DNA from: Ascochyta rabiei
Taxonomy: Eukaryota > Ascomycota > Dothideomycetes > Pleosporales > Didymellaceae
NCBI RefSeq assembly: GCF_004011695.2
Contig: NC_082406.1
Coordinates: 930,001 to 994,000 of the forward strand
Direction of reading: 5' to 3'
DNA: 64,000 nt
In this document: positions 1 to 64,000 of the stretch, in pieces
Position numbering within the stretch: the first letter of the stretch is position 1
Layout: every line of letters begins with the position of its first letter
Position numbers and translations under genes: made by a program
The notes under the pieces: model-generated
Database searches by the model: none
What the model saw: only the letters and a program-made list of their open reading frames with translations
What the model was told of the DNA's origin: nothing

Positions 1-778
1 CGTACGTCTCGTTAGGACTCTGGATACCGAAAAGCTGCGTCTCGTACAGAAAGTGGTTCATCACAAAGAGACGACCTGAAGAAGCGACGGTGGATGTGGT
101 GAGTCCGGTCGGGCGGCTAGGTGTGCAGGAGTAGTTGCTTGGGTTCACGTTCTCGTAACTGTTCTCGAAGGTGTAGGTGAATTGGTCCATAAGGAAGGGA
201 TACTGTGGCGATGCTTCACTGAGCGAGGCAACAAAGGTCATCAAGCGCGTACCATTGCCGATCAGGTTATCAAGTGTAGGCCATGTTGTGGGGATGCTGG
301 TAGAGGCCGGTGTGTAAGCGTATTCTGAGATGCCAGAGGAGTTGAATTGTGAGCCTAGGTCGGAGGCAGTCGCGGAGTCGGAGTTAACGATGAGGACCGT
401 GACGACATCATTCTGGTTCTTGTCCATCCATGTTTTGATTGTTGAGAGCCAGGATTCGAGAGTACCGGCGTCGAGGAGATCGCAGGAGCTGTGGCAGAGA
501 TGCCATTCATTTGCACCGGTTCCGTTGTTGTTCTTGTGCACTTGCGCGGAGAGAAATCGCACGCCGGCATCCAGTTGGGTTGTTGTGTCGTAGTAATGGT
601 TACCTGAAGTGGAGAAGGATGTGTTCTTGTTACGCAGGAAGGGCGAATCGTGCGCTCCGAGTTGTGTGATGTTGTTGTAAGCTCTCGAGCACAATGATGG
701 CGAGTTGTTGCATGCTGTTTGTGCGGTGGCAGTCGAGTAGAGGAGGGCGGACGCCGCCACTATACTTCTGAAGAACAT
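1..778 (-). CDS. Secreted PI-PLC-like phosphodiesterase, 5' part only
   Basis: The gene runs off the left edge of the window, so only the N-terminal 259 or so codons are visible, all in one open exon. The start ATG at 778-776 opens a hydrophobic signal peptide (FFRSIVAASALLYSTATA), followed by a mature protein beginning TACNNSPSLC. The segment LGAHDSPF resembles the first catalytic-His loop of the PI-PLC X-type TIM barrel, and LDAGVRFLSAQVH followed by WHLCHSSCDLLDAG resembles the substrate-strand and second-His region. N-glycosylation sequons (NIT, NTS, NGT, NSS, NYS) fit an extracellular protein. In this fungal family the proteins are annotated as PLC-like phosphodiesterases of unproven substrate. 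The C-terminus and any GPI signal lie outside the window. The family call is from motif recognition only. Confidence 0.75.
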   Translation of the reverse strand, partial: MFFRSIVAASALLYSTATAQTACNNSPSLCSRAYNNITQLGAHDSPFLRNKNTSFSTSGNHYYDTTTQLDAGVRFLSAQVHKNNNGTGANEWHLCHSSCDLLDAGTLESWLSTIKTWMDKNQNDVVTVLIVNSDSATASDLGSQFNSSGISEYAYTPASTSIPTTWPTLDNLIGNGTRLMTFVASLSEASPQYPFLMDQFTYTFENSYENVNPSNYSCTPSRPTGLTTSTVASSGRLFVMNHFLYETQLFGIQSPNETY

Positions 779-3028
779 ATTGTGTGGAAACAAGGTGGAC
801 GTTCTGGGATTTGAACGATTTTGAGCAGCAGTAATATTGCTTGACGGAGATTGGAGAGCAAAGAATTCGTCAGCTACAAATGGAGTCCGAAAGCGACAGT
901 GATTGTGTTTGTTCGTTAATCACAAACCTCACAAAGAGCGAAATAAATCAAAAGCGTCAATGGCCAGGGCAGGCGCTATGTTATAACAAGCAGCGTCTCA
1001 GTGCACATACCGGTGGCACTATCGTCAGCATGGCTGTGGCATGCGTACCGCAGTCAAATAGTGGAGCCAGTCGTCTTGCACACCACACATGCACAGCCCC
1101 AGAGCCGCGAAGAAGTTTCAGGCGGCGTCGTCAGCATGCCGGCCGAGCACGCCGCGACGCGTCCGAAACGTGGGACATTATGCGATTTTCGAAATTCGCT
1201 GGCTGGTTGACAGCACTCAAACGGCCCAGCAACGGCGCCTTGTCATCCGGAAGGTTGGAGTGTGGATGCAGTGTGGTTGGCGTGATGACTGAAGTGATGT
1301 CAATCGGTGGAGTTTGTGTGGACCCTGAGGCGGGTGTCTGTTTTTAGAGTGGCTGAATCCGCGTGGATTTGGCGCCGATCAGTACCACAACGCTACGGAG
1401 GCGTTGGAGGCGTCATCTTGCCTCTGCTCATCAAACATAGGAACTGTCATAAAGAGAAGCCTCACCTGCTTGAAAACGTGCCACCGGTTCGTTGTGTGAG
1501 GGATTTCTCGCCGCGTTGGTCCACCTAGATCGACTTTTTATCGATCGTCGTGACCCCAGCCTCCACTTCTCTAGGCTACACGTCAGCACTTCTGTTCGAC
1601 GGTCATTCTGGTTTTCACGCCGCATATGCTTGTAAAAGTAGGCGTTTGCTTGCATATCGCTTGTGGTCTTCGTTATTCGGTTCATGTTATTGCCCAACAA
1701 GTCGAGCGATGAGGATTAATTGGAGAAGCTGTTCAGCTGACATCCAAACAACGCCCAATCTCCGCGAGAATGCAGCTACGTAAATCAAAGCTCGCCTCTA
1801 GCATTTGAAAATCAGTTCCCGCCCAGGTACGATAGTGTCACTCTCATGTCGTGCCTGCTTACCCCAGTTACAGTTCAGCCTTCAATCAGTCTGCACCTGG
1901 TCAGGAGACGTGGAGCAGAGCAGCGAGATTTCAACCTGCCGCAATATTACCAAATCGTCCCGATATCCACGTTCAAAGCAATGGATCTACTTAGAGTATT
2001 TTAACGCGCCTCTTCTACAACAATTTTGCCTTCACGTTGTCGACGCGAACTAGTCGCCACCGCAGTCCCTCGTCCTATTTTAGTACAGCCTTACCTACCT
2101 TTGCGGTCTTCTGCAGGTCACTCGCATGGTACCCTTCCAGCTCGATCGCTTGCGGTTTATCCTGTAGATAAAAAAGCGACAGATCAGATGACTCCCAGAC
2201 CTAGTTCGGTTGGTGCCATGGGCTATTGAGACCGTTATTTCAATTTGCCAAAGAACTGTGTGAACTAGCAGGGTGGTAGAGGAATAAGTCATGACCAGTC
2301 GAAATGTGTACATAAGGTCATCTGTCATGCGGATCTATTGGCAGTAGTCGGCGAGGCGGACCAGTTTCTTGCGTTGTCTGTGAAGCTTTCACATACGGAA
2401 TCCGCGCGATGTCCCTTCCGGTCTGCGTTGAAAAGGTAATGATGCTCGTTCTGTACCCTCAGCAGTATTGACAGGGAAAGGGGCCGAATCTGTAGAATCT
2501 GGCCCCACCGCCTTCTTCTGACGTTTGGAAGTATTTTGAGTATCCTCTACAAGAACATGGTCCTAACGAACATGGTCCGTGCGAATAGCAGAAGGACCAG
2601 CAGTCTGCATGTTTGCTGCGTTAGCAACAATCGAGGATATGTAAGGTCCTGAATGGTGTCGTGCCATGTAGGATGTGGAAAGGCTCATTACAAAGGGCAT
2701 CTTCAGCTTACTAGTACCAAGCACGTCTGAGCCTTCATGAGTATCTAAGCCAAGCGGGTAAATACAAGGACATGTGCAAGCAGTTATACAAATGGATTCT
2801 TGTTACCGGTCAGACGCAGAATATGACCACCCGTGTATCACTCCAGCCTCAAAGTTTGTCCCTGCCACCCATGCACGCCACACCTCCTTCACCATACTGT
2901 CTTGTCGTACTTCGAAGATATCTTTCCATGATGGTATTAGAGCTTTTGCACCAAACCCTGTTAGTATACGGTTATTTATACTATTGAGCACACGATATCG
3001 ACTCAAATATAATACAGTGACACAAAAA
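779..3028. other. Intergenic, no gene seen
   Basis: About 2.2 kb between the divergent start of the phosphodiesterase and the 3' end of the GH47 gene. Several short open frames occur (for example 841-1347, plus strand), but none has a recognisable domain, signal peptide or consistent splice pattern. I see no repeat or RNA gene here. Confidence 0.5.
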
Positions 3029-5002
3029 CTATCTATCAAGGGGTATCCGAAACGGATGCGCTTCCGTGTTGAATACAAAGTCATCCAAACTGACTAGACT
3101 CGGGTCGCTGAAAATTAGGTAAAAGTACTTGAGCGTCTCCGCCATCCAGAAGCTCTCCATGCTGTCTTCTTTCTCTGGCGGATTCTTCATGACATCTCGG
3201 ATCGCGGCGTTAGCAAACTCTGTCTGAGTGCTGTTCTCAATCGCCTGGAACATGTCCCATGCTATGTCTTGATAGCGGCGCTCGCCTGTAATACGGTACA
3301 TGTAGAAGACGGACTCAATTGTCTCCGGTCGGAGAATGTATCGGCCATCTGGGACGCTGCTGAAGGGATCTGATTCCGATTTTGAGCTGGGTTTCGAGAC
3401 GTACTCGCATTCGGACAATGTCGGACAGGCCTCTAGTGTATAAAGCTCCGGCATGATGCCGTTGGGTGCATTTTTGTATGCCCAAGCGCAACCGTCGGTA
3501 AGTCTGCGACCAGTCTCGAGATGGGTGTGGTTTTCGAATATTTGCCCACCAAGAGCTAGCATTCCTCCTGCAAAACAGATCAAATGCTGTCCGATGTTAT
3601 CTTTCTTCCCATCGTTGTTGCCAGTCGCAACCAGTATATCAGCCTTGTCTTCCACCATTGGCCGAAACAGCGTGTGTTCAATTGCCGTCGCCATCGAATA
3701 TTCGTACATTTTACGATACTGTGCTCCCACAGTACCTTTTCCGCTTAGCAGTTGATACATCTTGGGGAGATACTCGTACGTTGAATCAGCCATGGCGCCC
3801 AAGGTGAACCCCGAACTCCCCGTCAGGTCAGGCTTCGACATATCCACCACAACCGGCCACATGCCTGGAAGCTTTGTTTTTCCCTGCTGGCTGTCCAATA
3901 CGTCGGTTACCCTTGATATAGCATCAAAGTAACGCATATCTCCAGTAAGCTGCGAGAGGCGGCTGAACTCCAAGCCTGCTGAGGAATGCTCCGCTATCAG
4001 TCCTGATTGCATCGGTAGCTGCTCTTCTCCAGCGGCAGCTTTTACTGTATTCCATCTAGAGACTGGCATTCTGTTCGATGTGTCGAATGAGGCATACGCC
4101 ATATCAGCGACCTCAAGAGCCTTCCTGAGCAGACGCGAGTCGTGGCAACCGGAAATGTCGTATGCACCTATGAAGCCACCTAGGTACCGTATGATGATCT
4201 CAAACATGTTCACATCGCCGGAACCGCTTGGACTAAAGTCAATTTGTAGGGCAGCGTCAACTGCTTCTGCGAACTCGGCCTCCATGCCCATGATCCAGAG
4301 AGTGTCTAGGCTGTCAACTAGTGTTGCCCCCCATCCTCCAAAAGTGGTTCTGGCGCTCCCTGAAATAGGAGTGAGCTCGTCTTGAGTCCATGCTCTGTCT
4401 CTGTACGACTGCCAGCCTCTTTTGAAGACCCTTTTCACTGCGGTCTGGCGCCTCACAATCTCAGCCTTGGCTTCCGATGTTGGAGACTCAAAGGTATGCT
4501 GGATAGGCTTTTTGGGTACGGACTCTTCTGAGGGCAACTGAACATATTTGTCGACCGGATGGTGCACAGGAATAGCTCTCCAGTCGAAACGGTCCTGAGT
4601 GTCGGGTTGTAAAGCTGTACTAGGCGGAACCGTTGGGCAAGCATGTGAACTTGCGATGTTGGACTCGGAGCACGCCGCCATCCCAGGGCGTGTTTCTGTT
4701 GCTGAAGAGCAACTCTCATGATTGAGTGTAGGGTGTGTTGAATTCCGAGTTGGGAGCGCGAATTGAGTGGACAATGTGGTTACGATGATGACAAAGATGC
4801 CGACTGTTGCAAGAACAAACGCATACCGCCATCTCTTGATAAACATGGTTGTGGTAGAAATGTCAGGTGCAGTCATCTGCGACTGTAAAGATTTGAGGTT
4901 TGGAGATGCTTGGAGGACTGAACAGCGACGCCTCTCACTTGGCGCGTCTAACTTTAGCCGCCAGGTACAGCTGTCGGACTCAGTGGTACGGTGGAAGGTC
5001 AC
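3029..5002 (-). CDS. GH47 class I alpha-1,2-mannosidase (type II membrane)
   Basis: A single-exon gene of up to 657 residues. GH47 enzymes trim alpha-1,2-linked mannose from N-glycans in the ER/Golgi using an inverting, Ca-dependent mechanism. Hallmarks run in order: FGGWGATLVDSLDTLWIMGM, the AEHSSAGLEFSRLSQLTGD region, GFTLGAMADSTYEYLPKMY, CFAGGMLALGG, LRPETIESVFYMYRITG, SMESFWMAETLKYFYLIF, and FNTEAHPF near the end, whose Thr is the usual calcium ligand. The one N-terminal membrane anchor (YAFVLATVGIFVIIVTTLS) starts about six residues after Met53. Three in-frame starts are possible: Met1 (5002), Met43 (4876) and Met53 (4846). Met43 or Met53 would give a typical short cytoplasmic tail, so the first 42-52 residues may be untranslated leader. 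Length and motif set suggest a full, active enzyme. Confidence 0.93.
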   Translation of the reverse strand: MTFHRTTESDSCTWRLKLDAPSERRRCSVLQASPNLKSLQSQMTAPDISTTTMFIKRWRYAFVLATVGIFVIIVTTLSTQFALPTRNSTHPTLNHESCSSATETRPGMAACSESNIASSHACPTVPPSTALQPDTQDRFDWRAIPVHHPVDKYVQLPSEESVPKKPIQHTFESPTSEAKAEIVRRQTAVKRVFKRGWQSYRDRAWTQDELTPISGSARTTFGGWGATLVDSLDTLWIMGMEAEFAEAVDAALQIDFSPSGSGDVNMFEIIIRYLGGFIGAYDISGCHDSRLLRKALEVADMAYASFDTSNRMPVSRWNTVKAAAGEEQLPMQSGLIAEHSSAGLEFSRLSQLTGDMRYFDAISRVTDVLDSQQGKTKLPGMWPVVVDMSKPDLTGSSGFTLGAMADSTYEYLPKMYQLLSGKGTVGAQYRKMYEYSMATAIEHTLFRPMVEDKADILVATGNNDGKKDNIGQHLICFAGGMLALGGQIFENHTHLETGRRLTDGCAWAYKNAPNGIMPELYTLEACPTLSECEYVSKPSSKSESDPFSSVPDGRYILRPETIESVFYMYRITGERRYQDIAWDMFQAIENSTQTEFANAAIRDVMKNPPEKEDSMESFWMAETLKYFYLIFSDPSLVSLDDFVFNTEAHPFRIPLDR

Positions 5003-5871
5003 AGCCGGCGCACGCGCCTCCTAATGTAATGCAGCGAAGATAGCACATAAAGACCCCTGCTGTTGTTGGTGTGTGGGACATCGTTGTGGAGAATCGGGCC
5101 AATCACGCGATGGTATGTATACGGCGTAGTCGACATGAGACGGGTGAACTACAATCCCACCGAAGGCCTCATCCAGTAAGATAGCCTCGAGCGTGTACCA
5201 CTTCTACGATGAAACCTGTTGAGTAAAGGGCAATCTCTCGTCCCTGGGTCGACTTGCTACGTCGAAAGTCACCGATTCAATAGGTATTTTTTTAATCTAG
5301 TCATAATTGACAGTGTTCTCTGAAGTTAGAACTGATTCCTGGTCATGAACCTCAACAGAGGAATAGCACCACCTCTCACATTTTCTTACGTAGAATCACT
5401 CAATGATGTCGTTTGATTGACTGCTTGCTTTTTTCCACTGCTGCCCTGGCTATGCATAAGCGCTCACGAGATCCTGGTAGAAAGCGCTGCACGGGATAGC
5501 GGAGCGCCATGCATGCATGCATCGACTCGGCCAATGAAGGCAACGCCTAGGGCCGTACTCTTACACCGAAGGATGAGAACATAGCGTGTACTACATATCC
5601 GCGCGAGGCGCTAATCTCAAATAAACCTAGCTTGAAGCAAAATGCTCTTGTAGGATCTAGACTATGACAGGAACGGCCACTTCAAACTCCTCACAATAAG
5701 CCCCAGTAGAGATTGGTCAGAGTTTGAAAGACCTAAGCCGCCTGACATTAGTAGAGCTAGAAACCCTTCACTGCCATGGGAGCCTTTTGTGTATAGCAAG
5801 GTCGCGGTCTTTCAATCACACTCATTGCGCTGTCGTTACGATACAGTCTTGGTACTGGCTCGTTAATCACG
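5003..5871. other. Intergenic (divergent promoter region)
   Basis: This lies between the divergently transcribed GH47 and surface-protein genes and so should carry both promoters. It contains a short ATGC-type repeat (CATGCATGCATGCATC near 5510). No coding exon is supported. Confidence 0.4.
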
Positions 5872-6971
5872 ATGCGCTTAATTCTTATATTCTTCTTATC
5901 AATTGCATATTCACCCTTTCTGGCACTGTGTCAGTCTGTACAGGAAGATTGGACTGCACCTACACTTCCGGACCGGACCTCTAGCGCGCAAGTAGGCACC
6001 TCGTACACAATCAGCTGGAATTCAAACTTGAAGAGCTGGTTTCCCACATACTGTGCTGCGTGTGACGCTGCAAAAGTCGACCTCTGGGTCACCAGTTTTA
6101 GCAGCTATGAATACACTTACAAGATTGCATGTGAGTGCAGTGCGTTCGTCGAGTATGGATACGACAAGGCAAGGAAATCTGACATGACTTGTAGCTGGCA
6201 TCAATGTAGTTGCAACATCCTCGTATCGATGGAATGTCGATATAGATACATCTGCACTACTAGCAAGCCCTGATTGGGTATTTCGTTTTGTCCCTTCTGG
6301 AGCGGCAGCCAACAACAGACAGCAAATCTCGTCGGCTGGCTTCAACATCACTGCTCCAGCAGAGGCATCTCGATTTGCCAGCGCAACCTCTACAAAAGCG
6401 AGTAGGTTTTCTGGGCCATTAATGAGAGGGCGGACCTTGTACTAAGAGGCTTGTAGGTATCACCTCTCCAGCGAGAGATACATCCGGATCCGTCGAAGCA
6501 CCTACATCGTCTGCTGTGGCTACTTCTCAATCGAACAGTAGGACTCTAAGCCGCCATGTGCGGGTGTCGTGCTAATATCATTGTCCAGCAATAGCAACAA
6601 ATCCAACGACCATGCCACCAGCAATAACAAATTCAACCCCTGCACCATCCTCAGCACCGCAAAGCAAAGCATGGATAGCCGGTGTGATCATCGGACCCAT
6701 CGTCGGTATCGCTCTAGGCGCCAGTCTCCTCTGGCTCTTGATACGGCGGAAACGAAAACAGCGAGCTGAACATCATTACCAGGGGAACCTGGGATACGAA
6801 CCCGAGTACCACCCAGCAGCTTTCCCCAGGAATACAAACGCAACGGACAAGAACACTGTGCTAGTTGGTCACGCACCCATGTCGCCGCACGTCTCAGAGC
6901 TGCCGCCCGATTCTCAGCCGCGGCATTTACAAGCAGGATATCAAGCAGAACTGCCAGCGCCACTGCAATAA
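5872..6971 (+). CDS. Single-pass cell-surface protein, Kre9/Knh1-like ectodomain
   Basis: I join exons 5872-6130, 6195-6401, 6457-6537 and 6589-6971 into a 309-residue protein. The introns are 64, 55 and 51 bp, with donors GTGAGT, GTAGGT and GTAGGA, and the frame is continuous only with these joins. Order of parts: signal peptide (LILIFFLSIAYSPFLALC), an Ig-like ectodomain with VGTSYTISWNS, then YKIASGINVVATSSYRW and WVFRFVPSG, then SAGFNIT, matching the pattern of the fungal Kre9/Knh1 N-terminal-like domain. A Ser/Thr/Pro-rich stalk follows, then one membrane helix (WIAGVIIGPIVGIALGASLLWLLI) and a basic stop (RRKRKQR) leading into a roughly 80-residue cytoplasmic tail with tyrosines and prolines. 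The layout resembles fungal wall-sensing or wall-anchored membrane proteins; a signalling role is inference. Confidence 0.72.
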
Positions 6972-8041
6972 TAGTAGACAGAGCCTCAATAATAGGCGCA
7001 GTACCGTAATGAGCTGTTTGGTAGGTCTATTTCTCAAGTCTGTATATTTCGGAGTAATTATCCTTAGATAGGATAGGCGGATAGACAGGAATTCTTCGTA
7101 GTCTACACGTAACATCTGTATATCTACTATCCTGTCATTGTTTGATTACTTGAAACTCTGATCCGGCATCTTGTCTGTATCCGCCCGTACTTCTGCTCTC
7201 TCTATCAATTGCACCACCTCCCCACCTATCCACTTGCAACAGCAGTTACTTGCTGCTCCTGCTAAAGTAAAAATCTTAGGTTAAACAAGTTCTCCCACAC
7301 CCTTTTCTGAAAAGAGCAGAGCTTTAGCAGAGAGGGAGAGTTAGTAAAGAAAAGGCCTGAGAATAGGTGTGAGAAAGAAAGAATCATAACCCTACCATCA
7401 AAAAGGAATTTCACTCTTGGAAAAAAAAAAAAAAAAAACTGGAATCTGCTTATCAAAACTCCAATATTAGGTATAAAGCCAGACCTATCAGTAGTGAGCA
7501 GCTGTGCTTATTCGATTACAAGAGCTTACTCTCTGAACCAACCTCGATGAACGATACCCTCATTGATGTACAACACCCCTACTAACTACAATACATCTTA
7601 CGCCTGCACGTAGACGTGCCAGTATTGCGAACTACTCGTCTACTTGCTACGATTCACATCACGTCTCCCACCGCGTAGTCATCAACATTAATACTCCGGA
7701 TCCCAAAGATGTACAAAACCCATCCAAGTCTCACCTAAATATTTGTAAATGTTCTTAAATCTCCTGTGTGCAGTAATGGTGGCAAGTGGTAAAGCAAGAA
7801 CTCATTAATTGTTGCCGTACAGAAACAAAAATAACACCTCCAAGTACCGCACCCAAGTACAAGACTAGCTACTATCTACCCACTTCGGTCATGTTCTTCG
7901 GTGTACGGTGATTGGATGGATTCTAAAGTGTGAAGCGTGAAGGATCTAGATAGGTTCAAGCAGAAGACGCCCGCTAATCCAAAGTACAATGCAGCAAAGA
8001 GAAGAAGAAAACGAACTCAGGTTTAAGCAGCACCGTACCGT
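6972..8041. other. Intergenic with poly-A tract
   Basis: The 1.07 kb between two convergent genes holds a run of 18 A at 7421-7438 and generally AT-rich sequence. It is probably 3' untranslated sequence of both neighbours. No coding exon is supported. Confidence 0.45.
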
Positions 8042-9704
8042 CTAATGCCCGCTCGCGCCAAAAACAAGATTGATACCCAAACAAGTGATCATGACCAAGA
8101 GTCCATACACAGCTAGACCCAGCGCTGCATTGCGAAGGAGTCCGCGTCTCCAGTCGCGGTTCTCGTTGCCCTCTCTACTCGCGCCTCCTTCTACGCCAGA
8201 CACGAATTCATTCTCGTCGTCCTCGTCCTTGACTAGGCGCTGGTGATGCGGCGAGTCTGGGTCGGAGATCTTGTAGTAGAACAGGCCGGGTAAGATGAAA
8301 GAAATGGTCGTTGAGCCGGTGCTGCCGACGTAGGCTAGCACGAGGGAGAGTGAAGAGACGGTCATGGCGGTGACGAAAGACAGGACGATGAGGATAGTCG
8401 TCACGATGGCAAATCGCATGTCGCTCATCTCGACCTTGGGTTTTGCGGCTTCATTGCCGACGAGCGAGTGGCGTGTAGGACTGCCTTCGCGGCTCGAGGG
8501 CGAGCGGCGGCGTGGGCGCCATTTTGCACATGCGTCAAGACTGGCGCGGCAGGGATGGATCTGCAGCGGATAGGAAAACATGACTAAAATGACAATGGCG
8601 AAACGACCGATGGTGGCTGCAGCGGCGGTGGGGTACATGCTCACAATGTTGCCTTTGATGTTGTCGCCGTAAGACAGGTAGCCCGTGATGCCGGTGAGGA
8701 TGTAGAGAGCACAGGCGCCGCCGATGGATGCGCCGATAACGGTGGTGGTGCGGAAGTGCGAGTTGTTGGCGATCTCGTTGAGGATGGAGAACATGTTCTG
8801 GTGGCATGTGTACGCGAAGACAATGACGGGGAAGGCAGCAAGGGCACTGACAGGACCAGCCCATTCAAAGACTCGGACGGTGCCGCGCGAGGCAAGCGTG
8901 TCACCTTTGAGGTAGTGGGCCACAACCAGGATGACGAGGTAGGCGATGGAGAAGAGAGCGATGATGGAGGTGTATTTGAGCGAATCGAGACGGCGCAGGA
9001 AGGAGAGAGGGATGACAATGAGCCTGGACGTGTCAGTGTGCGAGAGAGGGAGGGAGGGAGAGAAGGGTAGGGTGGGCGTACATGAACGCTGTGATCCAGA
9101 ACTGCCTGTCGACGAGGAAAGTGACATCCTTAGCGCTGGGCACGAAGCCCACGACTACGCCGGGCATGAGGTCGCCGATGATGATCAGATAGCTCACTGC
9201 CACGCCAAAGCACTTGATAGCGATGGCGGCGTCGAAGAGAATCGAGGCATTTGGGTAGGTCAGCTGAGACAACGCCGCAAAGGAGACGTGACCGCGGTCG
9301 ATGTATCGTGCGCAGCGGGTCTGGAGGTAGAGACCGAAAGCTGCGGTGAAGCCAGCCCAGGCTATGACGAAGATACCGAGGAAGATGCCCATCTTGGAGA
9401 GGGCCGAGGGCATGGCGAGGAGGCCCGCGCCAAGGACTAAGCATGGTCAATGTCGTGTATCTTGGTCTTGTCACAGTGTTGGACGCTCGTACTGGTGTTG
9501 GCCAGATTGATAACGCTGGATATCCACGACGCCTGGCCCCGGTGGCCGACATCCTTCTTCCCACGCCCGCGCCTGCAGTCGTCAGTACCTGCATACACAT
9601 GTCTCCCGGCCATGGCGCGCCTACCGTCGCCCTCGCAGCGACCCCGTGCTCGCGGACATGGGATCGTCGTGTGGCTCGGATGCGATCGCGGAGTAGTTAG
9701 CCAT
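8042..9704 (-). CDS. AAAP-family amino acid transporter (vacuolar AVT5/6/7-like)
   Basis: I join 9704-9625, 9572-9493, 9436-9082 and 9023-8042 into a 498-residue protein; introns are 52, 56 and 58 bp. The first helix carries the family signature SSVINLANTILGAGLLAMPSAL, which is restored only when the second intron is removed (ACC-A|TC-CTT). About 11 hydrophobic segments follow, including FPVIVFAYTCHQNMFSILNEI, a conserved cytosolic-side motif of eukaryotic AAAP permeases, and SMYPTAAAATIGRFAIVILVMFSYPLQIHPCRASLD. A hydrophilic loop rich in Arg/Ser follows RASLDACAKW, and the protein ends FGASGH. Yeast relatives Avt5-Avt7 act at the vacuolar membrane, Avt6 and Avt7 as exporters; direction and substrate cannot be read here. 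It shares a 256-bp upstream region with the divergent gene starting at 9961. Confidence 0.88.
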
Positions 9705-9960
9705 GCTCTCCGTCAGTATTGCGCGCGTCGTCGCACAGTCATGCGGTAGGGAGTAGAGGTGCCACGGAGAAGGGAAGTGAGGCGCAGATAAGCGAGTGTA
9801 ATGCGAGGTGCGGACAGGCAACAAGCAACGGCCATGTCGAAATCCCCGGCCTCGCTGACGTTGAACTTCCCGGTCGCAATCCGAGCCAAGTGGGCCCACG
9901 CGCCAAGGGGCACGCGATCGCGTTCACATGCCGAACTAAGACAACACACCCACGGACACC
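9705..9960. promoter_or_regulatory. Shared divergent promoter, transporter / RO-10-like gene
   Basis: Only 256 bp separate the two divergent start codons (9704 minus, 9961 plus), so both promoters and both 5' leaders must fit here. No obvious TATA box is seen. Assignment rests on gene arrangement alone. Confidence 0.5.
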
Positions 9961-10735
9961 ATGGACGAGTACGACGAGGCGGTGCTGTTCACGTACGGCC
10001 TGCTGGAATCGCGGCTGGAGCGCTTGGGCTACCTGCTGAGCGGGCCCAAGAAGCCGGCCGAGGAGAAGCAGCAGACGATCCCGGACCGCATCCACCGCAT
10101 CGAGCAGTCGCTGCAGCAGCTGGCGGGGCACACGGCGTTGCTGGACCATGTGAACGAGCTGTGTATGGGCTGTCATGGGCACAAGAAAGAAAGCAGCGCT
10201 GATGACGGCAGTGACCAAGCACAAAGACGTCCTCACACCTCCACGCCCCACCGCAGAAGACACCGTCCCTCTCTCGACTTCCCAAAAGTCTCTCCTTGTG
10301 GTTGAGCGCGCGACCTCCTTCGCGACTATCGCCTCTCAGCTCAAAGCCCTCGATGACCAGCAAATACCCACCACAGACGGCTTTGTCAAGCTTGCCAAGC
10401 TGCGTCCGCGCATCGCCGAAGCAGAGCAGCGGCATCTGCAGCAGGCGCTGAAGATTGCTGAGCTACGGAGACGAAGCGGGCTGCTGGTGCAGAGAGATAA
10501 GCAGGTGCATTGGGTGGCAGCAGGTAAATCCTGGGCAGGACATCAGGAGAGGCTCGTCAAGAGCTACAAGGCGCTGCAGAGGGAGGAGTTTCGCAGGAGG
10601 TCTGAGAAGGAGGGGAGTGAGGGCAGCGAAGGGAGTGAGGGGAGAGAGGGCAGTGAAGGGAGTGAGGGCAAAGAGGAAGGGAGTGAGGGGAGTGAGGGGA
10701 GTGAGGGGAGTGGTGAGAAAGTGAGCGAGCTGTGA
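9961..10735 (+). CDS. Coiled-coil protein, RO-10/dynactin p24-like
   Basis: Exons 9961-10162 and 10212-10735 give a 241-residue protein; the 49-bp intron (GTATGG ... GGCAG) restores DHVNELLTKHKDVLTP. The N-terminal 60 residues (DEAVLFTYGLLESRLERLGYLL, then IHRIEQSLQQLAGHTALLDHVNELL) form a heptad-like helix, and a second helical region runs through the middle (LRPRIAEAEQRHLQQALKIAELRRRSGLLVQ). This resembles the fungal nuclear-distribution protein RO-10, a small subunit of the dynactin arm needed for dynein-driven nuclear movement; I recognise it from overall pattern, not from a catalytic motif. The last 40 residues are a low-complexity EGS/EGSEGS tail encoded by a GAGGGGAGT-type minisatellite, unlike the rest of the protein and likely to vary in length between strains. 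Confidence 0.6.
10600..10712 (+). repeat. GAGGGGAGTGAGGG-type minisatellite inside a coding region
   Basis: Imperfect purine-rich units (GAGGGGAGT, GAGGGCAGCGAAGGGAGT) repeat through the 3' end of the RO-10-like gene and encode alternating Glu-Gly-Ser. The last four units (GGGAGTGAG) are nearly identical. Confidence 0.7.
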
Positions 10736-12297
10736 GACGGCACAGTGCCTCCTCATACGACGAGTGCAATACCATGATACCCAGAGAATAGAAAGTTGGA
10801 CTTCTCCACCATGCAGAGACGCAGAAGACAACCTTTCCAGGTCTTGCAACGACTAGCTGGTGGTCAAAACACCAACGACCATGGTCAAGTGCTGCCAGAC
10901 GAGGACATGTCAAGCAGCCCTTGATCTCGGCCCACTTGCACCCAACACCACGGCATGATGACATAGATGCACCTATGACGTCTCCCACACGCCCAAACAT
11001 GCCCACGGTTGGCTGCTGGCTGCTGCCCGTGGCATTGGGAAACACTGCGTCATGCCTCGACGGAACGACATGGACAGGTCAAACAGAATCTATCGGCAAG
11101 TCACATTCTTCACACGTGGAGGTGCTGAGATGACGATGGTGCGCGCTCCAATCCAGGTTCTGGGCGGTGCGGTTGTGAGGGTATCGGTGCCTGGTTGTAG
11201 GAGTCGTGTTTCAGCGGCGTTGCAGAAGGAGGGCGGACCGTGGCTAGCTGCGCAGAAGCGGTGATGTTCCGGGGGGTGGGTGAAGACACGTGCTGCGTGG
11301 AACCTGCAGTGACATGGACGGTGATGCAGGATGGGATTGTGAACAGTGCGAGCATGTGCAGTGCGCCTGGAGATGGGTGTGCGTGGTGACAGTGCAGACA
11401 GGACGTGTTCCAGGGGTCATGGCTGTGGGGTCAAATTGGTCTGCCATGCAATTGAACGAGTGTCCCCTCCCAGAAAGAAGGAGGTAGCCACTGCACGCAG
11501 ACTGGGCCTGTCTCTCGACGGTCCCACTGCTGAGCTGAAGATGCTGCTGGAGTACTTTGTGTACTTTGTGTACTTTGTGTACTTTGTGTACTTTGTGTAC
11601 TTTGTGTGCTCTGCAGCCACTCAGCATCAGTAGAGCACAAGTCGCGGTTGACCTGGCTGACGTGGTGCAGGCGCATCGCCAATCCAAATTTAACACGCGC
11701 GTCCCCTTCCAGACCCCGTTGAACAGGCCCGGCCATCTCCAAGCGGGCCCTCCCCCAGCCCTACTGCAGACCAGGAGGCCAATCGCTCGCAGCGGCTTGG
11801 CCCATCCTGAAACCGAACTGCTGTGCTGCACGCTGCTCCTCTCCCAGCGCAATACTTGACTGGCAGCTTCCACGGCCCTCGACACCCACGCAGCCCTCGA
11901 AGCCTCACCGACTCTGCAGCCGCCGCCGCTGCCCTTGCACAGAGTACCTGGCGACTGGCCATCTGCCTATCCGTGCCGCAGTCTGCCTCAGTGCCTGTGG
12001 TCCGCCTGTGATCCGCCTGTGATCCGCCATAGCCGCAGCGTCGTATTGCGCCGCGCGCCGTGTGCTGTCTGTACATAGCAGCCACCCTCCCCTCACGCGC
12101 GCCTGAACCACTGGACATCGACCCTTAGCTGGACTGACGCTCGACACCACCCGCCGCTCCTTCACCACCACCACCTCCACCACCGCCACCACCACCACCG
12201 CTGCCTGCACGCACGCACGCCGACCACCACGCTCATTCTTCCCACGGCCGTCGTTCTGCCTCGCATCCCTTAATCTCACGCCCGCCTGCTCCGCTAC
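10736..12297. other. SHO1 upstream region with tandem repeats
   Basis: The 1.56 kb upstream of SHO1 has no supported exon. It contains a perfect 9-bp tandem repeat (11553-11606) and, close to the start codon, C-rich trinucleotide runs (CCACCACCACC near 12165-12205) typical of a long 5' untranslated leader. Confidence 0.45.
11553..11606 (+). repeat. 9-bp tandem repeat, 6 copies of TACTTTGTG
   Basis: Six perfect head-to-tail copies, with no substitutions. Because the unit is three codons long it keeps a frame open on both strands, which creates misleading open frames here. Confidence 0.95.
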
Positions 12298-13386
12298 ATG
12301 CCCGCGTACGGCTCCACCGCATCGCCCTCTCTGCGCAAAATGGAATCCGGCTACGGCAACGGCTACAACGGCCAGCGTGCCGCCTCGTTCAGCGTCGGCC
12401 GCATTATCGGCGACCCCTTCGCGCTGGCCACCATCTCTATCGGCATTGTCAGTCCGCCTGTGTGCTGCGCTTGCGGCTGAACGCTAACTGTGTGACAGCT
12501 CGCCTGGATCATCGCCTTTGTGGCCAGCATCATATCCGCCATTCGCGGTGGCTTCCCCAACTTCGCCTGGTGGACCCTGGTCTTCATGTTCTTCTGCATC
12601 GTCGGCGTCACCGTCACCGTCGCTTCGGACGCTGAGAGAACCTACCATGTGGCTGTAGGTCGAAGAACCCTTGGTAGCTGGATCGCCTGCTGACCCACCC
12701 AGATTGTTGGTTTCCTTGCTGCAGGACTCGTCTTTACCACTTCCTCGGTCAACTCGCTCGTCTACTCGCCAATTGCTCCCTTTGAGGCCGCCGCTGCTGG
12801 TTACATCTTGCTCTCCATGATCGCCGTACGCCTTCCCCTTATATTCAAGAGAACACACCACTGACAAGTGCAGATTGTTTGGATCTTTTACTATGGCTCC
12901 CAACCGAGTGCTGGCCACCGCACTTTCGTCGACTCGTACGCCCTGCACAAGGAGCAGCCCGGCTCACGCTCCTCGCGGCCCATCTCCAACGGCTACACCA
13001 ACCGCCCACAAACCCAAATCTCCAACAGCCAGCAGCCGCAGATGTACACCTCGGCCCAGCTCAACGGCTTCGAAACGTCATCCCCCGTCTCCGGCTACCC
13101 CGGCGGTCCCCCAGGAGCTCAGGGCCGCAACTCAGCCGCCCCACAATTCGGCGGCATGAACGCGCAAACACCCACGCAAGACGAGCCCGCCGAGCAAGGC
13201 ATCGAGTACCCGTACCGCGCCAAGGCCATCTACAGCTACGAAGCGAACCCCGACGACGCCAACGAGATCAGCTTCCAGAAGCACGATATCCTTGAGGTCA
13301 GCGACGTCAGCGGGCGGTGGTGGCAGGCGAAGAAGCCCAACGGCGAGACGGGCATTGCGCCGAGCAATTATCTCATCCTGCTGTAG
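12298..13386 (+). CDS. SHO1: SHO1 high-osmolarity membrane sensor
   Basis: Four exons (12298-12447, 12499-12654, 12703-12825, 12874-13386) give 313 residues; the three introns are 51, 48 and 48 bp and all fall at codon boundaries. The N-terminus ([19 protein letters not shown]) leads into four membrane helices: [57 protein letters not shown] and [21 protein letters not shown] long Gln/Pro/Ser-rich cytosolic linker follows, then a C-terminal SH3 domain ([21 protein letters not shown] ... [16 protein letters not shown] ... [11 protein letters not shown]) with the ALYDY-type, WW and SNY motifs intact. Sho1 anchors the Ste11-Ste50-Pbs2 arm of the HOG pathway at the plasma membrane, its SH3 binding a proline motif in Pbs2; it also acts in polarity and virulence in several fungi. 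Both TM and SH3 parts are complete. Confidence 0.97.
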
Positions 13387-14715
13387 AGGACTGGATCTTC
13401 TGCATTGTATCTTCTGCCTAATGACCTCACCACGACTCTCCTAGCTGTACGATACATTCGACCGACGAGACTATTTGGCAGCCCAGCTTAGCTGGGTGGA
13501 GGGATGTTATTTGAGAGGGCTTTTTTTCTAGGCCATTTTGCCGGATGAGAAGAAAGCCATGTTCGTCTGACTTGCATCTCATCCACCAAGTGTTTTCTTC
13601 AAGCCGCAAGAGGAAAGGACAGACGAACGGCGAGGAGAGGAGAGCTTGAGGCAGGGAAAATTCGCTTCGATTTTCTTCTGCACGATACCCGGACCATACC
13701 ACACCATACTCGCGTCTGTCTTTTTCCTTTAGATAATTTCAAATCTTTTCGTCCACTCATCTTCTTCCTCTCCTTTCGCCATCTAGGGGTTGTTTGACAC
13801 CACTTTTTTCTTCTTTTCCACTTTTTTTCTTCTCTTCTGACGCGTTGGCTTGCAACCAACCACCACCTCCAGTCCCTTGTACAAACTTTCATCCATTCAT
13901 TCTTTTTCCCTTTTTCTTTTTTTTTCTCCATGCTGTTTGGCATGCTGTTTCATACTTGAATGCATAGCTGGTGTTTATCATCTATCCTCCGTTCGCCGTC
14001 GTTCGTCTTCCGTAGATAGCCTCAATGGCAACCAACAGCAGCACCGACCCAGCACAGCAACACCGTCTTCCCACCAAGTGACATGCCACGCTAGACAAAA
14101 TAGCCAACTCGCAAATGAGCCACGTCGGCTCCCTGGATTCAAAACACTACCTCGCTATCCTGTCTCGTTCGTCTTGTTAGGGTCCTCTGGATTCATTTCG
14201 TTTACTTCATCTTGGGCTGGCTTCGTGTGCGTTTTTGCTTCCTGACGGCGCCACAATGGGAGTTCCTCTGTCCCAGACCAGGGGTGCCCGTGGTATGTCG
14301 ACTGTTCTGTTCGGGGTAGAATGTGCTTGGAAGCTGGGATACTGGGATGCGAGTGTTTTGTGGTTTCATTTCCTCTTATTCCTTCTTGGTGTTGGTGTTA
14401 CAGAATATACAAAGCCCTCTTCTTATACCAAGGATGGAAGATGGTATAATACGGTACAACATCCACGTTCTCTTCCTGTACTAAGAAACAAACCAGATAA
14501 CGCCCGTCGATGCATCGTGTGCGGCTCGCCTGTCTGTCGCCATCTCTCATGTGCCCAACCTCCTAATCGGCGCTGCCCAACGTGTCCACCAAGGTCGTGT
14601 AGAGCGGACCGTAGACAGATAACGTGCTTGCTCCTCTCCATCTTGAATAGCTGCAACTCGAGTCCCAGTGTATCGCTCTCGGGGTACTCGTCATTTTCTC
14701 CTCCAAGTTGCGCGT
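13387..14715. other. Intergenic between convergent genes
   Basis: The 1.3 kb between the 3' ends of SHO1 and MRPS16 includes a strongly pyrimidine-rich plus-strand stretch (about 13720-13930). That would fit a promoter or leader of a plus-strand transcript, but no convincing coding exon follows it. Confidence 0.4.
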
Positions 14716-15221
14716 TTACGCCTCGGCCTTCTGCTCCTGGGTGACGGCGGCTTCTGCGGGGGGTGTGGCAGGCGTCTCTGGTATTATCGACTTGGCGGCT
14801 GAGTCGGCCTTGATGACCTGGCCCTGGATCTGCGAGATGCGGTACTGCGGCTCGAGAATGCCAACCTTGGGTGTTTGTGAGTATTGTGCTTCAATTGTGG
14901 GTTTCAATCGCACTGCGCATGCGCCTTGCATCTTGTGTCGAATTGAAGGTCACAACGTACCATGCTCAACAACCGCCACGCCGTGTCACTCGGCTGCGCA
15001 CCCACACCGACCCAGTACCGCGCTCTGCTTACATCCAGCTTGATGTCCTTCCACGGCCGTCCATGGGTGTCGCCTGGTCGTGGCGGCTGCGGGATTGGGT
15101 TGTATGTGCCGAGGACTTCGAGGGGCCGCGAATTGCGCGCGGTGCGGACGTGGGTAAGCACAATATTGTAGAAGGGTGCGTGCTTCTTGCCGAAGCGCGA
15201 GAGGCGGATGCGTAGGACCAT
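14716..15221 (-). CDS. MRPS16: Mitochondrial small-subunit ribosomal protein bS16m
   Basis: Exons 15221-14961 and 14865-14716 (intron 95 bp, donor GTACGT, longer than most introns here) encode 136 residues. The start is set at MVLRIRLSRFGKKHAPFYNIV, the invariant S16 N-terminus; an in-frame ATG 45 bp upstream would add an unlikely extension. Family landmarks VLGTYNPIPQPP and WKDIKLDVSRARYWVGVGAQPSDTAWRLLSM are present, with the intron directly after that Met, and VGILEPQYR follows. The C-terminal tail is Ala/Pro/Glu-rich and longer than in bacterial S16, as usual in fungi. It should act in the mitochondrial 37S ribosomal subunit. It is divergent from the NAD(P)HX epimerase gene, 362 bp away. 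Confidence 0.93.
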
Positions 15222-15583
15222 GGCTGGGTGGCGGGCGTGGGGGCTTTGGAGACACGACGGGTGCAATGGAGATGCGACTGCAGTTATGGACGCGCGAGAC
15301 GTTTTTGGACCGGGGTTTTGCCGATAACTAAAAGCACGTGATGCAGGTGAAGGAAGACTGAGGCTGGTTCAATTTCTACCTACACGTTTGACTTTTGTTA
15401 TACAGGCTTGCAAATAGACTTGCAAATGTGTGCAAAGCGACACCTAGGTTCTGACGTTCTTCCATTCTGAGACGACCATCCATGTCCTCACTTGAGCTGT
15501 GATGTAATCGTACCGCTTGAATGGCTTGAGCAATTGTTAATCTTCACAAACGCAGCATAACCAGCAATCTCACATATCTCAAC
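15222..15583. promoter_or_regulatory. Shared divergent promoter, MRPS16 / NAD(P)HX epimerase
   Basis: The two start codons (15221 minus, 15584 plus) are 362 bp apart, so the region must serve both genes. Both products relate to mitochondrial or central metabolic upkeep, so co-regulation is possible but is inference. No TATA element is evident. Confidence 0.45.
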
Positions 15584-16397
15584 ATGGCGCTTCGCGTACG
15601 TGTCGATCAACATCGCTCCTTATAACCACTGACTACTACGCCAGACAATCTCCGCGAAAAGCGCAGCAGCGCTCGACCAAGAGCTCATGTCCACCGGCGC
15701 ATTTTCCATCGACCAGTTGATGGAACTCGCTGGCCTCAGTGTCTCACAGGCACTCTTCAAGCTCCAGCCTCTCAACAAGGGCAAGAGGATCTTGGTTGCA
15801 TGCGGCCCAGGAAACAATGGAGGTGACGGGCTCGTTGCTGCACGTCACCTTTTCCACTACGGATACCAACCGACCATTTACTACCCCAAGCAGAGCAAGA
15901 ATGAGCTTTACCAAGTGAGTTTAAAGAGTCTAGAACGGTGTAGATGCAGAGAACCTGACAGCCCCAAGCGACTGAAGAAGCAACTGGAGGACTTAAAGGT
16001 TCCATTCACAGAGGATTTCAACAGCGCACTACAACAAACCGACCATGTCGTCGACGCCATCTTCGGCTTCTCGTTTTCTGGCGAAGTTCGTGAGCCCTTT
16101 CCCAAAGTGATCGACGCTTTGGCATCAACCAGGGTTCCTGTCCTCGCGGTCGATGCTCCTTCGTCATGGGACATCGAGGACGGACCGAGGGAGGATGGAC
16201 CAGGCAAGGGATTCATGCCGCCGGCTCTCATCAGCTTGACGGCTCCTAAGCCGCTGGTAAAGTGGTTCAAGGGAAGGCATTTCTTGGGAGGACGTTTCTT
16301 GAGCCCGGCGATGGCGGAGAAGTTTGGGCTGGATATCCCAAAGTACGAAGGGCTGGATCAGGTGGTTGAAGTACCTGTGGAGAGCGAAAAACTGTGA
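15584..16397 (+). CDS. NAD(P)H-hydrate epimerase (YjeF-N family)
   Basis: Exons 15584-15595, 15645-15914 and 15969-16397 encode 236 residues; the first exon is only four codons (MALR). The enzyme interconverts the R and S forms of damaged NAD(P)H hydrate so that the S-specific dehydratase can repair it. The signature CGPGNNGGDGLVAARHL (dinucleotide-binding loop) is intact, followed by VDAIFGFSFSGEVREPF and LAVDAPSSWDIEDG. For the second intron I chose the acceptor at 15968, which gives ELYQ|RLKKQLEDL in frame; the nearer acceptor at 15961 breaks the frame. Length is normal for the stand-alone eukaryotic epimerase, which lacks the dehydratase domain. The N-terminus could act as a weak mitochondrial signal. 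Confidence 0.93.
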
Positions 16398-16822
16398 ATA
16401 TTACTAGAAAGGTATTGCATCTCATAATCACACATGGAACTGGGCATCAAAGCTCGGATTTACCATGGTGTCTGTTGTTGCGGCTTTCAGAGTTCTTTCG
16501 TACCTCCCGCCTTCAGCTAGTTCACTTTCCCCGCAACCGCGGCTGACGCTTTCCTTCGGTACATGCGGTCTAATCCCGTCGTGCCAACCCCAGCTTCTAC
16601 GACGTGACAGCTCTTGTGCGTTTCTTGAGCCGCTTCATAACCGAAACGCGAGGTCGTGCTGTGCCGTGAAATTCTTCTTTCTCCCCTGCAGCTATTCATA
16701 CCGACGTAGCAACCTCCAGTTACCGTCCTGTTCACATTTGTCTCTTTCATTGTTGTGGTACGCATCAGCAGGCAGGGATCAACAGTCGCAAACTAACAAA
16801 GTGTAGAGGGAGGTTTGGAAAC
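16398..16822. other. Intergenic, upstream of MCC beta
   Basis: The 425 bp between two tandem plus-strand genes has C/T-rich tracts near 16670-16750 consistent with the leader and promoter of the downstream gene. No other feature is seen. Confidence 0.4.
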
Positions 16823-18657
16823 ATGGCCTCCAAAGCACCATCGAGGGAGGCTCTGACGCTTCTCAAGCACTCCATTCGCCCTGCGACAGCCATCCGTTCG
16901 CAGGTGCAGTCGCGTCTTGTTCCTTGCGCTGGTGCTTCGCTGCGTTCTCACGCTCACGCTCACCCGTCGCGACAAATATCACGGAGTACTGCGACTTTCA
17001 CGCACTCCCACCATGCCGACGCCGTGTCTGTTATTCCTACGTTGGTGGACACCAACTCGGCAGACTTCAAGGAGAACAGGCGCGAAATGGAGGAGGTCAC
17101 CGACAAGTTGAACGACTTGCACTCCAAGATCGCGCAGGGCGGACCACAGAAAGCAAGAGACAAGCACCTCCAGCGCGGCAAGATGCTCGTCAGAGATCGC
17201 ATTACAGCGCTCATTGACCCGGGTACGCCGTTTCTGGAGTTGAGCCAGATGGCTGGTTACGAGGTCTACCCAGGAGAAGACACGCCTGCGGCTGGTATCG
17301 TAACTGGCATTGGAACAGTCAATGGCGTTCAATGCATGGTGGTTGCAAATGACAGTACTGTCAAAGGAGGCACATACTACCCACTTACTGTCAAGAAGCA
17401 CCTCCGGGCTCAGGCGATTGCACAGGAGAACCGTCTACCCTGCATCTACCTCGTCGATTCTGGCGGTGCAAACCTGCCTCACCAGGCTGATGTCTTTCCA
17501 GACGTCAACCACTTCGGCCGCATCTTCTACAACCAAGCACGCATGTCCGGCATGGGCATTCCCCAGATCAGTGTCGTAATGGGCCCCTGTACAGCTGGTG
17601 GCGCCTATATTCCCAGTATGAGTGATGAGAGCATCATCGTCGAAAACCAGGGTCACATCTTCCTCGCTGGCCCACCGCTTGTCAAGGCGGCGACTGGCGA
17701 AGTTGTCTCGGCAGAGGATCTCGGTGGCGGCAAGCTTCACAGCGAAGTCTCAGGTGTCACGGATTACCTAGCGGTCGACGATGCACACGCGCTCGTCCTG
17801 GCAAGAAGGAGCATTGGCAACCTTAACTGGCACCGCAATCAGACTGTTTCCGTGAAACCTGCGTTCAAAGAGCCATTGTACGACCCAAAAGAGTTGAATG
17901 GCATTGTGGGAACCAACTTGCGCAAGCAGATTCCGATACACGAAGTCATTGCACGTATCGTAGACGGATCATCATTCTCAGAGTTCAAACCTCTGTACGG
18001 CTCCACGCTTGTCACTGGGTTTGCAACCATCTACGGGCATCCTGTTGGCATTGTAGCAAACAACGGCATCCTTTTCAGCGAAAGCTCACTCAAGGGTGCT
18101 CATTTCGTCCAACTATGCGGCAAGCGCCAGATCCCCTTGATCTTCCTGCAGCACATCTCTGGCTTCATGGTTGGTCAGGACGCCGAGAAGGGCGGTATCG
18201 CGAAGAACGGCGCTAAGCTGGTTACGGCTGTCAGCTGCGTCGACGTGCCAAAGTTCACAGTAGTCGTCGGATCCAGTGCCGGCGCTGGTAACTACGGAAT
18301 GTGGTAAGTGATCCCTGCGTAAACTGGGTCAATAGAACACTTCGGACTGACATGATCCGCAGCGGTCGTGCTTATTCTCCTCGCCTTCTGTTCACCTGGC
18401 CTAATGCAAAGACATCCATCATGGGCGCAGAGCAGCTGTCCTCGGTCATGGCAGCTGTGGGCAAGTCGGACCCCGAGCTTAAGAGCAGGATTGAGCACGA
18501 GAGTCAAGCTACATTTGGATCGGCAAGACTGTGGGATGATGGCGTCATCCCTCCTGAGCACACAAGAAGAGTGCTTGGTATGGGATTGCAGATGGCATGT
18601 GGTGGACAGAACACCGGTGTTGAGAAGGAGAGTAAGTGGGGCGTGTTCAGGATGTAG
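16823..18657 (+). CDS. Methylcrotonoyl-CoA carboxylase beta subunit, mitochondrial
   Basis: Exons 16823-18303 and 18363-18657 (59-bp intron, GTAAGT) give 591 residues. This is the carboxyltransferase subunit of the biotin enzyme that carboxylates 3-methylcrotonyl-CoA in leucine breakdown. The N-terminus (basic, Ser/Ala-rich, few acids for about 50 residues) fits a mitochondrial presequence. Landmarks are [56 protein letters not shown] and [46 protein letters not shown] spans the splice junction and is complete only after intron removal. In Aspergillus the alpha subunit and isovaleryl-CoA dehydrogenase are clustered with this gene; they are absent here, so any cluster is broken in this genome. 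Confidence 0.95.
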
Positions 18658-19359
18658 ATTTCAGGATATATATAAATGGCTCCAATCTAGCTTGCATGAG
18701 TGAGCGCTGAATTCACTAGCGTCTTGGCGTAAGCTACAAGCTTTCCGGATAGCGAGCCCCTGACCACAAGCTCCACCCAAGCCTCTTGCCAACGAACCCT
18801 CTATCGCAGAAGGACGTGAACTAGAGGGCTGTTTGGTCTATGCAGTGGTAATACCCCAAAAACCTTCCGCAAGCAGCGCTGGTGCGCGCGCAGTCACGAC
18901 GTAATGCGCGATCCACACTTTTACCTCTCTACCGGTCAGCAAATCTCCAGTCTGACCCACAGTAGTGCCACTTTTCCGCAACAGGAAGGCCCCACCATCA
19001 AATTGAGATCGTATAGGGTTGTGTGAATGGTTGGAAGATCATGGACGGGTACACGCACACGAGTCTAGGATTGTTGTGAGGTCAACCTCGCGTGTGTGGT
19101 ACGAGGGGTAGGGTTGCCAATCAACGAGCACGCCTCGTTGGATCCTGAAAGCGGAGTTCGCATCCCATTCCATACACGCGCATCCGGCAGTGTGATGTGC
19201 ACGATTATCCTCGTGCTGCTGATTTTCGTCTCTCCTTAACACTCTTTCTTCACGCAGTGATTCCGTCGCTCGTTTTCTTACTCCTACGTCATTGCGCTTG
19301 AGTGAGGTTTCGGTGCCAGCTACTCGACTTGTTCGATTTATTCACATGCTCGCTTCGAG
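18658..19359. other. Intergenic, upstream of the GH76 gene
   Basis: About 700 bp between tandem plus-strand genes. The last 18 bases before the next start hold a tiny upstream reading frame (listed separately). Nothing else is supported. Confidence 0.4.
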
Positions 19360-19363
19360 ATGA
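19346..19363 (+). promoter_or_regulatory. Five-codon upstream ORF overlapping the GH76 start
   Basis: ATG CTC GCT TCG AGA TGA: the TGA stop (19361-19363) overlaps the main ATG (19360-19362) as ATGA. Translation of the main protein would need leaky scanning or reinitiation. The overlap is seen directly; any regulatory effect is inference. Confidence 0.5.
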
Positions 19364-20951
19364 GGTGGTTTAGTTCTGCGCAAGCGCTGGCAGCGCTTAG
19401 CCTGCTCTCGTCTACGTCCGTTGTGCGCCCGCTGGTTAATGCGATTGACTTGGATCCTACACAGCCTGGTGCGTAGTCTTTGTAGCCTCTTTCAGCACCC
19501 ACAAAACACTAATGCGCAAGCGCAGACTCGATCAAGGATGCATCTTCAAAAATCGCATCAGAGCTGGTTGCGCAGTATGCCAGTAAAGATGCCAGTGGCG
19601 TGCACGTCCTCGGTGGCTACCCTGGAGTCCTGTACCCGCCGTATTACTGGTGGCAAGCTGGTGCTATGTTCGGAACGTTGTTGGACTACTGGCGTTATAC
19701 TGGTGATGATCAATACAACGACATGATGCACGAAGGTATGGTACATCAATTTGGAGAGCATCTGGATCTGGTAGGCTTCCGCGCAGAACTTGCTGAGAAT
19801 TCAATTCTGACACCGATAGATGCCAAGCAATCAGTCCAAGAACGAAGGAAACGACGACCAGGTCTTCTGGGCTTTCACTATGATGTCGGCCGCCGAGTAC
19901 AACTTCCCGGCGCCTCCTGATGATAAGCCAGGCTGGCTCGCAATGGTCCAGTCTGTGTTCAATCAGTTTGTCAAGCGCTACAACAAGGAGGTCGAAGATG
20001 GCAACTGCAAAGGTGGGATGCGCTGGCAGATTTATCCCTGGTTGAACGGGTGGACCTACAAGAACACTGCCTCAAACGGCGGACTTTTTCACCTGGGCGC
20101 CAGACTGGCCATGTTTACAAAGAATGAGACTTACGCCGAGTGGGCGGAAAAAGCGTACGACTGGATGAACGACAGTGCGCTGCTGGACGACGACGGCACT
20201 GTCAACGACGGCATGTCCATGACCACCAACCCACCCTGCAAAGAAGCAGACAAAACGCCCTGGACATACAACTACGGTATTATGATCGCCGGAGCTGCAT
20301 ATGTAAGTTCAACTCCTTTGCTCCTATCCCTTTTTCTATCACTAACAGGCCTAGATGTACAACCATACTAACGGAGCTGACAAATGGCGCAAAGCTCTGG
20401 AGCGTCACCTGAACAAAACAGACCAGTTCTTCCCCCAGTACTACAAAGGCATCATGACAGAAATCTGCGAGGCGAAAGAACTGTGCAACACCGACCAAGA
20501 GTCCTTCAAGGCTTACCTCTCCCGCTGGCTAGGCATATGCGTCCAGATGGCACCCTGGACCCACGATCTGATCATGCCGCGGCTGCAAACCTCGGCCAAA
20601 GCCGCAGCGCAAACCTGCGTCGCCCCCTCCCAGCACGGCGCAGGAAGCTACGCGTGCGGTATGCGCTGGTGGTGGAACGGACACGACGGATACCAGGGTG
20701 TAGGGCAGCAGATGACGGCTCTCAACCTCATCAGTGTGCTGAATGTCGATCGCGTCCCGCCGCCGTACAGTAGTAAGACTGGTGGTGAAAGCAAGGGTGA
20801 TTCGAGCTTGGGGACAGGGAGCGTAGACGATGATATTCCGCAACTGCATAAGACCCCCGTTACTACGGGGGATAAGGCAGGCGCAGCCATATTGACCATC
20901 TTGGTCGTCGCGTTTGTGTTAGGGGGTGGCTGGTGGTTATGCATTGAGTAA
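19360..20951 (+). CDS. GH76 mannan endo-1,6-alpha-mannosidase, DFG5/DCW1 type
   Basis: Four exons (19360-19468, 19526-19770, 19820-20302, 20355-20951) encode 477 residues; introns are 57, 49 and 52 bp. An N-terminal signal peptide precedes the catalytic domain: VLGGYPGVLYPPYYWWQAGAMFGTLLDYWRYTGD, then NEGNDDQVFWAFTMMSAAE with the adjacent Asp pair used by GH76, then GGMRWQIYPWLNGWTYKNTASNGGLFHLGARLA, then YACGMRWWWNGHDGYQGVGQQMTALN. The C-terminus is hydrophobic (AAILTILVVAFVLGGGWWLCI), fitting a GPI-attachment signal or single anchor. Dfg5/Dcw1 are thought to transfer GPI-linked wall proteins from the membrane onto wall glucan and are needed for wall assembly and polarised growth. The five-codon upstream frame overlapping the start is unusual. 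Confidence 0.93.
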
Positions 20952-21158
20952 AGTCGAGACAGATTTGGATACCCGCCATGAGACGGCGATACGAGAGAAC
21001 AACGGATTTTCGGCGTCTGTATATGGTTAACAAGGTCTGTATATACCAACAAATCCTATCTATACCCATCAAATCGCATTCACAGAACTCTAGCCTACAA
21101 ATTCGATTAGGCTTGCTCGGTTTAGGAATACCTCGGCTCAATGAGTTGCGGGGCATTA

Positions 21159-21160
21159 TA
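21159..21160. repeat. TA target-site duplication, left copy (outer element)
   Basis: TA directly abuts the left inverted repeat and is matched by TA at 25138-25139, the duplication expected of Tc1/mariner/pogo elements. Two bases alone are weak evidence; the paired inverted repeats support it. Confidence 0.6.
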
Positions 21161-21179
21161 CCGTGTCCGTGCGCGCAAC
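21161..21179 (+). repeat. Left terminal inverted repeat, outer element
   Basis: 19 bases that match the complement of 25119-25137 with no mismatch; similarity fades immediately inside. Confidence 0.9.
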
Positions 21180-21710
21180 AACTAGAGTCGCGCAATAACC
21201 AAATCATTACAACTACACTATACTTTAACGCGTTATAACTTAACAACTATAGCAGCTATTAATAAAGCGCTTATAGCAATTAATGTGCTAAAACTAGGCA
21301 AAAAACTTATATATTAGCATTTTGCTACTAGGTTTAGCGTTAACTGCGTAACTCTAGCTTAGAGACATAAGCACGTTTAGGACTCCTAGGAGACTAAGGA
21401 TATTAACTAGCAACGTTTAACACTATAACAGGAGATAGAGCTTATAAAGTATATAGAGTTACTTAGTACTTATTACTTACTACCTACTAGAGAGATAATC
21501 TAGAATTTCGCGTTGCTAGTAGCTCAAAATCTAGTTAGTAAGAGCTAAGTTACCTACTTTATTAACAAGTACTCTATCTATCTTATCTTGCGTTACTCTA
21601 CTAGGATAGATTAACTATATTATAATGCTAATTCCTATAATAAATATACACTCTACTTTAACCTACTACAGCACAAAATCTCTAAATACTCTATTAAGGG
21701 TTGCTACATA

Positions 21711-21767
21711 ACGTACTCTACAGGTAAGCGGATTAAACAGGTAAGCAGATTACTCTGCCAAGACTAC
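21711..21767 (+). repeat. Left inverted repeat of the inner element (RIP-altered arm)
   Basis: Aligned to the complement of 23517-23573 it differs at about eight positions. Every difference is C-to-T or G-to-A in this arm, so this arm carries more mutations than the right one. Confidence 0.85.
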
Positions 21768-21899
21768 ACTAAATTTCTACCCTATTATAGCTTACATTAG
21801 CCTACTTTAGCCTTATATACAGTAGTGTAGTATATAATATTATTTAGAAACATCTTCTACAGCCTTCTTATATATACGTAAGTTATGTCTAATATTATA

Positions 21900-23400
21900 G
21901 CACTTTGTACAGCGTCTTTAGGTTACTTCCCCTCCTTTAGCACGCACTTACTTCTTTGCCTTCTTACTATTACTACACGCCCTAAACTTAGTTAGAGTAG
22001 TTAATTAAAGGCCTTCCTTAGCTGTTAGGACTCCCTCCTGCTATAATTACTTTCTTTTATGCGATTTACGTCGCATAGCAGCCTTATTTGCTGCTTAAAG
22101 CCTAGTAATCTCCCTTTAAGCTAATACTAGCTTATACGCTACTATAGCTGCGCCTTTAGTAAGCTTTTTAAAGGCCTTAACTATTAAAGTTAGTAAGCTG
22201 CTTACATGCCTTTAAATCCTCTCTTAAACTAGTGTTAATTGCGACCCTAATTGCAGGGTAGTGCTTAGGGTTTAGGACTGCTAGGGCTTATCTTCTATAG
22301 TAGGTAGTAGTAGGGTACGTAGGCAGATATCAAGACCTATTATAACCTGTTCTAGGTTAAGAGGGACTATTCTAGCGCCTTAGAAGCCTTCTTAGATATT
22401 GCTAGAAGTAAATATCTCCTTATAGGCGTCTATAAAGTATAGTAGGAACTTAGTTTTAGTAATATAAGTAATATAGTTATATATAAGATTCTTAGCTTAG
22501 CGCCTATATACCTTCTTTAGAGGGGTAAAATAACCTACATCTAGTAGTTATAAGAGGTAAGATAAGTGTAGAGGCATACATAGTATAACAATCTTTACTT
22601 TCTTACAGTATTGTTAGAAGTTAAGGGAGTTATAGCTCTTGTAGCTGTTAATAAGGAGCAGCTAGTGCACTCTTTAGGTGCGCGTCTTTGTATAGGCATT
22701 AAAGTGCTTTAACTAGTCTAGACTAAGCTTGTTAGTAGTCTATCTGTTCTTAGAGACTCTAATAACCTAGTTATAGGTCAGATTGTCCTCTTTATACTAG
22801 GCAGAGAGGTAGTTACAGCCTTTAAAGATAATAAAGGGTAGAATAGCCTACCCTATACTATTAATGCCCTATATAACTGTTATCTACTCTTAATTACCCT
22901 ACTATACTACCTTTAGCTGTCCTTAACGCTCTAAGCCTATAATAACTACTCCTATTAATATCTAGCCTATTATAAAGCCTATCTTATTAAAGTTGTACAT
23001 GTTATTGTTCTAGATACTATACTTAGCTTTAATATTTGCTATAAGCCTAAACTAGCCCCTAATAATCTCTAGATTCTTATAGAGGGCTCTCTTGTAGTTA
23101 TACTTACAATTAAACCTTACTTTAAGGTTAGGGCGGCGCTTAATAAACGTGTTAGGCTAGTTTATGCTAACATAGCCTATATTACGCTTAGCATATAAAG
23201 AATTAGCTATATTAGCTATAGTAGCTAGCTAAGGGGTAAATCCTTGTATATCTAGCTTAAGGATATACTTAGCAATTACGTCCTCCTTAGTCTAGTCTAT
23301 AATCTGTTAAACTAGCGTATAATTAGCTTGTGTAGGTTGTTCTGTATATTAAGCGTGTAGTGTGCTGTAAGGCGTGTTATATATAGCTGCAGCGCGTTAT
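21900..23400 (-). pseudogene. Transposase relic of the inner element (DDE, Fot1/pogo type)
   Basis: Limits are approximate. On the minus strand the frame contains YNFNKIGF (family form YNxDExGF; the Asp codon at 22988-22986 reads AAT), then FKGCNYLSA and YKEDNLTYN, then LKHFNAYTKTRT, LLLINSYKSYNSLNF (family form LLIxDGHxSH; the Asp codon at 22649-22647 reads AAC), and VILCMPLHLSYLL-LLDVGYFTPLKK. The two catalytic positions are in the same frame 336 bases apart, with only stop codons between. Both catalytic Asp codons have become Asn by G-to-A, and many TAG/TAA stops are present, so no protein can be made. Confidence 0.85.
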
Positions 23401-23516
23401 ACAGTAAGTATTACGTCTTATTTAATTGCCTAGAGCGCAAGCTGTATTGTAGCTTCTCTTAAGGGCGTAGATTAATGTTGTTGTTAAGGCATTGCGTGGT
23501 AAGGTGGAGGTTTGGT

Positions 23517-23573
23517 GTGGTCTTGGCAGAGTGATCCGCTCACCCGTTTGATCCGCTTACCTGTGGAGTACGT
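23517..23573 (-). repeat. Right inverted repeat of the inner element
   Basis: The less mutated arm; it lies in a short GC-richer patch (about 23490-23570) inside otherwise AT-rich sequence. It pairs with 21711-21767. Confidence 0.85.
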
Positions 23574-25118
23574 TATATAATATAAATAAGAAGGGCTTTA
23601 TAATTAGTATTATAGGTAGAATAAAACATATGTTTAGTAAGTATATATAGATAAAGGGAGAGATTAAAGCATCTATCTAGGATAGTAACTAAGCTTAGCA
23701 GACGCTTATAGCGTGTGTGTGTAGTAATAGAACAGTACTACTACTAGGCATTATCTATAAGTTAGCTAACGCTAGCATTAAATTAGACTAGGTAGCTAAA
23801 ATTAAGCTAGAAAAACACTCTGTAATAGTTATATTATCTTTCTTAGGGTAGACAAATAGGGATATAGGCCTTACCTAGCTTAAGCAGGTATTTAATTACT
23901 ACACTAAGGAGAAAGCACAAAGAAAGTAGAGGCTTTTAATACTAGATAGCTACAGATCCTACGTAACAATAGACTTTATTAAGTACTATAATAACTACAA
24001 GATCCTCCTAGCTGTTCTTCCCCCTTACTTAACCTAAACGCTCTAGCTGCTTAATATAGTACTGTTTAAGCCTCTATTAATAGTATACTTAAAAGCAGTT
24101 ATAATATATATCTATAAGGCTTAAAATAACACACCTATTACTAGAGTAGACTTCTTCTGCCTATTCTAGCCAGCGTAGATGTGTAGCTTTACTAAAAAGC
24201 TAATACTTAAGTTCTTTAAGGTAATAGGTATCTATCTACTTAATCCTAACATTATCCTCTACTACTTTGTTAAAACACTAGAGAGCTTAGATTTAGATAG
24301 GTCCTTATTGTCTATTTATAGCAATAAGGATTAGCTTAAAATAGAGATGTTGTTATAGCATGTAGTTAAAAACTAGAGTAAGAGTAACATTAAAAAGATA
24401 AGACAATTAATCTACTATATTTTAGTTAAAACCTTACTCCTCTAGTATAAGATAGATAGCCTTAAAAAGACTCTAAAGACACAGAAGAAGTACAAAAAGA
24501 AGAGTAAAACCTTAGACTTACAGTAACAGCAGGAGTACTATAGTAGTGCAGTGTTCTAGTTACCTAGAAAGGTTAACAAAGCACGCTTCTGTAAGCAAGT
24601 TAGACAACGTAAGAAGAAGGAGGAGAGGCTTAGAAAAGCTACTAGTAAGGAAGTAGCAGCTGCTAAGAAGCTAGTTAAGGAGAAGGAGAAGGAGGAGAGG
24701 CGTGTGGCATAAGAGGCAGCTAAGGTAGTACGTAAGAAGGAGAAGGCTAATACAGTAAATTAGAAGGCTAAACAGAAGGCTAAAAAGTAGTATTAATAAT
24801 AAGAGCTTAATGCTGTAAAAGCTATATAATTACTTTAAAAGGGTAAGAAGAAAGCTTTATAAGTAACCTAGCTAAAAAAGCGTTAAAAACGTGGTCCTAG
24901 GGATAATGTTGGTGGTTGTAGTCCCCCATCGCCGTCCCTAGCTCCCCCACTCAAAACCACATTACGTGGCCGCAACGTTAAGTTACCAGCCAAATTTAAA
25001 TAGTATATCTTTTTTGCAAGTAATTAATTAGTACTACACTATAAAATTATAAAATAATAGCTGTTGTAGGTGGCTCTATAGCCTTATCTAATTTTGAGCG
25101 TTGAGGTGGTTTTCGGTC

Positions 25119-25137
25119 GTTGCGCGCACGGACACGG
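25119..25137 (-). repeat. Right terminal inverted repeat, outer element
   Basis: Exact complement of 21161-21179; followed by TA at 25138-25139. Confidence 0.9.
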
Positions 25138-25457
25138 TAGACCGACAGACCCAACTCCAAACGCCATTAAACATTGTTTCACAGCAACAATGCCACTCAC
25201 TGTTCACTGATTCTTCTTTCAAGAAAGAAAGCAAGGTATATTAATGCTTACCACCATCGCTGCAACCTCTTTCAATCGCCCCAACTCGATTTTCTAGTCT
25301 AAGACAAGAGAATAGCAACCTGTACAAGCACCTGACGCACTCGAAAAGCCTCTATCAAGAACGAAACCCCGAACATATATCTTGAAACCTCTCTCACGCG
25401 ACCCACAAATCCTCTCACGAATCTCCTCTCTGTCTCTCTCTCTCCATAGCTACCAAA

Positions 25458-26444
25458 ATGACAACCCAAAACAAGCATCCCCTCCCCACTCCACCCTTCT
25501 ACCCCATCCCCAACATCAACAACCTCCGCGACGCAGCTCTACATCCGCTGCCCACCCCCCATGGCAAGCTACGTCCCGGCCTCCTCTTCCGCAGCGCCGA
25601 CGTAAGCAAGCTCGACCTCTCAGGCTGGCAAGCCCTGCACGCCCTAGGCATCGCGCACGTCTTCGACCTACGCAGCAAGCCCGAAGTAGAGCGCGGACAA
25701 GCCAGCAGCGGCACGCAACCAGAGTGGCAAGCAGCGATGGAGAAAGCAGACGTGCAGCGCACCTGGGTGCCCGTGTTCAGCGAACAGGACTACTCGCCCG
25801 AAGGCCTCGCGGGGCGGTACGCAAAGTACATGGCCTCGTCTGTGCAAGGCTTCGTGGCGGCGTATCGCGATATCCTGCGGAGTGGGGGGGATGCGTATCG
25901 TACCATCTTCCTGTACCTTGCCAATCTGCCCGTGTCGGCTGCTCACGGCGCAAACGACACGCCACCGCGCGCCGCGCTCATCCACTGCACAGCGGGCAAA
26001 GACCGGACGGGGGTTTTCTTCGGTGTTCTGTTCGACTTCCTCGGCGTGGAGCGCGGCGCTATCGCGGAAGAGTACAATCTGACCGAGCTCGGATTGCAGG
26101 ACGTTCGTGAAGACGTAGTTGGGCGCCTTCTCCAGTCGCCGGGGTTCAGAAAGTACATGCTGAGTCTGATGACGGGGGAGGAGTTGAGCAAGGAAGAACT
26201 AGCCAAACTGATTGAGAAGGGGGATGCACAGGTGGAAGAGGAGTTGGCGGTTTCACCAGAGGTGCGCGAGGAAGGAAGACAGGCGGCGCTGAGGATGATC
26301 GGGGCACGCAAGGAGAGTATGCTCGCGACGCTGGACATGGTGGATCGCGAGTTTGGTGGGTCCGAGAAGTATATGAGAACGGTGTGCGGGCTGAACGACG
26401 ATGATCTGGAGAAGCTACAGAGAGTACTGGTTATCAAGAAGTGA
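25458..26444 (+). CDS. Tyrosine/serine protein phosphatase (Tyr_Phosphatase_3 family)
   Basis: A single-exon gene of 328 residues. The catalytic P-loop HCTAGKDRTG (residues 176-185) is intact, with Cys177 as nucleophile and Arg183 to bind phosphate. Upstream are NINNLRDAALHPL (the family's N-terminal NxRD motif), RPGLLFRSADVSKL and IAHVFDLRSKPEVE, which place it in the fungal/bacterial family of lipid- or tyrosine-directed phosphatases related to LipA and MptpB; the natural substrate cannot be told. The C-terminal third is helical. Met1 at 25458 is chosen because it follows a C/T-rich leader and is the first ATG of the conserved frame. The start is 320 bp from the right end of the transposon nest, so its promoter borders RIP-affected sequence. 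Confidence 0.92.
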   Translation: MTTQNKHPLPTPPFYPIPNINNLRDAALHPLPTPHGKLRPGLLFRSADVSKLDLSGWQALHALGIAHVFDLRSKPEVERGQASSGTQPEWQAAMEKADVQRTWVPVFSEQDYSPEGLAGRYAKYMASSVQGFVAAYRDILRSGGDAYRTIFLYLANLPVSAAHGANDTPPRAALIHCTAGKDRTGVFFGVLFDFLGVERGAIAEEYNLTELGLQDVREDVVGRLLQSPGFRKYMLSLMTGEELSKEELAKLIEKGDAQVEEELAVSPEVREEGRQAALRMIGARKESMLATLDMVDREFGGSEKYMRTVCGLNDDDLEKLQRVLVIKK

Positions 26445-26904
26445 CTCCCTGCAGGATCGTCCATGTTGTAGTGCTGGCGAACTTGGTCAAGCATTCGTAC
26501 AGAAACAGCTGGTCGGTCATTGCCAAGGCTCGACAAAGATAGAAGAAGAGGAAAGCCTGTGGGGACCTTGGTTGGTGTAAATCATGCAGGCTAGACTTAG
26601 AATCTCATACGCTGAATCTAGACAGTAATCTTTTCATTGAGTAGCAGGTTTTACCTCATCGTCTCAACCCATCGTCGATGACCTGATTATCTGTAATTGG
26701 GCAAGTCTTATAGACATAAACGCTTAGGACTGTCGACCTAGCAACTTTTGATGAAAGATGAATGGCTTCGAAATCAAACATCCGCCCACGCTGGTAGTAC
26801 TTTTAGACTGAGAAGTAGGAGACCAGGATACTGCAGAGACGAACAGCTATTACTCGGCATTTTTTTACACCACACTTAGGATGAGAAAATCAATGCGTGA
26901 TCGA
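26445..26904. other. Intergenic between convergent genes
   Basis: 460 bp of shared 3' flank between the phosphatase and the PQ-loop gene. No feature is seen. Confidence 0.4.
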
Positions 26905-28529
26905 TCACGATTGGACATCTGGGACCGGTCGGAGCACCAAAGTCTTCCACTTCTGCACAAAGCCCCTTTCAGAGACAGGAATCTTCTCTTGTGTATATGC
27001 GCCCTCAGTGCCCTCAGTAGCTGTGTCTGGTTCCTTCACTGTTTTAGGATTCTCAGAAAAATCACTTGGAACTTGGGGTGCGTGGCAAGCTTCGACATCG
27101 ACGACGGTCTCCGTTGATTCGGATTTGGGAAGGTTCTTCGAGGGATGCTCAGCAACGTATTCATCGTAAGTCTTTCCAGCTTTCTTTGCTTCTTGGCGAA
27201 TGTGTCGTACGCGCCAGAGCCAGATGGCTTGAGATGCGAAGATGCCCGTTTCAAGCAGCATACTATTAACGTCAGTAATAATCCACCAGTGACAAGAGAG
27301 CCACGTACCAAGCAATGTACAAGCTGCCACCGAGGGCATCAAACCACTGCTGTGCAACTAAACAAAATTAGTGGAAACTGATAGTATCTGGGGCGAGCAG
27401 ACTCACTGAGAGCCATCAGAGAGAAGAACGCTCCAGCATAGTCGATGAGCAGAAACCAAAAGTCTGTTGCAGTCAGCAGAAGATCGCTCACTGCACTAAC
27501 ATGCTACCCACCGATGCCAATAACTCTGCCGCTGCGTTTTGCGAGCTCGAAGTACGGTGGTATCAACCCAGCGATCTGGATGAGCGTAGCTGAAATCGCC
27601 ATAAGCATCATTGGCCACTTGACACCGCGATCATAAGGACCCTGGGCGTCGCAGATTAGCTATACAAGTAGACCAACGTCTCATCAATTACTCACCTGAA
27701 GAGCGAAGATCAGAATCACCTCCATGACTGCAAAGCTTGTCGCAAGAAGAATGGTAGCCACGGTTGCAGTCCAGGTTTTCCACTTGCTATTGATGCTTAA
27801 CAGCTGAACAGAAATCTGGCATTCGAACTTACTTGTGGTAGTAGAGCGTCTGCCCCCAGGAGATGAGTGTGAGACCAGCAAATGCTTGAGGCTGGAACTG
27901 AAGAGCAAAGCTGAAGTTCTGCTTGAGATTAGCCGCAAGTCGAACATGGTGGTGGATGTTTGGTACCTGTACAATAGCGTAAACACCAAATGGCACGCCG
28001 CCTATCGAAGTCAGTATGAAGCTGTGATGGCGGCACCAGTGACTTGCATATCGACCAGAGAATCAGCATCGATCCGGGTAAGCCTTCGGTGCTCTTCCTC
28101 TGGTAGTTGTGCCATATTCTGGACTTGTTAAAGGTGCTTTGTCAAACACTTGGTGCGACGTACTGTGGAATAATCTGTTGAGGTTAGTAAAGATGACAAG
28201 GCTTATGCGTGTGAGCTCATCTTACCTGAACACACCAGCAGCTGGGTTCGAAGCATTGTTAGTGAAGGAGTTCTCGGGCCATTGAGAGCGATACATACAC
28301 TGCAGTGTTGTTAGCAAATGAGAGACAAACATCATTGAGCGACTTACCAGTTCCGATCGTCTATGTTTGGCAGATACACATTAGTACAGCCACGCGTCTC
28401 GCTGTCGTCGATAAGGTCATGACTTACACCAAGCACATCTGCTGCCTACAGAAAGGTCAGCCCAGGCGAATTGGATTGTAGAACACTTGAGGCACTCACG
28501 GGCGGTATCGACACTTGTGGCCTGTCCAT
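26905..28529 (-). CDS. PQ-loop repeat seven-helix membrane protein with 14 exons
   Basis: I assemble 14 exons: 28529-28500, 28445-28428, 28360-28348, 28299 (one base), 28241-28226, 28174-28164, 28118-28048, 28001-27967, 27918-27833, 27786-27696, 27641-27512, 27463-27407, 27357-27309, 27262-26905; 966 bases, 321 residues. Thirteen introns of 45-67 bp interrupt it. The first PQ loop is VLGTIGTVCWCVQIIPQIW and the second lies at TLIQIAGLIPPYFELAKRSG; other landmarks are STEGLPGSMLILW, CGVPFGVYAIVQNF, QPQAFAGLTLISWGQTLYY and IDFWFLLIDYAGAFFSLMAL. The C-terminal 100 residues are cytosolic and acidic. Relatives move cationic amino acids or cystine at lysosome/vacuole membranes, but this fungal subgroup is uncharacterised. 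Two peculiarities: exon 4 is the single T at 28299, and the intron 28047-28002 has a GC donor (GCAAGT). Exon 9 could alternatively start three bases earlier. Confidence 0.85.
28002..28047 (-). other. GC-AG intron in the PQ-loop gene
   Basis: The frame joins LWSI-C-GVPFGVY only if the intron begins GCAAGT after ...ATA T and ends at ATAG. A GT donor two codons later (GTCACT) breaks the frame. GC-AG introns are a known minor class, usually with a strong AAGT following, as here. Confidence 0.8.
28299..28299 (-). other. Single-nucleotide micro-exon (T)
   Basis: Two complete introns abut around this base: 28347-28300 (GTAAGT ... GCTAAC ... CTGCAG) and 28298-28242 (GTATGT ... CACTAAC ... CCCAG). 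Including the T completes a Val codon (G-T-C) and yields GTIGTVCWCVQIIPQ, the expected first PQ-loop helix. Leaving it out breaks the frame. Confidence 0.75.
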
Positions 28530-31500
28530 AGTCGAATTATGTCTAACAAGAGGAGCAGAGATCGGGAGGGCAAAGATCGATGGCCACGGATCCGTCCGGG
28601 AGCGAGGGCACGCAACAGTAAAGTAGGCGTGGAAATCGCACTGGTGTCAAGGTGAGAGAGGGTGTGTTGTGGAGTGAGAGTGAGGTGTGGGCTTTCAGTC
28701 TATGAGATTTTGCGCCACGACAACGATGATGCAGACTCTCAGTCACTGCCGCGAGCTGTACTATTAAACAAAAGCAAGAACGAAGCCGGGGAAGGTACCA
28801 ACCACAGGGGCAGGCAGCAGCAATGCAACTAACCTGTCCCCACAAATATAGGACTGAACCCACAAACATCACTTGCAACGGTAATTGTGGCCCAGGGCTG
28901 GCTGCGGAAAAGGCGAATGTGTCTTAACGACAAACTACCAAACGACCTTTTTCTTAGCTCTGCCGCCGCAGTCGCGTGCAGAGGCAGTGGACGCGGCTCG
29001 AAAAAGATCCATGGTGAGCTTTTGGGTACACGCTAGAGTAGTTCAGTGACCGGGGAACTGCTGCCCCTGCATCCGCGCCGGAGCCGAACTGATCGCACGA
29101 AGCGATGGACTTCGCTAAGTGGTGAATGGCTTGAAGGGGCGTGCAGGGGGTTTGCTCACTTTCCTCTCGATCCGCAATTCGATTGGCGAGTGCAGTTTGC
29201 CTCTCGCATTTCCCCATCCGGTCTGACAAGCCACCCATCCTGATTGTGTTGGGATTGGTGACGGAGTGATTCACAGCTCTACTCTGAGACGTAAGAGTTC
29301 CCGGCATTGGCCGAGGAGACCCCGGCTACCGGCTGTGTGCGTCCTTTGGCAGAAGCCATTCTGCTTGCAGTCAATATCATCGACCCTTGTAACACGGCCT
29401 GAAGACGTCTCTGCGCTACTTAGGGAGGAGGGGATGTGACCTGCCGCGTGGCGTCAGATATCACGCTGCGAAATACTGTGCAATGCTCGCTCAAGCACGC
29501 GGAACGGTGCTTTGACACGGCGAATGAAGGAATGCTGTGAGACCCCCATGACCCGGTATTTCCGAGCCAGCACGAGGGATCTCCCACGCTGTGATGATGT
29601 CTTTACGATTGGCCGGCTTTGATGTTCGAACAAATGCCAGATGACGCTCGGTTGTGGCTAGCAGGAGGCTCTGCCATGTTCCCCATCTGAGCGTACGCCC
29701 CTGATGTGGCGGTTCCTGGATCCTACGGGCTTGCAGCGGTTTGCAGTACCTAGTCCTCGACTCATAGCACCGCATCTGGAGTATCGCTCTAGTTCAGTCC
29801 ATTGCTTGATATCACGATGCAGCCCATATACAGCCAGTATGAAGCAGAACAGGCAGCAGGGCCAAGTCTCTGCGACGTTTGGGGATATGCTTCCTGTCGT
29901 GATAAAGTTCTCCTCGCACCGACTGGTGGCTGGGTTATTGTGACTAAAATTTAGCTTGGACTTCCGCTGGTCTGGTCTACCAGATCTTTAGAGCCCGCTA
30001 GTTGCCCAGTCTTGGATTTCTTTTGCAACCGCGCAAAGCGCGATAAATCACAGAATCCCGAGAAGACGGGTCGTGGTGATGAGGCGTCTTTCCACTAAGA
30101 GACGAAAGGACCTGAGTATGCAGGATGTATGCAGCTCCAGCCGAAAGACCAATCAACGAACCAAAGTTCATTAACTGCTACACCTCGATGCACCGCTTCA
30201 TATCAAAGGGACGTTGCGCTCATGTCCGTCGCTTGTCGAGTATGCAGAGACCAGACCTTTGCGTCCCTTTTCCTGTTGCACATTTGCGTTAAGCCGCTGC
30301 TGCCGTCGCGACGTGTGCGTTTCGGCGCACTCACCGAACAGCATTCCTGAAATGTGGCACGACGTAGAATTCCAAATGGGGGCTCCCAGGGCCACGGCAT
30401 CGCTGGACTGAAGGACATCATTATTCCTGGTAACACCGCTCTCTTGTCGCACACTTCTTTAGCAGAACCAATGGCAATCGCGAGGGAGGTGGCATTCTGG
30501 CTCTCCGCACGGTAGGCTGTGCCGAGTTCTGCGACCAGCTCGTAAACTTCTTGACAACGATCGTATCTCTTGTTGATTTGTCTATATTGGCACCACGTAT
30601 CGGTGTGCATAGTACACGTTGGTAGGTCGAATGTGTAGCGAGATTCTCATTGGAACGGCCCGGACGATGGTGACCACGCCCTGGTATGCTACGGCAAGCC
30701 GAAGGTGAGAGTGACAACAGCAGCTCATTTTTCGACATGCTATGTTCTTCGGCACGTGCCAGAGCAATGGGTATCCCGCTGTGCATACGTGTGGAGATCC
30801 TAGACCAAAGAGAACAGACTCGATGGTGTGTCGGACAAGAATGACGAAGATGTCCAGGGTATTCGGACGGGTACCGATGTTGACGATATAACAGCTGAAA
30901 AAAAGGGTGTCAAGACTGGACAGTATGAAACCATCCATCTCTGCATACCTCTACAGGCAACACGGAAAGAGACCGTTCTCGCTCGGATAGCTCATAAAAC
31001 AGCACAACTTCAAGAATCGGTTGGCTAGGTCCTGCAAAAACTGATCTGTGTGGTGCATGTAGCCACCAAAAAGGGAGCCGATCGTCTTGGGCCGCTATGT
31101 TGGAAGTGGCGTGGAAGGGAGATTGTGCTGACTGCAGCTGTTCCTTCGAAGCTGTTCGATGAGCGGCAGCCGCGGCGAGAAGTCAGAAATGATATCACTT
31201 GAAAGAATATGGAAGCCTGTACGGCTGGCAGGTGGAGGACCCCTAGCGACAGATGTTGGAGACATCTGCATGCTTGTGCTGAGCTGGGCTGGATCAGCGG
31301 AACATGGTACAGGTCCCAGTCTAGCTGCAAGTGCCCCAGATTGATTTCCAAGACAGAAAATCAGCGTGAATCACGAGCGTGTCTGACTGTGAACGCTCAA
31401 TGGTGAGCTCATTAGCTCTGAAAATCCTCGCTGTTAGGTATTGTTCTCGCCACTGAGACATCAATCGTGAGAGTGTCAAATGTGCTGATGGCTGAGACCG

Positions 31501-32373
31501 TTTGGAATGACTGCTGAAAAGGAGGCAGCTACGGTTTCATTGTCGACGAGCGCAAAGTACAGTCGTTCGTTGATCATTCACATGCGTCGCGGCAGTGGCC
31601 AGTTGCTCTGCACATCGGCGAGATGGTGCAGAGGAATGATGCTCTGGTTGGCGAAAGGACAAGAAGGTCTTGCTGCCGGTGACATGAGAGTGCCTGGCTA
31701 TGAGGGCAGAAGAAGGTCGCACGCAGCGATAGATTGAGCTTGCTGTAAGATGCGGTGTTGGAGTAGGCAAATTGGCTGACGGCGTGCTACCATTGCGCAT
31801 GCGAGGGTTGCAGAGTGTGAACGCCGTCGTTATGCAGTCGAAAGGCTGAACAGAGGTGTTTGTGTGTGATGACGACGAGGATGTGAGAGCTTGAACGATT
31901 GGTCGTGCTCGGCAAGTGCCCAATCGAGCGACCACAGGAAGATATAGAGGACAGCCATCACTTTTGGGCAGATCTCGCAAGGGACTGTGATGGCCCTTTC
32001 ACAAGCATGAGGGGTTGCGAAGCCGTGCAAGTAATTATAAAAGTGGATTACTATCTCCTACATGAAAACCAAAAGGCGGGGGAATAAGTATCGAAGCTTT
32101 AAAGAAACATATGAGAAGTAGCGTCATGTCGAGACGGCATGCAACACCGCCTGGGGTAAGAAGAACAAAATCCCAACGTCCCTATCTTCAACCTTGAGCA
32201 TCCGCAACGCACACGCTCTTCATTACAAACGCCGTACTGTAATCGATAGGTTTAGGTCCGCCCAATGTTGTGTCGAATGGAAAATGCGCTACCCGCGGCG
32301 ACCTGACCTATTGAGTGACGCCTGAGCCGGGAAGGTAGTCCGGATATTACAGTTGTATGTTGGGCGATTCGGC
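28530..32373. other. Gene-free stretch, 3.8 kb
   Basis: Short open frames occur on both strands (for example 28954-29307, 30203-30610, 31537-31980, all minus), but they show no domain, signal peptide or splice pattern. GC content looks ordinary, unlike the transposon nest. No tRNA-like fold or repeat was recognised. It includes the promoter of the PQ-loop gene at its left end and the 3' flank of the septin at its right end. Confidence 0.5.
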
Positions 32374-33763
32374 TTACGCCTCCTCCGGCACATTGTCTTG
32401 CAGATGACCGCTCTGCTCCCTGTGCATACGGGCTTCGATCTCCTTGAGCTGACTCTCGCGAGCCAACAATTCTTGTCGCTTCTCGTTAATTTCACGCTGT
32501 ACCTTGACTTCGATCTCGCGGAGCTTCTCCTCCTCACGTCGCAGCTGCTCCTCCTTGAGACGGACTGACTGGCTGGCAAGGTCCTCAGGGTTCATCGACG
32601 AGCCACTGTGGTGTTGTTAGCAGTAATTAGCGGAATGCGGCAAGTGACGTACGCTTCAGCCCCGCCTTCCACACTCTTGCTGAGCTTCTCAGTACGGTAG
32701 TTCTCGTACAAGAAATCGTGGGTGATTTCCTTTAGATCAGCCAAATGGCTGTGGAGCAGTGCGCTACGGACGGCCAAGAAGTCTGAGTGGCGGGGGTTGT
32801 CGACTTCGACGATACCCCATGGGTACTGGCGGGCTCGTACACGTCGACCGTTGATCTCGACGACATCCTCGGATCCTACTATGGCAAAGGGCATGAGTCC
32901 ACGCAGCTCAGCGTTCTCCTCGACTGTGTCTTCGTCGTCTTCCTCGATGTCGTAAGGGAAGTTGTAAACGGGGATGCGGTAGTGCTCAATGTCCTCCATC
33001 ACAAGCTTCTTCGACTCGGCCAGCTCGGCGGGGGTGAGCGAATCGGCTTTGCCAATAACGGGGATAACGTTGACACGGGGCGAGAGGCGCTTCATGAGCT
33101 CGATGTCGAGTTCGCGGAGACTGTATTGGTCAGTACCACACGACACGTTGTCATTTGGCAACATACCCATGGCCGGTAGGTGTGATGAAGTACAGCAGGA
33201 CGTGCACACGGTTGTCGCGGAATCGGGGGTTACGCTTAATACGCGATTCCTCTGCAAGAATGTCATCGTACTGACGCTCGAGGTAGCCAACGATCTCTCC
33301 GAAGCTGGGCAACTGTCAGCTTGTACGACCGCCAGAGCGGATGCGGCATTGCGTACCTGGCCTCGTTGTCTATCTGGTCGCCGAAACCAGGGGTGTCGAC
33401 AATTGTCAGTGAGATGCGCGTGCCCTCCTCATCGAGCTCTGATACGACTTGTCAGCTATGCTTCCTTCCACGGCAGTTGTGCGCGTGTTGTCTGGGGGCC
33501 AACACACCGACTGTGACAGGCTGGATCTTGACGCCCTCCTCGACGTGGGCGGTGCTGGGGTCGTCCGACTCCTTGTGCTCGAGAACCGGCTTGCCGCAGA
33601 GAGTGTTGACAAAGGTCGTTCGGCCTATAGGCGGTATCGATTAGTACGTGCATGGCTGGCGTGTCGAGTGCCGTAGGAGCGTACCCGTGCCTGAGGCGCC
33701 GCAGACCATCAGACAGAACTGGATGCCCTTCTTGACATTCTTCTTCCTCCTTGTCTTGAGCAT
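32374..33763 (-). CDS. CDC11: Septin, Cdc11/AspA type
   Basis: Exons 33763-33685, 33624-33508, 33438-33357, 33304-33167, 33120-32653 and 32605-32374 give 371 residues. Septins form GTP-binding filaments at septa, hyphal tips and branch sites. Seen in order: a basic patch (KTRRKKNVKKG), the G1 loop GASGTGRT (residues 22-29), TIVDTPGFGDQ (G3), VIPVIGKAD (G4), the septin unique element around YPWGIVEVDNPRHSDF, and a C-terminal coiled coil (about residues 295-365, LKEEQLRREEEKLREIEVKVQ). The usual P-loop Lys is Arg, as in yeast Cdc11, which points to this paralogue. Start: ATG 33763 is clean, but an upstream 9-base exon (33882-33874, MSS) spliced over 110 bp to 33763 is possible and would add three residues. 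A divergent PROPPIN gene lies 1.2 kb upstream. Confidence 0.92.
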
Positions 33764-34938
33764 CTGTCGCAGCGTTAGCGGGGGCTTCTCACATAGGCTG
33801 ATGTGGCCGCGGCGGGTGTTGCTGGGGCATGGCGGGCCGCCAGGGGAGGGTGCGGTCTCGGGGACGGGCGTACTGAAGACATGGCCGGCTCTGAAAGGTG
33901 GGCGTGGTATATAGCTGCGGGTGTCGTGACCTGGAGCAAGGCGGCTGCAGGCGTGAGGATGGGACGGGATGGGTGGTGAGACGAGCGCGTGGCTGTCAAT
34001 GGTGTTGTGGAGGTGTCGTCGAGAATATTTGGAGACGTTGGCAGCAGCTCCCTGCGCAATGCAAAGGGGCTCGCTAGCGGCCGCAACCCCGGTCGTCGTC
34101 TCCTGTCTTGGCGCGAGCGCGTTGGCCAAACCGAGAAGGATGCACCACCAACACAGCAAACACGCAAGCAGTCAGGCTGGTGCAACGATGGCCTGCTTGG
34201 CGCTGACACGCCGACACCATGGCTGTTGAGATGGCGGACCAGGGAGAAAAGAACGGAAGCTGTGCGCTGCTTGACCGCATGCCTGGAGGGCAGGGAGGGA
34301 AAACGCCCGAGACCATCAAGCCCTCCTGAATGTGTTGCTGTGCTTGACTAGATCCAAAGCCTCTCTCTGGCCATCGAGAGAGTACCGCTACAGCTCTACG
34401 TCACTTCAAGATGGAGACCCGCGGCGCAGTAGGCGCTGTCGTCAACCTCGGACCTCCGCACCCTTCCAAGCATGCACGCACCTTGCTCGTCAGGATCATT
34501 CGGACAGACCAAGAGCGCAATGCAGCTACTGAGGTTGAGCAATTGGCCTACTTCCAGCCGCCAATAACGCTCCCCTTTCACAGCGTACGTGGTCAATCCT
34601 CAGGTATACACGAACCCACGTGCACATGTGCCGGCTCGCGGCGACTACAGAATAGCCCCGCAGATCCATGGGAGCTTGGACTTGGGCGTGGGTCCACGTC
34701 CGGAACCACAACCCGACCCTCCATCAACCGTACCGCGCATCCACCAAATATTGTCTCAGGCGGTGCTGAGGCTCGTCTAGCATGCTGCCATACCTCACAG
34801 CAAAGCTTACTGTGCCGTTTGAAAGGCTAACTCACACGCAGCCGTTGCCTTGACCGTGCTTTGCCTTGAACATCTGATGCCCCACACTCCATCACACAAC
34901 ATCCTTTTTATCGCTGTCTTCATCTTCAGCACGGCGAG
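33764..34938. other. Divergent promoter region, septin / PROPPIN
   Basis: About 1.2 kb separates the two start codons. The septin side may include a leader intron (33873-33764). Open frames such as 34411-34830 (plus) look accidental. Confidence 0.45.
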
Positions 34939-36213
34939 ATGAACACCCGCCCAGTCTTGGACTCTGACAAGGGCCCTTTCGCCCTGTCTGCCTCGTTCAA
35001 CGCAGACAACTCCTGCTTCTCCATAGCACTCGAGTCAGGGTTCCGCGGTAATGGCTCTCGCCAGCAGCTCGACTGAATATTCGCTCACCCGCGCAGTCTA
35101 CTCATCCAAATCTGGTGATCAAAAGGTCGCAAGAGGTACATATCGCCTGAGCACTTTCTGTCTACTAGCGACTAACACCACACAGAGGTTGGCGGAGGGA
35201 TCGGTTGCGCTGAAATGCTCGGCACCACGCGCTACATCGCCCTAGTTGGAGGAGGGAAGCAGCCCAAGTTCCCGCAGAACAAGGTCTGTCCCGAGGACTC
35301 CAGCTGGCACCTGCTCTCTCATACTGACATTACCTACGAGGTTCAAATCTGGAACGACGCAACCCAGCAAGTCTCTACCTCGCTTGAGTTCAAGACGCCC
35401 ATCCAACGCGTGCGCCTCTCGCAGACGCATTTGATCGTCGTCCTGCTCAATAAAGTCGGCATATACAAGATGAAGATGCCTCCCGAGAAGGTTGCCGACT
35501 ACGAAACCATAAACAATCCCTTCGGCCTGTGTGAGCTGGGGAAGAACACGGTCGCATTCCCAGGCAGAGCCGTTGGCCAGGTCAAACTGTTCGACCTGAC
35601 CACGCACAACGTCAGCATCATCCCTGCGCACGAATCGCCCCTGCGCGCCCTTGCCCTCAGTCAGAACGACTCCCAAGTAGCCACTGCAAGCGAACAGGGC
35701 ACGCTGATCCGCCTCTGGTCCTTCCCAAGCTGCACCAAGCTTTCAGAACTACGGCGTGGCGTCGATCCAGCCGCCATCTTCTCACTCGCCTTCTCACCTT
35801 CTGCCACAACGCTCGCCGTAACAAGCGATAAATCCACCCTCCACATCTTCGACATTGCGCAACCCAGCACCCAGCCCCCAGATCCAAAAGACCACAAATG
35901 GAAACTCCTCTCCAAGGTGCCCCTCCTGCCGCGCCAGTTCTCAGACACCTACTCCAACTGCTCCGCGAAATTCGAAATGGGCGACGAGCCCGCCAATTTC
36001 GGCCCAGCAGCCAGATCCGCAACGCTGAATGCTGGGATACCGGGTGTGCCGGGCGGCAGACCCACGAAAGGGTTGCTCGGCTGGTTGGACGATCAGACTC
36101 TGCTCATCATCGGCGCTGGTCAGGATGCGCGGTGGGAGAAGTTCAACGTCGGGTTCGACGATGCGGGAAAGAGGGCAGTGGTGCGGGATGGGTGGCGGCG
36201 GTATCTCGACTAG
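34939..36213 (+). CDS. HSV2: PROPPIN beta-propeller protein, Hsv2 (WIPI3/4-like)
   Basis: Exons 34939-35047, 35097-35135 and 35186-36213 encode 391 residues; introns are 49 and 50 bp. WD40-like repeats build a seven-blade propeller that binds PI3P and PI(3,5)P2 on endosomes and vacuoles and takes part in autophagy. Landmarks are FNADNSCFSIALESGFR (blade 1), LIVVLLNKVGIYKM, NPFGLCELG, GQVKLFDL, HESPLRALALSQNDSQVATASEQGTLIRLWS, and SELRRGVDPAAIFSLAFSPSATTLAVTSDKSTLHIFD. The phosphoinositide-binding motif reads LRRG rather than the FRRG of Atg18/Atg21. LRRG is typical of WIPI3/WIPI4, so I assign the Hsv2 branch. The two arginines are kept, so lipid binding should be intact. Confidence 0.9.
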
Positions 36214-36585
36214 AAGGCTGGGCCTAGCGTTCCTCCCATCGTTATCACGGAACATCAAGCAGGGTCAACGTGTCAAGGTTGACAATGCCTGCATGTACTA
36301 GGCGTTGAAATACCCGGGAGTTCGGTTCGTCTTCCATCACGGACATGCAATGCGCGTGCGCCAGAGACAATGAATGCATGGTGTGAGATAGAGAAGAGGA
36401 GACAATCTACGCGTCTAGGGCATGCATATCCTTTCGTGCAATTCAGTCGTATGAAAACATGATAGAGAAGTATTCCTCCTCTTCTTGCGATAAACCCACT
36501 GAAAAACGCCACGGCCCCTACAAAGCTTTTGGGTCGTCCTGGTATGACGTCCAGTAATGCAAAATATCCAGGATTCGCTCTACTT
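36214..36585. other. Intergenic between convergent genes
   Basis: 372 bp of 3' flank between HSV2 and the ceramide synthase gene; no feature is seen. Confidence 0.4.
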
Positions 36586-38212
36586 CTACGAGGGCTTGTC
36601 GCAGCCGATGCGACCCAACAGCTCCTTGTGATCCCCATGGCCGGGGATGCTGATACCACTGGCCCTCGAGCTCTCGCGCCTCGCCTGGCGCCTCTGGCTC
36701 GCACCGTTCATACGTGCGAACGTGAGCGCATCAACACCCACCTCTTCCTCCAGTGGCTGGCTCATGCCGCTTTCTGTGCATGTCGTTGCCATGTTCAGAA
36801 TCGTGTTCGTCTTCTCAGTCTCCTCGATACCCTCGTCATCTCCCTCATCGTCAGAGCGAATATCCTCGGGAGCATCCCCCTTCATCACCTTGTACACAAC
36901 CTTCGCGATTGTGCCAAACCATATGAGACAGAAGACCTGTAGTGAAAGGAGGAGTGCGAGGAAGTAGTATCGGAGGTTCGGATTCCAGCAGATAGGACCG
37001 TTCTGGTCGGTGTACGCTTTGAGTAGGTTGCTCCAAGGCGCGTTGCCGCCGAGGCGGTCAAATTCGGTGGTGTTGGACATGGGGACGAAGGCATTGTTGG
37101 AGTAGTAGCAGCCGGGTGCCATGTCGACAGGGGCGAAAGCGTAGATGGACCAGCAGACCATCATGTACAAGATGTGGCGGGTGAGGATCCAGGAAAGAAC
37201 AAAAGCCCCAAAGGCAATATCACAGGCATTGGTGTAGCCCATGTATTTGAGGAGTTTAGCGGTCTAAGATGGTTAGCTGGTGAAAGGAATTTTACTACTG
37301 CATTGCGCTTACAGGGAGGATGATGTCGACAAAGTCCATGATGCACAGGATCACGGTACCGACGCGCATGTGGTAGTAACCGTAGGAGAGGAACATGAGC
37401 GCGGTCGTGAAAACATGGTGCGTGAGCATCTGCGTGTAGTCCTTGCGCTTCTCCTCAATGTTGACAACAAGAATCTGCTGGATCCAGAAGCCCCACTGCA
37501 CAAGGTAGTACCACTTGAAAAGACCGTCAACCTCGCGGAAAGGCCAGCCTTCCCAGATGCCGTGGAGGTTCAGCCAGAAGTCCGAATGGTACATGATGTA
37601 CTGTAGCGTGTTAGCCTCTGTATTGGCGCCTGCACTACTTGCGCAACCAACGTACCATGCCCAACGACCAGGAAATGGTGTAGTAAACGATCAGCCATGC
37701 CTGTTCCTTGAACCTGTCAAGGCCCTTCTTTGTCCTGATGCCTCCCAATCTGGCCAGCGGGTCCAGCATATAGTCCATAACCGCGACTCGAAGACCGGTG
37801 AAGGCCACAGTCCAGAAGATGACGTAGGGCAGATCGTCGGTGCCGCACCCGTACATGTTGGTGTCTGGGTTGTAGTAGGACATTTGGAAGAACTTGGTGG
37901 TTCGATCTCGCGCGCGAGGGAAGGAGAAGTGCGTAAGGAAGAGCAGCGAAAGGAGGTTGACAGAGATACCTGCAATATTAGTGTTAGCAGAGTGTATATG
38001 CGTGGACAGGCGGTGTCTCGTAGTGTGGTCATACCAATCTGGTGGTCGCAAATCAGCGTGCACAGCGAAGCCATCAGGCCCTCATCCTCGACCTTCTTGG
38101 GTACCGTTTTCCGCCGTTTGGGAGCGATTGCCGTTTTCTGATCCTGCGATTGGGCCATAGGTGCACCATTGGCGGTAACGCTGCCGTTTTGCAGCGCTGT
38201 TTTGGTTGGCAT
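36586..38212 (-). CDS. LAG1: Ceramide synthase, LAG1/LAC1 family (TLC domain)
   Basis: Exons 38212-38035, 37969-37656, 37600-37313 and 37263-36586 give 485 residues; introns are 65, 55 and 49 bp. The enzyme acylates sphingoid bases with fatty acyl-CoA in the ER membrane. After a hydrophilic N-terminus, several helices lead to the Lag1p motif region DYTQMLTHHVFTTALMFLSYGYYHMRVG, with its essential His pair, and LCIMDFVDIILPTAKLLKYMGY with conserved Asp residues; the last Pro-Thr junction spans an intron. The luminal loop GCYYSNNAFVPMSNTTEFDRLGGN contains a glycosylation sequon. The C-terminal tail (SDDEGDDEGIEETEKTN) is acidic and Ser-rich, a plausible casein-kinase phosphorylation region as in yeast Lag1/Lac1. 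Length is normal for fungi. Confidence 0.94.
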
Positions 38213-39329
38213 GCTAGGCTATGGTTTACGAGGCAAGTATGCAATGGCAGTGCGCAGCGCAGTTGAACAACAATCGAGAAGGTCGAAAGACTAGACGTGT
38301 TGCGGTGCGTGAAGAAGGACAATGTCGGTGCTGCAGAGTGCAATTGAGCGCTCGTCTTGCGCCGAGAGTGCGTACGTGGTCCAACAAGCCGCCGTGGTAC
38401 CTGCCTGCGATTGTCTGTGTTGTAGCGAGCGGCTGGGTTTCTCCGTGATTCTTAGTAATGGGCAAGCATTGGGTCGTTGGGCGATAGCAAGGGAGATCGC
38501 AGGCGCTGTGCAAGTGCAGCTCACAGCCAGCGGGGGTTGTGGACGAGGTGTTTCGGCGGTTGGGCGGTGTGGAGCCAGAAGATGTTCGAGGTCCAAGACG
38601 TGATAGGCAAGCGCGGCGGATCCCACTCTCCTGATTTGGCGGCAGAGATGGCACAACGATTGTGTATTCAGAGGGGACAATGTCCCGGGCGTGAGTGCGC
38701 GTCTGTTTTCACAACACCTCAGCGCCGTGGGAATTCTGGACAGGTGTCGCGGAAGCTACTGTAGCTACTTGTCGCATTCGTGGAGAACGCTAAGAATTCG
38801 CTTGATTTTGCTAGTTCAAGGAGATCTTGAGAGGGCCGAGCGACAGCAATTGCGTGCCACACGAGGGGGTTGTTGAGAAAAGGAGGTGGCAACTGTTTAG
38901 ATCTGCACATCCATACCGGACCCTGTCACCTTTTTCGTCGGAGCCCTTGCGAGTCTCCCTGCACCACGCCCGTCTGGTCTGATTGTCCCTTCACTTCTCG
39001 CCAAGTCCTCCGAGGTCAAGGGTCCACCAGCCTCGCCTGACAGCCAATCATGCACCCATGCATTGTCAACGCCGGCTCCATCGCTACCCCGCGGGCGCAC
39101 GGGGCATGGAACATGCCTTCGGTCGAGGCTGTTGGCAGTTCAAACATTGCGTGTTTGCCTCTACTTTTAGGGGGTTGAGTGGATAAAAAGATGTATTAGA
39201 AATAGCTAACCACGCAAGAAGCCTTGTGATATCACAACCAGAGATGTAATAAACCAACGCCTTGAAAATTGTCGCAAATGAATGCCTACACCATTTACAG
39301 TGTACTGCTAACAACTGGAGCTTTGTGCT
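38213..39329. other. Intergenic, upstream of the ceramide synthase gene
   Basis: About 1.1 kb containing the promoter of LAG1 and the 3' flank of the BI-1 gene. Short open frames are present but none is convincing. Confidence 0.45.
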
Positions 39330-40207
39330 TTACTGCTGATTCTGCGAGTTCAAGATCCTCAAAATGGATAGGAACAGGTTGATGACGTCGAGGTAAAGCG
39401 AAATAGCAGCAGCAATCTCCTCCTCGACGTGGTAGTGGCGCATAATTAGCTGAGTGTCAATCAAGATGTATCCGGAGAAGATGAGAGCCGAGACAATGCC
39501 GTAGCCAAGCTCGACCTTGCTGTTGTATGGGAAGAACGCAGCCATGAAGCCAAACAAAATCAGGATCCAGATGCCACCAAAGAGGTATGGAGCCCAGTGC
39601 GTGAAGTCGTACTTGCTCTGGCAAGCAAACAGGCTCAGAGCAATGAATATGCCCACTGTGAACGCAAGCGCAGTGAGGACAATCCTGGATTCATACATGG
39701 AGACAATGACGGAGACCGAGTAAGCCTCCATGGCAGTGAAACCAGCGAGAAATGCCAGGTTCATGGGGTACGACTTGCGCTTCCAGAAGGTGAGGCCAAG
39801 GAAGACAAAGGTACCAATGAGCGACACCCACATCATCCACTGGTTTGCCTGGATCCAGTTCCGGTATGTGACAGAGGTCATGGAGAGTGCGCTGACACCG
39901 GCAGTTGCGATAAGCTGGACGGTCCTGATACTGTCAGTACATCGGACCTGAGAAATGTTGAGTGCTGGCCAGCTTACAAAATGGCGTACACCTTCCTGAT
40001 GAAGGCCATGCGGATATCGAGTGTGGCCTCAGCTACTACGCCACCGAATTTGAAGTCATCCGGCAGGTTGTCATTTTCGCCTCGAGGGACTCCTCGCAGC
40101 AGAGCTTGCTGGGGATCTTCTGCCTGGTAGGTCGGTGGCGCCTGGGAGGGCGACGACTCCTCGAACGAGTCGCGCTGAGGAACGTTCTGGTATTTGGGAC
40201 CGGCCAT
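39330..40207 (-). CDS. BAX inhibitor-1 family membrane protein (Bxi1/LFG type)
   Basis: Exons 40207-39978 and 39924-39330 encode 274 residues. The 53-bp intron uses the acceptor TATCAG, giving VYAILTVQLIATAGVSAL; the nearer CAG would insert three extra codons. A Pro/Gln-rich cytosolic N-terminus with PPTYQ is followed by seven hydrophobic helices, including WMMWVSLIGTFVFLGLTF, NLAFLAGFTAMEAYSVSVIVSMY and VLTALAFTVGIFIALSLFA, then LIFSGYILIDTQLIMRHYHVEEEIAAAISLYLDVINLFLSILRIL. The Asp residues of IDTQ and YLDVINLF match those proposed to gate Ca2+ leak in TMBIM proteins. Yeast Bxi1 works at the ER/vacuole in stress survival and the unfolded protein response. Confidence 0.94.
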
Positions 40208-40772
40208 CGCGGTGTTGTATCGATGTTGCTATGCGATGCGCAACTACAGGATGTGTGCGTCAGGAAGTCGGATGCGGTGTTGGAGATCGTAGGGTAGGTC
40301 TGGAGGCGGTGCTGGTGTTAGATCATGAATGACGCGTCCGTGCGCGGCTTGACATCATGCACGTGGACCCAGTCTTTCTGGAGCATTCTTCCTGAACAAC
40401 AGTGCGACCTACCTATACACAGTACAAGGCTTTATGTGGCAACAAACCAGGGTTATGGAAATCGATAAGCCAGTTAAACTCTCCTGGTCTCTCTAATTCA
40501 TCAACTTATTGCTGAATCGCAAAATTGGTTCGAGCTCTGTCACGAGTGTCCTGCCCCCTCGTGCCGTACTATTATGTTCATTAACAAAATTCAACAATTC
40601 CCCTTCAGCAGTTCAACTCGTAATGATAGCCAGTCACTCGCCCAGGAAGTACTCTCGATGGATTTGTAGATTGTCGTCATACGTGTCGACAATTCACATG
40701 TGTCGTGTCGAGCAACAAAACTCGGTATGCGGCCAAGGGAGGGGTCGTTATCTCGCTCCATCTCTCAGTATC
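40208..40772. other. Intergenic, no gene seen
   Basis: Upstream region of the BI-1 gene running into a decayed gene copy. No intact coding exon. Confidence 0.4.
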
Positions 40773-41413
40773 ATTGCTGCACCACGCAAGGCACTCATTG
40801 CGGCCACGTCAGCTCACGCACCTCTTTATTTTGACGGCAAAGAAACCGGCCTTTTATGTGCGAGGTGCTCCATCCCTTTGAAGTCTTCAAGAAGTCTGGA
40901 TTCGAGGTCGATCTCGCATCCGAGACGGGCTCTTACCAAGCTGACTGGCTTTTGCAACAGAAGGAGTGGCTGAAGGATGAGGAAAGAAGAGTCTGGGAAG
41001 ACCACAACAGCGAGTTCCGTAGCAAACTCGACAAATTATTGAAGCCTGCTGATGTCAAGTGGGAGGAAGTATGTTGTAATATCATCAGGCGACAGGACCG
41101 AATTTGGAGCTGAAAATCGTACAGTACGGGATCTTCTTCGCTAACGCGGGCCACGCAAGTCGGATTCACTACCCTGACGCGAAAGGTGCAGTATCGCCTC
41201 ATGTCCCGCGCAGCAGGCTTAGACATACTGACATGTCTGCATTCAGGTTTATAGTCCATTGCTGCCAACAAGTATAGCCGGGGTGACATCATCTCTGCAG
41301 TTTGCCATGGCGGTGCAATCTTCCCTGGCATCAAAGACAAAAAGACCGGAAAGTCCATCATCTCCGGCAAGGAAGTGACTGGCTTCACGACACAGGGCGA
41401 GATTGAAGAATGA
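40773..41413 (+). pseudogene. DJ-1/PfpI (Hsp31-like) class I glutamine amidotransferase-like pseudogene
   Basis: The reading order matches an Hsp31/DJ-1 type protein (glyoxalase III or protein deglycase family) but is broken in several places. Visible parts: APRKALIAATSAHAPLY (its expected start codon reads ATT at 40773-40775), a one-base frame shift near 40855, then EVLHPFEVFKKSGFEVDLASE and WLLQQKEWL, an intron with good signals (GTATGT from about 41068), YGIFFANAGHASRIHYPDAK, a second intron ending ATTCAG at 41246, a nonsense TAG at 41252-41254 where Gln is expected, then SAVCHGGAIFPGI, whose Cys is the usual nucleophile, and SIISGKEVTGFTTQGE before a TGA at 41411-41413. A degraded continuation (YTIKS) follows the stop. 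Introns are retained, so this arose from genomic DNA rather than a retrocopy. Confidence 0.82.
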
Positions 41414-42688
41414 GTTATATATACGATCAAGTCCTGATACAAGAATGACATGGACGAGCCTCATTGCACTGGAAAACTCAGCATCAGTCCACGCACCTAC
41501 AATCGCCACTGACACCAAGCTTACGGTGGCGGCATCTGCGGCACGTGACGGACACCCTTTGTCGTTTCGTTTTCGGGAGACAATGGATCGCGAGTCAAGT
41601 GGCACGAATAAGGATCAGTAAACAGACACGTTTTGGAAAGACACTGGTGGGAAAGTCAACTAAATCCGAGTAGGTTGCCATCATTTGTGGAATATTAGCT
41701 ACACCTTATAACTTAGTGCGATGAATGATGCTAGATCTACTTTATCAGCAAAACGTAGTACAAACAGTATTCCACCACATTTTGCATCAACAGAACTCTC
41801 TGAGGAAGCTTGGATAGTCAATTTTGCATTAACATGATACTTTTCTGGTGTGTACGGCCACTCAAACATTCGAGCAAAGTGTCAATCCTGCACCACCTGC
41901 TCCGCGGACAACAGTACAGCGTCCGTTGCGCTCGCGAGAACCGACTCCGCCGCATAATCGAGATCCACCGAGGCCGCTGAGTACGCTGTTTGTGGCGGAG
42001 GACGAGGACGCGGTGGGTGAGGAGGCGGATGACGCTGGGTTGGCGGCGATAACGGCGATGGCAATTGCGATCGGCAGGTGGATGAGCAGGTGGAGAATGC
42101 ATTGGCTGTTACCACCGCTGTAGAAGAGAGGACTGCGGGCTCATCTGGGTCAGCTACTGCCGCGTCAGTGGCTCAATCAAGCCAGTGACAGCGTCCGGAG
42201 TCGTAAATTGAAGAACTTTACTTTGTTTGAGAGCTTCATTACAGTGTTATGCTAAGACATTATAAATAGAGTGGAGGTTAACCTACTCCAAGGAAAAGTA
42301 AGCTACTTACTCATGAGGTATGTATATAGATTTTAAACTCCATTCTAAAGCAGTACTGTCTGACGCAGAGCAGAAATTCTCAGCGTTACAATTAACATGC
42401 TAGGGACTTAAAGGCCAGCAAGTTGTGTTCTAGATCAGCACGAGGGTATCTTCGCAGTATACTAGTGACAGGACTACTGCTTTACTAGACAGCTACGCAT
42501 GATACAAGAAGAAATGCTGCGTTGCACAAATACTACGTAGGGTGCAGACAGAAGAGCAATTAACTTACAATGCACAAGACTTAGGGTCTAGTATCTAAGC
42601 AAAACTGATACTTACTACGCTACAACTTTCTTGCATACACCACCTGCACCTGCAGCTGCTGTACTAACACCTTATCGTTACATCCACT
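41414..42688. other. Degenerate, mixed-composition intergenic sequence
   Basis: After the pseudogene tail, a GC-rich patch at about 41860-42120 (open on both strands, Pro/Ser-rich in one frame) sits between AT-rich stretches (41690-41790, 42190-42620). It may be another decayed gene piece, but I cannot name it. Confidence 0.35.
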
Positions 42689-42895
42689 ATGACGAGCGGC
42701 AAAGGCTCCTCCAATGTCGTCGGCGTCCGCTACGGTGTCAGCAGGGAAGTCGGCGAGGGTTCCTTTGGCATCATCTTCAAGGGAACCAAATTGCGCAATC
42801 AACAATAGGTTGCCATCAAAGCTCGAGCCGCACGGCAACGACGTAATTCAACTACGCAATAAATCCCGCACTTCCACGACTCTTGCAGGCTCCCG
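42689..42895 (+). pseudogene. Casein kinase I N-terminal fragment
   Basis: From ATG 42689 the translation gives VVGVRYGVSREVGEGSFGIIF then KGTKLRNQQ, the glycine-rich loop of CK1 (Hhp1/Yck type). A TAG at 42806-42808 stands where Gln is expected, then VAIK with the catalytic Lys, then a one-base shift after which LEPHGNDVIQLRNKSRTSTTLAGS parallels the CK1 segment leading to AGCPG. Homology stops at CCC|GTGAGT, which looks like an exon end followed by an intron donor. Only the first 70 or so residues are present, so no kinase can be made. Retention of a donor suggests a DNA-level duplication of the gene's 5' end, not a retrocopy. Confidence 0.78.
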
Positions 42896-43411
42896 TGAGT
42901 TCTCTTGCTCTCCTTGTCGTTCATCCCCGATCTGCGTGTGAGAGGCCGCAATGATCAGATGCACGGTGACAACATGGAAAATGTGTGGTTCGAGATGAGT
43001 AACATCAGAGGGTAGTGAGCAACTGTTTCCCCGGAGAATTTCCTCCAAAATAGACAGCAGTTGTGTGTATTTTTGTCTGCTGTATTGTATTCAAGCACCT
43101 GTACTTCGGAGGAAACGAACATGCATCTCGTCCAATTGGGACAGTCCCGGGGCAATACTGGGTTGCCGCATACATAGTATCATCTAAGCAAACATGAGCA
43201 GTCTCTCGACGTCCATCTTCCGCTGGAATACCCTCTTTGAGATGGGTACTTATTGTATTCTATGAAAAGTGTTGTGTGAGACATAGTCGACAGAACGCTA
43301 TTAGTGTAAAGAGATCAAAGTTCATTGGTACATCTGCAACAAGCTAACATCACTAAATCATGACAATAAAAGACTGGAGATACGAATACTCTTCCAGCGA
43401 ACTCAGTGTTC
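42896..43411. other. Intergenic, no gene seen
   Basis: About 500 bp of 3' flank between the CK1 fragment and the secreted-protein gene; no feature is seen. Confidence 0.4.
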
Positions 43412-44149
43412 TCAAACAGCAGGCCGTACGGCAGGCACACTCTCCCCTGCCGCCGTAATATCAACCACAGTGTTTACCCCAATCAAAGGCATCTGTCCAC
43501 TCATCCCTGCCATCTTCCCATTCGCGCACGTCGGCGTATTGTTAGGCGGTACCATCTTGCACGTCTGCAGCACACCCCTCAAACATCTCGCATCATCGAT
43601 GTCGTAGAATTGGGTGTGTGTCGCCCAGAAAGACTGCGGCTCCGAAGCAGCACACTCGACGTATTTATTCGGACTCTTTGCAATCACAGGCAGTGTTCCG
43701 TCAGGCAAGATACCTACACACTGATCCATGGCCACGTGTTCGTACTTCACGCCGTCCCACTTTGCCTCAGGAAGCGTGTTGATGGTCCTCCAATCTGCGC
43801 CGTACTTGAGTGTCTTGTACGCGTCCATGGACACATCGTAGGACCCGCCAGACTGATCGATATGGAGGACAGTGATACTGTTGCCGTTTGGTGCGGTGAG
43901 CTTGATGCACGGGTTGTTGCACGGGGGTACAGTTGGGAAGTAGGCGATGCGATTGGTGTTGATGAGGCAACCAATTACGCCCATCGAGGACGAGTACTCG
44001 ACGTGTGAGTCTAGCGCGATTGTGCCAGTCGTAGCACGGGTGGTGAGGTAGGCCTTGTCCGATTCGAAATGTGAGCGCCGAGGCAGGGCTAGGGTGGTGG
44101 GGGCTAGCCCAATGGCAAGTAAAGAAGCAAAGGTAGGGAACGTCTTCAT
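43412..44149 (-). CDS. Secreted Cys-rich protein, double-psi-barrel-like; effector candidate
   Basis: A single exon of 245 residues starting at ATG 44149 (MKTFPTFASLLAIGLAPTTLA, a clear signal peptide); an in-frame ATG at 44197 would put 16 polar residues before it and is rejected. A short pro-region (LPRRSHFESDKAYLTTR) may be cut after Arg. The mature domain has eight cysteines and the pattern GVIGCLINTNRIAYFPTVPPCNNPCIKLTAPNG ... VLHIDQSGGSYDVSMDAY, which resembles small fungal secreted proteins with a barwin/expansin-like double-psi beta-barrel: the Cys spacing and the D-QSGGS-YD-S motif match that type. No catalytic residues can be assigned. It sits beside decayed gene copies and a long gene-poor stretch. 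Function is unknown; an apoplastic or effector role is only a possibility. Confidence 0.78.
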   Translation of the reverse strand: MKTFPTFASLLAIGLAPTTLALPRRSHFESDKAYLTTRATTGTIALDSHVEYSSSMGVIGCLINTNRIAYFPTVPPCNNPCIKLTAPNGNSITVLHIDQSGGSYDVSMDAYKTLKYGADWRTINTLPEAKWDGVKYEHVAMDQCVGILPDGTLPVIAKSPNKYVECAASEPQSFWATHTQFYDIDDARCLRGVLQTCKMVPPNNTPTCANGKMAGMSGQMPLIGVNTVVDITAAGESVPAVRPAV

Positions 44150-45339
44150 GATGAAAAGAGTGTGGGTTTCGTTAATTGAAAGAGTGTGAGTTGACAAGAA
44201 GAAAACAGCAAGCCGTGCCTGATATAGAACGAGTGACAGGAGTGCTAGATGGTGCTGAAACGCAACAAAGAACGATTGTGCAAGAAACGAAGTCGACCAG
44301 CGAATGCACTATACAAAGCAGGACGAAAGATGTGGAAATGAGCGTTGGTGGTGCCTGCATGGTGCAAGTTTGCTGGTTTTGTACTTGCTGTTCTGAGAAT
44401 CGGAGTTGGGACTATGTGGACAATCCATGCTTCACATTGCCCGTGCAACGGAGTATGGTTATACACTCGTGCTGCTCAACCATTGGAACTCCGCATTCTC
44501 CACTTCTCGCGCCCATGAACTCAAGCGTATGTTCTGCGCAACGGTCATGTAATGGGCATATGCAGGAAAACCAGCGCCACCAACTAGAGGCAATGCAAAG
44601 CTTACCATCCCTTGAAACATCCACAGAATCTTAGACACAGAGATGCTTTGTCAATTGCACATAGCTGCAGACCGTGGCGTATCTCCTTTGTTGTTACAAA
44701 TCTACTATCGAAAAAGGGCATGTGCTGACGCTAACGGTAAAGATACTGATATCAGATGGCGTGGAAAGCAAGTAAGCACATCCGTCCATTCAAATAGCAG
44801 CACTGTACAATGTTAAGATGGTGCCCGGATTAAATCGTGGAGACTTTGTGCTGATAAAGCAGCTGTGTGTTATCGACAGGACCGGAGTGCTTCAGCAGTA
44901 GTACGTCATCTAATTCATGAGACAATGAACATGTTTTCGGCCGAAATCAACGGTTTCAAGAGTTGCCGTATCGGGCAAGAACGATTATATGTGACCGAGC
45001 CGAGGCGTCCTCTTTGATCGCTACTAAAGCCCTTAATTTTCTCTACTCTGCACCAATACTGCCAACGCCGTATTCATACTTTCAGACATGCAACAATTCA
45101 GCCGGAAGGATGAAGACAGTTACGACTTGACACACCTTGCTTTTTGATAGCTCGCTCGAAGGGCGAGGCGGGGGCAGCTGCATAGCTTCCGTCCCCCCGC
45201 GGGGTACATTAGACCCTTGCCATTTACTGACTGATATCTTCTGTGCAGCTATAAACATTAAATTTAAATAGCAATCTTTTCCAAGGCCATATTGTTGTCT
45301 AGTCATCGTCTTGTCGATCAACCCTCCCTCTGTTCCACA
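44150..45339. other. Divergent promoter region, secreted protein / OsmC gene
   Basis: About 1.2 kb between divergent starts. A TATAAA lies near 45250, roughly 90 bp before the OsmC start, in an AT-rich patch (TTAAATTTAAATA), and could be a core promoter element. No coding exon is supported. Confidence 0.4.
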
Positions 45340-45948
45340 ATGTCGGCCGCCCAAGCTCTCCGCGAGAAGCAAGCTCCCATCAAAGAAGGGTACCGCAAGG
45401 ACCCTTCTTCTGCCATAGTAACCCTAAAGTCCACCGGCTCGCTCGACGACTCCTCGATAACATGCAAGCTTTCGACCGGGGCCGCTGTCAAAGAAGCCTC
45501 CCGAATCGCAGGCCTACACCCCAAAGCGGGCGGTGACGAGTTCGCAGTATCAGGCGAGCTATGCTCAGGCGACATGCTTCTCGACGCCTTGGTGGCTTGC
45601 TCGGGAGTTACTCTCAAGGCTGTTGCAACTGCGCTTGGACTTCCTGTCAAGTCAGGCACGGTTACTGCAGAAGGTGATCTCGACTTCAAGGGCACAATGG
45701 GCGTCGACAAGGCGGCGCCAGTGGGTATGACGGGCATACGACTGCAGTTCAATATTAAATTTGGGGAGAAAGACGACGGGAGCGAGGTCAACGAGGACGA
45801 TCTTGAGAAACTGGGTAAGCTGACAGAGCGGTATTGCGTGGTGCTACAGACACTGGCCAAGAAGCCGACTATTGGCGTTGTTATGATCGGTAGTGGAAAG
45901 CAGGGAGACAGTATTGAAAGAGAGATCATGCATGGTAGCAAGTACTGA
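45340..45948 (+). CDS. OsmC/Ohr-family protein
   Basis: A single exon of 202 residues. ATG 45340 (MSAAQALREKQAPIKEGYRKDP) is chosen over an in-frame ATG 48 bp upstream because the conserved region begins here. OsmC-like proteins reduce organic hydroperoxides with a Cys pair. The first Cys is in LVACSGVTLKAVA at the start of the central helix and the second in ERYCVVLQTLAKKP, so both redox positions are kept, although the second lacks the CPV context of bacterial OsmC. HPKAGGDEFAVSGELCSGDMLLDAL forms the N-terminal part of the fold. The substrate in fungi is untested. The gene borders a long gene-poor stretch and has no partner gene. Confidence 0.88.
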   Translation: MSAAQALREKQAPIKEGYRKDPSSAIVTLKSTGSLDDSSITCKLSTGAAVKEASRIAGLHPKAGGDEFAVSGELCSGDMLLDALVACSGVTLKAVATALGLPVKSGTVTAEGDLDFKGTMGVDKAAPVGMTGIRLQFNIKFGEKDDGSEVNEDDLEKLGKLTERYCVVLQTLAKKPTIGVVMIGSGKQGDSIEREIMHGSKY

Positions 45949-48900
45949 TTGTTCGGAGCCATTTCAATCATGCATCGACAGCCGTTTGCACAAGATGTTT
46001 GTTCCTGCATGCACTTCCGTCGTCTGGTTTTAACTTCTTAATCAATGTCTCTCTTAATGCGTGCCACGGTCTTTTCCTGCACCCACTCGTAGCCATATTG
46101 TATTCTGCTCCTTTATACTTCGTCCTCTTTCTTCTACTTCACCACGGATCAACAGTACCCCTGAGTCACCAAACAAAATCAGGATCGATATCAGCAGACT
46201 GTTAACCAGCCCACGAATCCATTTCAGTGCCTTGCGTGTATTAAGCCTTGAGACCGAGAAGCACTCACCTCCGTCCGCTGCAAGCTAACATCGAACCCAG
46301 ACAGGCAAGACCTGCCTAGCGGATATCATTTTAACGAGAGTGGTAAAAATGCAGGGGGCCGAGAGGCAGGCATCGCAAGCTGACGCAAAGAAAGAGAGAG
46401 AATATCACAATCTACACTGAAAAGATGTGTCAAGCCCCTTGCCAACTACCCCCTCGCTCGACATCTCGTCCGTGCCGACGGCAGAGGAGCTGGCTTTTCA
46501 CTCGCCTCCTAAATTCTTCATGGGATCTCTCAACCCTTCTGATCGTTTTGGTCACGAACGCTGTTTGTGGCTGCCAGAGTTGAGTCCGTTTGCCCGACAC
46601 GTTGTCGCGGGGGTAGCATGGAACTTGATATGCTTGGTGTCTGTGGGATCTGTGGGAAGAGAGTATTACGGAAGCGCAGGAATAGTAGATAAGGAGCAGT
46701 GGTACAAACACCAAGACTGCAAGAGAGCAGCTTCAGCGCCGCTGCCGCGTTGTTCTTCAATAATCTCCAAGCACTTCGATTGCGATGGCGCTCAGTGACT
46801 CTTCACCGAAGCCTGGATGCTACACATATATCGAACATCCACATGCAACTCTGAGATATCTCTACCAATACTCGAAATGGAACCAACGTGTTTTTCCCCA
46901 TCTGAGAGACAAGAAGGAAGCGATGACACCTATTATTCCCAAGGCGGCTTTTTGAGCTGCGATAATTCTTAATCATGTCATGGTAGGGTTGACGGTTGCG
47001 TCAAACGTTAGATGTAAAAATGCCCGACTGTTAATCGCTACACCAGAATAAACAATCAGTGTGTGGATATTCAAGTGAGAGAAGATGTCTTTTTGGAGAA
47101 TTCTTTTTGGGAATTCACGAGAAGCGTGATAGAGCGATTGAATAGACATGCACTGATGTCTGCACGTGGGATCACAAAGGCCACTGCAATCGCTCGCACC
47201 ACGAGATTGAACAGCCCGCAAAAGCGGCCCTCAACAGCATGAAGCTGCGCTGAATCACCTACCTATCTATACACTTCAGGATTAAAAAACCCCATCGGAA
47301 AAAGAGGCAGAGGAGACCTGACTCTATTGCATCCACATCACTGCATCGTGCAATCCATCCGGTCAGCATGTCCGGTGAACATGTCCGGTCAGCACGATCT
47401 TAGCCTACTACTAGTCCACCTGCACGGATGGTGGAACACCGAGTTTGCGTGCGATAACAGCACGTATCGCCGGGAGCCTGGACCACGAGCAGTCAACACG
47501 ACGAGATCTGGAAATATGATTGGACGTGAACGGGTTGACTGGTTTTCCAGCTGGTGTTCACGTTCGCGTCTGGTGCCTGGCTGCAAAAGCAGCGCTGGCA
47601 TGGGCCTTGCAAGTCCAGTGGCAAGAAGTTTGCCGCTATTTCCGGGGCGTATCTTGGGAAATTGGTCCTGTCAGCTGCTGTAAGTTCTGCTAGGACACTG
47701 TTAGTTGACAGAGGAGATGTTCACAAGGATGCCACCGGTAATCGCGCGTGCCCTTCGCTTGTGTTCGGAAGCTAAGTCGTCGTAACTCCGACTTTTGTGA
47801 CTTAACCAGGTTGGACCTATTACTGGAACATTCAGCAGTAGGATCGCTGGACTCTCACCATCACGATCCACGACAGATCTGCAAAGTATGTCTGCAGAGT
47901 GTATCTGCGTGAGTGGTCCCACGGCGGTGCGTTGAAGGGGAGACATCTCTCTGTGTATCTTAGAACAGAGCACACCTTCCAGTAAATGTACGAAGGATAG
48001 TCTCGAGAATATGACTGCAAAGGCCAGAACTCAATGTGAAATCACGTAAGACTCCCCAGTAGGATGAGAGCATTTCGTACCATTCATGAATGGTTGATTG
48101 AGCTTGCAGATTCAAGTGCAGCAACCTACCCTTGATCTTTGCACTCGCCCGCAACACGGAGCTTTTATCGCATGAGATGGGTGGATGCTGCGTTTCTGGA
48201 TCAGCCGTACGCTCTAAAGTATGCAGGTGTATCGGGCCCAAAGCGATGGGATCAATACTCCTATTTACAACGGAAGATTTCATAGAAGCGAGCCGGTGGT
48301 TTCGTCCATGTGCACGCGTTGAGACAGTTATGACACTTGATAGCGTGGCGCCGCGCATCTTTCTCCATTCGTCGTGGAGTTTGGCACCTGCATGACAAGT
48401 AGCGGGTGTTGACAGAAGCGCGTGCAGATCTTTTTTAAAGACCTAGTCAGATGCAGGTCTGGCTTTTGTGAACACTGCTGGCTCACTCACTGTTACAGCA
48501 GGCTTGAGGCTTGCATAAGTTCCTTTGGTAAACACTAAGCCACCGTTTCGATGAAAATTTAACCTAGTGAGATCGCCGCAGCGAAATGCTCCAATTGAAG
48601 GTACTGAAGGGGTTACTTCAGACTCTGAGTGGACGGCTTGGGCAGCAAGATCAACGTCGCCAAGCTTCATAATGCTGTTTCGCTTATTGTACGGCTTCTG
48701 CAGTTGCAGAAGTTGGTGGTATTCGGAAGTTCCATATACGGTTGCTTGCTTCCGTTCAGTTGCTATCACGTCTGCCTTCGTGATCAACACCGACCATTAT
48801 TTTCTCCGGGTGATGGGGAGAATGGTATAATGCTGATCCGGAAATGTAGAAGCTCGGAAATGCACTCGTGACTGTCGCTCTCCATCACAGCGAACCGATC

Positions 48901-51900
48901 GGATTGCATTGATTATACACGCCCTTTACTGGATAACTTACCGAAAAGCCCCACTGGAGCACGATTTATCTCGGAAGGGGTTCATCCGAGCTGTGTCGTA
49001 CAAAAGTATAGGTTTATCCACGTCTGACCCACTGCGGAGAGTCAGCAGTAAAGTATGATATTTGCAGCTGTGAACCCGGAGGTGACAAATCTTCAGAACA
49101 GGCAGTTGCAATGCTATGAGTCATGCGCCCGTGAGATCGCCAAATCGATCTGCACAATCCAGAGTAGACAGGCAGGAAGAACCGATCTCGGCCGGATAAG
49201 GCTCACTGGCGCAAAGGGTCCGCACGTAGCGGGCACTCGCTCAACAACCGTGCAGGCCGAACCAAACCCTTCTATATATTAGCCTTTGAGCGAGACCAGA
49301 AGGAGGTCATGACATTTTGGGTCGCTCGACTGTGAAGACACCAGGAGAAATCGCCGATTTGTAGGGCGAAGCCACCCAATAGTTGTGTTTAATTTCAAGA
49401 GGAATGGGTTGACTAGCTCCAGATCTTAACACTGGTAAGATGGGTCGGCTCCACTTTGGCAAGTGATGCAGGCATGCAACGAGCATACGGCGATGACGCT
49501 GACGTGGCTGGGATACGAAAGCTCAGCAGCTGGCTGTCGAGGTGTTGTCGAGGATACGTGCCTGTTTGTGCAGCTGTGACCTTCCACTTGTGCACGCTAC
49601 TTGTCTAGATCATTCTGAGCACTTCATGTGCCAACATGGCGGCAGGTGCGTTTCATGTCGCAGTAAGGTTTCGTGATCGGACACAGATGACAATGGTACA
49701 TGCTATTCTGGGTGTTCTTGTGTGCAGGTAGCGGAAGGATGTACAAAGCAGAGGGTAGACTATGTTTCAGGTAGTGATGACACTGATGAGGTTCTCTTCG
49801 ATCGAAGTACGTGTGTTGACTGGTTGCGCAAAGGTAAGATTAGAGCCTGCGCCAGGTTTGACTGATCTCGGTCTTGTTGGCAAGCAGTGAATTATTGAGG
49901 TGGCAGAAGAGGGGTATTGTGCACCGACAGCGATGAGATCTGTTCTACGTGACAATTGTATTCTTGTCCGACGATGTGAAGAGATGAGCTTGGCACTGGG
50001 CTGTCCATGGCGAGATTGTAAGTCAGAGAAGAGACCTGTGAAGCGTGAGCTTTTCTGTTCCAGAACACACGCGTGGGAGATGATTGCTTTGAAACAGTGA
50101 ACCGAGTGATCACCAAAGAACTTGTTAAGACGATTGAACACTTGATAGTTGGAAGCGTTAGTGAATGTGATCGATACAGAGAAAGATATGGTATGGCTTG
50201 CTGTCGAGCACTGTGACGAAGCGTGCATGGAAGCAATCTGCAGCCCTGAAAGACCCCGAGGTAGTCCGTTATCGTGACTAAATTGTGGCTCGCCAGTTCA
50301 CAAACCATTCGACCCGAACTGCGCGAGAGTGCATTTTGAGGCAGGGGTAATTCAGCTCCCAGTCAAGGGTATCTGTCCCAGGAACCGGGTATTCATTGAT
50401 GTTGTGGATGTTGACGAGTGAATGTCAGAGCTTTTCGACTGGAGGGGAATTGACGCCACCAATCAACAGCGGCAGGGTTGCGCATGACACCCATGTCTCG
50501 TACCACGCAACGATGGGATCCGAACAATCGCACTCGCGAGCTGCATGCACGAACATGTGTTTCTCGTGATAAATTCGCAGTACCGTGACAGACGTTGACC
50601 CTGGAGAGAACGGACCATGTTCCGTCTCGGTGGCAGAGTGCAAGCCTCGGACGGGTGTCACGAATGTCACCACGTTCGTTTTGCTGGTTGGTGTTGCCTA
50701 GCACCCTGTTTCCCGACAGACACAGAGCGCGGCACCTGATTTGATCGATTGTACCACTAAGATCAGGACGGTGACCGGCATCGTTGTCACGCAGCACGGT
50801 CCTTGGTGTGGCACTACCAACAGCGTACGCTCAGTGATTATGCTGGCGAAGGTAATTTTACGGCTTTTTTTTTGTCTAGAATTTGCATCTGATCTTAGTG
50901 TGTTGTGGTCATGGCGCCGCCAGGTAGTTGCAAGCAGACTAGCGAACAGGCCGTCAAGCGCCTGGCCCGATGCGAGAGTTTCTGAAAACAATAGTTTGGA
51001 CCGAATAGACCATGTTTGAAAGACCGGGTGCGGCGCAATCTTGAAGCCAGGTTGAGGGCTGCACCCGGCTGGAGGGCGTCTGTGGCCGACGTGGGATGGA
51101 CCGTAGGACAGGATACTGTGTCCTGCTCATGCAAGGGTTTCTTCACGATCAGCGTGTTTCTTGTCGTGGGTCCTGCACCGCGATACCTACATGGTCACCG
51201 ATGAAAGGCGCAAAGTCGAGCATCCGGCTCCGGCTTTGATGTTGGCGAGCAACCGAAAAAGGCTGCAAGCATGCTTTGAAGCTTGCTGCGTCTGCATTCT
51301 AGTCGTGACGCGATGGCGACGCTACGTAAACTGACAGCCCCTGGATGATGGCGCCAAAGAACGGAGGCTTGGCAAAGCAGCAACGAACAGCCATCGCGCA
51401 CAAAACGAAGTGACGGACTGTCAGGCGGTCAAGTGCTGCCGTGCGACCATGTGGCGGTCCCCAGCGCTTCCGCATGGTCGCATCGTACCTTGTGCAAGGT
51501 CTCGTTGGAGAGGGTGAAGATGCAACTGCCCGTCCAGGGGATCAATCGCTGTGAGGTTCCGAGAAGGAGGCTCGCCGTGAGGCTAGGATCCTGCAGCCGA
51601 AGATGTTCGACAGTGGTCATAACCAACCCCAGCTGCGGCAGGCGGGGCCTGCGTTGGCACACAAGCCCAGACAGATGATGTGAAAGACGGGCGGGAGCTG
51701 GGCTTGGTGGACAGCACGGATACCAAACTCGACGGAGCGCAAAGACACGTGCTGCAGGTCCGGCTCGGCTGCCGAATCTGACAATCAACAGAAATTCGAG
51801 AATCAAGATTCGAGACTCGAGACGCGAGACGCGAGACCCGAAACGCGCTGGACAATTAAGGTGTTGACCATGGTTTCGCAGCATTTGAATATGTGCAACG

Positions 51901-54352
51901 TGGTGGCAGGCAGAGGCAGAGGCAGAGGCAGAGGCAGAGGCAGAGACGGACAGTCTGGAGGCCCTACCGCTGCATCGCTGCCTCTGAACTGGGTGAGCTG
52001 GGAGGCTGTGCTCGGCGCTGCGTGATGGGCGTGTGGAGGCGTGGAGGGCGTGGAGGGCGATGAGGGCGGTGTTTGGTGCCGTGTTTGATCGGCCGGCTAG
52101 CGGGAAAGATCAGCGCGTGTCGGGAAGGGGCGACCCTTGATCGAGGAAGGTGCGTACATCCCTGCTGCCAATCACGGCCCCCGACGCGTCGTTGCACCTC
52201 CCCCAAACTGCAATCGGCGGCGTTAGACAGCTGTCAACCGCCCGCACCCAAGAAAAAGGGGGCTTCCTCCACCCGCTACCAGGTCCAGCGCTGACGGCCA
52301 GTCGTAGTTTGACATCATCGCTGTCATTGCAGTCACCGTTAGTTTGGTGCTGTCCACCGCACGCGTGCACACGTAGCGTTTCTTCCGTCGAGGCTGACGT
52401 ACGTAGCATCGACGCCAGCAGCATCGTCCACCGCTGTCCTCGAGAGTCGAGTTCCATGGCAGTCGTGACTTTGCTCGGCTCTGTACGTGCGTTGGCGGTT
52501 CGCGCAGGGCGACGACGTGATGGGCCCGTCCAATCCATTGCCGTCTGCACTGTCCACGAAATCGCTGTCCACTGTCCACTGTCCACCCACGGCTCTCCTC
52601 CGCCTCTGCTTCATGGCCGACAAGGAACATGACACCGCCGTGGACCGTGATGGCTGGCAAACCATCTCGGTTTCGTCGACGACAGGTAAGCATGTCGTTG
52701 TCCCAGCTGCTATTCCTGTAACACTTGTGACCGCCTCTTTTTCCGCCCAAAACTCTCTGCTGCAGCATTAGTCCATCTCAGCTGTCGACACGACAGCGAG
52801 CCTTCCGCTCCTGGCTGCTGGAATGTTTCTGTAGCACAGCTGTACACGCCCGTCAGCCACCATCCTGGTTTGGGCCTGCGGCAGCTGTCTGCCGGGCACG
52901 GTGCCATTTGCTGGGGCTACAAAGGAGCCATCAGCCTGGCTCCGGCGTGCACAACAGGTTACCATCTCGGATGAACCTCCACGCTGGTCGAGGGTACGGT
53001 CGCAGACAGTGTCGTTCACGTTGCGTCTGCCCCTGCGAACTTGCGGAGAGCCTTTCGTGGCCGTCTGCCCCAAAGCATCCCACTCGCATACCCCTTCAGC
53101 CGTCATCATGCTACCGTGCGACCGGTCCCTGGTACAGCTGGCTGGCAGCCGGTGCGAGCATTGGCCCAGCACCAGACAGCACGACTGGGATGCTTGGGGG
53201 CACATGCACGAACTGCTTTTGTTTGGGTGAAAATGCATCCGGCCTCGTCTGCGCCCACGTTGAGCGAGGAATGGGGAGGGCAGGGTCAGGGCAAGTGCAC
53301 GCGAGCGAAACGCGAGGCTGTGAAGTGCGGAGAGGGTGAACTTTGTCATGCACAAAGTTGGTCGCGGGCAGGCGACGCGGGCCTTGAGACGGTCGTTTGC
53401 AGGCCAGCTAGATGTTGGCCCTCGCCCGCTGTCGCTCGTATGGAACGTTGTGAGGTCGCTGCAGCAGCCAGCGTGTGAGAGGTGGGAGCGCAGATGAGGT
53501 AATCGACCCGGAGCCAGTCAAAGGCACGCAACGAACGAGGCCGTGAACAGAAGCAACCCCTGCCCGTTTCCACGTCGAGTCAGATGCAGCAAGATCTGCG
53601 TCGATACAAGTCTGGCAAGTAGTCAAGAGTGGAGACAGGCGGCGACGCTCTCATGGCGCACCCGGCGTAAGGCCTGCAGCACATAGCGCGGCTTCACCAC
53701 CGGCTCGTGCCTCGAGTCCTGCGGCGTAGTGGGAGGCCCTTCTGTTTCCTCTTCTAGCCAGAATCCGCGTCGCGCACGCTCGGAGAATACAGGCCAAACC
53801 TTAACTCGCACCTGTCAGAAGCGCAGACGTCGTGCTAGACGCGCCTGTCTGTCCCCCGCTGGCGCTTGCTAGCATTCCCCTGGCGCAGTACCTGGGTGCA
53901 AGATCGCGCTGTACGGCCCGTTGCAGTCTTGCTTGGCCCAGAAACGCCTCCGTCGTCGTGGATCTGTTCTTAAACACCTTGCGCCCGCTGACAACTCCTA
54001 CGAACTGCTGCGTGCTTGCGCCGGCTCCTTCCCTCCCACTCAATTGCGACTCCACCACCTGTACATTTCTCCAGCCAACTCTAACTTGCTGTACTTAATT
54101 CCGGTCCCGCAGCGCACCAAGGTTCCTTTTCGAGACTACTATATCTGCGATATATTCCGTGGTTGTTGTTGCCCTGGTTTTTTGGCACCCCACGTCTTCC
54201 ATCACCCTTTCCATCGTCACCACTTTGCGTGTTCGCTATTGGGTAAGTACTTTGTAACCAGCCTTGGGTCTCTGCTTCTTCGGTTCAACATGACACGATC
54301 AATCAGTCGACACACTGTCGACTGTCATTCGCTAGAGTTACCATCGTGAACC
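45949..54352. other. Long gene-poor stretch, 8.4 kb
   Basis: No convincing gene was found in 8.4 kb of ordinary base composition. Open frames (46427-46798 plus, 51429-51884 minus, 52223-52768 minus and others) lack domains, signal peptides or coherent splicing. There is a hexanucleotide repeat at 51909-51944 and a degenerate GAGACGCGAGAC repeat near 51800-51845. The last part (about 53800-54350) is C/T-rich and probably the leader of the homeobox gene. The stretch may hold distal regulatory sequence or noncoding transcripts. Confidence 0.5.
51909..51944 (+). repeat. Hexanucleotide repeat, 6 copies of GGCAGA
   Basis: Six perfect copies in noncoding sequence; a simple microsatellite. Confidence 0.95.
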
Positions 54353-54493
54353 ATGGATCAACTTCACTCTCCAACAGTCGACCATGTTCTGACATTTTCT
54401 CCATACAGTATAAAAATCGCACTGCCGGTCATGGAATATCTTACACTTCAAGATATTCCGCATCGCCACTGCAACCCAGTAAACTCACACAGA

Positions 54494-56057
54494 ATGGCTT
54501 CCCTGTCAAGTGAGAGGCCTGTGGGACACATGGCAGCGGTATGTCAATATTCTTCTCTTTCTTCGCGCTCTCCAGACTCTCTTTATACGATCCTTCCTCC
54601 CGTCACCAAGTCCACTGGCTACAGATACGCCTGCCGTATCAAGAAACGTCAACGGGCAGCGGCTCAGCCCAACCGCCCCCTCCGCGAAATTTCCCTCCCT
54701 GAACACCCCGCTTCCCCTTTTCCCTCACCCGCATGCTCGCGTCGAGGTCTAGAGGGCGATCTCTTTCGTTACTCGCTCGAGTGCGATATAGACCCTCTCA
54801 AACGCGACTATGCTCTATCCGCCACCCACCCAGAACGCAGCCTTTCGAAGCGAGAGGAGTACACTGCTTGGTGCAATACTAAGACCAGATCGCAGAACCA
54901 CCTTCAGCGAAGCTCGCCACCCTTGCAGCCCGGAGAGCAGAACCTCCCTGGGAAGCTACCCTCATTTAATGAGGTCAGTACCCTCCGCAGGTCAAGTCCC
55001 TCATGTACTAACAATCCTTGAAGTTTGTCCAGACCACTATTGAAAGAACACCACCACATACGCCGTCCCGGAGAAATGATTCAACCGAGAACTCCCCACG
55101 GGTACGCCCGCAATTCGATGATGTAGCCTGGTCAGACAGCAAGCGCAGACGCGTTGATACATTGGGCGACATCTACGCTCGTCCCTCCAACGCTGCAGAG
55201 TACCCGCCGGCTGATCTTCGCCGTATGAGCTCTGCCATTGATCCAGCACTGTATCATGCAGACTCTACTCGGACCCGACAGCAATCAGCAGGCCCTAGTC
55301 TCCATCGTCCAAGCTTGCCCTACCCTCCTCCTGCACCAGCGTCCACACACGCACGTCATCAGTCTCAACCAGTCGCCCAGAGTCATCCATCCTACCAACA
55401 ACCTCCCATGCACGCACACCGAATGGTTGTACAGGGCTCTTACGCACAACCCCCGCCTCAACCTGGAATGATGTATGAGCGCAGACAGAGCTACTACCAA
55501 GACCCGCACATGCAGCAGCACGCCTATCCATACGATGACCGCCGCGAATCAGTGTACTACGCTAACCAACAGTTTGCTGCGCCGCCGCCTGCGGGGTACG
55601 AACAGGGCTACTACGATGTCAGGTTCCAGCAGCATGTTGGTGTCGATCACAACGCGTTCAACCGCAAGCGACGCGGTAATCTCCCCAAAGAAGCCACGAA
55701 TCTGCTAAAGGAGTGGTTCAACGCAAACCGTCAGTCACCATACCCTAGTGAAGACCAGAAACTTGATCTGTGTCGGGCAACCAACTTGTCCTTGAACCAG
55801 GTATGTTGCTATCTTAGTCCATGTTCAGCACGCGGCCCGACGTTTGCACTACGTCTGCCATCCTTCAGTTGCGTTCAACGTGCTGTTTGGTTTCAAAACC
55901 TTCAGGCCGTCAATATCTAGTCCACATCGGGCATGAATTTTTAATAGAAACAATGCTGACGACATTACAGGTCAGTAACTGGTTCATCAACGCGCGTCGC
56001 CGTGCCCCGCAGAAAGAGCAACGAGAGCGCGAGGCCAACAACAGTACCGAGCAGTAG
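54494..56057 (+). CDS. TALE-class homeodomain transcription factor
   Basis: The 3' exons are firm: ...-54973, 55024-55800 and 55971-56057 (introns 50 and 170 bp). The homeodomain carries the TALE loop and helix 3: RRGNLPKEATNLLKEWF, NANRQSPYPSEDQK (with the PYP insertion) and LSLNQ|VSNWFINARRRAP, completed only by removing the second of these introns, then a short basic-acidic tail. Upstream lies a 200-residue Gln/Pro/His-rich region and FVQTTIERTPPHTPSRR. The N-terminus is uncertain: ATG 54494 opens MASLSSERPVGHMAA up to a GTATGT donor at 54539; a later piece (TPAVSRNVNGQRLSPTAPSAKF) is in a different frame from LPGKLPSFNE before 54973, so at least one more intron in 54750-54900 is needed. 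An in-frame ATG at 54353 is an alternative start. Fungal TALE proteins regulate development and secondary metabolism; targets are unknown here. Confidence 0.82.
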
Positions 56058-58765
56058 CCAGTCTTTGGCCCGACTCCAAACTCGGTAGCGTCGGTACTGC
56101 TGGTACACAGAAGCCGTTATTTTCATCATCTTGCAACTGGACATGCTTTGAAGTCGTCGGATATTTCGACGCAAAATTATTTCGTCATCAAAGGCTCAAA
56201 GCCCTTTTCTTACTGTCACACGGGCTCTCAACCGGTACACGCATCATCAGGTGTCAGGACGGACCATTCTTTCCTTACTGTACGTAATTCTCCTGATACC
56301 AATATGGAGCATCAAAAATTGGGCATGGGCGTGGGTTTGCACATCTCGGCAAGGCGTCACTGGCGTTCCCACGCATACAACACGACGTGGACGACGTTGG
56401 ATTTCTGATTTCAGTACTTAGTGTTAATCAACTTGAACTCACCATCTTTGATCACCCCGTAATCATGATGCTTGATATTGGCCGCAATTGAGCTCGTGCA
56501 GCACTGACCGTGCAGGCCTCAGACCATGCAAACATCCAATCAACCTGACGCGGAAGCAAAAAGGGTCGAGAAAGAAACTATCGACCAATCCGCCACGAAA
56601 AGGTGACTTTTACTGGTGAAACGCGCGCACCCTGTTGCTCCATGCTTTGCGTCCGCACCATCAATGGCACCGACCGCCACCAGATCAACAGACTATTGAA
56701 AACCGCATCGAGCCACCGCCCAGCCACGGTCTCCGCACAGAGTTCGCACATAAACTCAGCACAAAGTTCGACAATCTGCGCAACTAACGGCTACCAAATC
56801 TTCCTTCCGCACTTGGAACATCGACAGGAGAGGCGCTAGCCAAAGCTACTGGTACAAACACACACAATCATTTGACAGTAGTGCATCGTAGCCGGGTATG
56901 TTAGCAGCCACCCTGTGCGGAGAATAGCTATTCTCGAGAACGACAGGGTTTTTGGTACCCTGGCTCGGCAGGTGCGTTGATGGTGTTTCATGCATGCCGT
57001 GGGTAAACCTTGCCTAGCGGGTGGGGGTCATGCACTGTAAAAGAAACTTGACGCTTAACGGCCGGCACATGCTGCTTACAAGGCTGTTCCAGGGGTTCTG
57101 TTTGGTCACGTACACGCAAGGAAGATGGCCAGCCTGGCGTCAAACGAAAACGGGGAGCGTGTTGGACGACACAGAGCGTGGCTGGGGTTGTGTGGGTGGT
57201 GTTGCAGGATTTGCGATCCAACGCAGTTCCCAGACGGTGCCTCGACCACCGAGTCTCCACTCGAGCCAGACAGACAGACGGCGGTTGTGGGTTAGCAGCA
57301 CAGATAGCATCAACGCTCATCTGTCATGGCCGTCATGACTGTCCTGCACTTCACTTGTAGACCCAGGGTAGAGTATTGGAAAGCACACACACACACACAC
57401 ACACGTCAAAAGTGGATGTCGCAATAAACCCTTGTCTGATCGACGCAAGGTTTCCCTCCCCCTCCCATTTCACAAGCTTCCCACCACGATTTCCCACCCG
57501 CGCAAATCCGAGGCCTGCAGCACAGCACATCCCGCGGTCCGCATCATCCATCGCGCAAAGATCGAGATTGCTTGTCAGCTTGGAAGTGGCGATCAATCGC
57601 GTAGCGCAGTCTGGCCCTGATGGCTCCTCTGGTGCGGGGACCGGCCCGAAGTGCATTAGGTAGACCACACCCAAGGTCCATCGTGTACCATGTCCACAAT
57701 CGCGAGTCAACGGCTTTCATGGGGGGGATCCTGGTGCTGACAGTGGCGATCACGGTGATGCAACGGCGGAGGAGTGAGGCGGTGCGGGTGTCATTGCAAA
57801 TTCGCGGGAATGACCCGCAGAGGTGGGAGTGAGAGGCCTTGTGACAACCGCTTGAGGGTTAATGTTGGCCCATTGGCGTCGCGACGGGGTCTGAGCTGGA
57901 ATTGAATCTAGACATGCAGACCGTTGGGGCGAGACGTCTGGATTGGGAAGCCGGCCAGCAAGCACCGGAGGAATGACGATAGGAGGGCCGTGGAGGGTGA
58001 AAACCTGCCACGGGAGATATTTCGCGTGCATCTTCTGTTACATGCCTACGACCGAACGCGTTCAGGGTGCTGCCGCCGGGGCACGTGTGTCATGCTGCAA
58101 ATCTGGCCATTGTGTTCGAGCAGACTTGATTTCCGTACCAGCACTGGAAGGACAACGACATTACCGACACGAAGATTCAGTCTACAGCAGGGACACGTAT
58201 GCAGGACTGTAGAGCCAGATGTCTCCAGTTCGCCTACACGCAGCCACAAGCGATGGACACGTCCAGCATCGTAGCTCACCCTCATCCACGGATCTCACGC
58301 CCTGATACCGGTCATCGCAACGTCAAGACGTTGCACGAAAGGCAGCGAGGTTCTGATTCGTGAGAGCCGCTGGTCCGCAGCAGCTATTGGCGCCTTGGGT
58401 GCTGCGAGGGGAGAAGCCGTAGTGTACCAGACTGGCTGCATCGGTACTGACCCACTGGCACGTACTGCTCGTGATGTCTGGACGACTGACTTGGATACGG
58501 CATCTACCGAACGAGGTGCTAGCAGGTGTCGTCTCGTCAGCGAACGTGTCGAACACATGTCGATTGCATGACGTTGGCGCAATATGTGGGTGAGCGATTA
58601 TATGTGACACGGTCAGTACGCAAGTTTCCATGGCTCTAATCAGATAGTCATGCAGCAGAATGAAGTTCGTTACCAAGTATGTGTTAGCTGCGATGCATAT
58701 GTATATACGTATGAGGGTATCTTCCAAACGCCAGGAGAATGCTAGAAGGACATAACTACCAATGT
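56058..58765. other. Intergenic, 2.7 kb, no gene seen
   Basis: 3' flanks of the homeobox and PFA5 genes plus unassigned sequence. A CA dinucleotide repeat lies at 57384-57404. No coding exon is supported. Confidence 0.45.
57384..57404 (+). repeat. CA dinucleotide microsatellite
   Basis: About ten perfect CA units in noncoding sequence. Confidence 0.95.
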
Positions 58766-59970
58766 TCAATAAAGAAGTGCTAACTTCACGCCGGGATTGT
58801 GTGCTTCGTACTGCCTCGCCATATCGTAGACCAGCTCGCCCCACTCAAACTCGCCTCGATTACTTTTGTGTGTATTCGGGCTGTGCTTGATGGGCGTCAA
58901 CCAGTCGAGAATGTTATTGCCCATGACGTCTTTCCAGCCCATCATGAGGCTAGTGTACCAGGGATGCTCGTGGGGCTTGGTCTGCATGACAACGTAGGTG
59001 CGTCCTGTACCGCGTTGAATGGTGGTCAAAACGGACCAATCGTCGTGGTCTTGCGATTTGTCTTTTGAAGAGAGTGTTGATGGGAGGCTTGATCGTTCTG
59101 GAGTAGCGATTAGGAAGGCGATATTCTGAACGCCGCCTCGCTGGATGCCTTCCACAGACGTGTAGTTGATACAAAGATTCCAGCCAGTCATGCAGCTCAT
59201 GGTGAAGGTGAAAATGCAGAACAAAACTGCGACAGCGATCACACCTATCCAGGTGCCCGGGCGTGAGCCAGTCTGTATAGAGTCAGCATCGAGGTGCCAG
59301 GCCTTGCAAGAAGTTTGTTGCTCACCTTTGCAATCCGCTCGCCCAAAAATACCGCACTCACGATCCACGCGTAGGCTGTGTACAAGGCCCCAAAAGAGAC
59401 AAACTGCATAAAAAACTTGTGCGTGGTCTCTGCAATGATACCGCCGGCCCAGGGACAGTAGTGATCCATTTTGCGTACACAGCGACCCAGCTCCTTGCAG
59501 TGATGCGTTCTATCTGGCTTCCAATTGTGGCACTTATCACACCATAAAGGCATGCCTTCGTAGTCACAAATGTACGCGTCGTATTCGCCAAGCCACGTGG
59601 TCGTGACTTCTTTTTTCTCTAGCGACACATCCCCTAAAGGCGTGAGGTCCGGTCTCGACCATATGACCTGTAGAAGGCGCAGCCATGGTATAAGAAGTAG
59701 GAGAAGGAGCACGGCGTATACGACGATAAGAGCGATGCCGGTGGCGCGTCGAGGCTGAATGTTGAAGTCGTGGCGGAATTCGGCGGAGGGATCGATCAGG
59801 TACTCTATGCATATCTGGTATACAAGAACCCAGGTCACGTAGCCTATTGCGCCGAACTCGAGTAGGGGCATGATTACCGATGTCGATTGTCCCAGGCGCT
59901 GCTCGAGGGCAGACTGGTCGCGCACGTCGGCCTTTGTTGCGCCCGCTGCTGGGGCTACCGGGGGCGCCAT
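58766..59970 (-). CDS. PFA5: Palmitoyltransferase Pfa5 (DHHC family, DHYC variant)
   Basis: Exons 59970-59326 and 59272-58766 (53-bp intron) give 383 residues. Protein S-acyltransferases attach palmitate to cysteines of membrane-associated proteins. Two N-terminal helices (FGAIGYVTWVLVYQICIEYLI and IALIVVYAVLLLLLLIPWL) precede the Cys-rich domain: CDKCHNWKPDRTHHCKELGRCVRKMDHYCPWAGG, with zinc-binding cysteines and histidines and the catalytic Cys in DHYC rather than DHHC. The DHYC form occurs in the fungal Pfa5 and Akr groups and is still catalytic there; the absence of ankyrin repeats and the size point to Pfa5. Two further helices follow (FVSFGALYTAYAWIVSAVFL and WIGVIAVAVLFCIFTFTMSC), then a long cytosolic tail with NPGVKLALLY at the end. 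Confidence 0.92.
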
Positions 59971-62276
59971 CTCGAGGCGAAGAAGGCGAGCCTCACGAGG
60001 GAGCGCGATTGTACGGCGAAAGACAGTGTGTCATGGTCTCTAGGCTGGGACGGTAATGAAGGCTGAGGTTGTCGCTTGGCGCTGCGCCTTGATCGCCGCC
60101 ACGATTTCGAGCGGAGACGTCATGCCGATCTGTTTACCTCAAAGTCAACACCATCGATGTATCACCAGGTTGCTAAAACCAATTCTGGATCGCGTAAGAC
60201 CATGCATTCGCGAACCTTGACAAGACCGTTGATCGAGGTAGCCATTGCACATGGAGTTCCACACTTGTAGCTGACGTGGACACGAGTCGTTGTCAGCTCT
60301 GAGCTGGCAACTGCAGCTACCGCACTGCAAGCACCTCGCAACTTCAAGTGCTACCTTTCACAGCCTGCTTTGGCTTTCTTCCATGTTCACTATCATTATC
60401 GCTTTTGCTAATTTACTGCTGGTGTAGCTGCGGTTGCGCATTCATTGTGCTCCCTTGCCAACGCGCTCAGCGGCCTACCTGACGATGCTGGTCCGGACCA
60501 ACCGCTTCACTCACCGGTTCAGCCTTGCGGTATGCCTTTCTGCTCAGCCTGCTTCAAGGTTCGAGGTACCATGTTCTCGGCTGCGGGCTATCTGATGCAT
60601 TGAGCCGGGCACTTCATTGTTGGGCATATCATAGGTCGCTTCGTAGTCGTCAAGTATCGCAATGAGGCGAGCGAGGGCAAACGACAACGAAAGAAGTAAA
60701 CATAAAACACATCAGGGAGCCTGTATAAGTGGGTGGCGCTCTGAAAAACGAAAAAGGGCGGTCAGAAGTCCCTCACCGCAACATCCGTCAGGGCGCGTTC
60801 AAGGGAAACTTAGAGCACGAAGAGGGACGAGACGGTTTTTTGTATCTCAAGTACGGCCATACCCTTTGTTATTGAGTTCTATGCTGACTGATCGTGAACA
60901 CAGCTGCACAAGGTTACCGACTTCTTCTTACTCGACTGGCGTCTGACCAGCTATGTACCCTGGCTGTCGGGAACTCGGCCGTCATCGAACATACTCAGTC
61001 CTGGCGGATGCTGTATATCAGTACCAACAGGCGCCACCGGATGGTCAGCTTGCACAGCAAGTCACCGGCGACGACTAGCGCAAAGGTCAGAGCTCTCAAC
61101 CTGGTCCGAGGATCCAACGTGGTCAATTACACATCTTGCGCAGCCCGGGCCCGGTCTGACTGTCAAGCTCTGAGCACGCCCAGTAAAATCAACTGCAGTC
61201 TCGGCCATCTAGCATATAGCATTTCTGCGGCCTACGGCGACCGGTAAGATTGTGAAGTAGGCGCATGGACTTGTCGAAGCGAAGAGTACAGACGTGACCA
61301 AATCCGCAAACTCACAATTTCGCATCACAATCGGGGCAGATGTAGCCGTGCTCCTGGCATTTTCTAGAGTCTGTATGCAGGTGTCTCGCTAATTTTTACG
61401 TACAGCGTTTGCAATTTTCATAAACCCAAGGCCTCTGTTGATGATCAGGTACGAGATCTTGCGGCCTGGTATGCACAGTACGCCCACCACCCTGGAACTG
61501 AGCGCAGCTGAATACGAGCTGCGTCTGGCCGATATATTACAGTGGGACCAGGTTTAACTTACACTAAGTCAGGTATGCTGAGTAGCAGGCGAAGAAGGCA
61601 AAGACGCGCTAATCACGGACCACAATTCACGCCTGCACCAGCCTCACTTGCCTTAGGCAAAGTGCACCACGAAGACTAACGATTGTTGCCGCTGATTCAC
61701 TGGGATACCTCTATCGGTGCTGTCTACTCGGGAAACCTTTATTTGTTACAGATTTCTAGGTCTATTTTAGCCAGAATGCCTGCCAAGACCATCTCAGAGG
61801 CCTTATCCGCGCTTGATACGGCCAATCATGGATGCGAAATCTGCCCAACATGCCCATCCATGGCCTCAGCACGACAGAATCCGTTGACAGAGCACGTGTA
61901 AGGTCGAGAACGTATGCTTTGGCCACGCCGCAAGGTTCCATCCTAGAAGTCCTCTGCCACAATGCTGCCCAGCTCAGGCCTCCAAACGCCTCCCGATGGC
62001 CATACTGCTTCACCACTACTGCCTTCAGACTTCGCCCCGGTAATGACCATCATGATTGCCCTCAGTCATTCTCGAGCAGAGACTAGGCAAAGAGAGTGGC
62101 AGTGATGTAAGCAGGTCCTCCGTCAGGACAAAAAGATATATCAAGGTCACTATGCTCCCTTATCATCATCATCACCATCACCACCACCCATCAACATCAT
62201 CAAAGCATTGCTTCGGCACCAAGTTCATCGGCTTTAAACAATCGTCGAGATACATTCCACACCTCCCTCAGCAATA
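59971..62276. other. Intergenic, 2.3 kb, no gene seen
   Basis: Contains the PFA5 promoter at its left end and the leader of the small Cys-rich gene at its right end, with an irregular CAT/CAC/CCA trinucleotide run at about 62163-62205. Short open frames (60662-60946, 60894-61247) look accidental. Confidence 0.45.
62163..62205 (+). repeat. CAT/CAC trinucleotide run
   Basis: Imperfect repeat of CAT, CAC and CCA units just upstream of the small Cys-rich gene, probably in its 5' leader. Confidence 0.8.
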
Positions 62277-62642
62277 ATGCCAGTTCAGTCCACCATGCAA
62301 CCTCTCTCCACCGAGATCTTCAGTCTTCAGGAGCTCGCCCATGTCAAGGAAAGCCTTCGGTCGCCTTCTGCTTCAATGGCCGCCCCAGTGCTGTCTGCTC
62401 TCCATCTGTCGTCTTTCACTCTTCCACTGGCTGAACCCTTCGCCTCTGTCCTCCTCACCACGGCCAACCACCCTAAAAACGTTGGTTTCTATGGTGATAA
62501 CCACCATGGCGGTGCCCCCAGTGACGGAGATACTTTGTGGTACTGTTGTGTCTGCGGAGATGGCGGCATGAGCGCCTGGCAGGCGAATTGTCACACCTGT
62601 GGTCACACTTGTTGTGGTGCATGCCAAGTTGAAGCCGTTTAA
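62277..62642 (+). CDS. Small Cys-rich zinc-ribbon-like protein, function unknown
   Basis: A single exon of 121 residues. The N-terminal 80 residues are low in charge with no domain I recognise. The C-terminal part has LWYCCVCGDGGMSAWQAN then CHTCGHTCCGACQ: two CxxC knuckles about 13 residues apart plus extra cysteines and histidines, a layout that could bind one or two zinc ions. Similar short proteins with a W-x-C-x2-C-G-DG start and a C-x2-C-x-H-x2-C-x2-C end are common as unnamed proteins in Dothideomycetes. No signal peptide is present, so it is likely intracellular. Two other in-frame ATGs (62295, 62373) could serve as starts. It stands alone in gene-poor sequence; role unknown. Confidence 0.65.
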   Translation: MPVQSTMQPLSTEIFSLQELAHVKESLRSPSASMAAPVLSALHLSSFTLPLAEPFASVLLTTANHPKNVGFYGDNHHGGAPSDGDTLWYCCVCGDGGMSAWQANCHTCGHTCCGACQVEAV

Positions 62643-64000
62643 GCAGCTTCTTCAACTTTGGGTCCCACTATGACATCCTTAACGGCTCTTATCTACCGGA
62701 CGAACTCTTTGCTGATGTTCTGTTGCCTCCATGACATGGTGGCTGCGGTCGACAAATACTCATTGACGATTGGGATGTCTTGCAATACAATAATAGTGTA
62801 CTGTTGGTCATGTACAAGGCCAACCAGTCTTCTTTGATCTCCCCGACGCGGCTCAGTCTGTCCTTTCCTTGGTTTGTCGTTACACTTCTTTGATAGCATT
62901 TGGCACAAATTTCTTTGGTTCTCTCGCTCTACTCATTGAATTTGAAGATTGGTTCTTGGAGGTTTCTGTCGTTTCCCTAGGCGGGCATCTACCGGCGCTG
63001 GTCATCGTAGCTAGATACCCATCATTCAGCAATCTATACAAATCTCTTAGAAATCATGCGTCAACACTGTTGCAAACACTCGTGACTCTCTGCCACTGGT
63101 ATCGGAGAGATTCAACTGATCTACGAACAAGGTTGCAAGCGAGAGCAGGATCAAGCCACCCGAGCATCCCAGTCTTCATATTTACTTGAGGGTGTAGGGA
63201 AAGCTCAAACACACGTTTGGAAATCCTCCGGGGGCCAAAAGAGGCTCTGAGACTTGGAAGGGTGGCAAAAGATTAGGTCAAGGCTGCAGTTGTAGCGCTA
63301 GTGGAAGAGACAAGGCAGTGCAGCGGAGGCATGATACAAAGTCCTTCGCCAAGACTCAGCCTTAGGCATCTTGCTTGGCCATTATTACGGGCAGTCAAAG
63401 TCGTGGCCCTCATCAACAGACTGTTGCCATGGGAACGACATCACCTTAAGAGCATGGCGGTGACGACATCAGTACATGCCCTTTGCGCAGCCTGGTTGCC
63501 TAGGAACGATGCCCCTGACCAACTGCAACGGGACTTGTCAGCTGACTCCCTAACGTCCCTCTTGCCTTCCGCCCCACTTTAGCTTTACTTTCCGAGAGGA
63601 AACCTAATTTTTGCCTGCTTTTCGTTGGAAAACTGTCAAGGCGCATTTGCACGACAGTGGAGAGAGGTCCACTTTTACTGAGTGGCCTCTTTGTTACCAT
63701 ACCTCGCAACTTCAACAAAACCTAAATCAAACTAAGTACAGTGTCTTTAGTCTCGACTTTGAAAGCAAAGCTGTCATGCAAGTGCATAAGACATGTTAGC
63801 TAAATCGCCATTTCGGATGCAGCCTTGCAGGATGATGGAGGCATCGCACGTGTCGAATCCTTCGACGGGTACCTTATCCGCACCATGGTCTTGTCCTACT
63901 CCCCAGATGTACTAGCAAGCATTGCCACAAGTCGGTGGCTCTGTCGGCGCGTCTAGCCGCTCTTGGCCTGCGAAGAAGGCTCCTAACCTCAGTGCTCAGG
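62643..64000. other. Right end of the window, no gene seen
   Basis: 1.36 kb with only short unconvincing open frames (62869-63189, 63301-63582, both plus). A gene starting or ending outside the window cannot be excluded. Confidence 0.4.

Follow-up and report, generated by a model that had tools for sequence, protein, structure and literature searches.

A putative one-nucleotide exon in a PQ-loop membrane protein gene of Ascochyta rabiei

Introduction

Exons of a single nucleotide have been described in several systems, summarized here from the cited sections of each paper. A 1-nt exon is known from the plant gene APC11 (PMC4674806), and RNA-seq and RT-PCR have traced 1-nt exons of APC11 and VPS55 through the land plants (PMC8831610). 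A further case is listed for placozoan mitochondria (PMC5436844). In Fusarium, the gene CYP621A carries a 1-nt exon that was called the first for a fungal gene (PMC12940212).

We followed up a sequence-only reading of a 64,000-nt stretch (the window) from the genome of Ascochyta rabiei, a member of the Didymellaceae in the Pleosporales; this reading had proposed a 1-nt exon in a PQ-loop gene and had named APC11 as the precedent. APC11 is indeed such a case, but the list was incomplete, as VPS55 (PMC8831610) and CYP621A (PMC12940212) are further ones. As in the part of the CYP621A study consulted here (PMC12940212), the candidate belongs to an ascomycete nuclear gene with short introns, and the base lies mid-codon in a conserved motif.

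Results

The PQ-loop gene and its annotation

The gene occupies positions 26905–28529 of the window on the minus strand. Under the 1-nt-exon model it has 14 exons and 13 introns of 45–67 nt each and encodes 321 amino acids. The predicted protein matches the PQ-loop profile (Pfam PF04193) over residues 12–70 with 74.2 bits, above the curated cut-off of 22, which places it in the PQ-loop family. The nearest solved chains by sequence were cystinosins, with weak matches (E 0.0026 and 0.49). Intron 7 (28002–28047) is a GC-AG intron (GCAAGT ... CGATAG). The host genome measures 40.9 Mb in 23 contigs; within the window, positions 20001–24000 have a GC content of 0.40, compared with 0.47–0.59 in the remaining 4-kb blocks.

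The annotated A. rabiei protein (EKO05_0001242, P0001 in our set) was 100% identical to the 321-aa query over 86% of its length. It begins at Met47 and lacks exons 1–6 and most of exon 7. Its PQ-loop score is 12 bits, which fails the Pfam cut-off of 22, whereas the 1-nt-exon model (74 bits) passes. In the consulted part of a 2024 paper, EKO05 tags are used with the ArME14 reference GCA_004011695.2 (PMC11893274). The A. rabiei annotation, as described in the cited section of PMC7341154, used RNA-seq and MACE hints, and the 1-nt exon is absent from its model.

A single base between two complete introns

On the minus strand, intron 2 (28361–28427, 67 nt, donor GTAAGT) is followed by exon 3 (28348–28360, 13 nt, ACGATCGGAACTG) and intron 3 (28300–28347, 48 nt), the latter with donor GTAAGT, branch motif TGCTAAC and acceptor CTGCAG. 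Exon 4 is the single T at position 28299. Intron 4 (28242–28298, 57 nt) begins directly after it with GTATGT, has the branch motif CACTAAC and ends in CCCAG, and leads to exon 5 (28226–28241, 16 nt, CTGCTGGTGTGTTCAG) and, further on, exon 6 (28164–28174, 11 nt). The order is thus GGAACTG / GTAAGT...GCTAAC...CTGCAG / T / GTATGT...CACTAAC...CCCAG / CTGCTGG, with one base between a canonical acceptor and a canonical donor and a complete intron on each side. The sequence-only reading had described the same two abutting introns, and every letter it gave was found where it had placed it. T28299 is the sole AG-N-GT/GC position within 28347–28242.

With T28299 kept, the exons encode MDRPQVSIPPAADVLGTIGTVCWCVQIIPQIW... 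in the 321-aa frame, the T being the middle base of codon 21 (GTC, Val). Omission of T28299 brings a stop at codon 48, and seven exon junctions follow this stop. The frame and the conserved protein sequence both require the base, in agreement with the earlier claim that it supplies the Val codon and the conserved first PQ-loop helix and that the frame breaks without it. We regard T28299 as most probably a real, coding, one-nucleotide exon (probability of roughly 0.9), because a complete short intron flanks it on either side and because its inclusion is the only canonical way to encode that helix. A further reason is that probable mRNAs of relatives show a codon with a central T, and many genome-based models show a peptide with one T dropped.

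A divergent PQ-loop paralog in the A. rabiei genome seems to have a 61-nt phase-0 GT-AG intron directly before the matching Val codon (locus L010, 1331–1391, minus strand); this intron does not decide the origin of the abutting pair.

Signal strength and chance expectation

Splice sites were scored with a small matrix trained on the 11 other introns of the gene, by which the donor of intron 3 reached 9.6 bits and that of intron 4 2.8 bits, the lowest in the gene (others 5.5–10.9). The acceptors of introns 3 and 4 were likewise the lowest (1.1 and 1.5 bits; others 2.5–9.7). Their branch motifs and the corresponding distances (12 and 18 nt) looked normal. Joined together, intron 3, the T and intron 4 measure 106 nt, compared with 45–67 nt for the 11 other introns.

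We estimated how often such a pair arises by chance on both strands of 264 kb, made up of the window and 20 further stretches of 10 kb. No other frame-compatible pair of complete introns with a one-base spacing was present besides that around T28299, and the Markov mean over six resamplings was 0.17. Each other spacing from -1 to 12 likewise gave 0 or 1 pair (8 pairs at 14 spacings in the 264 kb), and the abutting pair alone is therefore not beyond chance; its place and frame inside a conserved codon carry the weight.

Enumeration of splice paths

A search without a fixed exon length covered canonical paths starting at the ATG and running through exon 7 (introns of 38–200 nt with GT or GCAA donors and AG acceptors, at most seven of them) and yielded 471,687 open paths and 237,248 distinct in-frame products. 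The helix GTIGT[VI]CWC was present in 245 products, all 245 of which use the 1-nt exon; neither GTIGT[VI]CWC nor GTIGT.CWC was produced without it among the 237,248 in-frame canonical products. When scored against the RNA-type relative P0002, the 1-nt-exon product came first (286), while the best product without this exon reached 268 and the one retaining intron 3 reached 260.

A narrower search, to which rivals of other lengths were invisible as the total exon length was fixed at 160 nt, found seven paths within 8 mismatches of P0002. The 1-nt exon is part of the two closest paths, which have 2 and 4 mismatches and differ from each other at intron 1 only; the best paths without it had 8 mismatches. 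The interval 28360–28226 yielded 24 distinct products by one-step splicing and 24 by two-step (nested) splicing. The peptide TIGTVCWCVQ arose there by only two routes, removing either the upstream or the downstream intron first, and T28299 was kept in both.

Proteins of relatives

Three protein searches gave 379, 405 and 638 hits, and the best 120 of each made up a set of 184 proteins. From these best rows we chose 60 NCBI orthologs by organism name. Outside this set remained Cryomyces P0081 (intact), Patellaria P0089 and Trichodelitschia P0177 (both altered), and the second-copy rows P0116, P0129, P0174 and P0175 (intact). The position of the T in relatives was deduced by protein comparison.

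Among the 60 NCBI orthologs, to which some genera contribute more than one strain or species so that counts are not independent, 55 lacked the motif in frame, one had V or I in place (Periconia P0034) and four had G or R in frame. CWCVQ was still present behind a changed lead in a few of the 55 (P0010, P0014, P0029). In the four rows with in-frame Gly or Arg instead of Val/Ile (P0008, P0030, P0032, P0039), either the 1-nt exon has really been lost or the model boundary is one base off. The 76 NCBI rows outside the 60, the seven left-out Dothideomycete rows included, had V or I in 65 cases, with no insert. Broken models alone prove little, since the tiny neighbouring exons (13, 16 and 11 nt) also trouble gene finders; exact peptides do prove something.

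The ortholog clade also held 36 contig rows from sources other than NCBI. The motif was found in 13 of them (Val in 11, Ile in two, no insert) and was absent from 23. The 13 are probably RNA-derived, as their contigs are small (longest members 1.3–5.1 kb) and their frames unbroken for a gene with 13 introns. Missing N-termini, seen in 23 of the 36 rows, may mean that incomplete or other splicing is common. The JGI-sourced rows P0021 and P0002 do not differ in the first 200 residues of P0021, which begins at VPFGV on a 1.3-kb contig; P0021 perhaps represents incompletely or differently spliced RNA from the same fungus as P0002. The proteins of relatives lend support to the 1-nt exon that the sequence-only reading had proposed, and the path enumeration agrees with it that no other canonical solution keeps the helix.

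Peptide footprints of a probably missed base

The anchor GTxGT was kept in 29 of the 60 NCBI rows. In the T-dropped test, the six residues after the anchor had to be readable as [VI]-x-W-C-x-Q with a T dropped after the first base. This reading fitted 12 of the 29 anchored rows (control away from the site: 1 of 39,557 windows), each of which shows only two exon ends one base short. Examples are A. lentis (AAGVFR), Byssothecium (NAGVFK) and Macrophomina (DAGVYR). The same signature stood further along in three of the 31 anchorless rows (P0016, P0040, P0078). In the A. lentis model, the T-dropped frame is followed by skipping of the next large exon, so that 1 + 71 = 72 nt restores the frame.

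Five rows fitted T followed by GTAYG(T/C), reading into the second donor (Boeremia VYV, Lentithecium MYV, Massarina MYV, Sporormia VYV, Pyrenophora VYA; control 12 of 39,557), and three appeared to read through into donor 1, which is weak evidence given a control of 515 of 39,557; such read-through rows cannot show that both introns are there. Four of the 29 anchored rows fitted none of the footprint classes. Residues of exons 3–5 (10 in number) were missing from P0012 and P0022. The Lasiodiplodia model P0153 had 17 residues between GTIGT and CWC, and the arrangement in Lasiodiplodia may be a different one.

Substituting A, C or G for the T cannot serve as a control, since the middle base of Val and Ile codons is T anyway. 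An earlier control (46, 21 and 13 of 54,277 windows for five, six and seven residues) contained the sites themselves and was superseded by that with 39,557 windows.

Distribution and possible age

A quick maximum-likelihood tree was built from residues 55–235 of 64 rows (63 of the 184 proteins and the protein of the window). Altered genome models adjoined intact RNA-type rows in five places: Epicoccum (support 89), Bipolaris (96), Lentithecium (93), Bimuria/Kalmusia/Paraphaeosphaeria (99) and Macrophomina (82). The closest intact/altered pair was P0002 and Epicoccum nigrum, with 98.4% identity over 186 residues; no pair came from one strain. The first codon base agreed in the readable pairs, being A in Lentithecium and its RNA-type sister with Ile, and G in the pairs with Val. 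P0018, labelled Curvularia kusanoi, grouped with Didymellaceae (support 98) and not with other Pleosporaceae, and its label may be off.

Macrophomina, where the T-dropped signature is present, belongs to Botryosphaeriales. Of eight testable altered rows outside the 60, one passed the T-dropped test, namely Sarea resinae P0178 (TVGVSR) of the Sareomycetes. Judged from these peptides, the 1-nt exon may predate Dothideomycetes. A broader proposal, which we put forward tentatively and consider doubtful, is that the exon arose before Dothideomycetes and Sareomycetes split, that obligate two-step splicing has preserved it in Pleosporales and Botryosphaeriales, and that it was missed in nearly all genome annotations of these fungi and could be used as a built-in checkpoint. 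The checkpoint idea derives from the two outcomes of incomplete processing: an mRNA without the T would stop at codon 48, and retention of intron 3 alone would preserve the frame and add 16 residues.

Alternative explanations

The 48 nt of intron 3 are a multiple of three and free of stops, and intron 4 is canonical, so that intron 3 could be coding and the 57-nt intron 4 alone removed, with 16 extra residues (GKSLNDVCLSFANNTA) placed before VCWC. A similar-looking stretch of 17 residues is present in Lasiodiplodia P0153. This would split the helix, however, and inserts were absent from all 13 non-NCBI clade rows with the motif and from 65 of 76 other NCBI rows; the donor of intron 3 is also among the better ones of the gene (9.6 bits). 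We hold this to be very unlikely. A 102-nt intron (28343–28242) with the donor GTCGCT would give GTIGTGNCWC, with Gly-Asn for Val and one extra residue. Its product is in frame and the best of those without the 1-nt exon (268 vs 286), and the Pleomassaria model P0029 (GTIGTGICWC) may have been built this way, but the weak donor is off consensus, its use would mean passing over a perfect GTAAGT four bases upstream, and the extra residue occurs in no motif-bearing non-NCBI row; we find it extremely unlikely. Removal of all 106 nt (28347–28242) as one intron would keep the frame if exon 2 ended early at the GTGTAA donor (28429), and the PQ-loop would still be detected. The price would be a change of LGTIGTV to LDDRNC and a fall of the Pfam score from 74.1 to 61.7 bits, and GT[IL]GT is kept in the 13 motif-bearing RNA-type rows, which leaves a single intron with a vanishingly small chance. 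The sequence-only reading had rightly stated that the donor at 28429 keeps the frame and loses the helix; it overlooked two others, since the 102-nt intron and the retention of intron 3 as 16 residues keep the frame too.

Two abutting short introns in an ascomycete also recall stwintrons, which are known there according to the cited section of PMC5639578; the upstream intron would then split the downstream donor, with no exon between them. Of the 24 distinct two-step products of 28360–28226, however, the one giving TIGTVCWCVQ keeps T28299 as an exon, and the earlier exclusion of a stwintron is upheld in that no nested order of canonical sites gives the helix otherwise. We see next to no chance for this reading, and just as little for an assembly error or decayed gene with one base missing or extra in the DNA. 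A sequencing slip would also appear as a one-base phase mismatch, but the same mismatch is seen in 12 other annotated genomes or strains, and the remainder of the gene is open and conserved. In addition, the ArME14 PacBio assembly was Illumina-corrected, according to the consulted part of PMC7341154, and that of the window is apparently a later form. As for the annotated start, the main product might begin at Met47 and the N-terminus with the 1-nt exon be a minor or abandoned form. P0001, three other NCBI rows and 12 non-NCBI rows do begin at or beside that Met; against this, the PQ-loop would be lost (12 bits, cut-off 22), and 13 relatives have the full N-terminus. To this we give hardly any credence.

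Discussion

Proposed splicing of the one-nucleotide exon

For the 1-nt exon, factors bound to CTGCAG and to GTATGT would overlap, and the exon could not hold both sets at once. Because it is too small for 3' and 5' splice-site factors together, introns 3 and 4 would each be recognised alone (intron definition) and removed one after the other. On paper, both orders give the same mRNA. Intron 3 would usually leave first, given its stronger donor (9.6 vs 2.8 bits). Donor strength does not settle the order, since in a potato invertase microexon, cited by Guo and Liu, the second intron is removed first (cited section of PMC4674806). For APC11, the same section proposes a model combining intron definition with recursive splicing (PMC4674806). 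An mRNA without T28299, with its stop at codon 48 and seven junctions downstream, would be a likely substrate for decay. Retained intron 3, with its 16 extra residues, was not seen in any of the 13 non-NCBI rows of the clade that carry the motif.

Significance

If confirmed, the arrangement of 48 + 1 + 57 nt would be a small, naturally occurring system for testing how the spliceosome deals with an exon too small for both factor sets, and in which order the introns leave. The faulty annotations of many relatives at this site suggest that the 1-nt exon is old and went unnoticed by gene finders: 55 of the 60 annotated orthologs examined look changed at the first membrane helix. A peptide test with one base dropped could find other 1-nt exons without RNA data.

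Comparison with known systems

The comparisons below refer to the cited sections of each paper. Like the Ascomycota stwintrons (PMC5639578), the PQ-loop gene has two touching U2 introns that would be removed consecutively. A stwintron has its internal intron inserted within a splice signal of the external intron (PMC5639578), whereas here one coding base stands between complete introns. Term searches of the stwintron papers PMC9024468 and PMC6616335 gave no hits. Recursive ratchet points (PMC8605326) are similar in the juxtaposition of acceptor and donor and in stepwise removal, but they occur in long introns and no base is retained at them, whereas here one base is kept between introns of about 50 nt. 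A ratchet point was rejected for this locus, as it requires zero exon bases and the T lies between acceptor and donor.

The plant exons of APC11 and VPS55 (PMC4674806, PMC8831610) are likewise constitutive or conserved and missed by annotation. Missing the VPS55 exon drops N-terminal residues and alters the first membrane helix (PMC8831610), and the same holds for the PQ-loop gene. In Arabidopsis APC11, the A equivalent to our T lies within an interval of 422 nt (PMC4674806), compared with 106 nt here. The plant exons were tested by reporters or by RT-PCR and RNA-seq (PMC4674806, PMC8831610), whereas the PQ-loop exon is predicted from sequence.

We found no 1-nt exon reported for this gene in the open-licence PMC literature. 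As far as the literature was searched, this would, if confirmed, be the second fungal gene with such an exon. As in CYP621A (PMC12940212), a phase 1 / phase 2 mismatch accompanies wrong annotations. The two cases differ in the gene, the lineage and the base (G in CYP621A, T here). Conservation of the CYP621A exon was traced within Fusarium by DNA alignment and SRA reads (PMC12940212), whereas that of the PQ-loop exon appears to extend across orders, as deduced from proteins. What this case adds is a new gene, lineage and base, together with apparently broad conservation and misannotation.
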